NCBI GenBank assembly: GCA_016744855.1
Contig: JADGDO010000001.1
Coordinates: 328,811 to 373,485 of the forward strand
Reading direction: 5' to 3'
DNA: 44,675 bases
DNA from: Candidatus Fermentibacteraceae bacterium
GTDB taxonomy: Bacteria > Fermentibacterota > Fermentibacteria > Fermentibacterales > JCC-6
The translations under genes and the position numbers were made by a program. The notes beneath the pieces were generated by a model. That model was not told the DNA's origin, searched no databases, and saw only the letters and a list, made by a program, of their open reading frames with translations. Of this stretch, positions 1 through 44,675 are shown piece by piece. Within the stretch, counting starts at the first letter, position 1; every line of letters starts with the position of its first letter.

Positions 1-834
1 GTTCATGAAGCTGGAGCATTAATTCTAATAGATGCTGCTCAGCTTGCTCCTCACCGTAAAATTGATGTCAAGCCAGATGATCATCCTGAGCATCTGGACT
101 TTGTTGTGCTTGCAGGACACAAAATGTATGCACCATACGGAACCGGTGTTCTTATCGGGCCCCACCATGCGTTCCTTAATTGTTCTCCAGACTACAGTGG
201 TGGTGGCACGGTAAGTGTTGTTACTCCTGATGAAGTATACTGGGCAGATCTTCCCGATAAGGAAGAAGCCGGCAGCCCCAATGTTTCAGGTGCAATAGCA
301 ATGGCAGCGTCCGCACTAGCTCTGATGAACTATTCAATGGAAAAGATCGAGAAGCATGAAGTCGAACTGACACAATACTCCCTCAAGCGTCTAAAAGAAG
401 TCCCGGGAATGATAATCTACGGTGAAAGCGATCCATCCAAACTCGATAGAGTGGGTGTTATTCCATTCAATGTCGAAGGAATTCAGCATTCTCTTCTCGC
501 TGCAATTCTCGGTTATGAGGGTGGAATCGGTGTAAGAAGCGGCTGTTTCTGTGCACACCCATACGTTGTCAGTCTTCTCAACCTATCTCAAGAGGAAGCA
601 GAGTCCTGGAGAGATGAATTTCTTGCAGGGGACAAATCCCAAATGCCGGGGATGGTACGGATGAGCCTCGGATGCTACAGCACGAAGGAAGATGTTGACC
701 ATCTTATCTCAATGCTTAAAAAAGTAGCCGCGGGTGACTATAAAGGAAATTATGAAGTGGTTAAGAAAACTGGAGAATACATTCCAGTTGGATATGTCGA
801 ACCTTTTGATGACTACTTCAAATTCAACAGATAA
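1..834 (+). CDS. Class V aminotransferase, cysteine desulfurase-like (5' partial)
   Basis: The reading frame is open from base 1, so the start lies outside the window; 277 residues are visible. PLP-dependent fold-type I enzyme of the NifS/SufS/CsdB class. The Schiff-base lysine lies in AGHKMYAPYGTG (codon 121-123). Near the C-terminus GVRSGCFCAHPY resembles the SufS/CsdB loop that carries the persulfide-forming cysteine (codons 544-546 and 550-552 are both Cys). Family members remove sulfur from cysteine to give alanine and a protein persulfide. Two cysteines spaced CFC is not the canonical RxGxHCA motif, so a selenocysteine-lyase-like or divergent class V enzyme is possible. A terminator follows directly. 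Confident about the family, less about the exact substrate. Confidence 0.88.
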   Translation, partial: VHEAGALILIDAAQLAPHRKIDVKPDDHPEHLDFVVLAGHKMYAPYGTGVLIGPHHAFLNCSPDYSGGGTVSVVTPDEVYWADLPDKEEAGSPNVSGAIAMAASALALMNYSMEKIEKHEVELTQYSLKRLKEVPGMIIYGESDPSKLDRVGVIPFNVEGIQHSLLAAILGYEGGIGVRSGCFCAHPYVVSLLNLSQEEAESWRDEFLAGDKSQMPGMVRMSLGCYSTKEDVDHLISMLKKVAAGDYKGNYEVVKKTGEYIPVGYVEPFDDYFKFNR

Positions 835-858
835 ATCTTTCTCTTTCCAGTCTACACT

Positions 859-885
859 AGCCGGCCTTAACAGGTCGGCTTTTCT
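859..885 (+). terminator. Rho-independent terminator of the class V aminotransferase gene
   Basis: A 9-bp stem (AGCCGGCCT / AGGTCGGCT, one G-T wobble) with a 4-nt loop is followed by TTTTCT, 25 bases after the stop codon. Confidence 0.75.
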
Positions 886-987
886 ATATTGTTACCTTTC
901 CTCATTTCCTCAGATTTACTCAGCTCAGTATTTGGATGTAGAAGTCGGTGTTGTATGGAGACCGGAAAAATCACAGATATACTTGAA

Positions 988-2079
988 TCAATCAACTGAT
1001 AGAAGAAACACCCTTGGGTATTCTTCAGTGAATGGTGCCCATGCAATTGCTCCATGTTCGTTAATCACATAATTAAGTCGACCATTCTCAGGTATGCCAG
1101 TTATTCTTCCCTCGCAGGCAATCTCACCATCCTGGTTGTAAAGAAGCCATTCTTCCTGATTGGTTGTACCTTTTCTTACCCACAAGCGGTTTTGGTAATC
1201 AAACCCAAGGGATCCAACCTGAGGTCTGAATGAGATTGATTCAGATTCGAGGTCGACAACTGCACCTCCGGTAGAATAATTCACATAAACTTTTGGTTCA
1301 ATGTACCCCACATCCGAGGAATCAACTTCTACTTCCTCAATTGCCTCACCAACGATGCATCCTGAAGAACCGTCCATCGTGTCAACAAAATCAATAGAGA
1401 AATCGGAGTTATCCATTAGAGAGAAAAAGATTTTGCCGTTTCCAGAACAGCACGAAATGTATCCGGGAGAAAAAACAAAATCTAAGCCCGTGTAAGCGCT
1501 TCTCCAGCTCCAGATCTCCTCTTTGAAACCTGTCGTATCCCAGATATCCAGGTTGAAGCCCATGTCGAAATCTTCCCCATCTGATCTTGTTGAATAGTAG
1601 TATATCATAAATGAAGAGTCAGCTACAGCTACCATGGAAAAAGGAAGAATCGCATTTCCTGTTTCGATTGAATTCAGCAACTCCCCATCCTCTGAAAGAA
1701 TTTCGATGCGTCTTTTAACAAGGTCGGTAACAGCAACTCTACCATCATCAAGAATGGCAAAATCAAGTGGAAGTAAGAATTCCCCCGGACCTTCTCCCTT
1801 TCCTCCAATAGCCCGGAGAAATAATCCGTTACTATCAAAAAATGAGATCTTACAGCTGTACAAGTCAAGAACTGCAACTCCCCCATTCTGAGTTGGAAGA
1901 GCACTTGCTATCTCTCCGAATACATAATTACTGTCTCCCATCATTTCTCCTACAGTAGAGGCATATTCGATATTTTCAACTGGCTGTTGGTCAATTTCTT
2001 CAACCATTTCCACTTCAACCTCGCCACATCCGGTAAAAATGGAGAGAAGAACAATGCACAAAACAGTGAAGATTTTCAT
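988..2079 (-). CDS. 6-bladed beta-propeller lipoprotein
   Basis: A 363-residue exported lipoprotein. The signal peptide ends in a lipobox (IFTGC, Cys18), followed by an acidic linker rich in E and V. The body has NHL/6-bladed propeller-type repeats, including the signature GGKGEGPGEF, also seen as GGSGQGPGEF in the lipoprotein at 42501-43619, so the two are distant paralogues. I chose ATG at 2079 because AGGAAG precedes it at good distance and the signal peptide begins there; an in-frame ATG at 2130 would add 17 non-signal residues. Its ATG overlaps the stop of the upstream TfoX-like gene (ATGA), suggesting translational coupling. Ligand and role are unknown; a periplasmic or surface binding role is only inferred. 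Confidence 0.8.
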   Translation of the reverse strand: MKIFTVLCIVLLSIFTGCGEVEVEMVEEIDQQPVENIEYASTVGEMMGDSNYVFGEIASALPTQNGGVAVLDLYSCKISFFDSNGLFLRAIGGKGEGPGEFLLPLDFAILDDGRVAVTDLVKRRIEILSEDGELLNSIETGNAILPFSMVAVADSSFMIYYYSTRSDGEDFDMGFNLDIWDTTGFKEEIWSWRSAYTGLDFVFSPGYISCCSGNGKIFFSLMDNSDFSIDFVDTMDGSSGCIVGEAIEEVEVDSSDVGYIEPKVYVNYSTGGAVVDLESESISFRPQVGSLGFDYQNRLWVRKGTTNQEEWLLYNQDGEIACEGRITGIPENGRLNYVINEHGAIAWAPFTEEYPRVFLLSVD

Positions 2080-2411
2080 TTTTTCTTCCTCTTGGTTGAA
2101 GACGGAATCTTCAGTGAGATAAGAGCCCATGAAGAAAACTCTGCAGAATCCTCGAGTACCCTGGGAGGAATTTCATAGTATTGCATATACATTTCTTTGT
2201 CTGGAAAGGGTTTGAAGCGGGAGGAACCTTCATTCTCGTAATCAATTCTGTTGGAATCATCTACTTTCAGGTAAACAGTATCATCGGCCACAAGACCAAA
2301 GATTTTTCCACCTCGGTAAAGCCCTGCCCCACCGAACATTTTTCGGTGAGTTACCTGAAGTTCTGACAGCTGATCTTTGAGGTATTCTAGAAATTCATCA
2401 CTGACAGCCAT
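2076..2411 (-). CDS. TfoX N-terminal domain-like protein
   Basis: A 111-residue cytoplasmic protein. The segment RKMFGGAGLYRGGKIFGLVA is the hallmark of the TfoX N-terminal domain family, followed by YLKVDD and a Pro-rich YEIPP region. The C-terminus is a basic run (STKRKKK). The family is named after a competence regulator, but stand-alone N-domain proteins are widespread and mostly uncharacterised, so no competence role is claimed. AAGGA lies 7 bases before the ATG. The gene is first in a two-gene unit with the propeller lipoprotein (4-base ATGA overlap), an odd pairing of a cytoplasmic and an exported product. Confidence 0.8.
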   Translation of the reverse strand: MAVSDEFLEYLKDQLSELQVTHRKMFGGAGLYRGGKIFGLVADDTVYLKVDDSNRIDYENEGSSRFKPFPDKEMYMQYYEIPPRVLEDSAEFSSWALISLKIPSSTKRKKK

Positions 2412-2481
2412 TTTTCATTCCTTCCCCTAACACCTTAATAGTCAATTGAGAAGATCTACAAACACCGAATCATTTCTTTCT

Positions 2482-4713
2482 CTAGTTCAACATAACTACA
2501 GGCTGAACAAGACTTCTGCTCTCAGTTTGCAATCTGCAGTAGTAAAGTCCATCCGGTACATCTCTCCCATTTGCATCTCTGCCGTTCCACAAAGCATGAA
2601 TATCTCCGCCTTTAGCCGTATCAAGAGGCATCGTTTGAATGATTCTTCCAGAAGTATCATAGAAATTAATGCGAGCAATTTCTCCAGCGAGAACTGAGCA
2701 GTAGATATTCAGTGTCCCAACGCATGGAGAGGCCCCAATGCGAAGAGAAATATCAGGAGCAATCACTGCTTCAGAGAGATCCTCAATTGAGGTAACAGAC
2801 TGGTAGAGGTAGGGAGACATGTTGAATTGCGTTGCCGTTACATAAACGTCTGAAGCTGCGGTGAAATCCGGAATGGTAAAGGAAACATTACCGGCTGCAT
2901 CAGTATAATCGGAGTTCATCCAGGAGCCAGAAGCTGAATCGTAGACCTTTACTGCGATGAGGGCTCCTTCGAGTGGAGTTCCGTCAGCGCTGACATTGTA
3001 AGTTGATGTTCCCGGAACAATAGGATCAGGGTGTTCAACAGTAATGAGCGGTAGTGGAGCTGTATCGTAATAGATATCCATTTCGGGGCATCCGAAGAGC
3101 ATATGCATGTGATTGTTATCGACAGCGGAAGAGCCGTAGTAGTTGAAAACCTCGTTCTTAGACCAATCTGTTACTGCACCCATGTGTCGTACTTCCTCCT
3201 GGAAGTATCCTTTAAAAATCCATTTAACTAAGGAATCCGCAGCACCGTATGGGCTGTTTGTTGTTGGCCCCATTGCACCTATGGCACCTCTGGCGTCACC
3301 GATGGAACCCTCACCCATAAGCGCTTCGCAGAAGCAGTAATTACCGTCAAACATTCCGACCTGACATGCAACAAGTGCGAACCAGGGCAGTTTTCGCCCG
3401 TTCTGAAGAGCGGCAATATCTCCAGTATCAAATGTAGGTGGATAGATAGTAGTCACATCACCATGCCCGCAGTGACCTAGTATGGATATACCGTCGTTTA
3501 TCACTTCAGAGAGGTTGGCAACAGTGGGAGTTATCCCCCCGTTTGCGCACAGCCAGAGAGGACTCATTCCAGCAGCCATCATGTATTCCATGTATTCCCA
3601 TGAGTTTTCTGTGAACTCTGTATGACCCAGACTAACACCCTTTTGAAACCAGCTCTCTTCGCCCTCATAGGGGTACATTTCATGCTGGACTATTTTCCAA
3701 GCTTCATACTGAAGATCTTCAGTGTCCTGCCCGGAAAGCCTTCCGACGTGAATACTTGGCACGCAGCCGGAACCGATAACACCATAAATATTATCTGCAG
3801 AATGCCCATTGTATGTTGGTGATGGAACAACATCTGCATCTCCTGCAATGAGGATGTACTCTGGGGGTACGGCCCAGGTATTGAAGGCTTCTTCAATATA
3901 AGCATCAATTTCCGTTGAAGTTGTACCAATTTCAGGAATAACTCCTGTGACAACCTCAAAGCCCTTTCTGTTTTTCCAGTTGATAAGATGGCTTACTTTA
4001 TCAATTCCTTCAGCAGTCGATATAACAAGATAGCAACCGTCAACAAGATTCCTCTGTAAATCAAGACCTACAACGCTATCGTAGAATGGCATAAAACTTC
4101 TTGTAAGAGAATTTGCCGGTCTCGTAAGCTCATTCGCTCCATCTGCTTCACCACTAAAGAACCTAACAGTAACAGAAGTAGTTATCTCCAGATTGCAGGA
4201 AGAGGGATTCCAGGAAACCGGAAAAAACAAAGCCCGTACTATTCTTATATCTCGAAGTATCTCAACTGACTCAATATCTACGGGAGAGCCAGGCCAGGAA
4301 TCATCTCCTTCGTAAAACTCCTCATCAATCCTCTCGCTCTCTCTGGATTCTCCCCTAACAGGCAGTGGCTGAAATGGAAAAATGCTACCGGGTAAATGTA
4401 TCGTATAATGTGATGATTCAATAATTTCAACGCTCATATCTCCAGCAGAAGGCACTTGAATCATCCTCCTGATGACAGGTAAGTCAGGTAGCCCCGGAAC
4501 AGCTGCTAAACCTTCACCAGGAACCCTGAGGACTGAGTTTAAGCCGAATTGTTCGTATTCAAGTGTGGAAAGGTTGAATTTGACGGTGATACCATCGTTA
4601 TCAGAAGAAATTACCTCGGTAATTCTTTGAACTGAGGGCTCGTTGTAGAGTGTACCAGCATACATAGAGCTAATAGCAAGAAGTAATAAGATAAACTTAG
4701 GAGAAACAGTCAT
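2482..4713 (-). CDS. Secreted C25 (gingipain-like) cysteine peptidase with C-terminal sorting-like tail
   Basis: 743 residues. Signal peptide at 1-19 (hydrophobic LLLLAISSMYAG), propeptide-like N-terminal region to about 220, then a C25 catalytic domain: YILIAGDADVVPSP, the His in GHCGHG (His417) and the Cys in ALVACQVGMFDG (Cys450) match the His-Cys dyad of gingipain-type peptidases. An Ig-like segment follows (about 560-640). The last 90 residues form a FlgD-like/type-A sorting tail (INFYDTSGRI..., ALWNGRDANGRDVPDGLYYCR). GGAGG stands 5 bases before the ATG. C25 enzymes typically cleave after Arg or Lys; specificity cannot be read here. Length and architecture fit exported gingipain relatives in FCB bacteria. 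Transcribed divergently from the C10 peptidase. Confidence 0.9.
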   Translation of the reverse strand: MTVSPKFILLLLAISSMYAGTLYNEPSVQRITEVISSDNDGITVKFNLSTLEYEQFGLNSVLRVPGEGLAAVPGLPDLPVIRRMIQVPSAGDMSVEIIESSHYTIHLPGSIFPFQPLPVRGESRESERIDEEFYEGDDSWPGSPVDIESVEILRDIRIVRALFFPVSWNPSSCNLEITTSVTVRFFSGEADGANELTRPANSLTRSFMPFYDSVVGLDLQRNLVDGCYLVISTAEGIDKVSHLINWKNRKGFEVVTGVIPEIGTTSTEIDAYIEEAFNTWAVPPEYILIAGDADVVPSPTYNGHSADNIYGVIGSGCVPSIHVGRLSGQDTEDLQYEAWKIVQHEMYPYEGEESWFQKGVSLGHTEFTENSWEYMEYMMAAGMSPLWLCANGGITPTVANLSEVINDGISILGHCGHGDVTTIYPPTFDTGDIAALQNGRKLPWFALVACQVGMFDGNYCFCEALMGEGSIGDARGAIGAMGPTTNSPYGAADSLVKWIFKGYFQEEVRHMGAVTDWSKNEVFNYYGSSAVDNNHMHMLFGCPEMDIYYDTAPLPLITVEHPDPIVPGTSTYNVSADGTPLEGALIAVKVYDSASGSWMNSDYTDAAGNVSFTIPDFTAASDVYVTATQFNMSPYLYQSVTSIEDLSEAVIAPDISLRIGASPCVGTLNIYCSVLAGEIARINFYDTSGRIIQTMPLDTAKGGDIHALWNGRDANGRDVPDGLYYCRLQTESRSLVQPVVMLN

Positions 4714-4818
4714 TTAGACCTCCAGAAGAAAAGATGGGCTGATTATTACATATACATATATATACGCTTCTCTATACAGAAAACCCATAACGCACTGTGT
4801 AGAAATTTAATAGGTAAA

Positions 4819-4848
4819 TTGACATGTGTTTAATTGTTTCGCTATCAT
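4819..4848 (+). promoter_or_regulatory. Candidate sigma-70 promoter of the C10 peptidase gene
   Basis: TTGACA (4819-4824) and TATCAT (4843-4848) are separated by 18 bases. The gene's GGGAGGG ribosome-binding site (4879-4885) and ATG (4888) follow at normal distances. The 174-bp gap is shared with the divergent C25 gene. Confidence 0.55.
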
Positions 4849-4887
4849 CACTGCAATTAATAAGTCCGAGCTAAAACTGGGAGGGTT

Positions 4888-6360
4888 ATGAAAAATTCAG
4901 CAATACTTTTTCTTTGTTGTATCATTTTCGGAGGAATCGCAATAGCAAATCCTGTTTCAGCAAGTGATGCTGAAGCTGCAGCCCTCGCTAGACTTTCAAG
5001 GGACAACCAGAGTAATTCAAGACTAATTACTAACCTTTTTCCCGTTCAAAGCACTCTTTCGAGCTGGCCGATTGCCTATATCTTTGAACTCTCTCCCACC
5101 GGCTATGTAATCACTTCAACTGACACTCGCATTTCACCTGTAATCGCTTATTCATACCTCAGTGACTGCAGAATCAGAGGAGAATCAGAAAGTATCCTGA
5201 TCGACCTGGTAAGAACAGACCTGCAGCAGAGGATTTCTTCACTCGAAGAAGTACCATTGGAAATGCAGAATGCAAATATCCGCTCCTGGAATGAATATGT
5301 TTCCGGAGTCTTTACTAATACACTTCTTGAACAGTGGCCCCCGGCAGGTTCAACTCCTACAGAAGGTTGGCTGGAAGAGAACTGGTCCCAGAGCTCTCCC
5401 TATAATTTTTACTGCCCAATGGACCTCACCTCCTCCTCAAGAAGCATAGCTGGATGCCCTGCAGTGGCAATGGGAATGATCTTGAATTTTCTGAAAACAA
5501 CAAACAACACCAGATTCAATGATGGTGACGACTATTTTCACAATTACAACGAGTACTACTGGATTGATGATGATTACGAAGCACATGATTTTCCATCATG
5601 GCCGATCCTGAATGAATACCTTACAGAACTTGACAGCCTGTATGAAAATCAACTTCCTCTCAAGGATACAGACAAGGCTGCCCTCGTGTACGCAAGTGGA
5701 GCTGCCTGCAAGCAGGTTTACACATCCTCTGTTTCAGGAACTTTCGGTGTAATACAAGCTTTCAATGCCTATCAGAGATTTGCGTTCACTGAGAGTGAGT
5801 TACTCGATTCGTCTTCTGATAGTCTTTTCGAGCGACTTTCAGAGAACATGATAAATGCATTACCTGCTCATCTCGCAATAATAGATGCGGCATCGCAGTA
5901 CGGTCACAATGTTGTGCTGGACGGATACAATACAGACGAATTCTACCATATCAATTTCGGCTGGGGTGGAAGCAACAATGCCTGGTATCAGTTTCCCCTG
6001 GCAGGAATGCCCTACAGTATGAACATTATCGAAGGCATTATCCTGGACATTTCCCCTACCTCTCAGTCCATCTCAGAAAACCCGGATGCTGGCAGAGGTG
6101 AATTTGCTCTCTTGTCCTCTTTATCCAATCCAGTATCTACCCAGGCAGATTTCCAGTTAACAACACCTGTTACATGCAACTTAACTCTTTCGGTGTTCTC
6201 TATTTCAGGCAGATGTGTTGATACCATTCTTGAGGGTAGTTTTGCAGCTGGAGTACACAATTTCGCTTGGATTCCCAGAGATCAACCTGAAGGTATATAC
6301 CTTTTGAGAGCATCTGGTAATGATTTCGATAAAACACTCAAGATTACTCTGATACACTGA
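4888..6360 (+). CDS. Secreted C10 (streptopain-like) cysteine peptidase with sorting-like tail
   Basis: 490 residues. Signal peptide (to about residue 25), a Spi/streptopain propeptide-like region with GYVITSTDTRISPVIAYS, then a C10 catalytic domain. The catalytic Cys190 is in AGCPAVAMGMIL and His340 in YGHNVVLDGY, followed by INFGWGGSNNAWY, which carries the conserved Trp and Gly of the family. The last 85 residues form a FlgD-like tail ending in GIYLLRASG..., similar to the C25, M28, FG-GAP and RCC1 proteins of this window. It is probably activated by propeptide removal after export; that is family knowledge. GGGAGGG precedes the ATG. It stands back to back with the C25 peptidase, so the two secreted proteases may share regulation. 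Confidence 0.9.
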   Translation: MKNSAILFLCCIIFGGIAIANPVSASDAEAAALARLSRDNQSNSRLITNLFPVQSTLSSWPIAYIFELSPTGYVITSTDTRISPVIAYSYLSDCRIRGESESILIDLVRTDLQQRISSLEEVPLEMQNANIRSWNEYVSGVFTNTLLEQWPPAGSTPTEGWLEENWSQSSPYNFYCPMDLTSSSRSIAGCPAVAMGMILNFLKTTNNTRFNDGDDYFHNYNEYYWIDDDYEAHDFPSWPILNEYLTELDSLYENQLPLKDTDKAALVYASGAACKQVYTSSVSGTFGVIQAFNAYQRFAFTESELLDSSSDSLFERLSENMINALPAHLAIIDAASQYGHNVVLDGYNTDEFYHINFGWGGSNNAWYQFPLAGMPYSMNIIEGIILDISPTSQSISENPDAGRGEFALLSSLSNPVSTQADFQLTTPVTCNLTLSVFSISGRCVDTILEGSFAAGVHNFAWIPRDQPEGIYLLRASGNDFDKTLKITLIH

Positions 6361-6364
6361 TAAT

Positions 6365-8224
6365 CTATCTCTGTTCCATCGCACTGATAACTGTTTTACG
6401 GAGTGATTCCATGGTATAGGGTTTTGAAATTATGCCTTTGAATCCATAATCTCTGTAGTTGGCCATAACTGGACTTTCTGCATATCCACTAGATACGATT
6501 ACCGAGGCATTGGGATCAAGGGCTAGAATTTCCCTGACGGCCTTCTCTCCACCCATTCCACCCGGAATGGTCAGATCCATTAAAACAACATCAAAGGAAT
6601 CTTCTGAATGGAGGTTTTTCCTGTAACGTTGCACAGTCTCCTCCCCATCCGGTGCAGTATCCGCTAAACACCCCAGATGCTGTAGCATCTCTGAGACAAC
6701 TGTTCTAACAATTTGTTCGTCATCCATTACTAATACTTTGGGTTTCCTATCAAATAAATCCACAGATTCTGAACAAACTGCGTTGTCTGCAAGTGTACTT
6801 TCAATGAGAATTGCCGGAAGAAACAGAACAAACTCTGTTCCTTTATCCTCGTCAGATGAAACGGATATGTGTCCCCCATGCCTGTTCACGATGGAGTGAA
6901 CGGTAGCCAGTCCGAGGCCACGCCCCTTTTCTTTGGTGGTGTAGTAGGGATCAAAAATTTGATGAATGTTTTTTTCGCTAATTCCCCCTCCATTATCGAT
7001 TACTGTAATTTTTACGTATCTGCCTCTTTGTAGTGGAAGAGTAGATTGCCCGGGGATAGTAACATTCTTAAAACAGATTCTCAGGATTCCACCATCGGGC
7101 ATCGCCTGATCGGCATTGATTGCAAGGTTGGAGAAAACCTGCTGCATCTGCCCCTTGTCTGCCTCAACCATCCAGAGGTCATCAGGTAACTCAAAAACAG
7201 ATCTTACATTGCTACCCGACAAATCGAATTGTACAATATCCTCAACCAAACGTGGAAGACTAACGTTTCCCTTTATGGGAGCCCCGCCTTTTGCAAAAGT
7301 CAGTAGTCTCTTTGTAAGACGGGTAGCTCTGTTCATCGAATGTTCAGCATCCTCGAGAAATGCCATTGCTGAATCTTCAGCCTGCAATCCCTCTTTGGCG
7401 AGAGAAATGTTACCAAAAACACCCATAAGAATGTTGTTAAAATCATGAGCAATACCACCGGCCAGAGTGCCTAGGCTGGAGAGTTTTTCAAGCTTCTTAA
7501 GCTCTTCTTCCACTCTTCTATTCTCTGTGATATCCGTTATAAAACCCTCGAGGAAGCGTAGCTTTCCCTTTCCATCATAAACTCCGCATCCTCTCTCCCA
7601 GACCCACCTTATTTTTCCGTCTTTTGTCCTTATCTGATATTCGTATTGAAAATTATCCATTCCGGGAAAAACCCTCTGCGATTTCTCCCAGATTTCTTCT
7701 CTGAAGTTCTCAATAATAATGTTATTGTAAGAAATAACTTTGCTATCAACGAGCTCTTCGGGAGAGTATCCGGTAACTTCGAGACAGCCTTCACTCAGGT
7801 ATTTCATCGTCCAGTCTCTCACATTATCACATCTGTATGCGAAGCCCGGAAGATTATTTATTAGGGTTGCATACTCTCTATTTCTTGCTCTAAGGGCTTC
7901 TTCAGCCTTTTCTCTTTCGAGAAGCTCATTATTCAAGGCGCTCTGATTTTCCTTGTACGATCGGAATAGCGAGGAGATCAGCATAACTCCTATAAGCATC
8001 AGAATAGAAATAAGAAGGGTAATACTCTCATCCGTGAGTGTACTGGAGGAGGTTCCATTTATCAGGGAAGCAAGGACTATTGATCGTCTGATTCCCATAA
8101 AAACGATTCCGGCAACAAAGAAAAGCCATCCGTAGACCCGTCCTGTAAACCGGATGAGACCGATGGCAATAACTGCAGCTATACACTGAATCAGAAGGGA
8201 GAGAACAATAATTACAACATCCAT
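6365..8224 (-). CDS. Membrane PAS hybrid histidine kinase with C-terminal receiver domain
   Basis: 619 residues. About three hydrophobic segments (residues 1-90), a short coiled coil, a PAS/PAC domain (about 110-240, with MKYLSEGCLEVTGYSPEEL), HisKA with GGIAHDFNN (phospho-acceptor His260), HATPase_c with N-box NLAINADQAM and G-boxes DNGGGIS and GRGLGLA, and a receiver domain (VLVMDDEQIVRT) with acceptor Asp550 in VLMDLTIPGG. A hybrid kinase whose output partner is not adjacent; there is no DNA-binding domain, so phosphotransfer to another protein is likely. It runs tail to tail with the C10 gene (4 bases apart). GGAG precedes the ATG. The signal sensed is unknown. Confidence 0.92.
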   Translation of the reverse strand: MDVVIIVLSLLIQCIAAVIAIGLIRFTGRVYGWLFFVAGIVFMGIRRSIVLASLINGTSSSTLTDESITLLISILMLIGVMLISSLFRSYKENQSALNNELLEREKAEEALRARNREYATLINNLPGFAYRCDNVRDWTMKYLSEGCLEVTGYSPEELVDSKVISYNNIIIENFREEIWEKSQRVFPGMDNFQYEYQIRTKDGKIRWVWERGCGVYDGKGKLRFLEGFITDITENRRVEEELKKLEKLSSLGTLAGGIAHDFNNILMGVFGNISLAKEGLQAEDSAMAFLEDAEHSMNRATRLTKRLLTFAKGGAPIKGNVSLPRLVEDIVQFDLSGSNVRSVFELPDDLWMVEADKGQMQQVFSNLAINADQAMPDGGILRICFKNVTIPGQSTLPLQRGRYVKITVIDNGGGISEKNIHQIFDPYYTTKEKGRGLGLATVHSIVNRHGGHISVSSDEDKGTEFVLFLPAILIESTLADNAVCSESVDLFDRKPKVLVMDDEQIVRTVVSEMLQHLGCLADTAPDGEETVQRYRKNLHSEDSFDVVLMDLTIPGGMGGEKAVREILALDPNASVIVSSGYAESPVMANYRDYGFKGIISKPYTMESLRKTVISAMEQR

Positions 8225-8275
8225 GACTCCAGCCTATTTCTCATCGGTCTATCTTTTTTCTTCAGAAATGTCCAT

Positions 8276-8298
8276 TTACATTTCGAGCATAAATGTAA
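8276..8298. promoter_or_regulatory. Perfect inverted repeat upstream of the hybrid kinase gene
   Basis: TTACATTT - 7 bases - AAATGTAA, perfect 8-bp arms in the 126-bp gap between the kinase start and the end of the upstream gene. It could be an operator or part of the promoter; nothing shows which protein binds. Confidence 0.4.
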
Positions 8299-8350
8299 TC
8301 ATTAAAAGAAACAAGTCATAAAGAGTAGCAAAATCTTATTTCTTCTCAAT

Positions 8351-9805
8351 TCAATGAGATTCACGGTACTCACCAACGGAAGCTTCTGACAAAGCGGACA
8401 AACCGGTTTCCCTGCCTTCGGAGTACCAGCCAGTAAGCTCGTAAAAAGACCTCACAGCTGGATTGTCAATATATTCTCCGGCGACAGCCTTTTCCATTTC
8501 CAGAAGAAGATCCAGATATCTCCGTTCCCTTTCTGGCATTGAACCAAACATTCCAAGATCGTCGAGATCCCACTGGTAGTTTGATACAAAAATAGGGAGA
8601 AACTCGAGGTATCCTGCATCTGAGGCTGAATCTCTGTTCCTCTCCATCTCATTCTGAAGAGTGTAGACGAGATCTAGCCTTCTTTGCATTTCACCAGCTA
8701 TAACAACTTCTCCAGAAACTTCAGGTATGAAAAAATTGCCAATCATTATTCCGTTCGGGGGTTCTGCACCCTGGATCAACCAGGGTAAAGCCTCAAGAAT
8801 TCTCAGTGTAAGCCTGGTATTAGACTGAATACCCCAGAAATTTCCCTCACTAAGAAAATCAACAGCACTGGAAAGAAGCTCATCCTCAGTCCATACAACA
8901 GTGTTGTACATGCGCTCGGGATTAATGGAGTTTTCCCAGAATCCCAGCTGCATCCCCTCCTCTACAGAAAAGCTGATGTTCTCATCTGGTTCAAAATCTC
9001 TGTAATGCCAACGGATCGTGCGGCCGTCAACAACAGGCTGGCCTGTCCAGTGCCAGTAACAGAGAAGAGTATCATTTAAAGTAGGGTCCGGCATTTCATC
9101 CGGTAAAGTTAGAGTCACAACAGCGTCTCCAATAGGGCCACTCCAGGTGCCACCGGATGTAAGGATATAATTGATAGTATTAAAGGACCAGGGACCGTTC
9201 CGAATGTAATCCCAAGAGGTATTGTAGGTGTTTTCCAGCATGATTGTTTCACGCGGGGCAAATTTCATTTTCCAGACAGCTACTACTGGACGCCAGATAA
9301 GACCCTCTTCAAGAGAAAGTGCGCATTTTCTGAAGACTACTTCCACCTCTTCGCCATCGATAAAAGTTCTGAAATCAAGCTCTTCCGGAACATCCTCCAT
9401 AGCGTCCATTCCACCTACGATGGAGTGATTCTCCCATTCGGGTCTGTTTTCACCGTCGAAAGACCTGCTCAATTCCTCAGCAAGCATTTCCTCATCCATT
9501 GCTGTGTAAGCATGACCGAACTTAGCATCGAAGGGAAAGCCAACTGTAACAAACTGCTCCTCGTCCGAACTGTTAACAAGCTCGAAAATGCATCTAACTT
9601 CCATATGAGGAAGCCATCCGTTTTCATCGGAGTATTCAGAAAATATCCCCCCGGATGGTTCTATGTAGACACTTTCAGCAGCCATGGATATTTCATTGTT
9701 TGAAATCATGGCTACAGTTCTTCCATCGGGAAACTCGAACATCATAGCGGAATCAGCAAGGCAAACAACGGCAAGAACCAATAAAATCGGAATTGTACGG
9801 CACAT
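8351..9805 (-). CDS. Exported protein of unknown function (DUF4424-like features)
   Basis: 484 residues with a clear signal peptide (IPILLVLAVVCLADSA). The N-terminal half is a beta-rich region (NNEISMAAESVYIEP, RCIFELVNSSDEEQFVTVGFPF) reminiscent of DUF4424-type exported domains, where an NGxxxLxxENVxI pattern is followed by Asn/Val-rich strands; this resemblance is from memory and weak. The C-terminal 150 residues look helical (NEMERNRDSASDAGYLEFLPI, LLLEMEKAV). No catalytic motif was recognised. GGGAGGG precedes the ATG, so the start is secure. It may be cotranscribed with the kinase downstream (126-bp gap). Function not assigned. Confidence 0.75.
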   Translation of the reverse strand: MCRTIPILLVLAVVCLADSAMMFEFPDGRTVAMISNNEISMAAESVYIEPSGGIFSEYSDENGWLPHMEVRCIFELVNSSDEEQFVTVGFPFDAKFGHAYTAMDEEMLAEELSRSFDGENRPEWENHSIVGGMDAMEDVPEELDFRTFIDGEEVEVVFRKCALSLEEGLIWRPVVAVWKMKFAPRETIMLENTYNTSWDYIRNGPWSFNTINYILTSGGTWSGPIGDAVVTLTLPDEMPDPTLNDTLLCYWHWTGQPVVDGRTIRWHYRDFEPDENISFSVEEGMQLGFWENSINPERMYNTVVWTEDELLSSAVDFLSEGNFWGIQSNTRLTLRILEALPWLIQGAEPPNGIMIGNFFIPEVSGEVVIAGEMQRRLDLVYTLQNEMERNRDSASDAGYLEFLPIFVSNYQWDLDDLGMFGSMPERERRYLDLLLEMEKAVAGEYIDNPAVRSFYELTGWYSEGRETGLSALSEASVGEYRESH

Positions 9806-9934
9806 GCAACCCTCCCCTAAAAATAGACAACCTCAAATATCTCAATATCCCTCAGCTCCGCAAGTGGGGAAATTACAATCGGAGCGTTGGAGCTGCGATT
9901 CTGCACCACATCCAGCTATCATCAAAACTGAGTT

Positions 9935-11527
9935 CTATCTGCTAATTGCTTTAAGGGCACCAAGCAAGTATTTAGGATTGTGAGCAGAGTCATACATTGG
10001 ATGCACTTTTTTGCCCGTGTCAAACAATCCATATACTGCCATTTGTGCTGTTCTCACAGAATACTCTACTGTAAAAACACAATCCTTAGGTGCTTCAGCA
10101 AATTGACCCAGGAAAGCAAAATTAGTTGCTCCTTGCGGAATCACGTCCGGTCTGTCGCCAATACATCGGGGCATAAAGAGACTATCTACGTAGGGCATGG
10201 CTACAGGGATACAGTTTACTTTACCGGCCTCTGTGATCGGTTTCATTAAATCCTGGATTTTTAAATGATAGTAAAGCTCTTCTAGCAATTCTGCTCCGGT
10301 ACACTCCGCCATTGTCTTATCGACGTAGTTTCCCTTTCTGTCAGGATAGAGCCCGTAACCCCAGAATATCTTAACATCCTCCGGTTGATTTGGAAAGTGG
10401 GGCTGCCGTGCAATCACAATTGACATGAACCAATTGGAATCAGTCAAGGTTACAAGGCCACCCGTTCCATCGACATTGCCCGAAAAGTTTTCCATGTAAT
10501 CGAGAAATGTGCTGTCCTTCATTGTTGCTGTAAATGAATACCATTTCTGCAAGTCAATATTATCACAGAATGGATTAGGGTTGCCGAATGCTGTGTCTTT
10601 TTTTGCAATTTTCTTCCACAATTTCCAGGAACCGGAATCTTCCAGACCCTTCAATCTTGCCGGTCTGTCCCAGCTACCATTATCCGTACTTTCTGTAATA
10701 GAACCATTTGTAAAAAACACAAAGTCATTTTCTCCCAGTACAATCTCATCTTTATTCTTAAAATGAAGCACTGAGGCAATCTTCTCGTCTGCAGAAAGAT
10801 TGAAATCAATATCAACAACCTCTCTGCCCATATCAAAATTGACTCCCTTTTCCTCAAGAAAGTTCTTCATTGGTCTTACAACAGAGTCGTATTGATTGTA
10901 CTTTGTGCGCATCACACCACCTAGTTTATAAAGCCCATCAACGAGGTGGATGAATCTTTTCATGTATCTTCTCATCTCTGCAAGGCTGCTCCACTTCTGG
11001 AACGCAAACATGGAAGTCCAGATATGCCAAAAATTTGTATCAAAAAAGGCTTTGTCGAACCAGTCTTCTATTCGTTTATTGCCCAGCGATTTCTCGGAGA
11101 CATAGGTTAGTTTTAGGAAATCTGATTGCTGCTTGAATGATAACCCATAAGAAGATACATCCAGTATCTTCCCATCTTTCAAGAGTCTGGCCTGTCCATT
11201 TGAGACAAATCGTTTATTAAAATCGAAAGATTCATCTCTTATTGAAACATTTGGATCTTCCAGCGAAGGAATGTGAGAAAGGAGTTCCCAATAGCACTCA
11301 TAATGCATCTCGTGCATTCTTCCACCACGAACTACAAATCCTTTATCTGCATCACCGGCACCATCTGTAGCTCCACCGGGAATCAAATCCTTTTCTATAA
11401 TATGGATGTTCTCACCAGGAATGCCGGCATCTTTTACCAGATACACAGCACTTGCAAGCCCTGCTATACCGCTGCCGATTAGATAAACAGTTGAATCTTC
11501 TGGGTTTTGTCTTTCTTCAGTTTTCAT
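9935..11527 (-). CDS. ohyA: Oleate hydratase (MCRA family, FAD-binding)
   Basis: 530 residues. Family hallmarks: the dinucleotide-binding start GSGIAGLASAVYLVKDAG, IIEKDLIPGGATDGAG, then RGGRMHEMHYECYWELL, WSSLAEMRRYMKRF and C-terminal QFAEAPKDCVFTVEYSVR. The enzyme adds water to the cis-9 double bond of unsaturated fatty acids to give 10-hydroxy acids, a membrane-lipid detoxification role in the cytosol. In many family members the residue after RGGR is the catalytic Glu; here it is Met71, with Glu73 nearby, as reported for the Rhodococcus-type subgroup (my recollection). AAGGAG precedes the ATG. It stands alone: about 130 bp separate it from the next gene. Confident. Confidence 0.93.
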   Translation of the reverse strand: MKTEERQNPEDSTVYLIGSGIAGLASAVYLVKDAGIPGENIHIIEKDLIPGGATDGAGDADKGFVVRGGRMHEMHYECYWELLSHIPSLEDPNVSIRDESFDFNKRFVSNGQARLLKDGKILDVSSYGLSFKQQSDFLKLTYVSEKSLGNKRIEDWFDKAFFDTNFWHIWTSMFAFQKWSSLAEMRRYMKRFIHLVDGLYKLGGVMRTKYNQYDSVVRPMKNFLEEKGVNFDMGREVVDIDFNLSADEKIASVLHFKNKDEIVLGENDFVFFTNGSITESTDNGSWDRPARLKGLEDSGSWKLWKKIAKKDTAFGNPNPFCDNIDLQKWYSFTATMKDSTFLDYMENFSGNVDGTGGLVTLTDSNWFMSIVIARQPHFPNQPEDVKIFWGYGLYPDRKGNYVDKTMAECTGAELLEELYYHLKIQDLMKPITEAGKVNCIPVAMPYVDSLFMPRCIGDRPDVIPQGATNFAFLGQFAEAPKDCVFTVEYSVRTAQMAVYGLFDTGKKVHPMYDSAHNPKYLLGALKAISR

Positions 11528-11731
11528 GTAACACTCCTTTGGACTATTACTGCTCTATGCTTAAAACTCCGACTGTTTAGAACTATACACCGAACCTAAC
11601 CCTTGCGGGTATTTCTAGATTTACGCACCCCGCCCATGTTTGCTTAGTTTCCACCAGTAAGTCAAAAATGAATTGATCCGCACAGGAAGATTATATTGTT
11701 GTTGCATATACTGATATAGACCTTAGAACAT

Positions 11732-12361
11732 TCATTGACACCCGGCAACCATAGCGGAAAACACCATATCATAGTTGACTTTATCAGCCCCCTTGATGAG
11801 CAGTCTCTGCTCTTTTTGCACCCCGAAGCCATTTTTTTCAAGCAACTCTGTAACATAGGGAATGGAGTGTTTGTATATCGGCACTCCCCAGGCTGTGTTT
11901 TCCCTTGTATAAGAAGATTCGGTGTTTTGCGGTGCAACGGTAAAAGCAAATATTCCACCCGGCTTCATCACACGCTTAATTTCGTTCAAGAGGGGCTCTA
12001 AATCTCCTGCGAAATGCATAACTCCGCAGCAAACAATGTGATTAAAGTAATTATCTTCATAGGGTATCTTTTCTAAAAACATATCGTACAGGTTCAATGC
12101 TTCAGTGAACGATTTTGACTTACAGGCATTCAGCATTTCCTCTGACGAATCCAGACCGAAGACTTTGAGACCAAGATGGGCAAATTGAATTGACGAGAGT
12201 CCTGTCCCAATTCCAATATCAAGTAACCTTTCATTCTTTTTAACAAACTCGAAACTCATTCCGAAAAGAACATCATGCCCGTAACTGTCATACTGTCTAA
12301 TCTGTTTGTCATAATTGAAAGCAAACTCTTTGTAGTCAGTGGTTGCATTCGCTTTACTCAT
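11732..12361 (-). CDS. Class I SAM-dependent methyltransferase
   Basis: 209 residues with a Rossmann methyltransferase core: motif I LLDIGIGTGLSS, acidic end of strand 2 VFGLDSSEEML, motif IV IVCCGVMHFA and post-motif MKPGGIFAFTVAP (Methyltransf_11 type). The substrate cannot be deduced. GGAG lies 6 bases before the ATG. The gene is downstream of, and in the same direction as, the membrane sensor-like gene (31-bp gap), so the two may be cotranscribed. Confidence 0.85.
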   Translation of the reverse strand: MSKANATTDYKEFAFNYDKQIRQYDSYGHDVLFGMSFEFVKKNERLLDIGIGTGLSSIQFAHLGLKVFGLDSSEEMLNACKSKSFTEALNLYDMFLEKIPYEDNYFNHIVCCGVMHFAGDLEPLLNEIKRVMKPGGIFAFTVAPQNTESSYTRENTAWGVPIYKHSIPYVTELLEKNGFGVQKEQRLLIKGADKVNYDMVFSAMVAGCQ

Positions 12362-12392
12362 AAGTACTCCAGCATATTAAGTATTAGAAATT

Positions 12393-13340
12393 TTATAGTT
12401 CCTCGTACTCATCCGGATACAATTTTTTGGCACAATCCGGACAAATACCGTGACTGAACTCAGCACTGGAATGCTCTGTTATGTATTTCTCAAGCTTAGT
12501 CCAATAGCCTTTGTCGTCTCTTATACCTTTGCAATGTAAACAGATAGGAATGATGCCCTTAAGAGTTGTTATTTCTTTGAGAACTACCTGCAGTTCACTG
12601 ATGAGTTTTTCTTTTTGCTTTTCAGTCTGAGTTCGCTCGATGATTTCCTGCTTGAGTTGAGCATTTAGCTGCTCTCTTATCAGTAGTATTTCTCGTAAAT
12701 CTTCATTGAGTAACTCGTTATGAATACCGAATTCAAAAGAGCGAACACTGGCTTTATGCATGACTTTGCCTGCACGCAAAAGAACTGCTACAAAGAACAA
12801 CGCAATCAATCCCAGGACATTGAAAAGAAATCCTCCATCAATAAAAAATCTGACTGATAGTGACACAGCTGTTATGACTACAAATGGTGCATAGGATGGG
12901 GTCCACGTATGGTAGGTCGAAACCACTGCAGCACTCAGAGGTAGGATCAATATTGGCCACACAAGTTGATAAACAGAATGTTCTACTGGCCACAAGAATA
13001 GAAAAGGAACTGCCCACATCACGGCCGAAAGAGTAACCCCTATGACATGAAGGTTTGCCCATCGGTTAATATCTTCTGCCAATGGTGCCTTACTTCGAAA
13101 CAAATGATTAATGTAGCCTCTTGCAACAGTTAGAAGAACTGACATTCCAGCCCAAAGAGAGAGCTTCCACTGCGGAACAACCTGCCAGAAAACAACACAG
13201 GCAGTAAGAACGACCATAAGAACACCAATGAGACCGGTCCCGGTCTGTTGATAAAGCAGTTTAATCTGAGCATATCGTACTTTTTGATCAGTTTTAACCA
13301 ATTCCTCAGAAACTGATTTCCCCATTAACAAACCTTTCAT
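12393..13340 (-). CDS. Membrane protein with coiled coil and C-terminal zinc-ribbon-like domain
   Basis: 315 residues: six hydrophobic helices (about 25-190), a charged coiled coil (about 200-258, RLLINEDLREILLIREQ-type heptads then QLKQEIIERTQTEKQKEK), and a small Cys-rich end. Cys267/Cys270 (CLHCKGIRDDKGYW) and Cys300/Cys303 (GICPDC) form two CxxC pairs, plus a conserved H-x-FSHG. This tail is often seen at the end of bacterial sensor kinases and response regulators, so a signalling or sensor role without a kinase domain is plausible. GAAGG precedes the ATG at 13340; a second ATG at 13325 is possible. Function unproven. Confidence 0.75.
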   Translation of the reverse strand: MKGLLMGKSVSEELVKTDQKVRYAQIKLLYQQTGTGLIGVLMVVLTACVVFWQVVPQWKLSLWAGMSVLLTVARGYINHLFRSKAPLAEDINRWANLHVIGVTLSAVMWAVPFLFLWPVEHSVYQLVWPILILPLSAAVVSTYHTWTPSYAPFVVITAVSLSVRFFIDGGFLFNVLGLIALFFVAVLLRAGKVMHKASVRSFEFGIHNELLNEDLREILLIREQLNAQLKQEIIERTQTEKQKEKLISELQVVLKEITTLKGIIPICLHCKGIRDDKGYWTKLEKYITEHSSAEFSHGICPDCAKKLYPDEYEEL

Positions 13341-13695
13341 AGTACCTTCGAGTGGACCTGAAGCTGAACAAACAAAAGGATCTACAATTCACACTGCTGG
13401 CCTGTCTTATCTCGATCATCACGCTCGCGTTACAAAACAATCCGATACTCAGAATCGATTCCACAAAGCTGGACTCAATACAATATCGACTTTCATAAAT
13501 GCTAGTAAAGCAATTATCTGAGCAAAGTAAACACATGATAACGGAAATTCTTCTTACGCACAATATCCAGAGAAAAATATCTGCACTGGCTTTTTGGAGG
13601 AAATCGAGTAATTCCTATATATTCTATAGGAAATTGATAATTCCAGCATTTCTCTTTGCAGGATTACTCCAGTGGATCCAAATGGAAGGTGTAAA
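13341..13695. other. Gene-free gap between divergent genes
   Basis: 355 bp, AT-rich. It must hold the promoters of both the sensor-like gene (-) and the M28 peptidase (+). The only clear structure is the inverted repeat at 13612-13632; no RNA gene or small ORF convinced me. Confidence 0.5.
13612..13632. promoter_or_regulatory. Perfect inverted repeat before the M28 peptidase gene
   Basis: TTCCTATA - 5 bases - TATAGGAA. Perfect 8-bp arms about 65 bases before the M28 start; an operator-like dyad, with no T-run to suggest a terminator. Confidence 0.45.
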
Positions 13696-15249
13696 ATGAG
13701 TCTTCTCTTGTTTGCAATTTGTCTTCTCGCGGCACCAACCCCTGATATCGTTTTAATCAATCATGATATCCGAACTCTTGAGAATTCTGATCTCCTCTCA
13801 AATGTACAGGTGGTATACGAATCTACAGATTGGTTTTTAGCACTTGGAGATGGTGATCAAATAAATTGCGAGTCATTAATTCTGGTTTCTGACTTTGCAG
13901 AACTTGAAGATTACTCTATTGTGCATCTTCAGACATCCAATGATTATGTATCTGCGCAGGCCGTAGGAGAAGTACTTTTCATAAGAGACCAGATAGCTCT
14001 TGTCACCAACCTGAATGACTCCGGTTCATTTCACTCATTTCCGGGAATACATCTAATCCAGCCACTGCGGATATACTCAAGGAGTGAACAGGATCCCTTT
14101 CGAATTACTCAAATGGAAAATCCTCTGGTTTCTGAGATAGTTGCTCAAGTTAACGAAGATACTCTCATTAGCACCATCCAGACTCTGGAAGACTTCGGTA
14201 CAAGGTTATGCGTTACTCCGGAGTTTCTGAGCTCCTGTGAGTGGATAGAGGAAAAACTGCTCGACTTCGGCCTTACTGCAAATGTTGAACTGTTTAACTT
14301 CACTTACTCCGGCACAACATATGAAAGCTATAATGTTGTTGCAGAAAAGCCGGGACTGATAGAGCCTGAAATTATTGTCATTATCTGCGGCCATCTGGAT
14401 TCCATTACAAATAGCAATCCATATGTATCCGCTCCGGGTGCAGATGATAATGCCAGTGGATCGGCAACTGTTCTTGAGGCTGCAAGGATTCTTTCGCAGT
14501 GCAATTTCAGATATACTATTCGCTTTCTGTTTTTTGGTGCAGAAGAAGTTGGCTTGATAGGTAGTGATATCTATGCAACAGAGGCAGCTGCAAACGGTGA
14601 TTCGATAATTGCTGTTATAAATCTTGATATGATTCTCTACGCACCGGAGTCCATGGAGACTCTTTTTGTGCCCTACAATACAATATCTACAGATCTTGCG
14701 AACAACATGGAAGCTATTTCTGGACTCTATGTTCCTGACCTTGATTTAAATGTTATCTATTCTCCCGGTACTACTTACAGTGACCACGCTTCTTTCTGGC
14801 AGCAGGGTTATCCTGCTCTTCTTGGGATAGAAGATGGAATTAACAGTAACCCATACTACCATCAGGAAACTGACCTTCTAGCAAACTACCTTGGTTATTT
14901 CCCCTTCCCTACTCTCTGTGTAAAAGCATCAATAGCGACTGTTGCTGTGTATGCAGATCCTTTGGCGGAAGGTATTGAAGAAGAGTTTCAGGGAGAAGAT
15001 TTCGGGATTTCATTTGTTGGACCAGTGCCTGCATCAAAGAATCTAGCAGTACATTTGACTGGTACAACTGGGTCCGTAGAGATTACATTATTTGATCTGG
15101 CTGGTAGAGAAGCAGCAACTGCTAATCTGGGAAGTGGGTCAAACAATCAGGCTACATTCGATGTCAGTAAGCTTCCTGCTGGAGTTTACGGACTCAGGGC
15201 AACTTCAGGACAGATGCACGACACCCGAATGGTTCTTGTTACTCAATAA
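13696..15249 (+). CDS. Secreted M28 family zinc aminopeptidase with sorting-like tail
   Basis: 517 residues. I chose ATG 13696 because GGAAGG lies 6 bases before it and the signal peptide (SLLLFAICLLAAP) starts there; an in-frame ATG at 13672 lacks this. M28 motifs carry the two-zinc ligands: CGHLDS (His233), GADDNASGSA (Asp), FGAEEVGLIGS (Glu pair), INLDM (Asp) and YYHQETD (His). Members remove N-terminal residues from peptides in the periplasm or outside. The last 80 residues form a type-A sorting/FlgD-like tail (ITLFDLAGRE, KLPAGVYGLRATSG). It could work with the C25 and C10 proteases in protein scavenging; that link is inference. A strong palindrome follows 13 bases after the stop. Confidence 0.9.
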   Translation: MSLLLFAICLLAAPTPDIVLINHDIRTLENSDLLSNVQVVYESTDWFLALGDGDQINCESLILVSDFAELEDYSIVHLQTSNDYVSAQAVGEVLFIRDQIALVTNLNDSGSFHSFPGIHLIQPLRIYSRSEQDPFRITQMENPLVSEIVAQVNEDTLISTIQTLEDFGTRLCVTPEFLSSCEWIEEKLLDFGLTANVELFNFTYSGTTYESYNVVAEKPGLIEPEIIVIICGHLDSITNSNPYVSAPGADDNASGSATVLEAARILSQCNFRYTIRFLFFGAEEVGLIGSDIYATEAAANGDSIIAVINLDMILYAPESMETLFVPYNTISTDLANNMEAISGLYVPDLDLNVIYSPGTTYSDHASFWQQGYPALLGIEDGINSNPYYHQETDLLANYLGYFPFPTLCVKASIATVAVYADPLAEGIEEEFQGEDFGISFVGPVPASKNLAVHLTGTTGSVEITLFDLAGREAATANLGSGSNNQATFDVSKLPAGVYGLRATSGQMHDTRMVLVTQ

Positions 15250-15262
15250 ATAATCTATTATC

Positions 15263-15292
15263 AGAAGCCCAATTCGATCGAATTGGGCTTCT
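15263..15292. terminator. 30-bp perfect palindrome, probably bidirectional terminator
   Basis: Fifteen-base arms starting AGAAGCCCAATTCGA meet with no spacer. It lies between convergent genes (M28 peptidase on +, methyltransferase on -). Neither side has a long T-run (TTCT only), so termination is likely but not certain. Confidence 0.6.
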
Positions 15293-15408
15293 CTCGCGAA
15301 TGGATTCTGAAGAGGATTGCTGGAAGGACCTTTGAGTTTAGGAACCGAGTCACATATCGCCACCTACCCGATTGCCCATAGTGCCTGCTTCTGTTTGTCT
15401 GGCTAACT

Positions 15409-16221
15409 CTATTTAGAAAAAAGATAAAAATCCTGTCTAGTATCCTGCGAGCCACAGGGCTCATATTCAATCACAGATAATCCAGAAGCAAGTACGTTTC
15501 TAACGTATTCCTCTGGATGATATGTGCCGCAATAGTTGCTACCGGAAGTTTCCGGTTCGAGTACTATCATTCGACCACTATCAAATTGCTCCCTCTGCGT
15601 GTCATCAAGTTCAATTTTCCAGTTACTTCCTTTTACTGTTATAAGAAGCAACCCACCTGGTTGAAGAACTCTCTTTAGCTCTGTGATCCAGTGCTTTTGA
15701 AGCTCTTCACTCAAATGTGTAAAAACTGAAATCGCATAAATTAGATCAAACTTTCCCTCTTCAAATGGAAGTTTAGAAGTGAGAGTGTGAGGAAAAAACT
15801 TTCCAAATTTCAAATTTTGATTAGACCATCTGATAAGGCTGGAATTGATATCAGTTCCTGTAAATGAAGATTTCCCCTGGTGTTTCCAATGGCGGATGAC
15901 CCTCCCACAACCGCAGCCAAAATCGAGAATACTATTAAAACTATCAATTGGTTGATCATTTCTTGCAAGAATTCGTTCTATGGAATCTGCGCCCTGAGCT
16001 CCGGTTCTGAGAAAATAATCAACATCATAATTGGCACTGACAGCAAAGCATAGACTGGGTGGTGGTATGGGAATTTGGGTTGTGGTGTTTTTGCGCTGAC
16101 CTCCTTTTGCAAACCATACAATGTCTTTGAGGGCTCCAACAATGAAACGCTTGCACCACCTAACCAATCCTAAAAGACCAATTTTACGAAGAATAATCGA
16201 AACTATTTCTCTAACTTTCAT
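15409..16221 (-). CDS. Class I SAM-dependent methyltransferase with N-terminal extension
   Basis: 270 residues. About 95 N-terminal residues (basic, with the hydrophobic patch IGLLGLVRWCKRFIVGAL) precede the methyltransferase core: motif I ILDFGCGCGRVIRHW, TGTDINSSLI, FDLIYAISVFTHLSEELQ and LKRVLQPGGLLLITV. This pattern is common in methyltransferases near polysaccharide or lipid genes, but no such neighbours exist here. Substrate unknown. A weak GGGAAC precedes the ATG. Convergent with the M28 gene and divergent from the sugar kinase. Confidence 0.83.
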   Translation of the reverse strand: MKVREIVSIILRKIGLLGLVRWCKRFIVGALKDIVWFAKGGQRKNTTTQIPIPPPSLCFAVSANYDVDYFLRTGAQGADSIERILARNDQPIDSFNSILDFGCGCGRVIRHWKHQGKSSFTGTDINSSLIRWSNQNLKFGKFFPHTLTSKLPFEEGKFDLIYAISVFTHLSEELQKHWITELKRVLQPGGLLLITVKGSNWKIELDDTQREQFDSGRMIVLEPETSGSNYCGTYHPEEYVRNVLASGLSVIEYEPCGSQDTRQDFYLFSK

Positions 16222-16600
16222 TAATGTTCCCGATCCAAATGTTTGTTTTCGTCAATAAATGTTAACTTATACTTTCACTGTGATAAGTAGCATTACACAG
16301 AATTGATTTGCTGTCAATTGGTCATTTATGATTGATATCAAACTGCCTGATTCATAAATATTTCACTCAGTACAACTACCATCTATAACTTCGAAGGTAC
16401 ATGATAACAGAAATCGCCTCCCTGCCTATGCTCTGACTCCGCAGATAAAGCCATTCTACTCTCAATTTTTGCATATTACTCATTCAATTTAATGACATTG
16501 GAAGCTATGTTTGCTGAGTAAATTAATTGACTGTTATGATGTATTTTAAGGAATTGCAGACCCGATAACAATTAATCATTACGATGGAAGGGATATAAAG
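16222..16600. other. Gene-free region between divergent methyltransferase and sugar kinase
   Basis: 379 bp, AT-rich. It contains a short inverted repeat (AATTGA - 7 - TCAATT, 16301-16319) and a candidate promoter at 16511-16540. No ORF or RNA was recognised. Confidence 0.45.
16511..16540 (+). promoter_or_regulatory. Weak candidate promoter of the sugar kinase operon
   Basis: TTGCTG and TATGAT, 18 bases apart, about 60 bases before the kinase ATG. GGAAGG (16585 region) is the ribosome-binding site. Confidence 0.35.
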
Positions 16601-17644
16601 ATGATAGTCTCCGCTCCGGGCAGAATTTGTCTCTTTGGAGAACACCAGGATTACCTCGGTCTTCCTGTAATACCCTGTGCCATATCTCTTCGAATGCACT
16701 TCATCTCTGATTGGACAGACGAGGCTGCGGTCACAATTGACCTGCCTGATATTCATTCGCATACCAGCTTTGAACTCACAGGTAGGGAAGTTCCCTATTC
16801 AGGGACTAACGATTACTTCAGAAGTAGCTACAACCTTCTACTTAGAAAAGGGTACTCCTTCAGCCGGGGTATACACTGCACAGTTACAAGTGGAATCCCC
16901 ATCAATGCAGGCACAAGCAGTTCCTCCGCGCTGACAGTTGGATGGATCTACACTCTGGCTCTGATGAGTGATCAGAAAAAAGAACTGAGTCCCGGAGAAA
17001 CCGGTAAACTTGCTTACCTGGCAGAGGTAAAGGAATTCGGGGAACACGGTGGCATCATGGACCAGTACTCCTCTGCTCTAGGGGGATGTATCTATCTGGA
17101 ATCGGTACCTGAGACACGCTTCAAATCGACAGATATGAATCCCGGAAAAATAATTCTTGCAGACTCGATGCAGCCGAAGAATACACAGGGTATGCTCGGT
17201 GCGGTAAGAAGCAGAATTGAATCTGTTCTGAATCAAGTGCCCGGGCTCGACCTGAGCAGTGTTCCCATTCATGAGATCGATAAGTGCAAAGGGATCCTGA
17301 CCCCGGAAGATCACAGGCTTCTGATGGCAACGCTCCGAAACCGTGACATAACCACTGAAGCACTGGGCACACCCAGCAGTGTGGAGATCGGAAAGCTTCT
17401 ATGCGAGGAACAGTCAATTCTCAGAGATGAACTGCGCATCTCTACTGAGAAGATCGATGCAATGATAGAAGCAGCGATGAAGGCCGGTGCTTTGGGTGCA
17501 AAAATAAATGGATCAGGCGGAGGCGGATGCATGTTTGCAACTGCCGAGTCAGGGTCAGAGGAAAAGGTGTTTGATGCTCTTTCTGCCTTCGGAGACAGAG
17601 TATGGGTAGTAGGATCGGACAAGGGGGTATCAATTGAACTGTAA
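16601..17644 (+). CDS. GHMP-family sugar kinase (galactokinase-like)
   Basis: 347 residues. The N-terminal signature GRICLFGEHQDYLG corresponds to the galactokinase substrate motif (GRxNLIGEHxDY). The ATP-binding GHMP loop GIPINAGTSSSSAL, the putative catalytic Asp in GGIMDQYSSALGG and C-terminal GAKINGSGGGGCMFA complete the fold. The family phosphorylates the anomeric hydroxyl of sugars such as galactose, arabinose or fucose with ATP. The next gene, an overlapping nucleotidyltransferase, suggests the sugar-1-phosphate is then activated to an NDP-sugar. Adjacent alpha-galactosidase-type genes make galactose a reasonable guess, though the motif differs from true GalK. Confidence 0.85.
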   Translation: MIVSAPGRICLFGEHQDYLGLPVIPCAISLRMHFISDWTDEAAVTIDLPDIHSHTSFELTGREVPYSGTNDYFRSSYNLLLRKGYSFSRGIHCTVTSGIPINAGTSSSSALTVGWIYTLALMSDQKKELSPGETGKLAYLAEVKEFGEHGGIMDQYSSALGGCIYLESVPETRFKSTDMNPGKIILADSMQPKNTQGMLGAVRSRIESVLNQVPGLDLSSVPIHEIDKCKGILTPEDHRLLMATLRNRDITTEALGTPSSVEIGKLLCEEQSILRDELRISTEKIDAMIEAAMKAGALGAKINGSGGGGCMFATAESGSEEKVFDALSAFGDRVWVVGSDKGVSIEL

Positions 17645-18440
17645 CAGGATCGTGATACTAGCCGGTGGCAGGTCATCCAGGATGAGCAGATCTCTGCCCG
17701 GTTACAAAGGTGACCGGATAACCAAGTGCATGATTGAGATTCCTGGCTCCCGCAAACCTTTTCTCGAGTACCTTCTGATGAATATTGAAGAGGCTGGTAT
17801 TTCTGAGGTAGTGATTGTTACCGCCTCTGGTGACACTTCAGTAAAGCATTACTTCTCAGACAGCTACGGGTCCATTTCCATCTCTTATGTGGATCAGCTT
17901 GTTCCTGAAGGAAGGAGCAAACCGGCAGGCACTGCAGATGCGCTGCTCCAGGTCCTCAATCAGAGACCGTCCTGGAAAGGTAGCACTTTCATGGTATGCA
18001 ACAGTGACAATCTATATTCTGTCAGCATCCTCAAAGCTCTCAGCAACTCGGCTTCCAACAATACCATGCCCTGCTACAGGAAAAAGGGGCTGAATTATCC
18101 TGAAGATCGTACAGGGAGCTTTGCTGTTATCTCCCTGACAGAAGATCTCAAGGTCCACAAGATAATCGAGAAGCCTTCACCAGCTGAAGTCACGGCCAAT
18201 GCAATTAATGGAAAAGTATATGTCAGTATGAACCTCTTCAGACTCGACCGCGATACTGTTCTCCCATTCCTGGAGAACGCACCCTTCAGTCCAGAAAGAG
18301 ATGAAAAGGAACTGTCTACTGCAGTGGACCAGATGTTGAGAGAAGATATGGGTCTCATGTTTGGGATCCCGGTCTGCGAGCACGTTCCCGACCTTACTTC
18401 AGCTGTGGATATTAAAAGGGTTTCTGAAGAGCTGGTTTAG
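17634..18440 (+). CDS. Sugar-phosphate nucleotidyltransferase
   Basis: 268 residues. VILAGGRSSRM is the nucleotide-binding signature of NTP_transferase (RfbA/GlmU/GalU-like) enzymes; FMVCNSDNLY holds the metal-binding Asp, and KIIEKP is the typical substrate-side motif. It joins an NTP to a sugar-1-phosphate, releasing pyrophosphate. The start is TTG at 17634, supported by AAGGGGG 6 bases upstream; this makes an 11-base overlap with the kinase gene, so the two are translationally coupled. A GTG at 17652 is the alternative. The pair looks like a kinase plus pyrophosphorylase salvage route, comparable to fucokinase/GDP-fucose pyrophosphorylase; the actual sugar is unknown. Confidence 0.85.
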   Translation: MNCNRIVILAGGRSSRMSRSLPGYKGDRITKCMIEIPGSRKPFLEYLLMNIEEAGISEVVIVTASGDTSVKHYFSDSYGSISISYVDQLVPEGRSKPAGTADALLQVLNQRPSWKGSTFMVCNSDNLYSVSILKALSNSASNNTMPCYRKKGLNYPEDRTGSFAVISLTEDLKVHKIIEKPSPAEVTANAINGKVYVSMNLFRLDRDTVLPFLENAPFSPERDEKELSTAVDQMLREDMGLMFGIPVCEHVPDLTSAVDIKRVSEELV

Positions 18441-18445
18441 ACCGC

Positions 18446-19531
18446 CTATTTCATGTGTTTCGCCAAGTACAGCATTCTCTCATGAATGTAAGGGAATACC
18501 TCTTTGTAGGCTTCACAGTACTTGTTCAAGCCGTTTACTCTACTTCTTCGGCAGCCATTCCTGCAGATATCAAGCCAGCGACATTTCAAGCAGTCATCGT
18601 AACGAAGGGATTCGCTTATGAAATCTGTCAACTGAGGGTTGTTCTGGATATCTTCCACACTGTCTTCGTTTATGCTGCCCAATCTGTAGTCATCGAGCGC
18701 ATAAAAATCGCATGGGAAAACAGAACCATCTGCTTCGATAACGAACTGGTTTGAACAGCGTCCCACCATATGGCAGACGTAGGGATTATCTCCCCTATAC
18801 AGTCTAAGAATATTGTCGAAGTAATCCAGGCTGATGTAATTCCCTGTTGTAATATCATCGAACCAAACATCAAAGAGGGTCTTAAGAAATGTAGTGTACT
18901 CACCTACACTCATCACATACTCTGCATCATCGCCTGACACCAGTGCCATCGCAGGTATGTACTGAATGTGTCTGATTCCCAGCTTCTGCAGATGTTTGTG
19001 AACTTCTGTTATGCGTTTTGAAATCCGCTTCGTTACAACGGACAGCACATTAAAGCTAACTCCCTTTTCCTGAAGAATCTTCAGAGCCCCTGCCACTCTG
19101 TGGTAGCTGCTTTTGCCGGCGGAATCTCTGCGGTAAAAGTCGTGTATCTCTCTGGTTCCGTCCAGTGATAGACCGACTAAGTAATTATGCTTTTTGAATA
19201 GATCAGCCCACTCCTGATTAACTAGTATCCCGTTAGTCTGGATTGCGAATTTGACATTAACATTCTTTTTTTTCTCATCAACGCAACTATGAAAACTCCT
19301 AAAAAATTCAAGACCGGCAAGAGTAGGTTCTCCTCCCTGAAAGATGTAGATAACAGTGCCGTTCTCAGCATATGCAATTGACTTCTCAACAATGCTCTGC
19401 AATGTGGCTTCATTCATGAAACCACAGTCTCTGTTTAAGCGGTGCTCTGCTATGTCATTGTAAAAGCAGTAGGTACAGTTAAGGTTACATTTGCTGCTGC
19501 TGGGCTTTATCAGCATACACAGATTCTTCAT
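18446..19531 (-). CDS. Anaerobic sulfatase-maturating enzyme (radical SAM, SPASM)
   Basis: 361 residues from ATG 19531; an in-frame TTG at 19543 is the alternative. The radical SAM cluster motif is KCNLNCTYC (Cys15, Cys19, Cys22), followed by FQGGEPTLAG. The C-terminal SPASM region holds many Cys (CHMVGRCSN, GSVFPCDF, CLKCRWLDICRNGCRR, YCEAYKE) for two more 4Fe-4S clusters. These enzymes oxidise a Cys or Ser of sulfatases to formylglycine without oxygen. Last gene of the sulfatase operon: the Cys-type sulfatase encoded at 22700-24160 is the obvious substrate. It ends 5 bases from the convergent nucleotidyltransferase. Confidence 0.93.
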   Translation of the reverse strand: MKNLCMLIKPSSSKCNLNCTYCFYNDIAEHRLNRDCGFMNEATLQSIVEKSIAYAENGTVIYIFQGGEPTLAGLEFFRSFHSCVDEKKKNVNVKFAIQTNGILVNQEWADLFKKHNYLVGLSLDGTREIHDFYRRDSAGKSSYHRVAGALKILQEKGVSFNVLSVVTKRISKRITEVHKHLQKLGIRHIQYIPAMALVSGDDAEYVMSVGEYTTFLKTLFDVWFDDITTGNYISLDYFDNILRLYRGDNPYVCHMVGRCSNQFVIEADGSVFPCDFYALDDYRLGSINEDSVEDIQNNPQLTDFISESLRYDDCLKCRWLDICRNGCRRSRVNGLNKYCEAYKEVFPYIHERMLYLAKHMK

Positions 19532-19548
19532 CGTCTTTCCCAAAAAGC

Positions 19549-20880
19549 CTATCTCATTTCCGGCAGCCAGTCTCCGTGGAGGGTAATCAGTTCATCCACC
19601 ATTGCCCTGGTGTCTTCTATGGATAACTCGCTGGCAGTGTGCGGATCGAGCAGAGCTGCCTGATAAACATGATCTTTTCTCTTCTGGACAAATGCCTGAA
19701 TAACTAACTCGTGAACATTTATGTGAGTTCTGTTCAGGGCTGCAAGCTGAGGTGGCAATTTACCCAAGAAAGTTTTTTGAACTCCGTTGCCGTCAGCGAT
19801 ACACTTAACTTCAATGCAGGCGTTGTAGGGAAGGTTGGTAATAACACCCTCGTTCAGCACGTTTCCACCAAATTCGAATGATACCCCAGTGAGAATGGCT
19901 TCGATAATTCTGGAGCCGTATTCAGTGGTTCTGGTATGAGCGACCTTGCCATCGTCCAGAATTTTTTGTTTCATAGCGTCCCAGCCAGCGATCTGATCCT
20001 CACACCTTGTAATGTACTCATTTATCGGGATACGGTATTCATCTATCAACTCAGGGTATTGTCTCTTAATGAAGTAGGGATAATACTCAGCAGCGTGTTC
20101 ACTTGATTCAGTAATGTAGTATCCGAACTGACGCATCATTTCGTACCTGATTAAGTCGGGATATGATTTCTCATACTGTTCCGGATTGTCGAGGTAGGAG
20201 AATGCCTTCTTCTTAATCACAGGATAGATATCGTTGTCATACTGATCTGCTACCTTAAGCAACCAGCCCATATGATTGATACCGGCAATGACAGATCTGG
20301 GGTGAGGGTATTTCTCCTCTAAACCCAAATCTCGCAGAAGGTGCTTCACACACTCCTGAACCGAATGGCAAAGTCCAATAGTTTTGACCGCGGTGTATCG
20401 CTGCATATATCCAGTAACGATTGACATCGGGTTAACGTAATTCAGGAACCAGGCATCGGGACAAAGCTCCTCGATGTCCTGAGCAATTCCTTTCATTACC
20501 TTCAGAGTTCTCAGGCCTCGCATAATACCGCCGATACCGAGCGTATCTGCAATAGTCTGCTTCAAACCATACTCAGCTGGAATAGTGAAATCGGTAACTG
20601 TACATGGTTTATAGCCCCCGACCTGGATTGCATTAACTATGAATCCTGCGTCCTTGAGTGCTTCTCTTCTATCATCATATGCTACAATATCGCACTGGGA
20701 ACCCAGATTGGCTCGTATGTTATCCAGTATCAGTTTTGACTCTGAGAGTCGTCCCTGATCGATATCGAACAGGGCATATTCGGCACCTTCCAGAACGCCT
20801 GAAACCATGCAGTCCCCGATTACATTTCTGGCAAATATGGTACTTCCAGCTCCGAGGAAAGCGACTTTTGTTTGTTTCAT
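19549..20880 (-). CDS. Glycoside hydrolase family 4 (alpha-galactosidase/MelA-like, NAD- and Mn-dependent)
   Basis: 443 residues. The N-terminal Rossmann site is VAFLGAGSTIFARN. Metal and substrate motifs are CHSVQ (Cys171) and GINHMGW (His203), with NPMSIVTGYM before them. GH4 enzymes hydrolyse glycosides by transient oxidation at C3 using NAD and a divalent metal. The CHSV pattern is that of alpha-galactosidase, alpha-glucosidase or galacturonidase types, as against the 6-phospho-glycosidase types. There is no signal peptide, so it is cytoplasmic. GAGGT precedes the ATG, which sits 1 base from the stop of the GH36-like gene. Its place between sulfatase, GH36 and maturase suggests processing of desulfated oligosaccharides. 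Confidence 0.9.
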   Translation of the reverse strand: MKQTKVAFLGAGSTIFARNVIGDCMVSGVLEGAEYALFDIDQGRLSESKLILDNIRANLGSQCDIVAYDDRREALKDAGFIVNAIQVGGYKPCTVTDFTIPAEYGLKQTIADTLGIGGIMRGLRTLKVMKGIAQDIEELCPDAWFLNYVNPMSIVTGYMQRYTAVKTIGLCHSVQECVKHLLRDLGLEEKYPHPRSVIAGINHMGWLLKVADQYDNDIYPVIKKKAFSYLDNPEQYEKSYPDLIRYEMMRQFGYYITESSEHAAEYYPYFIKRQYPELIDEYRIPINEYITRCEDQIAGWDAMKQKILDDGKVAHTRTTEYGSRIIEAILTGVSFEFGGNVLNEGVITNLPYNACIEVKCIADGNGVQKTFLGKLPPQLAALNRTHINVHELVIQAFVQKRKDHVYQAALLDPHTASELSIEDTRAMVDELITLHGDWLPEMR

Positions 20881-20881
20881 T

Positions 20882-22612
20882 TCAGGTACCTCGCTTAGAA
20901 AGTTTGATGTATCCTGACAGAGGAAGTCTTACTTCAGACAGACCGTGCTGCACTACGTCACTAGGAACAGCTTCTCCGAAAACGTTGAACGCATCGCACT
21001 GCATAATGCTATCTGAGAACAGGACTACCTCTTCCAGCATTCCCCCATTGATAATGATGGTCTCAATTTCAGTATCCAATCTCAGGGTTTCATTTGCAAA
21101 CGTTACTATTAAACCTCTTCTTCCCTGTCTTCCCTCTAATCGGGAGTAGTTTCTTTCCGGATGGAAAGCCCTGAAATCCTCACTCAAGAACAACTCCCTG
21201 TTTTCCTTCCAGAAATCGATCCAGTGGCTAAGCATTTTTCCTTGTGCCTCTGTTATCTCATCTATCCTCACCGAGATCTGAGGAACGCTAAAGAGAATAT
21301 TGATAATCTGCAGAGCAGCGCTTTCAACAGTGTCTTCCCCAGACCACATGATCATATCGGAGTGCACAGCGGTGCTTCCAGAGAGTAATCTCAGATCAGT
21401 AGTTCTGACTCTGTTCTGAACCACATTCCCTGGACAGTCTGCTGCGCGGAAGATATTTCCATATTGCCTCATTGCCGGACCTGTATAGATTTGTCTGAAC
21501 TCGATCATTGCATCTTCTTTGAGTTCCTTAACCTGAGTAACAAGATCCTTGAACAAGGTATCGAAAGCTATCTGTAAGGAGCCAATATCATATCCGCTAT
21601 TCTCGCTCAATTCAGCTCGGTTTAATGTGAACGAATCCACGAAATCAAGCTTCAGTCCGTCCACATCGAATTCCCTAATACAATCCAAGTAAGTACTTAT
21701 TAAGTAGTCCCTTACTTCCTTAAATCTTATGTCCAGTACTCCCGCTTCCAGTTCCTCGATCTGATAAATCAATCTATCCTTGAATTGATCCCATTTCTCT
21801 GATTTAAATCCAATAAATGGCACTGCATACCAAAGCAAATATTTCATTCCCATGCTGTGTATTCTATCCACGTGGGCCCTCAGGCCATTAGGAAACCTCT
21901 TTTGGGATGGTTTCCAGTCGCCACAATACGCATACCCCCTGTTGCTGTCATCGGTTTGCCAGCCATCATCAACGATTACAGATTCAAGTCCAAAGTGGAC
22001 AAATCGCTCACACTGTTTTTCGATCTCTTCAGAACTGAATTCCTGATGAAAGCTGTACCAGGTTGAGTACATCGGTTGAAAGCAGGCATCAGTTGATTCC
22101 AGTGGCGGATAAAAATTCTCATGCCATTTCGAGACATCCTGCAATGACCGGTAAAACGGTATTTCCCGAGTGTCAAAGCGTAGTCGGACTGAATAGTTCT
22201 CTCTCGCCTGGGTGTTCTCTGTGAAAAGGAATATCATGCCCTTTACAACTTTATCCTCTTCGCTTACACCCATTACAAACTGATGGGCATTCAGAGCATC
22301 AGACAATGCAACCGTAAGCCTGTTCTGATTATTCAAGTTAAGAAGCGTTCCGACTGGAGCGTATGTTGTTGCCTTTGACTCAAATCCACCCCAGTCTGTC
22401 CAGAGCAGCTTAATACCTCTGTCTCCGAATTGCCCCGGAGTCCAATAAGCATGTACATCATTTAAAGGGAAGGAGAACTCTATTTTCATTTTCTTGTAGC
22501 AGAGTTTCTCATCTGACCGGAAATCCAGCTGATACTCGACGATTTGCTTCGACTCGGTTTTTAGAACAGAGCAAACTATCGCTTCATCATTCGTGCTTAT
22601 GTTGATATTCAT
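20882..22612 (-). CDS. GH36-like alpha-galactosidase (clan GH-D)
   Basis: 576 residues from ATG 22612; a TTG at 22618 is equally possible since neither has a strong ribosome-binding site. The N-terminal beta domain (about 1-180) precedes a TIM barrel with YSTWYSFHQEF, ESVIVDDGWQ, the K-x-D nucleophile segment GLKLDFVD and the acid/base segment RAADCPGN. Counted from the TTG start these are Asp325 and Asp394, a spacing normal for GH36. The C-terminal domain is beta-rich. No signal peptide, so probably cytoplasmic. It hydrolyses terminal alpha-galactosyl (or related) bonds. Shorter than bacterial GH36 enzymes of about 700 residues, closer to the short subgroup. Operon with GH4 and sulfatase. 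Confidence 0.85.
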   Translation of the reverse strand: MNINISTNDEAIVCSVLKTESKQIVEYQLDFRSDEKLCYKKMKIEFSFPLNDVHAYWTPGQFGDRGIKLLWTDWGGFESKATTYAPVGTLLNLNNQNRLTVALSDALNAHQFVMGVSEEDKVVKGMIFLFTENTQARENYSVRLRFDTREIPFYRSLQDVSKWHENFYPPLESTDACFQPMYSTWYSFHQEFSSEEIEKQCERFVHFGLESVIVDDGWQTDDSNRGYAYCGDWKPSQKRFPNGLRAHVDRIHSMGMKYLLWYAVPFIGFKSEKWDQFKDRLIYQIEELEAGVLDIRFKEVRDYLISTYLDCIREFDVDGLKLDFVDSFTLNRAELSENSGYDIGSLQIAFDTLFKDLVTQVKELKEDAMIEFRQIYTGPAMRQYGNIFRAADCPGNVVQNRVRTTDLRLLSGSTAVHSDMIMWSGEDTVESAALQIINILFSVPQISVRIDEITEAQGKMLSHWIDFWKENRELFLSEDFRAFHPERNYSRLEGRQGRRGLIVTFANETLRLDTEIETIIINGGMLEEVVLFSDSIMQCDAFNVFGEAVPSDVVQHGLSEVRLPLSGYIKLSKRGT

Positions 22613-22699
22613 CAGCAAACCAACACGATCTGCAGCTGTAAGCTACATCTCAATGTGGACCGAGACCCACCAACCAGTCCGGAATTCAGGTATACAGCC

Positions 22700-24160
22700 T
22701 CAACCATTGATGATCCCCGGTCCGTAGGGAGCCAGACTGATGGTTATATAGGAGCAGGTAGCTGCATCTTTGGTTTCGTAAGCAAACTGCCACATCTTTC
22801 GACACATCTCCTTGATTACAGGTTTCATAGATAGATCATCGATTAGATTCTTCATTTCGTAGGGATCAGTTTCCAAATCATATAACTCATCGTAATCAAA
22901 CGCATTGAAGACATATTTGTATTTCTTGTTGAATACAGATCTTTGAATCCCGTAAATTTCATTACCGTTGGTCTGAGTGAAAAGATCAGTTCGCCAATCA
23001 TCAGGTTGAGAATCTCTGAGAAATGGAACAAGTGATCTGCCGGTGAATTCTATATCTGATTCAATCCCGGCCAATTCCAGTATTGTGGGTCCGAAATCCG
23101 CCAAGGATACCAGATCATCCACGACTCCGGGAGATATTCCCGGACCGCTAACAGCACTGCAAATATTGTACCCTTCCTTAAAACATGGCAGGCCCTTTGT
23201 CCATAAGCCGTGTGCTCCCATGTAATCACCATGATCGGTCAGGTACATGACTATTGTGTTGTCTTGAATCCCTTTTTCACTGATAGAGTCAAGAACCTCC
23301 CCAAACAGATAGTCCTCATAGGAACAGTAGGCATAATACCTTCTGATGCTTTCCTTATGCTCCTCTTCCGTAAGATCAAATCTTTCCTGCGTTCTTCGAT
23401 ACAAGGCTGGTTTGTCTTCCATTGAATCATGGAAATTGGGAGGCAGTTCTATCTCCACATCCCTATATAGATTCAGGAACCTTTCAGGCGGCCTGTAGGG
23501 ATCATGGGGTCCTACAGTACCAACAAACATGAACATGGGTTTTTCGCTGCTGTAATCCCGAATTGCTTTACATGCTGCTTCAACTCTTTGATTGTCATTA
23601 TACGGATTATCTGATACTCCGAAGTGAACATACTTCTGGTATCCCTCTCTTATGATCCTGCCAAACGACTTCTCATTTGTTTCTTTATCATATTCTGTTA
23701 CACCGTCAAAAACCCGGTCCCATTCCCTGGCGATAGGTTTGTTCTCTTCAGGGAAACTGCCATACTTGACGCCTTCCTGGAGAACCCTGTTGAATCCCCT
23801 GTCCGATGGACCTTCAAACGCACTCACATGCCACTTCCCGGCAAACAGAGTTTCATATCCGTTTTTCTGCAGTTCCTCAGGCCACATCCTGACCCCGTCA
23901 AATACTGTTCTGGAGATGGCATTGTCAACTAATACATTATTCCAGACTCCATGTTCTGCAGGAAACAAACCGGTAAAAAACGTTGCTCTACTGGGGCAGC
24001 AATGAGGAGCAGGACAGTAACTCTCAGTGAAATGTTTTGCATTCTCCAGAAATCTGTCAATATTGGGTGTCTTTGCTGGTGAGTCCTTCAGCATTGTCGA
24101 AGCATTCTGTTGATCTGTCATGAATACTACAATATTGGGTTTACTCATTGTGTGACACAT
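22700..24160 (-). CDS. Cys-type sulfatase (S1 family)
   Basis: 486 residues (ATG 24160; ATG 24148, starting MSKPNIVVFMTDQQ, is also possible). The metal-binding N-terminus IVVFMTDQQ and the formylglycine motif CCPSRATFFTG (CxPSR; Cys54 would be oxidised to formylglycine) define an S1 sulfatase. YLTDHGDYMGAHG carries the second metal and phosphate-side residues. No signal peptide is seen, so desulfation would occur in the cytoplasm, unlike many periplasmic polysaccharide sulfatases. Cys-type rather than Ser-type. First gene of the minus-strand operon with GH36, GH4 and the maturase that would activate it. The sulfated substrate cannot be named. Confidence 0.92.
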   Translation of the reverse strand: MCHTMSKPNIVVFMTDQQNASTMLKDSPAKTPNIDRFLENAKHFTESYCPAPHCCPSRATFFTGLFPAEHGVWNNVLVDNAISRTVFDGVRMWPEELQKNGYETLFAGKWHVSAFEGPSDRGFNRVLQEGVKYGSFPEENKPIAREWDRVFDGVTEYDKETNEKSFGRIIREGYQKYVHFGVSDNPYNDNQRVEAACKAIRDYSSEKPMFMFVGTVGPHDPYRPPERFLNLYRDVEIELPPNFHDSMEDKPALYRRTQERFDLTEEEHKESIRRYYAYCSYEDYLFGEVLDSISEKGIQDNTIVMYLTDHGDYMGAHGLWTKGLPCFKEGYNICSAVSGPGISPGVVDDLVSLADFGPTILELAGIESDIEFTGRSLVPFLRDSQPDDWRTDLFTQTNGNEIYGIQRSVFNKKYKYVFNAFDYDELYDLETDPYEMKNLIDDLSMKPVIKEMCRKMWQFAYETKDAATCSYITISLAPYGPGIING

Positions 24161-24498
24161 CCCGTCATTAATATCTGTAGCTAGCCAGTTCTTTTCTCTG
24201 TTCGTTAGTCAAGAAGTGAAGACCTTGTACCGTCAGGAAGAATACTGCTGTTCGAAAGAACTATATCTCTTGTCCAGAGACTATGCAATCCGGAAAGCAT
24301 CTACTCAGAATATGGTACTCATCACAAACATTTTCGATTGAATTAGTAGTTCATCAAACTAATTTACTTCTTGTACAGATGTTCCTGTAATTAACCTCAC
24401 ATATGAATTCCGATTCTCATGACAGAAAAATCAATGAAACCCGGTTAGTTTATAATTCATGTAAACTCCGAAGCATTCATGATGTAAGCGTGCTGGAA

Positions 24499-24541
24499 AG
24501 CCGAAATCACAGATGGTATGCCTAATGATTCTAATTCGGCT
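24499..24541 (-). terminator. Possible terminator of the FG-GAP gene, formed around repeat R1
   Basis: AGCCGAA (24499-24505) and TTCGGCT (24535-24541) form a perfect 7-bp stem with a long 29-base loop containing the R1 core, 5 bases downstream of the FG-GAP stop on the minus strand. The tail has only TTT. Confidence 0.35.
24515..24540 (+). repeat. Dispersed repeat R1 (5' fragment)
   Basis: Begins GGTATGCCTAATGATTCT like R5 and R8, then stops. The 50-60 bases before it (from about 24460) also resemble the leader of R5 (GTAAACTC...AAGC). Confidence 0.55.
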
Positions 24542-24546
24542 AAGAA

Positions 24547-26358
24547 TTACTTAAGAACAACAACTCGCTCTGTTGAAGCAAACCCTTCAGCTTGCATGTT
24601 GCAGAAATAAACTCCCGCTGAAAGACCGGAAAAATTCACTGAATGTGTACCAGTAATAAACTCCTGTGAAACACTACCAACAACTCTTCCGGAAACATCA
24701 TAAACGAAAAGTTCTACCATCCCTGTTTCTGGAACTGATACCAAAGCTAAAAAGAAACCGTGAGATGGATTCTCAGATACAAGTAATGACCAGGAATGTT
24801 CGGTGTCGGCAATTCCTAATGGAGAGTAACTAAAGGATACTTCAAACACTTCCGGGGAAACCGTGGGATCAGATCTTTCTAAAATAGCTTTGTACTGAAG
24901 ATACCTCGTGGAATTTGCAAGAATTCCAGAAAGAGGAGTATCTGGAGAATACACCGTATCAGACCAGGCTCCCATATCTGAATAATCCTGTGAACTTCTA
25001 AACTGATAACTAACAGAAGAACCTGAAGGTATCTCTGAGCTAGACATGAAGGTGTCCCAAGTCTCTACTCCACCGGTATCAAGTATGGAAGATTCAATGG
25101 TGCCTGTTGCTTGATAACTAAAGATATTCCACCAGCTGATGAAGCCATTATATAATCCAGATCCCAAAACATCTGGATATCCATCTCCATCAAAATCGGC
25201 GGAGTATACAGACCATGCTCCATAAAATGCTCCATCGACTGTATGTTCTATCCAACTTGTCCCTGTGCCATCTGCGTTCTCCCACCAGGTGATGAGACTA
25301 CTTTCACATGAAGCTCCCAGAACATCTACATCTCCGTCTAGATCGACATCAGCGGAGCAAACAGAGTAAGACCCATCATAATCTCCATCAACTACATGCT
25401 CAATCCAACTTGATCCTGAACCATCTGCATTCTCACACCAAATAATGTCATCAGCATTGTGTGCAGCTGATAGGATATCTTCATCTCCATCTCCATCCAC
25501 ATCGGCGGAAGCAACAGAGCGAAACCTTTCCCAAAGTACATCGATTTCATGCTTAGTCCAGCTTGTTCCAGTGCCATCCACATTCTCCCACCAGTTTATC
25601 GTACCGGAAAACTTCACGCTTCCCAGAATATCTGCATCTCCATCTCCATCAACATCAGCGGAGAAAAGTGATGTGGTAGAAGAAACACCCGAATCAACGA
25701 CATGTTCTATCCAATTTTCTGCTGAACCATCTGTGTTCTCCCACCATGAGAGGTCAGAAGAATATTCTCCATGCGCCAGAATATCGGCATCACCATCGCC
25801 ATCGACATCAACTGCGGAAACAGCACGAACTATATCAACTGCCCCATAAATAGTATGCTTTATCCAACTTGTTCCAGTGCCATCTGTATTCTCCCACCAG
25901 GCTATGGTATAGGCACCGTGTCCAGTTCCCAGAATATCAACATCACCGTCACCATCCAGATCGGTTGAGTAAACAGACCAGGCTCCATTAAAGTCTCCAT
26001 CAACTATATGCCTAGTCCAATTTATTCCAGTACCATCTGTGTTCTCCCACCAGGCTATCTGATCAAGATTCTTCGCAGCTCCCAGGACATCTGCATCTCC
26101 ATCTCCATCTATATCGGTGGCGTAAATTCTTTTCCAACCAAAAAATCGGGAGTCAACTGTATGCTCAAGTGATGGAATGAGTTCATTTGTCAATTTCAGC
26201 TTCTGTCCATTGAAATCAATGTGATCTGAAGTCCAGAAGAAATTACTCCAGTCGGAAACCGGGCCTTCTACACCCCCACCGCCAGACCAATCGGTCTGGG
26301 TTACTGTGCTAGCGAATACCATTGAAAAGAGCAATCCAGACAGTAAAATAGAGCGCAT
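24547..26358 (-). CDS. Secreted seven-repeat FG-GAP/VCBS protein with sorting-like tail
   Basis: 603 residues. Signal peptide (SILLSGLLFSMVFAS), then seven FG-GAP/VCBS repeats (about residues 60-420), each with D-x-D-G-D-G-D-x-D calcium-binding loops and WWENxDGTG. Seven repeats suggest a seven-bladed calcium-stabilised propeller. A beta domain follows (VSYQFRSSQDYSDMGAWSDT), then a FlgD-like tail ending in RVVVLK. GGAGG precedes the ATG. Probably surface-exposed or secreted, with binding or adhesion the likely role. The protein at 33791-35620 is a close paralogue with the same seven-repeat plan and end. It sits between repeats R1 and R2. Confidence 0.88.
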   Translation of the reverse strand: MRSILLSGLLFSMVFASTVTQTDWSGGGGVEGPVSDWSNFFWTSDHIDFNGQKLKLTNELIPSLEHTVDSRFFGWKRIYATDIDGDGDADVLGAAKNLDQIAWWENTDGTGINWTRHIVDGDFNGAWSVYSTDLDGDGDVDILGTGHGAYTIAWWENTDGTGTSWIKHTIYGAVDIVRAVSAVDVDGDGDADILAHGEYSSDLSWWENTDGSAENWIEHVVDSGVSSTTSLFSADVDGDGDADILGSVKFSGTINWWENVDGTGTSWTKHEIDVLWERFRSVASADVDGDGDEDILSAAHNADDIIWCENADGSGSSWIEHVVDGDYDGSYSVCSADVDLDGDVDVLGASCESSLITWWENADGTGTSWIEHTVDGAFYGAWSVYSADFDGDGYPDVLGSGLYNGFISWWNIFSYQATGTIESSILDTGGVETWDTFMSSSEIPSGSSVSYQFRSSQDYSDMGAWSDTVYSPDTPLSGILANSTRYLQYKAILERSDPTVSPEVFEVSFSYSPLGIADTEHSWSLLVSENPSHGFFLALVSVPETGMVELFVYDVSGRVVGSVSQEFITGTHSVNFSGLSAGVYFCNMQAEGFASTERVVVLK

Positions 26359-26583
26359 AATATCCTCCGATAATGTGATATCGACAATTAAGCTGTAAAA
26401 TTGACTATAACTACCTTCATCAACCCTAGCAAGGATGCTCTACCCTGCATTTAATCAGGGGATTCAGCTGGATTCTGAACAAGTGAATGCTTGCAAGGAA
26501 GTAGTAATCAGTTCTCAAGACAATCAACCAACCTGCTTAAGACAGCATAAACACTTAGATTACAGAAAAATGCTGAGTATGCA

Positions 26584-26868
26584 AGTGTAAGCCGTCCCCG
26601 TGTTGCGCGGTTTATGCGCTCCATGGGTCTGAAATGCCGTACAGTAAAGAAGTTTACTACTACGACAAATTCAAAACACAACAAACCCATCTCGCCGAAT
26701 ATTCTTGATCGTAATTTTACTGTTGGCTCTCGGAACAAAGCCTGGGTAAGCGACATCACTTACATGAAGGTAGGTAGGAAATTCGTTCAGAGAATGAGTC
26801 GCAAAGGAAACTGCTGGGACAATGCTGTGGCTGAATCCTTTTATCTATTTGCAATGGTTTATAAGGCT
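26584..26868 (+). pseudogene. IS3-family transposase (OrfB) remnant with internal deletion
   Basis: Translates to RPRVARFMRSMGLKCRTVKKF...TTNSKHNKPISPN, then WVSDITYMK, then directly MSRKGNCWDNAVAESFY. In intact IS3-type transposases about 100 residues of the DDE domain separate the DIT and GNCWDN blocks; here they are missing (junction near 26770-26795), and the reading frame then runs into repeat R2 instead of the normal C-terminus. The upstream part and the partner orfA are absent. So an inactive fragment. I cannot see terminal inverted repeats. Confidence 0.85.
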
Positions 26869-26950
26869 GGTATCCCACCTGATTGCCATTTGGAAACTTT
26901 TCATCCCCTGGATCACAAAGCTCAATGAGCTACGATTTCACGGTTCAGCA
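26869..26950 (+). repeat. Dispersed repeat R2 (5' part)
   Basis: GGTATCCCACCTGATTGCCA then TTTGGAAAC match the start of R3, R4 and R7; similarity fades after about 80 bases. It abuts the transposase remnant. Confidence 0.6.
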
Positions 26951-27097
26951 TTAGAATAGGAGCATTTGCAGGTTAGATTCTTTGTGCCAACTGAAGCTAT
27001 TCTTCATAGGCAAAGGGAATGAAAGAGGACATTTGTTCGGTTATGTACACATTGCTCACTGTTATATATAATATTTCACATGACTTAAGGTGATGTA

Positions 27098-27126
27098 TTG
27101 GGACATTCAACCTCCTTGATTTTATA
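27098..27126 (+). promoter_or_regulatory. Candidate promoter of the SUMF1-type lipoprotein gene
   Basis: TTGGGA and TTTATA with a 17-base spacer, about 25 bases before the ATG at 27152. Confidence 0.4.
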
Positions 27127-27151
27127 GCAGTGATCTACGAAAGGCAAGGCA

Positions 27152-27916
27152 ATGAAGACTTTACTTTATGCTTCTATTATTTCTTTATCTCTTGTCGGAT
27201 GTGGCACAAGTTTAATAGTGATCCAAGAAGGTCCAGTCGAAGGAATGACATTTGTTCAAATGCCTGGTGACAATTTCCAGATGGGCTCCCCTTCTTCAGA
27301 ATCTAATCGAGGTTCAGATGAATCCCGTCATACTGTCCATGTGGGTAGTTTTGAGATGATGAGTACCGAAGTAACCCAGGGAATGTGGGAAGAGGTTATG
27401 GGCAGCAACCCCTCTTGTTTTAAGAAGGGTGATAATTATCCAGTTGAGAGTGTTTCCTGGAACGACTGTCAGGAGTTTATAGACAAGCTTAATGATCTTG
27501 ACCCTAGCCACACTTACAGATTGCCTACAGAGTCAGAGTGGGAGTTTGCCTGCCGTGCAGGTACCAGCAGTGCTGACTTCTGGGGTAGTAGTTCATCCGA
27601 GAATGCTATTAGTAGTTATTGCTGGTACACCGAGAATTCAAGTTCCTCAACACATCAGGTAGGCACTAAGAGTCCTAATGCTTGGGGTCTTTATGATATG
27701 ACTGGCAATGTATGGGAGTGGTGCGAAGATTTTTACACAAGCGACTATAGTGACTGCCCTACAGACGGTAGAGCATATAGTGGTCATAGCTCGAACCGTG
27801 TCATCCGTGGGGGCAGCTGGCGCAGCTACGCCAAGGGCTGTCGGTCTGCGAATCGCGGCAGCAGCATCCCGGGCTACCACTACGACGGTTTCGGTCTGCG
27901 CCTTGTCAGGTCATGA
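27152..27916 (+). CDS. SUMF1/FGE-domain lipoprotein, probable retroelement-diversified protein
   Basis: 254 residues. Lipobox LSLVGC (Cys17), then a formylglycine-generating-enzyme-like C-type-lectin fold: FVQMPGDNFQMGS, VTQGMWEEVMGSNPS, PVESVSWNDCQEF, YRLPTESEWEFACRAG, GLYDMTGNVWEWCED and RVIRGGSWRS. True FGE needs two cysteines in GGSxLCxxxYC; the first is replaced here (Ser), so sulfatase activation is unlikely despite the sulfatase operon 3 kb away. The last 40 codons are GC-rich and C-ending, unlike the AT-ending codons before them, and look like a diversity-generating retroelement variable region (see 27797-27916). Probably a surface-displayed ligand-binding protein. Bounded by R2 and R3. 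Confidence 0.88.
   Translation: MKTLLYASIISLSLVGCGTSLIVIQEGPVEGMTFVQMPGDNFQMGSPSSESNRGSDESRHTVHVGSFEMMSTEVTQGMWEEVMGSNPSCFKKGDNYPVESVSWNDCQEFIDKLNDLDPSHTYRLPTESEWEFACRAGTSSADFWGSSSSENAISSYCWYTENSSSSTHQVGTKSPNAWGLYDMTGNVWEWCEDFYTSDYSDCPTDGRAYSGHSSNRVIRGGSWRSYAKGCRSANRGSSIPGYHYDGFGLRLVRS
27797..27916 (+). other. Putative diversity-generating retroelement variable region (VR)
   Basis: The 3' end of the SUMF1-type gene. Codons at the sites that vary in such proteins are nearly all NNC: CGC AGC TAC (27821-27829), GGC (27836), GGC AGC AGC ATC (27857-27868), TAC CAC TAC GAC (27875-27886). Each can be derived from a template AAC by adenine-specific substitution. The codons between (GCC AAG, TGT CGG TCT GCG AAT CGC, CCG GGC, GGT TTC) match the constant framework RGGSW...A...CRSANR...PG...GF of known retroelement targets. 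No template repeat or reverse transcriptase lies in the window. Confidence 0.6.
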
Positions 27917-28017
27917 TTAATTTTCTTACCCTTATTATCTTTTCCTTTTCCCTCGTATGGTGGGTATGTTTTCAAGAGAAGAGTGTTGGTAGAAGAAGAA
28001 TTTTAGTCGCTGGATGA
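27913..28017 (+). CDS. Possible 34-residue membrane peptide
   Basis: ATG at 27913 overlaps the stop of the SUMF1-type gene (ATGA). It encodes MINFLTLIIFSFSLVWWVCF, one hydrophobic helix, then a basic tail (GRRR). There is no separate ribosome-binding site, so expression would rely on coupling. No homology is recognised; it may be chance. Confidence 0.25.
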   Translation: MINFLTLIIFSFSLVWWVCFQEKSVGRRRILVAG

Positions 28018-28734
28018 CAAGTGTCTGAGTAGATTGTCTGCCGTTGCCGGATTAGACAGTCGCTGGACAAAGATTTTCAGATTATGCTTCTGCACATTGT
28101 GTGTTAAGGATTCAAAATGCTGCTCTTTTGGCGAAAAGCTCACTTGAGTTGAAATGGTATCCCACATGATTTCCATTTGGAACCCTTTTGGGGAGTGGAT
28201 TCGCAAAGTGGCACTGCTAAGGGTTTCATAATAACGGACAGCTTTATAGCCCTTTACACGGAGCATTCGGAGAGCCGCTGCTGTACAGATCTTTTCTCCC
28301 CTGTATTGAATGGAACTATCCTCTAAGTTGATAAGGAAGGTTGAAACAGGGATCAACTAAGAATATTAACGACACTTTGCAACTTCGCTCTAATCTGCCC
28401 TGTCTTAAGTTCCCTGACGAAAACATTGCAGGGCAACATCGTGCCAATCGTGCTCTCAGGAAGTAGAGTTGCATAATTGGTGAAGGAGTCTGAGAGGAGC
28501 AGGTGTCGAGTAGTTGCTGTTCCAGTCATCGTACTCTGCAGCTGTAGACCGCTATAAAATGTAACCAATAGAAAACAGTTACTTAATCAATATCCATTAT
28601 TAACCACTTGAGCTTAACCGGGAAATAGCGTATACTAATTACTATAAAATTGTTTTTATTGTGAATACGATGTATTTCTAAGTATTTTAGCTCGTTTCGA
28701 AGAAGAGAAAATTGGAATGAGTCAAGGAGGAAGT
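28018..28734. other. Long non-coding stretch with repeat R3
   Basis: About 700 bp. It contains R3 (28156-28317) and, before the lipoprotein gene, an AT-rich probable promoter zone. A minus-strand ORF at 28353-28568 has a protein-like composition but no ribosome-binding site or recognised motif. No template repeat similar to the variable region was found. Confidence 0.45.
28156..28317 (+). repeat. Dispersed repeat R3 (complete, 162 bp)
   Basis: Starts GGTATCCCACATGATTTCCA, has the arm pair TTTGGAACCC / AAGGGTTTC, and ends CTCCCCTGTATTGAATGGAAC. Same orientation as all other copies. Confidence 0.75.
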
Positions 28735-30330
28735 ATGAAAATCAGTCACATGTTCTTATGCGTTACATGCTTTATTCTGGCATCTTCCACCTGCTCCTGC
28801 GATGACCCAGCTGCTCCTGAGATACCACCAGAGGCATCCATTCTCCAACTTGATAGCCTTACAGGGCAGCAAGCTTTCTTGACATGGACAGAGTGCCAGG
28901 CATCCGATTTCTATTCCTACCGTCTTTACCGTTCCACTTCCCCTTCAGTTGCCGATCAGGACACTACATTGATGTATCTTGTTACCAGCACACTGAGTAA
29001 TACTCTTACTTCTGCAACCGATTCAACTCTAGATAGCAGCACGTACTACTACTACGCCCTTCTAACCAGTGATACTGAAGGTCTCAGCAGTTGGAGCAAC
29101 GAAACGGCAGCATTTGACCTTCCTCCTACCCCGTCAGTACTTTCTGGGGACAGTGTTGCTCAGGAGCAGGTGCTGCTAACGTGGACGGAATGCCCTGATA
29201 CGGACTTTCAATCCTACAGACTTTACAGATCTCTCACAGAGGATCTAGCTGCGCAGGACACAACGGCGCTGAATCTAATTTTTTCGACAACTGATCCATC
29301 TGCTATCTCCTTCGCAGACTCATCCCTTGAGGAAATGAACACCTATTATTACTCAGTGCTGACAACAGATTCAGGAGAGCTTCTTTCATGGAGCAACGAG
29401 ATCTCCGTCTACGCTGAGTACGTGATGGACTTCCCCCATACCGTAACCGCAATCGTTCCAGTAGAGGGAAGCCGAGGTGTATGTTTTTCAACACTTGAAG
29501 GAAGTGCATTCGCAACCAGTTTTTCCGATGCGAAGATCTACAAGATGAACACCGAGACAAACACAGTGGAAGATATTCTTCAGTATTCAGGAGGATATCT
29601 GGATGCTTGCTGTACCGATGAAAACGGTCAGTACCTGTTTTCGGTCTGGTATGAGAACACCGATATCGCTTATGCTTCAGCGGTTGTAGTAACTAATGCT
29701 TCAACAAACAACCTAGTGAAAACAATTACCCTGCCCGGTGAAAACGCAAGAGGAATCTGCTACATCCCGGGGAGGAATGAAATCTATGTATGTATGGCCG
29801 GCAGCGAATCTGTTAGGATAATTGATGTTAACACCTTGCAGCTTTCCGGGTTAGTCGATACTCATGCATACAACACACGGAGGGTCTGCTCTAATGCGAC
29901 GGGAGAAACAGCTTACGTTTCAAGAACCAATTCCGACGACATAGCGGTAGTAAATACGCAGACAATGCAAGTTACCGATTATATATCTACATCGATTGAG
30001 TCTCCCAGCCACCTTTGCATCACCCCTGATGAAGAATATCTGTACTTCAACACTTACGGTAGAGGTCTCGGCATAATTCATCTACCCACCGGCACAATCG
30101 CTGGGCTGATGACTATGCCTGATTACACTGGTGGGATCTGCATGGACCCGAGCGGTAATTACGTCTACGTAGGAATGAATAATTCAATTGGGATTATTGA
30201 CACCGAACTCAAAGAACTGGTTCATGTTATTGACATACCGGGAGTCGGCTACTTCAGGTACTTGGATTTCAGCCCTGATGGCACCAAACTCTATGCCTCC
30301 AGTTATGCGGGTGTTTACGTAATCGAATAG
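28735..30330 (+). CDS. Lipoprotein with two FN3-like domains and a YncE-like beta-propeller
   Basis: 531 residues from ATG 28735; AAGGAGG stands 4 bases before it, and an upstream in-frame ATG at 28717 would bury that site in the coding region. The signal peptide ends near SSTCSC (lipid-anchored Cys). Two fibronectin-III-like domains (about 30-115 and 125-215) both carry LTWTECxxxDFxSYRLYRS, so they arose by duplication. A YncE-type propeller follows (about 230-531: PGENARGICYIPGRNEIYV, SPDGTKLYASSYAGVYV). Probably a surface binding protein. Bounded by R3 and R4; it has no sorting-like tail. Confidence 0.85.
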   Translation: MKISHMFLCVTCFILASSTCSCDDPAAPEIPPEASILQLDSLTGQQAFLTWTECQASDFYSYRLYRSTSPSVADQDTTLMYLVTSTLSNTLTSATDSTLDSSTYYYYALLTSDTEGLSSWSNETAAFDLPPTPSVLSGDSVAQEQVLLTWTECPDTDFQSYRLYRSLTEDLAAQDTTALNLIFSTTDPSAISFADSSLEEMNTYYYSVLTTDSGELLSWSNEISVYAEYVMDFPHTVTAIVPVEGSRGVCFSTLEGSAFATSFSDAKIYKMNTETNTVEDILQYSGGYLDACCTDENGQYLFSVWYENTDIAYASAVVVTNASTNNLVKTITLPGENARGICYIPGRNEIYVCMAGSESVRIIDVNTLQLSGLVDTHAYNTRRVCSNATGETAYVSRTNSDDIAVVNTQTMQVTDYISTSIESPSHLCITPDEEYLYFNTYGRGLGIIHLPTGTIAGLMTMPDYTGGICMDPSGNYVYVGMNNSIGIIDTELKELVHVIDIPGVGYFRYLDFSPDGTKLYASSYAGVYVIE

Positions 30331-30349
30331 ACTAAAGATAGTTTCAGCT

Positions 30350-30507
30350 GGTATACCACCTGATTTCTATTTGGAGCCCTTTCTGGAGTGGATTCGTAAA
30401 ATGGCTCAGCTAAGAGTTTCGTGAAGAATATACTCTCCAAGCCCTTATGCAAGTCTTCCTAGAAGCCGTTGCAACAATGGATTTCTCACCCTGTAGTGGA
30501 TAGAACC
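30350..30507 (+). repeat. Dispersed repeat R4 (complete, 158 bp)
   Basis: Starts GGTATACCACCTGATTTCTA, then TTTGGAGCCC / AAGAGTTTC arms, ends CTGTAGTGGATAGAACCC. It begins 20 bases after the stop of the propeller lipoprotein gene. Confidence 0.75.
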
Positions 30508-30567
30508 CTAAATATATGGTACACAAACAGAGACATCGGCTATAATAAATTACGCAACAAGGAAAAA

Positions 30568-31779
30568 CTATCTCAGAAGAATAACACGAGTTGAGGAAGA
30601 GCTTTCATATCCACTTACAAGACGGATGATGTAAACTCCATTGGCAAGAGTTTCACCGTTTGAGCTGCTGCCATTCCACAAGATGCTATGCTGACCTTCG
30701 GATTGGGCTCCAAGTTCCTGGTTTTTAACGAGTCTGCCTGAAACATCGTAAACTTCAAGAGTGACCGAAGCAAGCTCTGGAGACTGGAACACCACGGAAG
30801 CCGAGCTGATGATGGGGTTAGGATGAACAGTGTTGATAGATAGGGTACTGTGAATAAGAAGGTCATATGTCTCATCCACTGAGCTTGAACCATCTTCCCG
30901 CATGCCGAGGCTATAATAACGCCCCCCAGCAAGCGCCACGAAACCCTCATAGGTGTCAGGTACAATACACTGGCCGTACTGGTTCCGTCCCCATGCAACA
31001 ATCGAGCCGTCTTCCTTCAGGCCAAGGCTGTGATACCATCTCCCATTAAGTGCAACGAAATCTTCATTTGGGGAGGGAACATCGCACTGGCCATAATTAT
31101 TACGGCCCCATGCAACAATAGAACCATCGTCTTTCAAGGCAAGACAGTGCCACACTCCTGCCGATACTGCCACGAAACCCTCATTGGGCAAGGGTATGTT
31201 AAACTGTCCTTCGCCGTTGTTTCCCCATGGTACTATTGAGCCATCTTCCTTCAAGCCAAGGCTGTAAGATCCACCTCCAGATACCGCCATGAAACCCTCA
31301 TTGGGCGAGGGTACATTACACTGGCCATGATCGTTCATTCCCCATGCAACAATTGAGCCGTCTTCCTTCAGGCCGAGGCTGAATCTCCACGCCCCTGCAA
31401 CCGCCACGAAATCCTCATTCGGCGAGGGTACATCGCACTCGCCGTATTCGTTCAATCCCCATGCAACTATCGAGCCGTCTGCTTTCAAGCCAAGGGAGTG
31501 CCACTCTCCCGCTGCGACTGCCACGAAAGCCTCATTGGGGGACGGTACATTACACTGTCCGCTATAGTTGTCTCCCCATGCCACTATCGAGCCGTCTTCC
31601 TTCAGGCCAATGCTGTGACCCAGCCCCGCAGAAACCGCCACGAACCCCTCACTGGGCGAGGGTACATTGCACTGACCGAGGTTGTTCCGCCCCCATGCCA
31701 CTATCGAGCCGTCCTGTGCAAGGGCAAGCCCCACAAACCCCAACATTAGTAACGCTGATAAGACTGCTAGAGCCTTCAT
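30568..31779 (-). CDS. Secreted RCC1-repeat protein with seven 39-residue repeats and sorting-like tail
   Basis: 403 residues. Signal peptide (LSALLMLGFVGLALA), then seven tandem units of exactly 39 residues, each starting DGSIVAWG, with GQCNVPSPNE in the middle and HSLGLKE at the end; only units 5 and 7 depart clearly. This is the RCC1/BNR-type pattern and would fold as a seven-bladed propeller. A FlgD-like tail follows (VTLEVYDVSGRLV, ILWNGSSSNGETLANGVYIIR). The DNA repeats are similar enough for unit gain or loss. GGGAGGA precedes the ATG. Bounded by R4 and R5. Function not known; an exported binding protein is likely. Confidence 0.88.
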   Translation of the reverse strand: MKALAVLSALLMLGFVGLALAQDGSIVAWGRNNLGQCNVPSPSEGFVAVSAGLGHSIGLKEDGSIVAWGDNYSGQCNVPSPNEAFVAVAAGEWHSLGLKADGSIVAWGLNEYGECDVPSPNEDFVAVAGAWRFSLGLKEDGSIVAWGMNDHGQCNVPSPNEGFMAVSGGGSYSLGLKEDGSIVPWGNNGEGQFNIPLPNEGFVAVSAGVWHCLALKDDGSIVAWGRNNYGQCDVPSPNEDFVALNGRWYHSLGLKEDGSIVAWGRNQYGQCIVPDTYEGFVALAGGRYYSLGMREDGSSSVDETYDLLIHSTLSINTVHPNPIISSASVVFQSPELASVTLEVYDVSGRLVKNQELGAQSEGQHSILWNGSSSNGETLANGVYIIRLVSGYESSSSTRVILLR

Positions 31780-32362
31780 TTCAATTCCTCCCAGTTAACG
31801 TATTACAATTCCCTAACAATGCATAATTATGTAACTAATTCCGCATGTCAATGGCGTTAACTTCTTATTGCACGGCATGCCATCTTTTCCCGGGTCTCAA
31901 ACTGGTTGAGAAAGTTGTACATGAATCCATCACTGGAGATATCTGTGATATCCAGCTCGCGCCATTCCCAGTATGATTGATCAAGGCACCTTCCATTCAA
32001 CTTTCTTGTAATCATTACTGATAGGTGGAGAAATGCGGATATGGAATAAGTAAAACATCCATTTTCCTGATGGAATTGTGTAGATGAAAACGATGAGTTT
32101 TAAACCGCTGTAAACTCTAAAGCTTTCAATGTGTTAAATGTGTTGGGAAAGACAGAATAAGAAATGGTATACCTAATGATTCTTAGTTGGAACCCGCTTC
32201 TGGAATGGGCAAGAAAGCTCTCTGAGGTGGGAATCCATTCTGTGGCATGAAATTACAGTATTCTCAGCAATTTTCTTTCCCAAACCACACCAAAGCGATA
32301 TACATACCCTGGAAGAATAGAACCTGACCTCGGACTCTCAGACTGTATGGCAAGCTTATGAG
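31780..32362. other. Non-coding stretch with repeat R5
   Basis: 583 bp holding the promoter area of the RCC1 gene (minus strand), R5 (32166-32325) and its leader from about 32090. Nothing else recognised. Confidence 0.45.
32166..32325 (+). repeat. Dispersed repeat R5 (complete, 160 bp)
   Basis: Starts GGTATACCTAATGATTCTTA, as in R1 and R8; contains TTGGAACCC and CTGTGGCATGA shared with R8; ends GGAAGAATAGAACC. Confidence 0.75.
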
Positions 32363-32757
32363 TCAGCCTTTCAGACGGGGTACACGATGAAGGAGAATTT
32401 CATCAATAGAAATCAGCTCTTCCAGAAACCGATGATCATCAAATGGTTCTGCATCGTATTCAATCTCGTTCCTCAAACCATGAGCCTTGATCAGCAATGC
32501 AATTTTACAGTGTGGCTTAGAGCCTGGAAAGCTACGTAACGATTGCCTGATGGTCTGTATCCATGCCAGCGCAATGCTGCAAGTGCCAAAGCGAAAGAAG
32601 CTTCATATGCCAATTGAAATCTGCTTTGGATCGACAATTCTTCTCGTATGGAATCTGTATGAAGCGCCCTTGCTTTCTCAATCAAGTGGACAAATTCAGT
32701 CTCGGATTTTTCCAGAGGAAGTAGAAGCTTGATTTTCTCAAGGTTCTCTAATGTCAT
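32363..32757 (-). pseudogene. HEPN-like partner of the MNT gene, split by a frameshift
   Basis: ATG 32757 lies inside the end of the MNT gene (20-base overlap). Frame 1 gives 88 residues (LENLEKIKLLLPLEKSETEF ... YEASFALALAALRWHGYRPSG) and stops at 32491. Shifting frame near 32490-32505 continues as ALLIKAHGLRNEIEYDAEPF ... up to a stop at 32363. Together about 130 residues, the size of HEPN/SAV2148-type helical partners of minimal nucleotidyltransferases. In HEPN toxins an R-N-x3-H motif cuts RNA; here RNEIEY has Tyr at the His position. Whether the shift is a mutation, a sequencing error or programmed is open. Confidence 0.65.
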
Positions 32758-33361
32758 GATCAGAACCTTTCAGAAATATCTTGGGCTGACTTAGAACCCT
32801 GGCAACAAAAGGATTCTGATCATCAACCTTTTTTTTCCACTCTTTGCATGTGAGTATCTTCACACTGATTATTCGTCCTATTTCTGATTCAACAGGCTGT
32901 GTTGCGTTCAGTATGTCTGTGTATAACAAACCCTCCCCTATGATAATGATATCTACGTCGCTGGATGCGTGGTCGGTTCCTCTGGCAACAGAACCATAGA
33001 TAAATGCTACGTAGATTAATTCCATATAGGGAATCAGTACCGAGTGCAGTGGAATGGCTAAAGCAACGGTTTTTATCACCAATCCATAAATCTCATGAAA
33101 AACCGGAGAATCAGCATTTGCCTGGTAAAATTTAGTTCTTCCTATTACATCTTCATTTACAAGACCACTTTTTACAAGACGCTTAACAATGCGATGCACC
33201 GCTCCAACACCAGAATTAACCAGACTGATCAGCTCGGACATTTGGAATTGCCTGTTCGGCTGCCCAAAAAGTCGAGCAAGTACCTTGAGTTGAACTTCAG
33301 AAAATAGACTCTGAGCTATTCCAATTGATGGATAGTCAGTTTCACGGGTCATTACTGGCAT
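32738..33361 (-). CDS. Winged-helix - minimal nucleotidyltransferase (MNT) fusion protein
   Basis: About 207 residues. N-terminal wHTH (about 15-85: LKVLARLFGQPNRQFQMSEL, GAVHRIVKRLVKSGLV) fused to an MNT nucleotidyltransferase domain with IYGSVARGTDHASSDVDIII (GS-x9-DxD). MNT proteins act with HEPN partners, adenylylating and silencing the toxin; the wHTH suggests it also represses its own promoter. I chose ATG 33361 (GGAAGG 6 bases upstream). The ATG at 33388 lies inside the predicted -10 box, so it cannot be the start if that promoter is used. A decayed paralogue sits at 43853-44475. Bounded by R5 and R6. Confidence 0.8.
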   Translation of the reverse strand: MPVMTRETDYPSIGIAQSLFSEVQLKVLARLFGQPNRQFQMSELISLVNSGVGAVHRIVKRLVKSGLVNEDVIGRTKFYQANADSPVFHEIYGLVIKTVALAIPLHSVLIPYMELIYVAFIYGSVARGTDHASSDVDIIIIGEGLLYTDILNATQPVESEIGRIISVKILTCKEWKKKVDDQNPFVARVLSQPKIFLKGSDHDIREP

Positions 33362-33371
33362 ACTCATCCTT

Positions 33372-33412
33372 CCCATATTGGGAAGCATACAACCCTATTT
33401 GGGAATGTGCAA
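33372..33412 (-). promoter_or_regulatory. Promoter with two operator dyads upstream of the MNT gene
   Basis: On the minus strand TTGCAC (33407-33412), a 17-base spacer and TATGCT (33384-33389). One CCCnnnnnGGG dyad (33393-33403) sits in the spacer and another (33372-33382) just after the -10. Centres are 21 bp apart, two helical turns. The decayed copy near 44.5 kb keeps the same layout. Likely bound by the wHTH domain. Confidence 0.6.
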
Positions 33413-33454
33413 GTAAGACAAGATATTAGATAGCTGATAGAGTCCAGGGAGGCC

Positions 33455-33520
33455 AACTGCCCCGTTAATGGTGTAGAGCCTTAGATGGATTGGAACTGCC
33501 CCCGTTATTGGTGTAGAGCC
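33455..33520 (+). repeat. Tandem pair of short repeat units
   Basis: Two units about 40 bp apart: AACTGCCCCGTTAATGGTG (33455-) and AACTGCCCCCGTTATTGGTG (33494-), both ending TGTAGAGCC. A related unit lies at 40484-40511. Confidence 0.6.
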
Positions 33521-33554
33521 CACAATTTGACTCTGTAGTATCATGTATAAAAGT

Positions 33555-33715
33555 GGTATACCAGATGAAAAACTGTTGGAACCCTTTTATGCAGTGGGCT
33601 AGCAGAATCGCACAGCTAAGGGTTTCATGATGAATATGTGTTACAAACCCACTAGAAGGTCTCTCGTGAAAACCAGGGCTGCAACAGGTTCCTCTCCCCA
33701 CTGGAGAATAGAACC
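33555..33715 (+). repeat. Dispersed repeat R6 (complete, 161 bp)
   Basis: Starts GGTATACCAGATGAAAAACT, has TTGGAACCC / AAGGGTTTC arms, ends CTGGAGAATAGAACC. The 33 bases before it plus its first five are identical to those of R8. Confidence 0.75.
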
Positions 33716-33732
33716 TGACTTTCTGTGAAAAT

Positions 33733-33763
33733 GAAAACCCCTCCTTTTGAAAATCAGGAGGGG
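33733..33763 (-). terminator. Rho-independent terminator of the second FG-GAP gene
   Basis: CCCCTCCT / AGGAGGGG perfect 8-bp stem with a 10-base loop. On the minus strand it is followed by TTTTCATTTT, 28 bases after the stop codon. Confidence 0.8.
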
Positions 33764-33790
33764 CTCTTTAATATCTTAATGAAAATGATA

Positions 33791-35620
33791 CTACTTCAGA
33801 ACAACGATACGTTCTGTTGCTGTGAAGTCGCCACCGCGCATGGTGCAGAAGTAAACACCCTCGGAGAGATTGTTGAAATAAACAGAATGAGTACCACTGG
33901 GTAATTCCTGTGAATGCTGTGAAACTATACGGCCAGTAACATCATGCAGTACCAGATCAACCGCTCCGGATTCTGGTACAGAGACCAAAACTACACAGTT
34001 GCCGAATGCAGGATTGGCAGCAGGTGCCAGATTCCAGGAAGTTATCTCACCACCATTGTTGTCTTCAACACTGAGATAGATGGAGTAGCTGACTGTAACA
34101 TCCTGGAGCTCTGGGGAATTCGCAGGATTCGTTGTTTGCAGAATTACCTTATACTGGAAATAGTTTGTTGAATCCGCAAGAAGAGTGGAGAGATCAGTGC
34201 TTGCAGTGAATACAGTGTCAGACCATGCGCCCATGTTGCTGGAATCATCTGAACTTCTGAACTGGAATCCCACAGATGTTCCATTCGGTTCCTGCTCATT
34301 GGATGTAAAGAATTCCCAGAAATCAACACAGTCAGCTTCAAGAATTGATGATTCGAGAGCTCCTGTTGGGGAAAAACCTGTCACATCCCACCAAGTGATT
34401 TCATCTGCATACAGGGCGGCCCCCAGCACGTCTGTGTCACCGTCTCCGTCTACATCTGCAGCATAGACTGAGCTTGCACCATCAAAGTCACCATCGAGTC
34501 TATGCCTTATCCATGAGGTGCCTGTGCCATCTATGTTTTCTGACCAGGTAATTTCATTATAGCCCTTTGATGCCCCCAGCACGTCTGTGTCACCGTCTCC
34601 GTCCAGATCTGCGGCAAAAACCGAGGTTGGAGTACCAAAGGGAAAATCCACTGTATGCTCTGTCCACACGGTGCCTGTGCCATCTGTGTTTTCCCACCAG
34701 GTTATTCTAGCTGCAGCCCATGCAGCCCCTAGCACATCGGTGTCACCGTCTCCGTCTACATCTGCGGCAAAAACCGAGGATGCACCACCAAAGGTACCAT
34801 CCACAGTATGTTCTGTCCACACGGTGCCTGTGCCATCTGTGTTTTCCCACCAGGTGATGTCATCTGCCAAATCACCAGCCCCCAGCACGTCTGTGTCACC
34901 GTCTCCGTCTACATCTGCGGCATAAACCGAGACTGCGCCATTAAAGCTTCCATCCACTGTGTGCTCTGTCCACACGGTACCTGTGCCATTTGTGTTTTCC
35001 CACCAGGTGATGTCATCTGCATTATGTGCAGCCCCTAGTACATCCTGGTCGCCGTCTCCGTCTACATCCACGGCATAGACTGAGCATGCGGCATTATAGT
35101 CACCGTCCACTGTGTGCTCTGTCCATGAGGTGCCTGCGCCATCTGTATTTTCCCACCAGGTGATGTCATCTTCATTCCATCCAGCCCCCAGCACATCTGT
35201 GTCACCATCACCATCTACATCTTCAGCATAAACCGAGTATGCATTGAAGTCACCGTCTATTGTATGCTTAGTCCAGTATATTCCTGCACCTGTATCCGAA
35301 TTTTCCCACCAGGTGATGTTATCTGCATACATGGCAGCCCCTAGCACATCCATCTCACCGTCACCGTCTACATCTGCAGCATAGACTGAATTTGCACCAT
35401 CAAAGTAACTATCCACTGTATGCTCCACCCTGGGTACAAGGATGCCAAATGTTAACTGCAGTGAGCTTCCAGTATCAATCTGATCAGAGATACTGAAGTT
35501 GTTCTCCCAGTCTGTTACAGGTCCAAGGACTCCACCGTTACCAGACCAGTCTGTCTGGCTTGTTGTGTCAGAGAATGAAGCAGCAGTAAGTACAAGTACT
35601 GTTAAGAAATGCTTTCTCAA
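33791..35620 (-). CDS. Secreted seven-repeat FG-GAP/VCBS protein with sorting-like tail (paralogue)
   Basis: 609 residues. Signal peptide at the N-terminus (FLTVLVLTAASFSDT), then TSQTDWSGNGGVLGPVTDW, matching the paralogue at 24547-26358. Seven repeats (about 65-420) each read A-x-D-V-D-G-D-G-D-T-D-VLGA, then ITWWENTDGTG; they are more regular than in the paralogue, with DNA repeats of about 170 bp that look recently homogenised. A beta domain (VGFQFRSSDDSSNMGAWSDT) and a FlgD-like tail (DLVLHDVTGRIV, GVYFCTMRGGDF, RIVVLK) follow. Probable calcium-binding surface propeller. A strong terminator follows. Bounded by R6 and R7. Confidence 0.88.
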   Translation of the reverse strand: MRKHFLTVLVLTAASFSDTTSQTDWSGNGGVLGPVTDWENNFSISDQIDTGSSLQLTFGILVPRVEHTVDSYFDGANSVYAADVDGDGEMDVLGAAMYADNITWWENSDTGAGIYWTKHTIDGDFNAYSVYAEDVDGDGDTDVLGAGWNEDDITWWENTDGAGTSWTEHTVDGDYNAACSVYAVDVDGDGDQDVLGAAHNADDITWWENTNGTGTVWTEHTVDGSFNGAVSVYAADVDGDGDTDVLGAGDLADDITWWENTDGTGTVWTEHTVDGTFGGASSVFAADVDGDGDTDVLGAAWAAARITWWENTDGTGTVWTEHTVDFPFGTPTSVFAADLDGDGDTDVLGASKGYNEITWSENIDGTGTSWIRHRLDGDFDGASSVYAADVDGDGDTDVLGAALYADEITWWDVTGFSPTGALESSILEADCVDFWEFFTSNEQEPNGTSVGFQFRSSDDSSNMGAWSDTVFTASTDLSTLLADSTNYFQYKVILQTTNPANSPELQDVTVSYSIYLSVEDNNGGEITSWNLAPAANPAFGNCVVLVSVPESGAVDLVLHDVTGRIVSQHSQELPSGTHSVYFNNLSEGVYFCTMRGGDFTATERIVVLK

Positions 35621-36099
35621 AGAATCCTCCCTTGCTTTCAGTAAGCTGAATGTGAGCGTAAAAAAATGTTAGATATAAAGAAGTAAAGTATATCTTATCA
35701 AGCCTTAACTTGCATGATTATCATCAAAGTTTCACGCTAAAATCAGATTAGGAGTATATAAGTCAATGACTTTAAAATAAGTAGTACTTCGATTTGAATA
35801 TCAATAATTAAAAGGGCATCTGAATTTAGAGATACTGAGAATTTTGATTAAAAGCAAGAGCACTATGTACGCCCTATCACAGGTGGTATACCACCTGATT
35901 TCTATTTGGAACCCTTTCATCGATTGGGTTACCCAGATTGCTACGCTGAAAAACTTCCTGTCAGCATAACATCTCCAGCATAATACTTACGAATTCTGCC
36001 TGCCCATCTCACCTGCTGCATACTACTCCCGGATGGGAATAGAAACGGACAATGAGAGGCTGTGGCAAAAGTGATCAGTGAACACAATCCCAAAATGGG
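35621..36099. other. Non-coding stretch with repeat R7
   Basis: 479 bp: a very AT-rich part (35640-35880) that probably carries the FG-GAP promoter on the minus strand, then R7. No ORF or RNA recognised. Confidence 0.45.
35885..36046 (+). repeat. Dispersed repeat R7 (complete, 162 bp)
   Basis: Starts GGTATACCACCTGATTTCTA; its start lies in a perfect 16-bp palindrome AGGTGGTATACCACCT (35881-35896). TTTGGAACCC is kept; the 3' end reads GGGAATAGAAAC. Confidence 0.7.
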
Positions 36100-37848
36100 T
36101 CAGGGTGAATACACCACCAGGTATTCACCTGCCCCGAAGAAGATGCTTCCGTCTGGGAGGGAGCTTGCGTTATACGCAATAGGAAGTGGAAAGTGCGCTT
36201 GTTTCCAGATCAGCCTTCCACTCAAATCGGTAAGGTAGTACGTCCTATCCGCGTAATCCATGAAAAGGCAGTTACCCTGAGCGGTTATGGCATTCAAAGA
36301 CAAGTTTGCATGCATCTCACAGAACTGCTTCATACTAAATGAAGAAATCTCCTCTATTGTATCCCGATCAAGGATACTGGTTCTTGCAATATCACATTGT
36401 AATTCGTAGTCAACTGCAGCACAATTATTTGGAGTTAAGTAAAATGGTCTTGATCCAACACTGTCCCTGATTTCTATATCACCACTGTTAAAATCGAGCA
36501 TTGCTATTCTGCCCCCCCCCTGGACGACGATCCAGGCAACATTGCTCTCGGGATCGAAAGTACTGGAACTGTGGCCGCGGAAGAAATATCTGTTCTGATC
36601 AATCTCGTACTGTGACTGGACACGACCTTCCGAGTTCATTACCAGAGTGTATGAAGTTGTATCGCTTATCAGAATAACCGATAGCGATTCATCCGAATCG
36701 TTGTAGAACCGTTCAATAAGGGAGATGCCCTCAGGAAACAGGTTCTCCATAGCCACTTCATGAACCAGTCTGCCGCATTGATCGTAGGAACGGAAGTAGT
36801 CGTCGCTCAGCGATAGCATCCTGCCTGAAGATGTGACGTGATATTTCTGGAGAGGAATTATCACACCGTCAACGACTGTAAAACTGTTGCTATCATTCCA
36901 TTTGCTCTCTTTGATATCAGGTGTAGGATCAAATACAAAACTTTCACCCGTTTCCATGTTTATGATCGCAGCATTCCCGGACATCGCGTTCCTGCCGTAG
37001 ATATCCCAGATGAGAATGTATTTCAAGGTTGGGTCTGCTAGGTAATAGAATGATGGGAAGGGGTACTCCACGACGGTAGTGTCGGTTAGTCCTTCGATAA
37101 GCGCCGCCTGCTCATTGTAAGCCAGGAGGATCCTTGAAGAGGAGACATCCTCACCTGCAATTTCATAGCCTAAGAAACCGTAGCTCTGCAGATTCGGATT
37201 CCCCCAGGTCTTCAGATCGATCAGATGAGTTACACCGAGAGATGAATCAGCGAACAACCCGTTGGTATCAACCGGCACCTGAACCTGCTGACTGACGGGT
37301 GCGTACACCAGTTCGAAATCCACAACTTCCGCGGGATAAGCCCAAAGGTAATACGGCTCGGTATTCAGCAATACTGCTGCAGCTATTGTGCTATCATTTA
37401 CCAACCATGAAGGATAGGTATGAAAACGCTGCCAGACCTTTACATATTTGAGATCCAACTCTTTCCAGTTAATCAGATGGATAGTAAGGGTATCAGGATA
37501 TGAGTGTTCGACTTCACGTGAAGAAAGCGATGGAATGAAACTTCCTTGTGTCAAAAGCCTGAAATCAACAATCATTGAATCACCGAGGGCTACCAGAACA
37601 GTGTCCACCTCGCCCATTCCGACCATAGAGGCACGCAGTGATATGCTGTCACCGGCGGAATAATCCGCAATCAAATACTCCCCGTTTGGGTCGCACATAG
37701 CTCCATACGAAGTACCAGTAATCATTATCGTTGCACCAACCAAGGGATTTGAGTCCTGGTCGGTGACGCGGCCAATAATATCAATTCCGTTTACATCTGC
37801 TCCAGAACCCTGGGACAAAAGCATCAAGCACAAAAAGAAAAGCATCAC
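36100..37848 (-). CDS. Exported protein: carboxypeptidase-regulatory-like domain plus beta-propeller-like region
   Basis: 582 residues (GTG 37848 or ATG 37845; GGAGG precedes both). Signal peptide (LFFLCLMLLSQGSG), then an Ig-like CarboxypepD_reg domain at about 22-95: GRVTDQDSNPLVGATIMITG, YGAMCDPNGEYLI, as in the N-termini of TonB-dependent receptors. The remaining 480 residues are beta-rich with repeated WD/propeller-like strands (NVAWIVVQGGGRIAMLD, GSIFFGAGEYLVVYS) but no recognised family. No sorting-like tail. A run of nine G in the coding strand (36512-36520) could change frame by slippage. Bounded by R7 and R8. Function unknown. Confidence 0.75.
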   Translation of the reverse strand: MMLFFLCLMLLSQGSGADVNGIDIIGRVTDQDSNPLVGATIMITGTSYGAMCDPNGEYLIADYSAGDSISLRASMVGMGEVDTVLVALGDSMIVDFRLLTQGSFIPSLSSREVEHSYPDTLTIHLINWKELDLKYVKVWQRFHTYPSWLVNDSTIAAAVLLNTEPYYLWAYPAEVVDFELVYAPVSQQVQVPVDTNGLFADSSLGVTHLIDLKTWGNPNLQSYGFLGYEIAGEDVSSSRILLAYNEQAALIEGLTDTTVVEYPFPSFYYLADPTLKYILIWDIYGRNAMSGNAAIINMETGESFVFDPTPDIKESKWNDSNSFTVVDGVIIPLQKYHVTSSGRMLSLSDDYFRSYDQCGRLVHEVAMENLFPEGISLIERFYNDSDESLSVILISDTTSYTLVMNSEGRVQSQYEIDQNRYFFRGHSSSTFDPESNVAWIVVQGGGRIAMLDFNSGDIEIRDSVGSRPFYLTPNNCAAVDYELQCDIARTSILDRDTIEEISSFSMKQFCEMHANLSLNAITAQGNCLFMDYADRTYYLTDLSGRLIWKQAHFPLPIAYNASSLPDGSIFFGAGEYLVVYSP

Positions 37849-38302
37849 GTAGCACTTCCTCCACTAATTCCTAAATCATCATGATAGAAAACCCTCATAA
37901 CATCCTTCGATAGTGTTATTCCAAAAAGTCAGTACTATGTAAAGTGTTATATATAAAGATATTCATGTAGCAAACAAGTAGACAATTTGACTCTGTAGTA
38001 TCATGTATAAAAGTGGTATCCCTAATGATTCTTAGTTGGAACCCTTTTCTGGATTGGGTGAGAAAGCTTTCTGACGTGGTAATCAGCACTGTGGCATGAG
38101 CATACGCTGCTTTTGTAGTGCTCTCTCCCCTACCTGATAAGGGACTTTACATACCATAGAGGAATAGAACCTTAACTTGCGATAAATGATGATGTACTCT
38201 TCCAGATAGATATAGAGCGAAACCTTAACATTTTAGCACAAAATTAAAAGAGGAGAAATCAGCAAAAATCTTTTACATACTTTGATTGTTAGTAAAAACA
38301 TT
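37849..38302. other. Non-coding stretch with repeat R8
   Basis: 454 bp: the promoter area of the preceding minus-strand gene, the 38-bp sequence shared with R6 (37982-38019), R8, and about 130 bp of AT-rich sequence before the AbiEii stop. Nothing else recognised. Confidence 0.45.
38015..38171 (+). repeat. Dispersed repeat R8 (complete, 157 bp)
   Basis: Starts GGTATCCCTAATGATTCTTA, then TTGGAACCC, CTGTGGCATGA; ends GAGGAATAGAACC. Closest to R5 internally, but its leader is identical to that of R6. Confidence 0.75.
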
Positions 38303-39154
38303 CTAATGATCGTCAGCAAAAAGCCCTTTAAGAAGCTGGTCGATGACAATTTCAATACGTTCATCAGGTTTGGGCCAGGAACTGAATCTACCGAACATGT
38401 CGGACATCAGAGCGGAATCATCACCGGCCTTAAACTCATCCTCGAGAATTTCAATTGTCTTATCAACGGTTTTGTTTGAAAAAACGGATCTAATCTGCTT
38501 ACCTAAAATGTAACAGGAAGCAAGTTCGTCATCGTACCCCGCTTCTTCCCGAACAGAATCGTACTTGCCATAGAGATCCTTTTCTGAAACTGACTTCAAG
38601 GCGTGGATAAGAAAGTATGCCAGATCTCTAGCATCATCAATACCCCGAACCTGACGTCTATCTTTCCATGCAAATAATTTGAGCACGAACTGTTCTGCAT
38701 AACCAGCCACTTTTATTTCAAGTTCGCTATTTATAAGGAAGCTGATTACGGAGAGAGATGCCTCATTGAAGCCCAGTACATTCATCTCAAAAGCATCATC
38801 TGAACCCCAGGTGTACAATTCATCTGGTTCTGAAAATTTCCCAAAGGGTATAATGTCAACTGGTACGCCGCTCCTGACGTGAATGAGTCTCTGCTCTTTC
38901 TTGCTATCAGGCCTAAACATATGCTTTTCGCATAGAGCTTCAGAGAAACAGGTATACTCATCAAGAGATTGTACACAGATTGCGATATCAAGATCGTATG
39001 TTGCTCGTCCGGCTGGAGTTTTGAAAACTTCTTCACATAGAAGTATTCTGGAATACGCTCCGCAGAGAAACCATGATATGTTAAATTCCCTGGCAACGGT
39101 ATCAATAGCATCAAGGGCAGCTTTTTTATTATCATCAACGGTTACTCTATACAT
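38303..39154 (-). CDS. AbiEii-type nucleotidyltransferase toxin (type IV toxin-antitoxin)
   Basis: 283 residues from ATG 39154 (GGGAG 7 bases upstream; TTG 39157 is the alternative). DNA polymerase beta-type nucleotidyltransferase: CGAYSRILL (the usual GS replaced by GA), DLDIAI (DxD), VDIIPFGK, then FVLKLFAWKDRR and DDARDLAYFL, which match AbiEii/AbiGii toxin motifs. AbiEii toxins transfer nucleotides (onto tRNA in studied cases) and arrest growth, giving phage defence. The start overlaps the end of the antitoxin gene by 8 bases. Bounded by R8 and R9. Confidence 0.83.
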   Translation of the reverse strand: MYRVTVDDNKKAALDAIDTVAREFNISWFLCGAYSRILLCEEVFKTPAGRATYDLDIAICVQSLDEYTCFSEALCEKHMFRPDSKKEQRLIHVRSGVPVDIIPFGKFSEPDELYTWGSDDAFEMNVLGFNEASLSVISFLINSELEIKVAGYAEQFVLKLFAWKDRRQVRGIDDARDLAYFLIHALKSVSEKDLYGKYDSVREEAGYDDELASCYILGKQIRSVFSNKTVDKTIEILEDEFKAGDDSALMSDMFGRFSSWPKPDERIEIVIDQLLKGLFADDH

Positions 39155-40169
39155 CAAAGTTCTCCCGGATCATCTTCACAGCTTCCATATTCCTCTCCCC
39201 ACCCTCTGCAAGAAGTTCAGCACAGATAAGGATGGGAGGAGCAATGGGAGTTCTGTTTATTTGAAGGGCTTCTCCCTTCCAGAATCGATCCATAAGAGTG
39301 AGGTTCCCCTGAGGGTCTGCTCTTAACCTCAGTGCCTTTGCTAGTTCCTGAATATCCCCATGGGTGTAAAGCACTCCATACTCTGGGTGAAGGTGTTTTG
39401 TAAGCAGTGCTGCCGCGGTTTCTCCACCAAGTATTACGTCATAGCTGTTGAGATCTTCTTGAATCCACCAATTTCTATCAGGAGCTGTAAAGCGTTTGGG
39501 ATTGAGCTTTGGCCGGATCTCGGTGGGGTATGCCTCCAGCCACCGGTTTACCAGTTTGTCACGGTTCATGATTTTCCGCTTGTGCTTGTACACTCTGATA
39601 TATCCGAGCAGTTTCAGATCTCTGAATGTACACCCTACGGTACCAAGTGCTACCCCTGCCAGATTGGCTACTTCCCTGTAGCCAAGGTTAACCGCATCTT
39701 CGATTGTAAGCAGAGCAAATATCACCTGGAGCCTTGTTCCTACGAATGCATTCGCCGGTTTCTCTTTTGTAGTTCCCTGTGGTTTGATGCCAGTTTTGTG
39801 GAGAATAACAAAGGGATCTTCCTGGGTGAGGTACATATTTCCTAGAGTATCGATATACTGAATATTCCTCTGTCTGAGCCCCGTCGCGGTTTTCTCTGTA
39901 ATGGCACCAGTTATGAGAATTACATTTCTACCCACCTCTCTCAGATAGAATTCAATGGCGTCCAGCATTTTGGGGTTAAGGTTCATTTTGATTTCTACCG
40001 CGTACTCATGAAGAATTTTCTGGAAGTTCACCACAGCATCAAATACAGTACCCTTACCTGTGGGCACTTCCCATTTAACTGTATAGTCCCCTATGGGTAC
40101 CTCCTCGCGTAGCTTCAGAAGAGCTGCCTTCAGAGTTTCCTTTTCCCGTTCCCGCTGAATACCTTCCAT
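39147..40169 (-). CDS. AbiEi-family antitoxin / transcriptional regulator
   Basis: 341 residues from ATG 40169 (TTG 40175 also possible; AAAGGA upstream). N-terminal part has a restriction-endonuclease-like look (YAVEIKMNLNPKMLDAIEFY, GRNVILITGAITEKTATGLR), the middle a wHTH (ALLTIEDAVNLGYREVANLAG, FRDLKLLGYIRV), and the C-terminal region the AbiEi-like domain (SYDVILGGETAAALLTKHL, PILICAELLAEGGERN). This order matches COG4861-type AbiEi proteins. AbiEi antitoxins repress their operon by binding inverted repeats; a four-half-site dyad lies right upstream (40184-40238). Same unit as the overlapping AbiEii gene. Confidence 0.82.
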   Translation of the reverse strand: MEGIQREREKETLKAALLKLREEVPIGDYTVKWEVPTGKGTVFDAVVNFQKILHEYAVEIKMNLNPKMLDAIEFYLREVGRNVILITGAITEKTATGLRQRNIQYIDTLGNMYLTQEDPFVILHKTGIKPQGTTKEKPANAFVGTRLQVIFALLTIEDAVNLGYREVANLAGVALGTVGCTFRDLKLLGYIRVYKHKRKIMNRDKLVNRWLEAYPTEIRPKLNPKRFTAPDRNWWIQEDLNSYDVILGGETAAALLTKHLHPEYGVLYTHGDIQELAKALRLRADPQGNLTLMDRFWKGEALQINRTPIAPPILICAELLAEGGERNMEAVKMIRENFDV

Positions 40170-40183
40170 GGCCAATCCATCCT

Positions 40184-40238
40184 TTGTTCAATAATATCAC
40201 CTGTTCATATTTGCTGAACATAGCATATCTCTGAACAA
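40184..40238 (-). promoter_or_regulatory. Four-half-site operator upstream of the AbiE operon
   Basis: TTGTTCA (40184-40190), TGTTCA (40202-40207), TGAACA (40215-40220) and TGAACAA (40232-40238). The inner and outer pairs share the same centre (40211), making a nested symmetric dyad just before the antitoxin start. A likely autoregulatory site. Confidence 0.6.
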
Positions 40239-40483
40239 GAAGCAAACACGGTCTTCATTATATGGCTTATTGACAAAGTCTTATGACGGAATTCAATTTT
40301 GAAATAGATAACAGTATTTGCAATACAATTAGCAATAGAATCAATAACGGTTTCTATTTTAATATCTGCGATACCGTATGTAATAGGAATTGATATATCT
40401 ATTTAGATAGTATTTCTTGAGAGATATCAAAGTCAGATATTAAGTGTAAGTACTTGGTAAAGAATCTCGATAACTTAGATGGG

Positions 40484-40511
40484 TTGGATCTTCCCCACTT
40501 ATGGTGGAGCC
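40484..40511 (+). repeat. Third copy of the short repeat unit
   Basis: GTTGGATCTTCCCCACTTAT then GGTGGAGCC, preceded by TTAGATGG, resembles the second unit at 33481-33520; it again lies shortly before a dispersed repeat (R9). Confidence 0.5.
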
Positions 40512-40556
40512 GTAATTTACAAGGTGTTCACATCTTAGAGCTCTTTTGGGAAGAGA

Positions 40557-40718
40557 CTAATCCCAAATATTTGTTTGTTGGAACCCTTTTATGGACTGGA
40601 TTCGCAATGTGGCTCTACTCAGGGCTTCATGAGAATATCCCACCAGAACGCCCTCAAAGAGGAACTTCGCGAATACCTTTACAGTCAAGGATTCTTCTCC
40701 CCTGTATTGAATAGAACC
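40557..40718 (+). repeat. Dispersed repeat R9 (complete, 162 bp, diverged start)
   Basis: TTGGAACCC and GGATTCGCAATGTGGCTC match R3; the 3' end CTCCCCTGTATTGAATAGAACC is almost identical to R3. The GGTAT start has decayed to CTAAT. Confidence 0.7.
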
Positions 40719-40896
40719 TATGAAACGAGTGGTGGTACCAAGAGGCACCCGAAAACTTATCTGGAGTGATCTGGATAGTCTAATTCATTTCCAGAAATCA
40801 GGGAATTCTATTTGTCGTTGAAAGACATTCTACTCAGACGCTGGTCACCCAAAGGTTTAAACTATTAGATGTGATTGAAAAGAGAAAACAACAGAT

Positions 40897-40985
40897 GGTA
40901 TCCCTCATGATTTCTATTTGGAACCTTTTTGTTGAATGGGTTCGAAAGCTGTCTCAGCTCAAGGTTTCGCACTTTTCAAGCAATA
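40897..40985 (+). repeat. Dispersed repeat R10 (5' half)
   Basis: Starts GGTATCCCTCATGATTTCTA, then TTTGGAACC, GGGTTCGAAAGCTGTCTCAG, and stops after AAGGTTTCGC, just before the TetR promoter. Confidence 0.65.
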
Positions 40986-40988
40986 GTA

Positions 40989-41034
40989 TTGACAGTTTTA
41001 GAAAATGAATGTATAATTCTGGAACGCTCGTTCC
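40989..41034 (+). promoter_or_regulatory. Consensus promoter with palindromic operator for the TetR operon
   Basis: TTGACA (40989-40994), 17 bases, TATAAT (41012-41017): a perfect sigma-70 match. GGAACG-CT-CGTTCC (41021-41034) follows at the expected transcription start, where a bound TetR protein would block the polymerase. Confidence 0.8.
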
Positions 41035-41053
41035 ATTATAGACAGGAGATAAA

Positions 41054-41647
41054 TTGGCCAGAACAAAAGAATACAGAAAAGAAGAAGCACTTGAGGCTGC
41101 AATGACCCTATTCTGGAAACAGGGGTACTCAGCTACATCGATTCAGCAGCTGCTAACGGTTATGGGTCTGAGCAGAAGCAGCATGTACGCCGAATTCGGG
41201 AATAAACGCGATCTATTTGAAGAGGCTTTAGCACGCTATAACAATGCTGTTGAAAGCCTTATCAGAACCATCTCTGATGCTTCAGACCCCGCTGAAGCAG
41301 TAAGAAATTTCTTTGATGCCAGTTTTGGTGAACATAATAGTGATATGCTTTTCAGAGGTTGTCTGCTAGTAAACACCATTCTTGAAATGCGTGATGTCGA
41401 TGATGAATTGAGCACATCTGCCACAAAGTACCTTGAAAAAATTGAACAGGCTTTCAGCTGTTGTTTTAAAAGGTGTGCCCGGAAAGGTACCTTGCACAGA
41501 GACCTTGATCCTGAACTATTGGCCGGTTTCTTCATGACAGTGGCAAAAGGTATACGAGTGGTTTCCAGGCAACAACCCACTAAATCCTACTTAAGAGGTG
41601 TTGTTGAAACAGCACTGCTTGTTCTGGGAAAAAATGAGGCTGATTAA
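41054..41647 (+). CDS. TetR/AcrR-family transcriptional regulator
   Basis: 197 residues. The start is TTG (AGGAG 5 bases upstream). The N-terminal HTH reads EALEAAMTLFWKQGYSATSI, then LLTVMGLSRSSMYAEFGNKRDLFEEAL, typical of TetR. The C-terminal domain (FRGCLLVNTILEM, FFMTVAKGIRVVSRQQP) is of the TetR_C type found in AcrR/YxaF-like regulators. Probably represses itself and the three genes downstream through the palindrome at 41021-41034. First gene of a four-gene unit with a DsrE-like protein, a membrane protein and a lipoprotein. The ligand is unknown. Confidence 0.9.
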   Translation: MARTKEYRKEEALEAAMTLFWKQGYSATSIQQLLTVMGLSRSSMYAEFGNKRDLFEEALARYNNAVESLIRTISDASDPAEAVRNFFDASFGEHNSDMLFRGCLLVNTILEMRDVDDELSTSATKYLEKIEQAFSCCFKRCARKGTLHRDLDPELLAGFFMTVAKGIRVVSRQQPTKSYLRGVVETALLVLGKNEAD

Positions 41648-41706
41648 AGATATAAACCCTGCATTATAACAATGAAAAAGTTAAACTGAAATATGGAGAT
41701 ACTCAA

Positions 41707-42039
41707 ATGGATAAATTGCACATACTCTGGACCAGCAGTGACAAAGATACATTCAAAAACATGATTTCTATGTATTCTATTAACTCTTTAAAAAATAACT
41801 GGTGGGATGAAGTGAATGTAATCATTTGGGGTGGTTCTACAAAACTAGCCGGTGAAGATACAGAAGTTCAGGTAGAAATTATAAAAATGCTAAGCACCGG
41901 CATTACCATTGAAGCCTGCAAGGCGTGCGCAGATAAATATCAACTTTCCAACACATTAAAAGACCTTGGGGTTGATGTCAAATATATGAGCAAGTTAACC
42001 GGCATAATAAAAGGTGATGAAAAACTCATAACCATATAA
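41707..42039 (+). CDS. DsrE-like small protein
   Basis: 110 residues. VNVIIWGGSTKLAGEDTEV, IEACKACADKYQ and LGVDVKYMSKLTG match the DsrE/DsrF-like fold, in which a cysteine may carry sulfur; two Cys (CKAC) are present. Members act in sulfur transfer, but many stand-alone ones are uncharacterised. TGGAGATACTCAA precedes the ATG. It lies 59 bases after the TetR gene in the same direction. Confidence 0.82.
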   Translation: MDKLHILWTSSDKDTFKNMISMYSINSLKNNWWDEVNVIIWGGSTKLAGEDTEVQVEIIKMLSTGITIEACKACADKYQLSNTLKDLGVDVKYMSKLTGIIKGDEKLITI

Positions 42040-42069
42040 AGCTGATTAGTCACAGTAAAAGGATATACA

Positions 42070-42504
42070 ATGAATAGCAAACTTCGATTATATGATTTTG
42101 TGGTCATCACTTTGCTTACTAGCATATGGGTGAATATTTCTGAACTGGCCAGGTATCTGCCATATGTTAGACCAGAAATGATGGATTACCTCTCCTCTAT
42201 TCCCCATATGGGTGAAATGAACCTGCAGGTCCTTTTAGTGTGGGGCTTTTTCGATACCCTGCTCACAGCTTTGTATGTGTTTTCGTTCTGGCTCTGCGCT
42301 CAGGCTTTCGGAAACAGCTTCAAAGCTGTACTAATAAGCGGTGTATTTTCATGGCTCTTTTTCTTTGTCCTCTTCTGGATTGGCTCTGCAAACATGTTCG
42401 TTGCCAGATGGAGCAATGTCCTAATAGTTCTACCTCTTGCTTTACTGGAAACCATTGTTGCTTCATACATTGCATCAATATTGTACCGGAGGAGAAGCGA
42501 ATGA
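42070..42504 (+). CDS. Four-helix integral membrane protein, unknown function
   Basis: 144 residues with four hydrophobic segments: about 8-26, 52-80, 84-106 and 114-138 (LLVWGFFDTLLTALYVFSFW, VLISGVFSWLFFFVLFW, VLIVLPLALLETIVASYIA). The C-terminus is basic (YRRRSE), likely cytoplasmic. No family recognised. It is 30 bases after the DsrE-like gene and overlaps the lipoprotein start (ATGA), so it belongs to the TetR-controlled unit. Confidence 0.75.
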   Translation: MNSKLRLYDFVVITLLTSIWVNISELARYLPYVRPEMMDYLSSIPHMGEMNLQVLLVWGFFDTLLTALYVFSFWLCAQAFGNSFKAVLISGVFSWLFFFVLFWIGSANMFVARWSNVLIVLPLALLETIVASYIASILYRRRSE

Positions 42505-43619
42505 CTCAAAAACTAGTAAATTCTACAATTACTTTAGTGCTGTCTCTAATGGTTCTAGTTACAGGTTGCAGAAACTCTGATGTAGAAGTTCCTCATACCG
42601 TAAATCTTCTGGGAGCCGAAACACGTATATCCAGTCCTGAAAGAATATTAGTATGCTCGGACACTCTCTCTACTGACCTAGCGTCTGATTTCGGAGTGCT
42701 ATTGCTGAATGACATTGCAGCTTCCAGCACAGGTGAACTAGCAATTCTTGACGGAGCCAGTTCTACTGTAACTCTTATTGATTCTGAAGGAGTTATTTCT
42801 ACAACAGGTGGCTCCGGACAGGGACCCGGTGAGTTTCAGCAACCAATATCTGTAGCACTTTCTGATGAAGGTATTATCGCTGTCTCCGACTTAATGGCAG
42901 GAACAGTTAGAATTTACCAACCGCATTTTGAATCATACCAGGATGTCAATGGCTTTTTTATGGCAAACCCAGGAGTTATGTACATAACCGGTGACAGCAG
43001 CTTTACAGCAATGCGAGTTTATTTCAGAACAGATAATGATGAGACTGTAATCGGACACCAAACTGCTCTCTGGGTCGGTAATGACTCAGATCCGGTCCAT
43101 GTATACACTGAAAACATGAGATCTTTTGACCTGAGTGATTTCGGTGCCTCTGTTATTGCTCCCTATCCTATGACAACCAACTCTGAAGGAGTAGTTTTCG
43201 TTGCAGACGTTTCCACAGAAAAATACATACTATCTTCATACAACTCTCAGGGTGACATTCTCTGGATTTCGGAATTGCCTTTCCAACCCTTAGAGAAGAC
43301 CGAAGAAGAAATTAACTTTGAAGAAGACCTAGTTATAAGGAGAATGCAGCAGAGTCCTCACCAAGTTAACTACGTAGCCGATCCGTATCATTTCGCTGTT
43401 GTTTCACTGGCCCTTGGGCCGGAAGAAAGGCTCTGGGTTGAAAGACCCGGCTACGGAAATACACATTTCGATATTTTTGAACCAGCAACTGGTGAATACC
43501 TTTTTTCAGCTTCTGCTGAAGGAGAGTTCGATATACTTAAAGTCACTCCTGGCGGAATTTTTGCAGTTCCTTCAGGAATGTATCAGAGCTTGTTACTCCT
43601 GAATCTTTCCGGAACATGA
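42501..43619 (+). CDS. 6-bladed beta-propeller lipoprotein
   Basis: 372 residues from ATG 42501, chosen for the GGAGG site and for the lipobox SLMVLVTGC (Cys23); the frame is open further upstream, inside the previous gene, but that part is not coding. The body has propeller repeats: LAILDGASSTVTLIDSEG, the signature GGSGQGPGEFQ, GIIAVSDLMAGTVRIY. It is a distant paralogue of the lipoprotein at 988-2079. Overlaps the membrane protein gene by 4 bases. Outer-membrane or periplasmic; ligand unknown. Confidence 0.82.
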   Translation: MTQKLVNSTITLVLSLMVLVTGCRNSDVEVPHTVNLLGAETRISSPERILVCSDTLSTDLASDFGVLLLNDIAASSTGELAILDGASSTVTLIDSEGVISTTGGSGQGPGEFQQPISVALSDEGIIAVSDLMAGTVRIYQPHFESYQDVNGFFMANPGVMYITGDSSFTAMRVYFRTDNDETVIGHQTALWVGNDSDPVHVYTENMRSFDLSDFGASVIAPYPMTTNSEGVVFVADVSTEKYILSSYNSQGDILWISELPFQPLEKTEEEINFEEDLVIRRMQQSPHQVNYVADPYHFAVVSLALGPEERLWVERPGYGNTHFDIFEPATGEYLFSASAEGEFDILKVTPGGIFAVPSGMYQSLLLLNLSGT

Positions 43620-43707
43620 TAGGTTAAAAAGTAACCGATGAACGATCAGTCCAGTTTCAGCAACTGTTAATCTTCCTGCGAACAATTCTGTAAACCTTAC
43701 ATCAAAA

Positions 43708-43872
43708 TCAATAATAAGGTCTCTGGACTGAGAATTCATTCAATAGCATAAAATTACACCTTTTGGAATCGATTTGAAGCATCTTTGCTTTCTCGACTAA
43801 CTGCGTGAATTCTACCTCGGATCTTTTAAGAGGAAGTAGTAGCACTATTTGCTCAAGGTTCTCTAATGCCAT
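43708..43872 (-). pseudogene. Truncated second copy of the HEPN-like gene
   Basis: ATG 43872 again lies inside the end of the MNT copy (20-base overlap). MALENLEQIVLLLPLKRSEV... matches the first copy (MTLENLEKIKLLLPLEKSET...) for about 36 codons, then sequence similarity is lost and a stop follows at 43708. The HEPN core is therefore missing. Confidence 0.7.
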
Positions 43873-44475
43873 GCTCAGAACCTTTCAGAAATATCTTTGG
43901 TTGATTAAGTACTCTTGCTACAAATGGATTCTCATCCTCAACCTTACTCTTCCATTCATTACTTGTTATAATCTTAACATTAATGACTCTTTTAACTCCT
44001 GATTCTACAGGTTGTATTGCATTTAGTATATCTGTATATCGTAGTTCTTCCCCGATGATCATGATATCAATATCGCTAGATGCATTATCAGTTCCTCTCG
44101 CAATAGAACCGTAGATAAACGCTGAGTAGATTGAGTTCATATAGGGAGTCAACGCCGACTATAGTGGGATAGTTAAAGCAACAGTTTTTATCACAATACC
44201 ATATATCTCTTGAAATACAGGGGATTCAGAATTTGCCTGGTAAAACTTTGTTCTACCGATCAATTTTTCATTTACTAAACCACTTTTTGCCAGCCTAACA
44301 ATTATGCGATGTACAGCCCCTACACCTGAATTTACCAGGCAAAGTATTCTGACATTTGGAACGTTCTATTCGGTTGCCCAAATAGAAGAGCCAAAACCTT
44401 CAATTACACTTCTGAGAAAAGACTCTGAGCTATCCCCATTGATGGATAGTCGGTCTTAGTGGTTTTTGTAAACAT
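43853..44475 (-). pseudogene. Decayed second copy of the wHTH-MNT gene
   Basis: From ATG 44475 (GGAAGGAG upstream): TKTDYPSMGIAQSLFSEV then a stop where the first copy has Gln, then LKVLALLFGQPNRTFQMSE, a 1-base deletion, then a second in-frame stop (TAG after LTIPL). The last 99 codons (43853-44152) are open and keep the nucleotidyltransferase motif YGSIARGTDNASSDIDI and the same end (GIREP). A full-length protein is not possible; a truncated MNT-only product might be made. Confidence 0.85.
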
Positions 44476-44485
44476 ATTACTCCTT

Positions 44486-44526
44486 CCCATATTGGGTAGA
44501 ATACCACCCATTTTGGGAATATGCAG
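44486..44526 (-). promoter_or_regulatory. Promoter and paired operator of the decayed MNT copy
   Basis: CTGCAT (44521-44526), 17 bases, TATTCT (44498-44503) on the minus strand. CCCnnnnnGGG dyads at 44486-44496 and 44507-44517, centres 21 bp apart, exactly as upstream of the first copy. Confidence 0.55.
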
Positions 44527-44598
44527 GTGATCCATATATTTGGATATTTAATCGATGATAGATTGAGATTCAGGATATAATTTTAAATACTTAAATAC

Positions 44599-44674
44599 TG
44601 GTATCCCCGCCGGGATTTGAACCCAGGCTTCCGGCTTCGGAGGCCGGCACTCTATCCAACTGAGCTACGGGGAC
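44599..44674 (-). tRNA. tRNA-Arg (anticodon CCG)
   Basis: Complete cloverleaf on the minus strand: acceptor GTCCCCG / CGGGGAT, D-arm GCTC-AGTTGGATA-GAGT, anticodon arm CCGGC-CTCCGAA-GCCGG (anticodon CCG, reads CGG), T-arm CTGGG-TTCAAAT-CCCGG, discriminator A and encoded CCA (44599-44601). It ends one base before the window edge. Confidence 0.95.
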
Positions 44675-44675
44675 A

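Follow-up and report, generated by a model that had tools for sequence, protein, structure and literature searches.

A probable diversity-generating retroelement target of the formylglycine-generating-enzyme type in a Fermentibacterota genome

Introduction

The closest described relatives of the gene presented here encode TvpA of Treponema denticola and related variable lipoproteins of diversity-generating retroelements (DGRs). These are likewise lipoproteins with the C-type lectin fold of the formylglycine-generating enzyme (FGE) subtype, and the frame of their C-terminal variable region (VR), RVLRGGSW...C...R...PG...LGFRL, is common to both. TvpA differs in that it belongs to another phylum, and that neither a reverse transcriptase (RT) nor a template repeat (TR) was found in the present genome. 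In T. denticola, the core and its targets are far apart, and there are isolates that retain targets without a core (PMC4891356). TaqVP of Thermus aquaticus (5VF4) and Mtd of a Bordetella phage are also DGR variable proteins of the FGE subtype of this fold (PMC6328139), but their sequence identity to the present protein is low (about 16%). The formylglycine-generating enzyme SUMF1 (2q17) shares fold and Pfam family with it, whereas the protein described here is a lipoprotein, carries a VR-like tail and leaves the copper cysteines unmatched.

In cyanobacteria, transposases occur near DGR loci and have been proposed to disperse targets (PMC7517822). Roux et al. stated for their metagenome survey that remote targets are undetectable by its method (PMC8144416). 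Our literature search found no dedicated DGR paper for Fermentibacterota, and a search on orphan DGR targets returned nothing.

Results

The window, i.e., the whole analysed stretch of 44,675 nt, lies well within contig C19 of a 107-contig metagenome-assembled genome (MAG) of 3.24 Mb, which is 94.9% complete. Its closest relatives among named collections are MAGs of Candidatus Fermentibacteraceae, Sabulitectum and Aegiribacteria, so that the host is presumably a Fermentibacterota bacterium. At 27152..27916 (+), it contains an FGE/SUMF1-type lipoprotein gene of 254 aa, for which we propose a role as DGR variable protein based on its Pfam and PDB sequence matches. The FGE-sulfatase domain PF03781 covers residues 33-253 (E 1.5e-44). 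Direct reading of the sequence gives the signal peptide MKTLLYASIISLSLVGC (27152..27202, +) with the lipobox LVGC and an expected acylated Cys17; the lipoprotein is presumably located on the surface and may bind ligands there. Among PDB sequences, TvpA of T. denticola (2y3c) scores best, with an E-value of 1.3e-33, and FGE enzymes follow far behind (2e-15). The initial annotation had reported that the first copper-binding cysteine of FGE is lost. In the HMMER alignment with the Streptomyces coelicolor FGE, this residue is indeed unmatched, yet it is not the only one, as the second cysteine of the LCHDSYC pair has no counterpart either.

The AlphaFold2 model of the lipoprotein (pLDDT 89.9) overlays TvpA with a Z of 32.7 over 227 residues at an rmsd of 1.8 (VIA-align), and also TaqVP (Z 14.6) and Mtd (Z 13.9). 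Together with the TvpA sequence match, this agrees with the C-type-lectin-fold frame recognized earlier and indicates a domain of the FGE subtype that has the VR at its very C-terminal end. However, PvdO reaches a Z of 32.1 and thus ties with TvpA. Since PvdO and FGE have the same fold, fold likeness alone does not prove a DGR function, and such proof rests on the codon evidence instead.

The core of the variable region, RGGSW...GLR, spans residues 219-250 (27806..27901, +) and equals the VR and TR of complete FGE-type DGRs in length and register. Its twelve NNC codons (27821..27886, +; residues 224-226, 229, 236-239 and 242-245) read CGC AGC TAC GGC GGC AGC AGC ATC TAC CAC TAC GAC, which confirms the dozen all-NNC codons listed previously. 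All twelve probably go back to AAC codons in a template that was either lost or not assembled. The last 40 codons had also been described as much GC-richer than the rest, and the GC content is 44.5% over the first 218 codons compared with 66.7% over the remaining ones. As the supposedly constant tail codons have a high GC3 as well (0.70 vs 0.40 in the body), this jump exceeds the loss of A in the variable codons.

Within the 32-codon stretch, all 12 listed codons but only 7 of the 20 others are NNC (Fisher p=2e-4), and the binomial probability of 12/12 against the upstream NNC fraction of 0.24 is 4e-8, both values resting on sites chosen by eye and post hoc. For this reason, the sites were re-defined from independent data, namely five real templates of other organisms, and a codon counted as a site if one or more of these templates had AAC there. 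By this definition, 11 of 12 sites are NNC in the lipoprotein tail compared with 8 of 20 elsewhere in the stretch (p=0.005), and stricter definitions gave a contrast in the same direction with p between 0.01 and 0.12. NNC codons are therefore found where real templates have AAC. The alignable tails of other FGE-type genes in the same genome have NNC at 4 to 6 of the 12 positions, and the homologues L052, L054 and L056 mix NNC with other codons. The complete set of NNC codons without third-position drift suggests a recent diversification.

The GC-rich constant 3' block GGTCTGCGCCTTGTCAGGTCA (27893..27913, +) is a candidate initiation-of-mutagenic-homing site. It occurs once in the entire assembly, and related blocks terminate the VR-bearing genes of two MAGs, G001 (two genes) and G005 (one gene), of the same genus. 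Protein conservation may account for part of the block, because it encodes the conserved RL(A/V)RS. A further occurrence in G005 (L236) lies in a gene that is not of the FGE type and was considered a chance match.

For comparison, complete FGE-type DGRs with RT, AAC-rich template and VR were recovered by protein search from Eisenbacteria, Bacteroidales and viral contigs, and the lipoprotein tail agrees codon by codon, in length and register, with their VR and TR. In a Candidatus Eisenbacteria cassette (L124, JAGMBO010000049.1), the RT at 3903-4964 with the motif LPIGSLTSQ is followed by a TR reading RGGSWNNNARNCRSANRNNNRPGNRNHNNGLR, and two VRs are located at 2589 and 7444. Its TR and VRs share length, register and the block TCT GCG AAT CGC with the present VR; in contrast to our locus, the RT, the TR and both VRs are clustered in about 5 kb. 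The mismatches of the two VRs fall on TR adenines in 18/25 and 17/32 cases, and those of L114 in 20/22 cases, these fractions being lowered because the compared stretches overrun the repeat at their 3' ends. The same layout, in which an AAC-rich copy is accompanied by one or more VRs, recurs in L114, L135, L162 and L164, and an RT of the L124 type was recognized in L114, L124, L135 and L162. A BLAST-based self-scan for TR/VR pairs was too strict, and direct comparison found pairs that it had missed. The exact VR or TR frame was not found in the scanned viral contigs. The 4.5-kb viral contig L164 has, within 278-4305, three VRs together with a copy of the RGGSW tail that is richer in AAC. In a Planctomycetaceae contig (L148, 2221-15433), RGGSF...GFR tails that vary in sequence occur about twelve times in 13 kb and may represent an expanded array of DGR-like targets.

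Two adjacent FGE genes of G001 (contig C104, L226 4813-5691 and 6035-6979) allow a direct comparison of paralogues. In the bodies, 68, 51 and 115 of 237 codons differ at positions 1, 2 and 3, respectively, a pattern usual for genes that diverge under purifying selection. In the tails, the corresponding counts are 8, 11 and 4 of 38 codons (body vs tail, Fisher p=0.003), set in a nearly identical backbone. Judged from these sequences, the position 1-2 differences between the tails are a DGR signature that plain gene conversion would not produce. The bases flanking the VRs match at 28/30 just before and at 15/15 and 14/15 just after, and identity drops farther out on both sides. A third, partly drifted tail of this kind was found in G005, and the three tails match no other DNA within the genus than one another.

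Neither an RT nor an AAC-rich template is present in the window, as had been noted before. The whole assembly gave the same picture, so that the earlier caveat that the VR would be served in trans or be a remnant was appropriate. Searches with the RVT_1 profile and a DGR-RT profile yielded no match in the assembly, although the former does pick up genuine DGR RTs such as that of L124 (E 1.9e-17). A TR was sought in the same genome by BLAST with the VR as query and via GGTCTGCGCCTTGTCAGGTCA, neither of which revealed one, and a pattern search gave chance-level matches only. The genome-wide check proposed by the initial annotation, for an AAC-rich near-repeat with adenines at the VR sites and a DGR-type RT, thus found neither among the 107 contigs. 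The lack of a template in a closed genome had been named as an observation against the DGR reading, a situation that does not arise with a 107-contig MAG. Because the assembly is 94.9% complete, absence of RT and template from the organism itself is unproven.

The search was extended to the order. An AAC-substituted hypothetical template detected no TR in 42 genomes, and the sole match of a degenerate TR pattern was the VR of G005 rather than a TR. One match in G028 (L012) lies outside any FGE gene and was taken as chance. No DGR-type RT was recognized in the 41 further genomes of the order, and G001 and G005, both with VR-like tails, had no RT matches at all. Where inspected, the RTs present in the order resembled those of group II introns or of defence systems, in a classification by eye that covered the loci apart from minus-strand ORFs of some of them and several short fragments.

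Directly upstream of the lipoprotein gene, direct reading of the sequence revealed a short ORF (26614..26928, +) resembling a truncated IS3-family transposase. It contains the motif RKGNCWDNAVAESF, which we take to be IS3-family transposase-like, and a Pfam search of the ORF returned no significant match. This fragment is a possible agent in dispersing a remote target. A sulfatase with the Cys-type motif CCPSR (22700-24160, -) is located 3 kb from the FGE-type gene. The locus is flanked by FG-GAP and RCC1 repeat proteins (24547-26358, -, and 30568-31779, -), both of which carry Por secretion C-terminal sorting domains that point to a type IX-like secretion route.

Discussion

The initial annotation had read this gene end as a DGR variable region, and the codon register of complete cassettes, the TvpA match and the differences between the G001 paralogues largely support this. 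We therefore regard the lipoprotein gene as a DGR target, an FGE-subtype C-type-lectin fold ending in a variable region, with a probability of about 0.9. In the mechanism that we propose, a DGR RT would copy a near-identical template RNA and misincorporate opposite adenines, and the resulting cDNA, anchored at the GC-rich constant block, would take the place of the gene's 3' end. In this way, some twelve AAC codons would be turned into NNC, with the RGGSW/CRSANR/GLR scaffold preserved, and cells would display differing binding surfaces. Adenine mutagenesis is thus the likely origin of the codon pattern.

The neighboring CCPSR sulfatase, together with the Pfam family name, raised the question of whether the gene encodes an ordinary FGE-type enzyme, for example the maturase of this sulfatase, with a tail that is GC-rich by chance. 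This was rejected because the copper-site cysteines are missing. A lipoprotein signal, a far better match to TvpA than to any FGE and a tail that differs in composition and codon pattern from the genome's other FGE-type genes leave it hardly any chance. A tail made by ordinary gene conversion or by transfer from a GC-rich organism would produce the codon pattern without a retroelement. It would fit the GC-rich constant codons, and a foreign composition could partly account for the GC-rich NNC codons. However, it explains neither 12/12 NNC codons and 11/12 at AAC sites of real templates nor the position 1-2 differences of the G001 paralogues, and we consider it very unlikely.

If the gene is a DGR target, the absence of RT and TR from the assembly means that the core was either systematically unassembled or lost. 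We give both cases about equal weight, each a little short of an even chance. In the former, RT and TR would reside on an unbinned or broken contig, a plasmid or a phage and act in trans on a remote target that is still active. The intact ORF, the undecayed VR and the 3' block agree with this; such targets are established in T. denticola (PMC4891356) and cyanobacteria (PMC7517822), and the survey of Roux et al. would, by its own statement, miss them (PMC8144416). Against it, a core was recognized in 0 of 42 genomes of the order. In the latter case, the core would have been deleted later, or the gene acquired alone with its VR, and variation would have ceased recently. The lack of RT and TR in a 94.9% complete assembly and of a recognized DGR-type RT in 41 further genomes (G001 and G005 with their VR-like tails among them), the mixed codons of L052, L054 and L056 and the IS-like fragment beside the gene favor a remnant, for which T. 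denticola strains without a core provide a precedent (PMC4891356). The recent diversification suggested by 12/12 NNC codons without third-position drift speaks against it, and assembly and binning of DGR loci in MAGs may be poor.

The kind of system, an FGE-type DGR target, is already known; what is new is its extension to the candidate phylum Fermentibacterota. Our work adds a clear core-less target in a metagenome-assembled genome, a situation that the large survey, by its own account, would not detect (PMC8144416), and the VR codon pattern by itself can lead to such targets. A DGR RT adjoining GGTCTGCGCCTTGTCAGGTCA or TGTCGGTCTGCGAATCGCAACAAC on an unbinned contig would support action in trans. 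More speculatively, and in our view rather unlikely, Fermentibacterota chromosomes may carry DGR targets whose core diversifies them in trans from a replicon of its own, for example a phage or a plasmid, that is seldom recovered in assemblies. If this were true, surface proteins of the host would be rewritten by a mobile partner.
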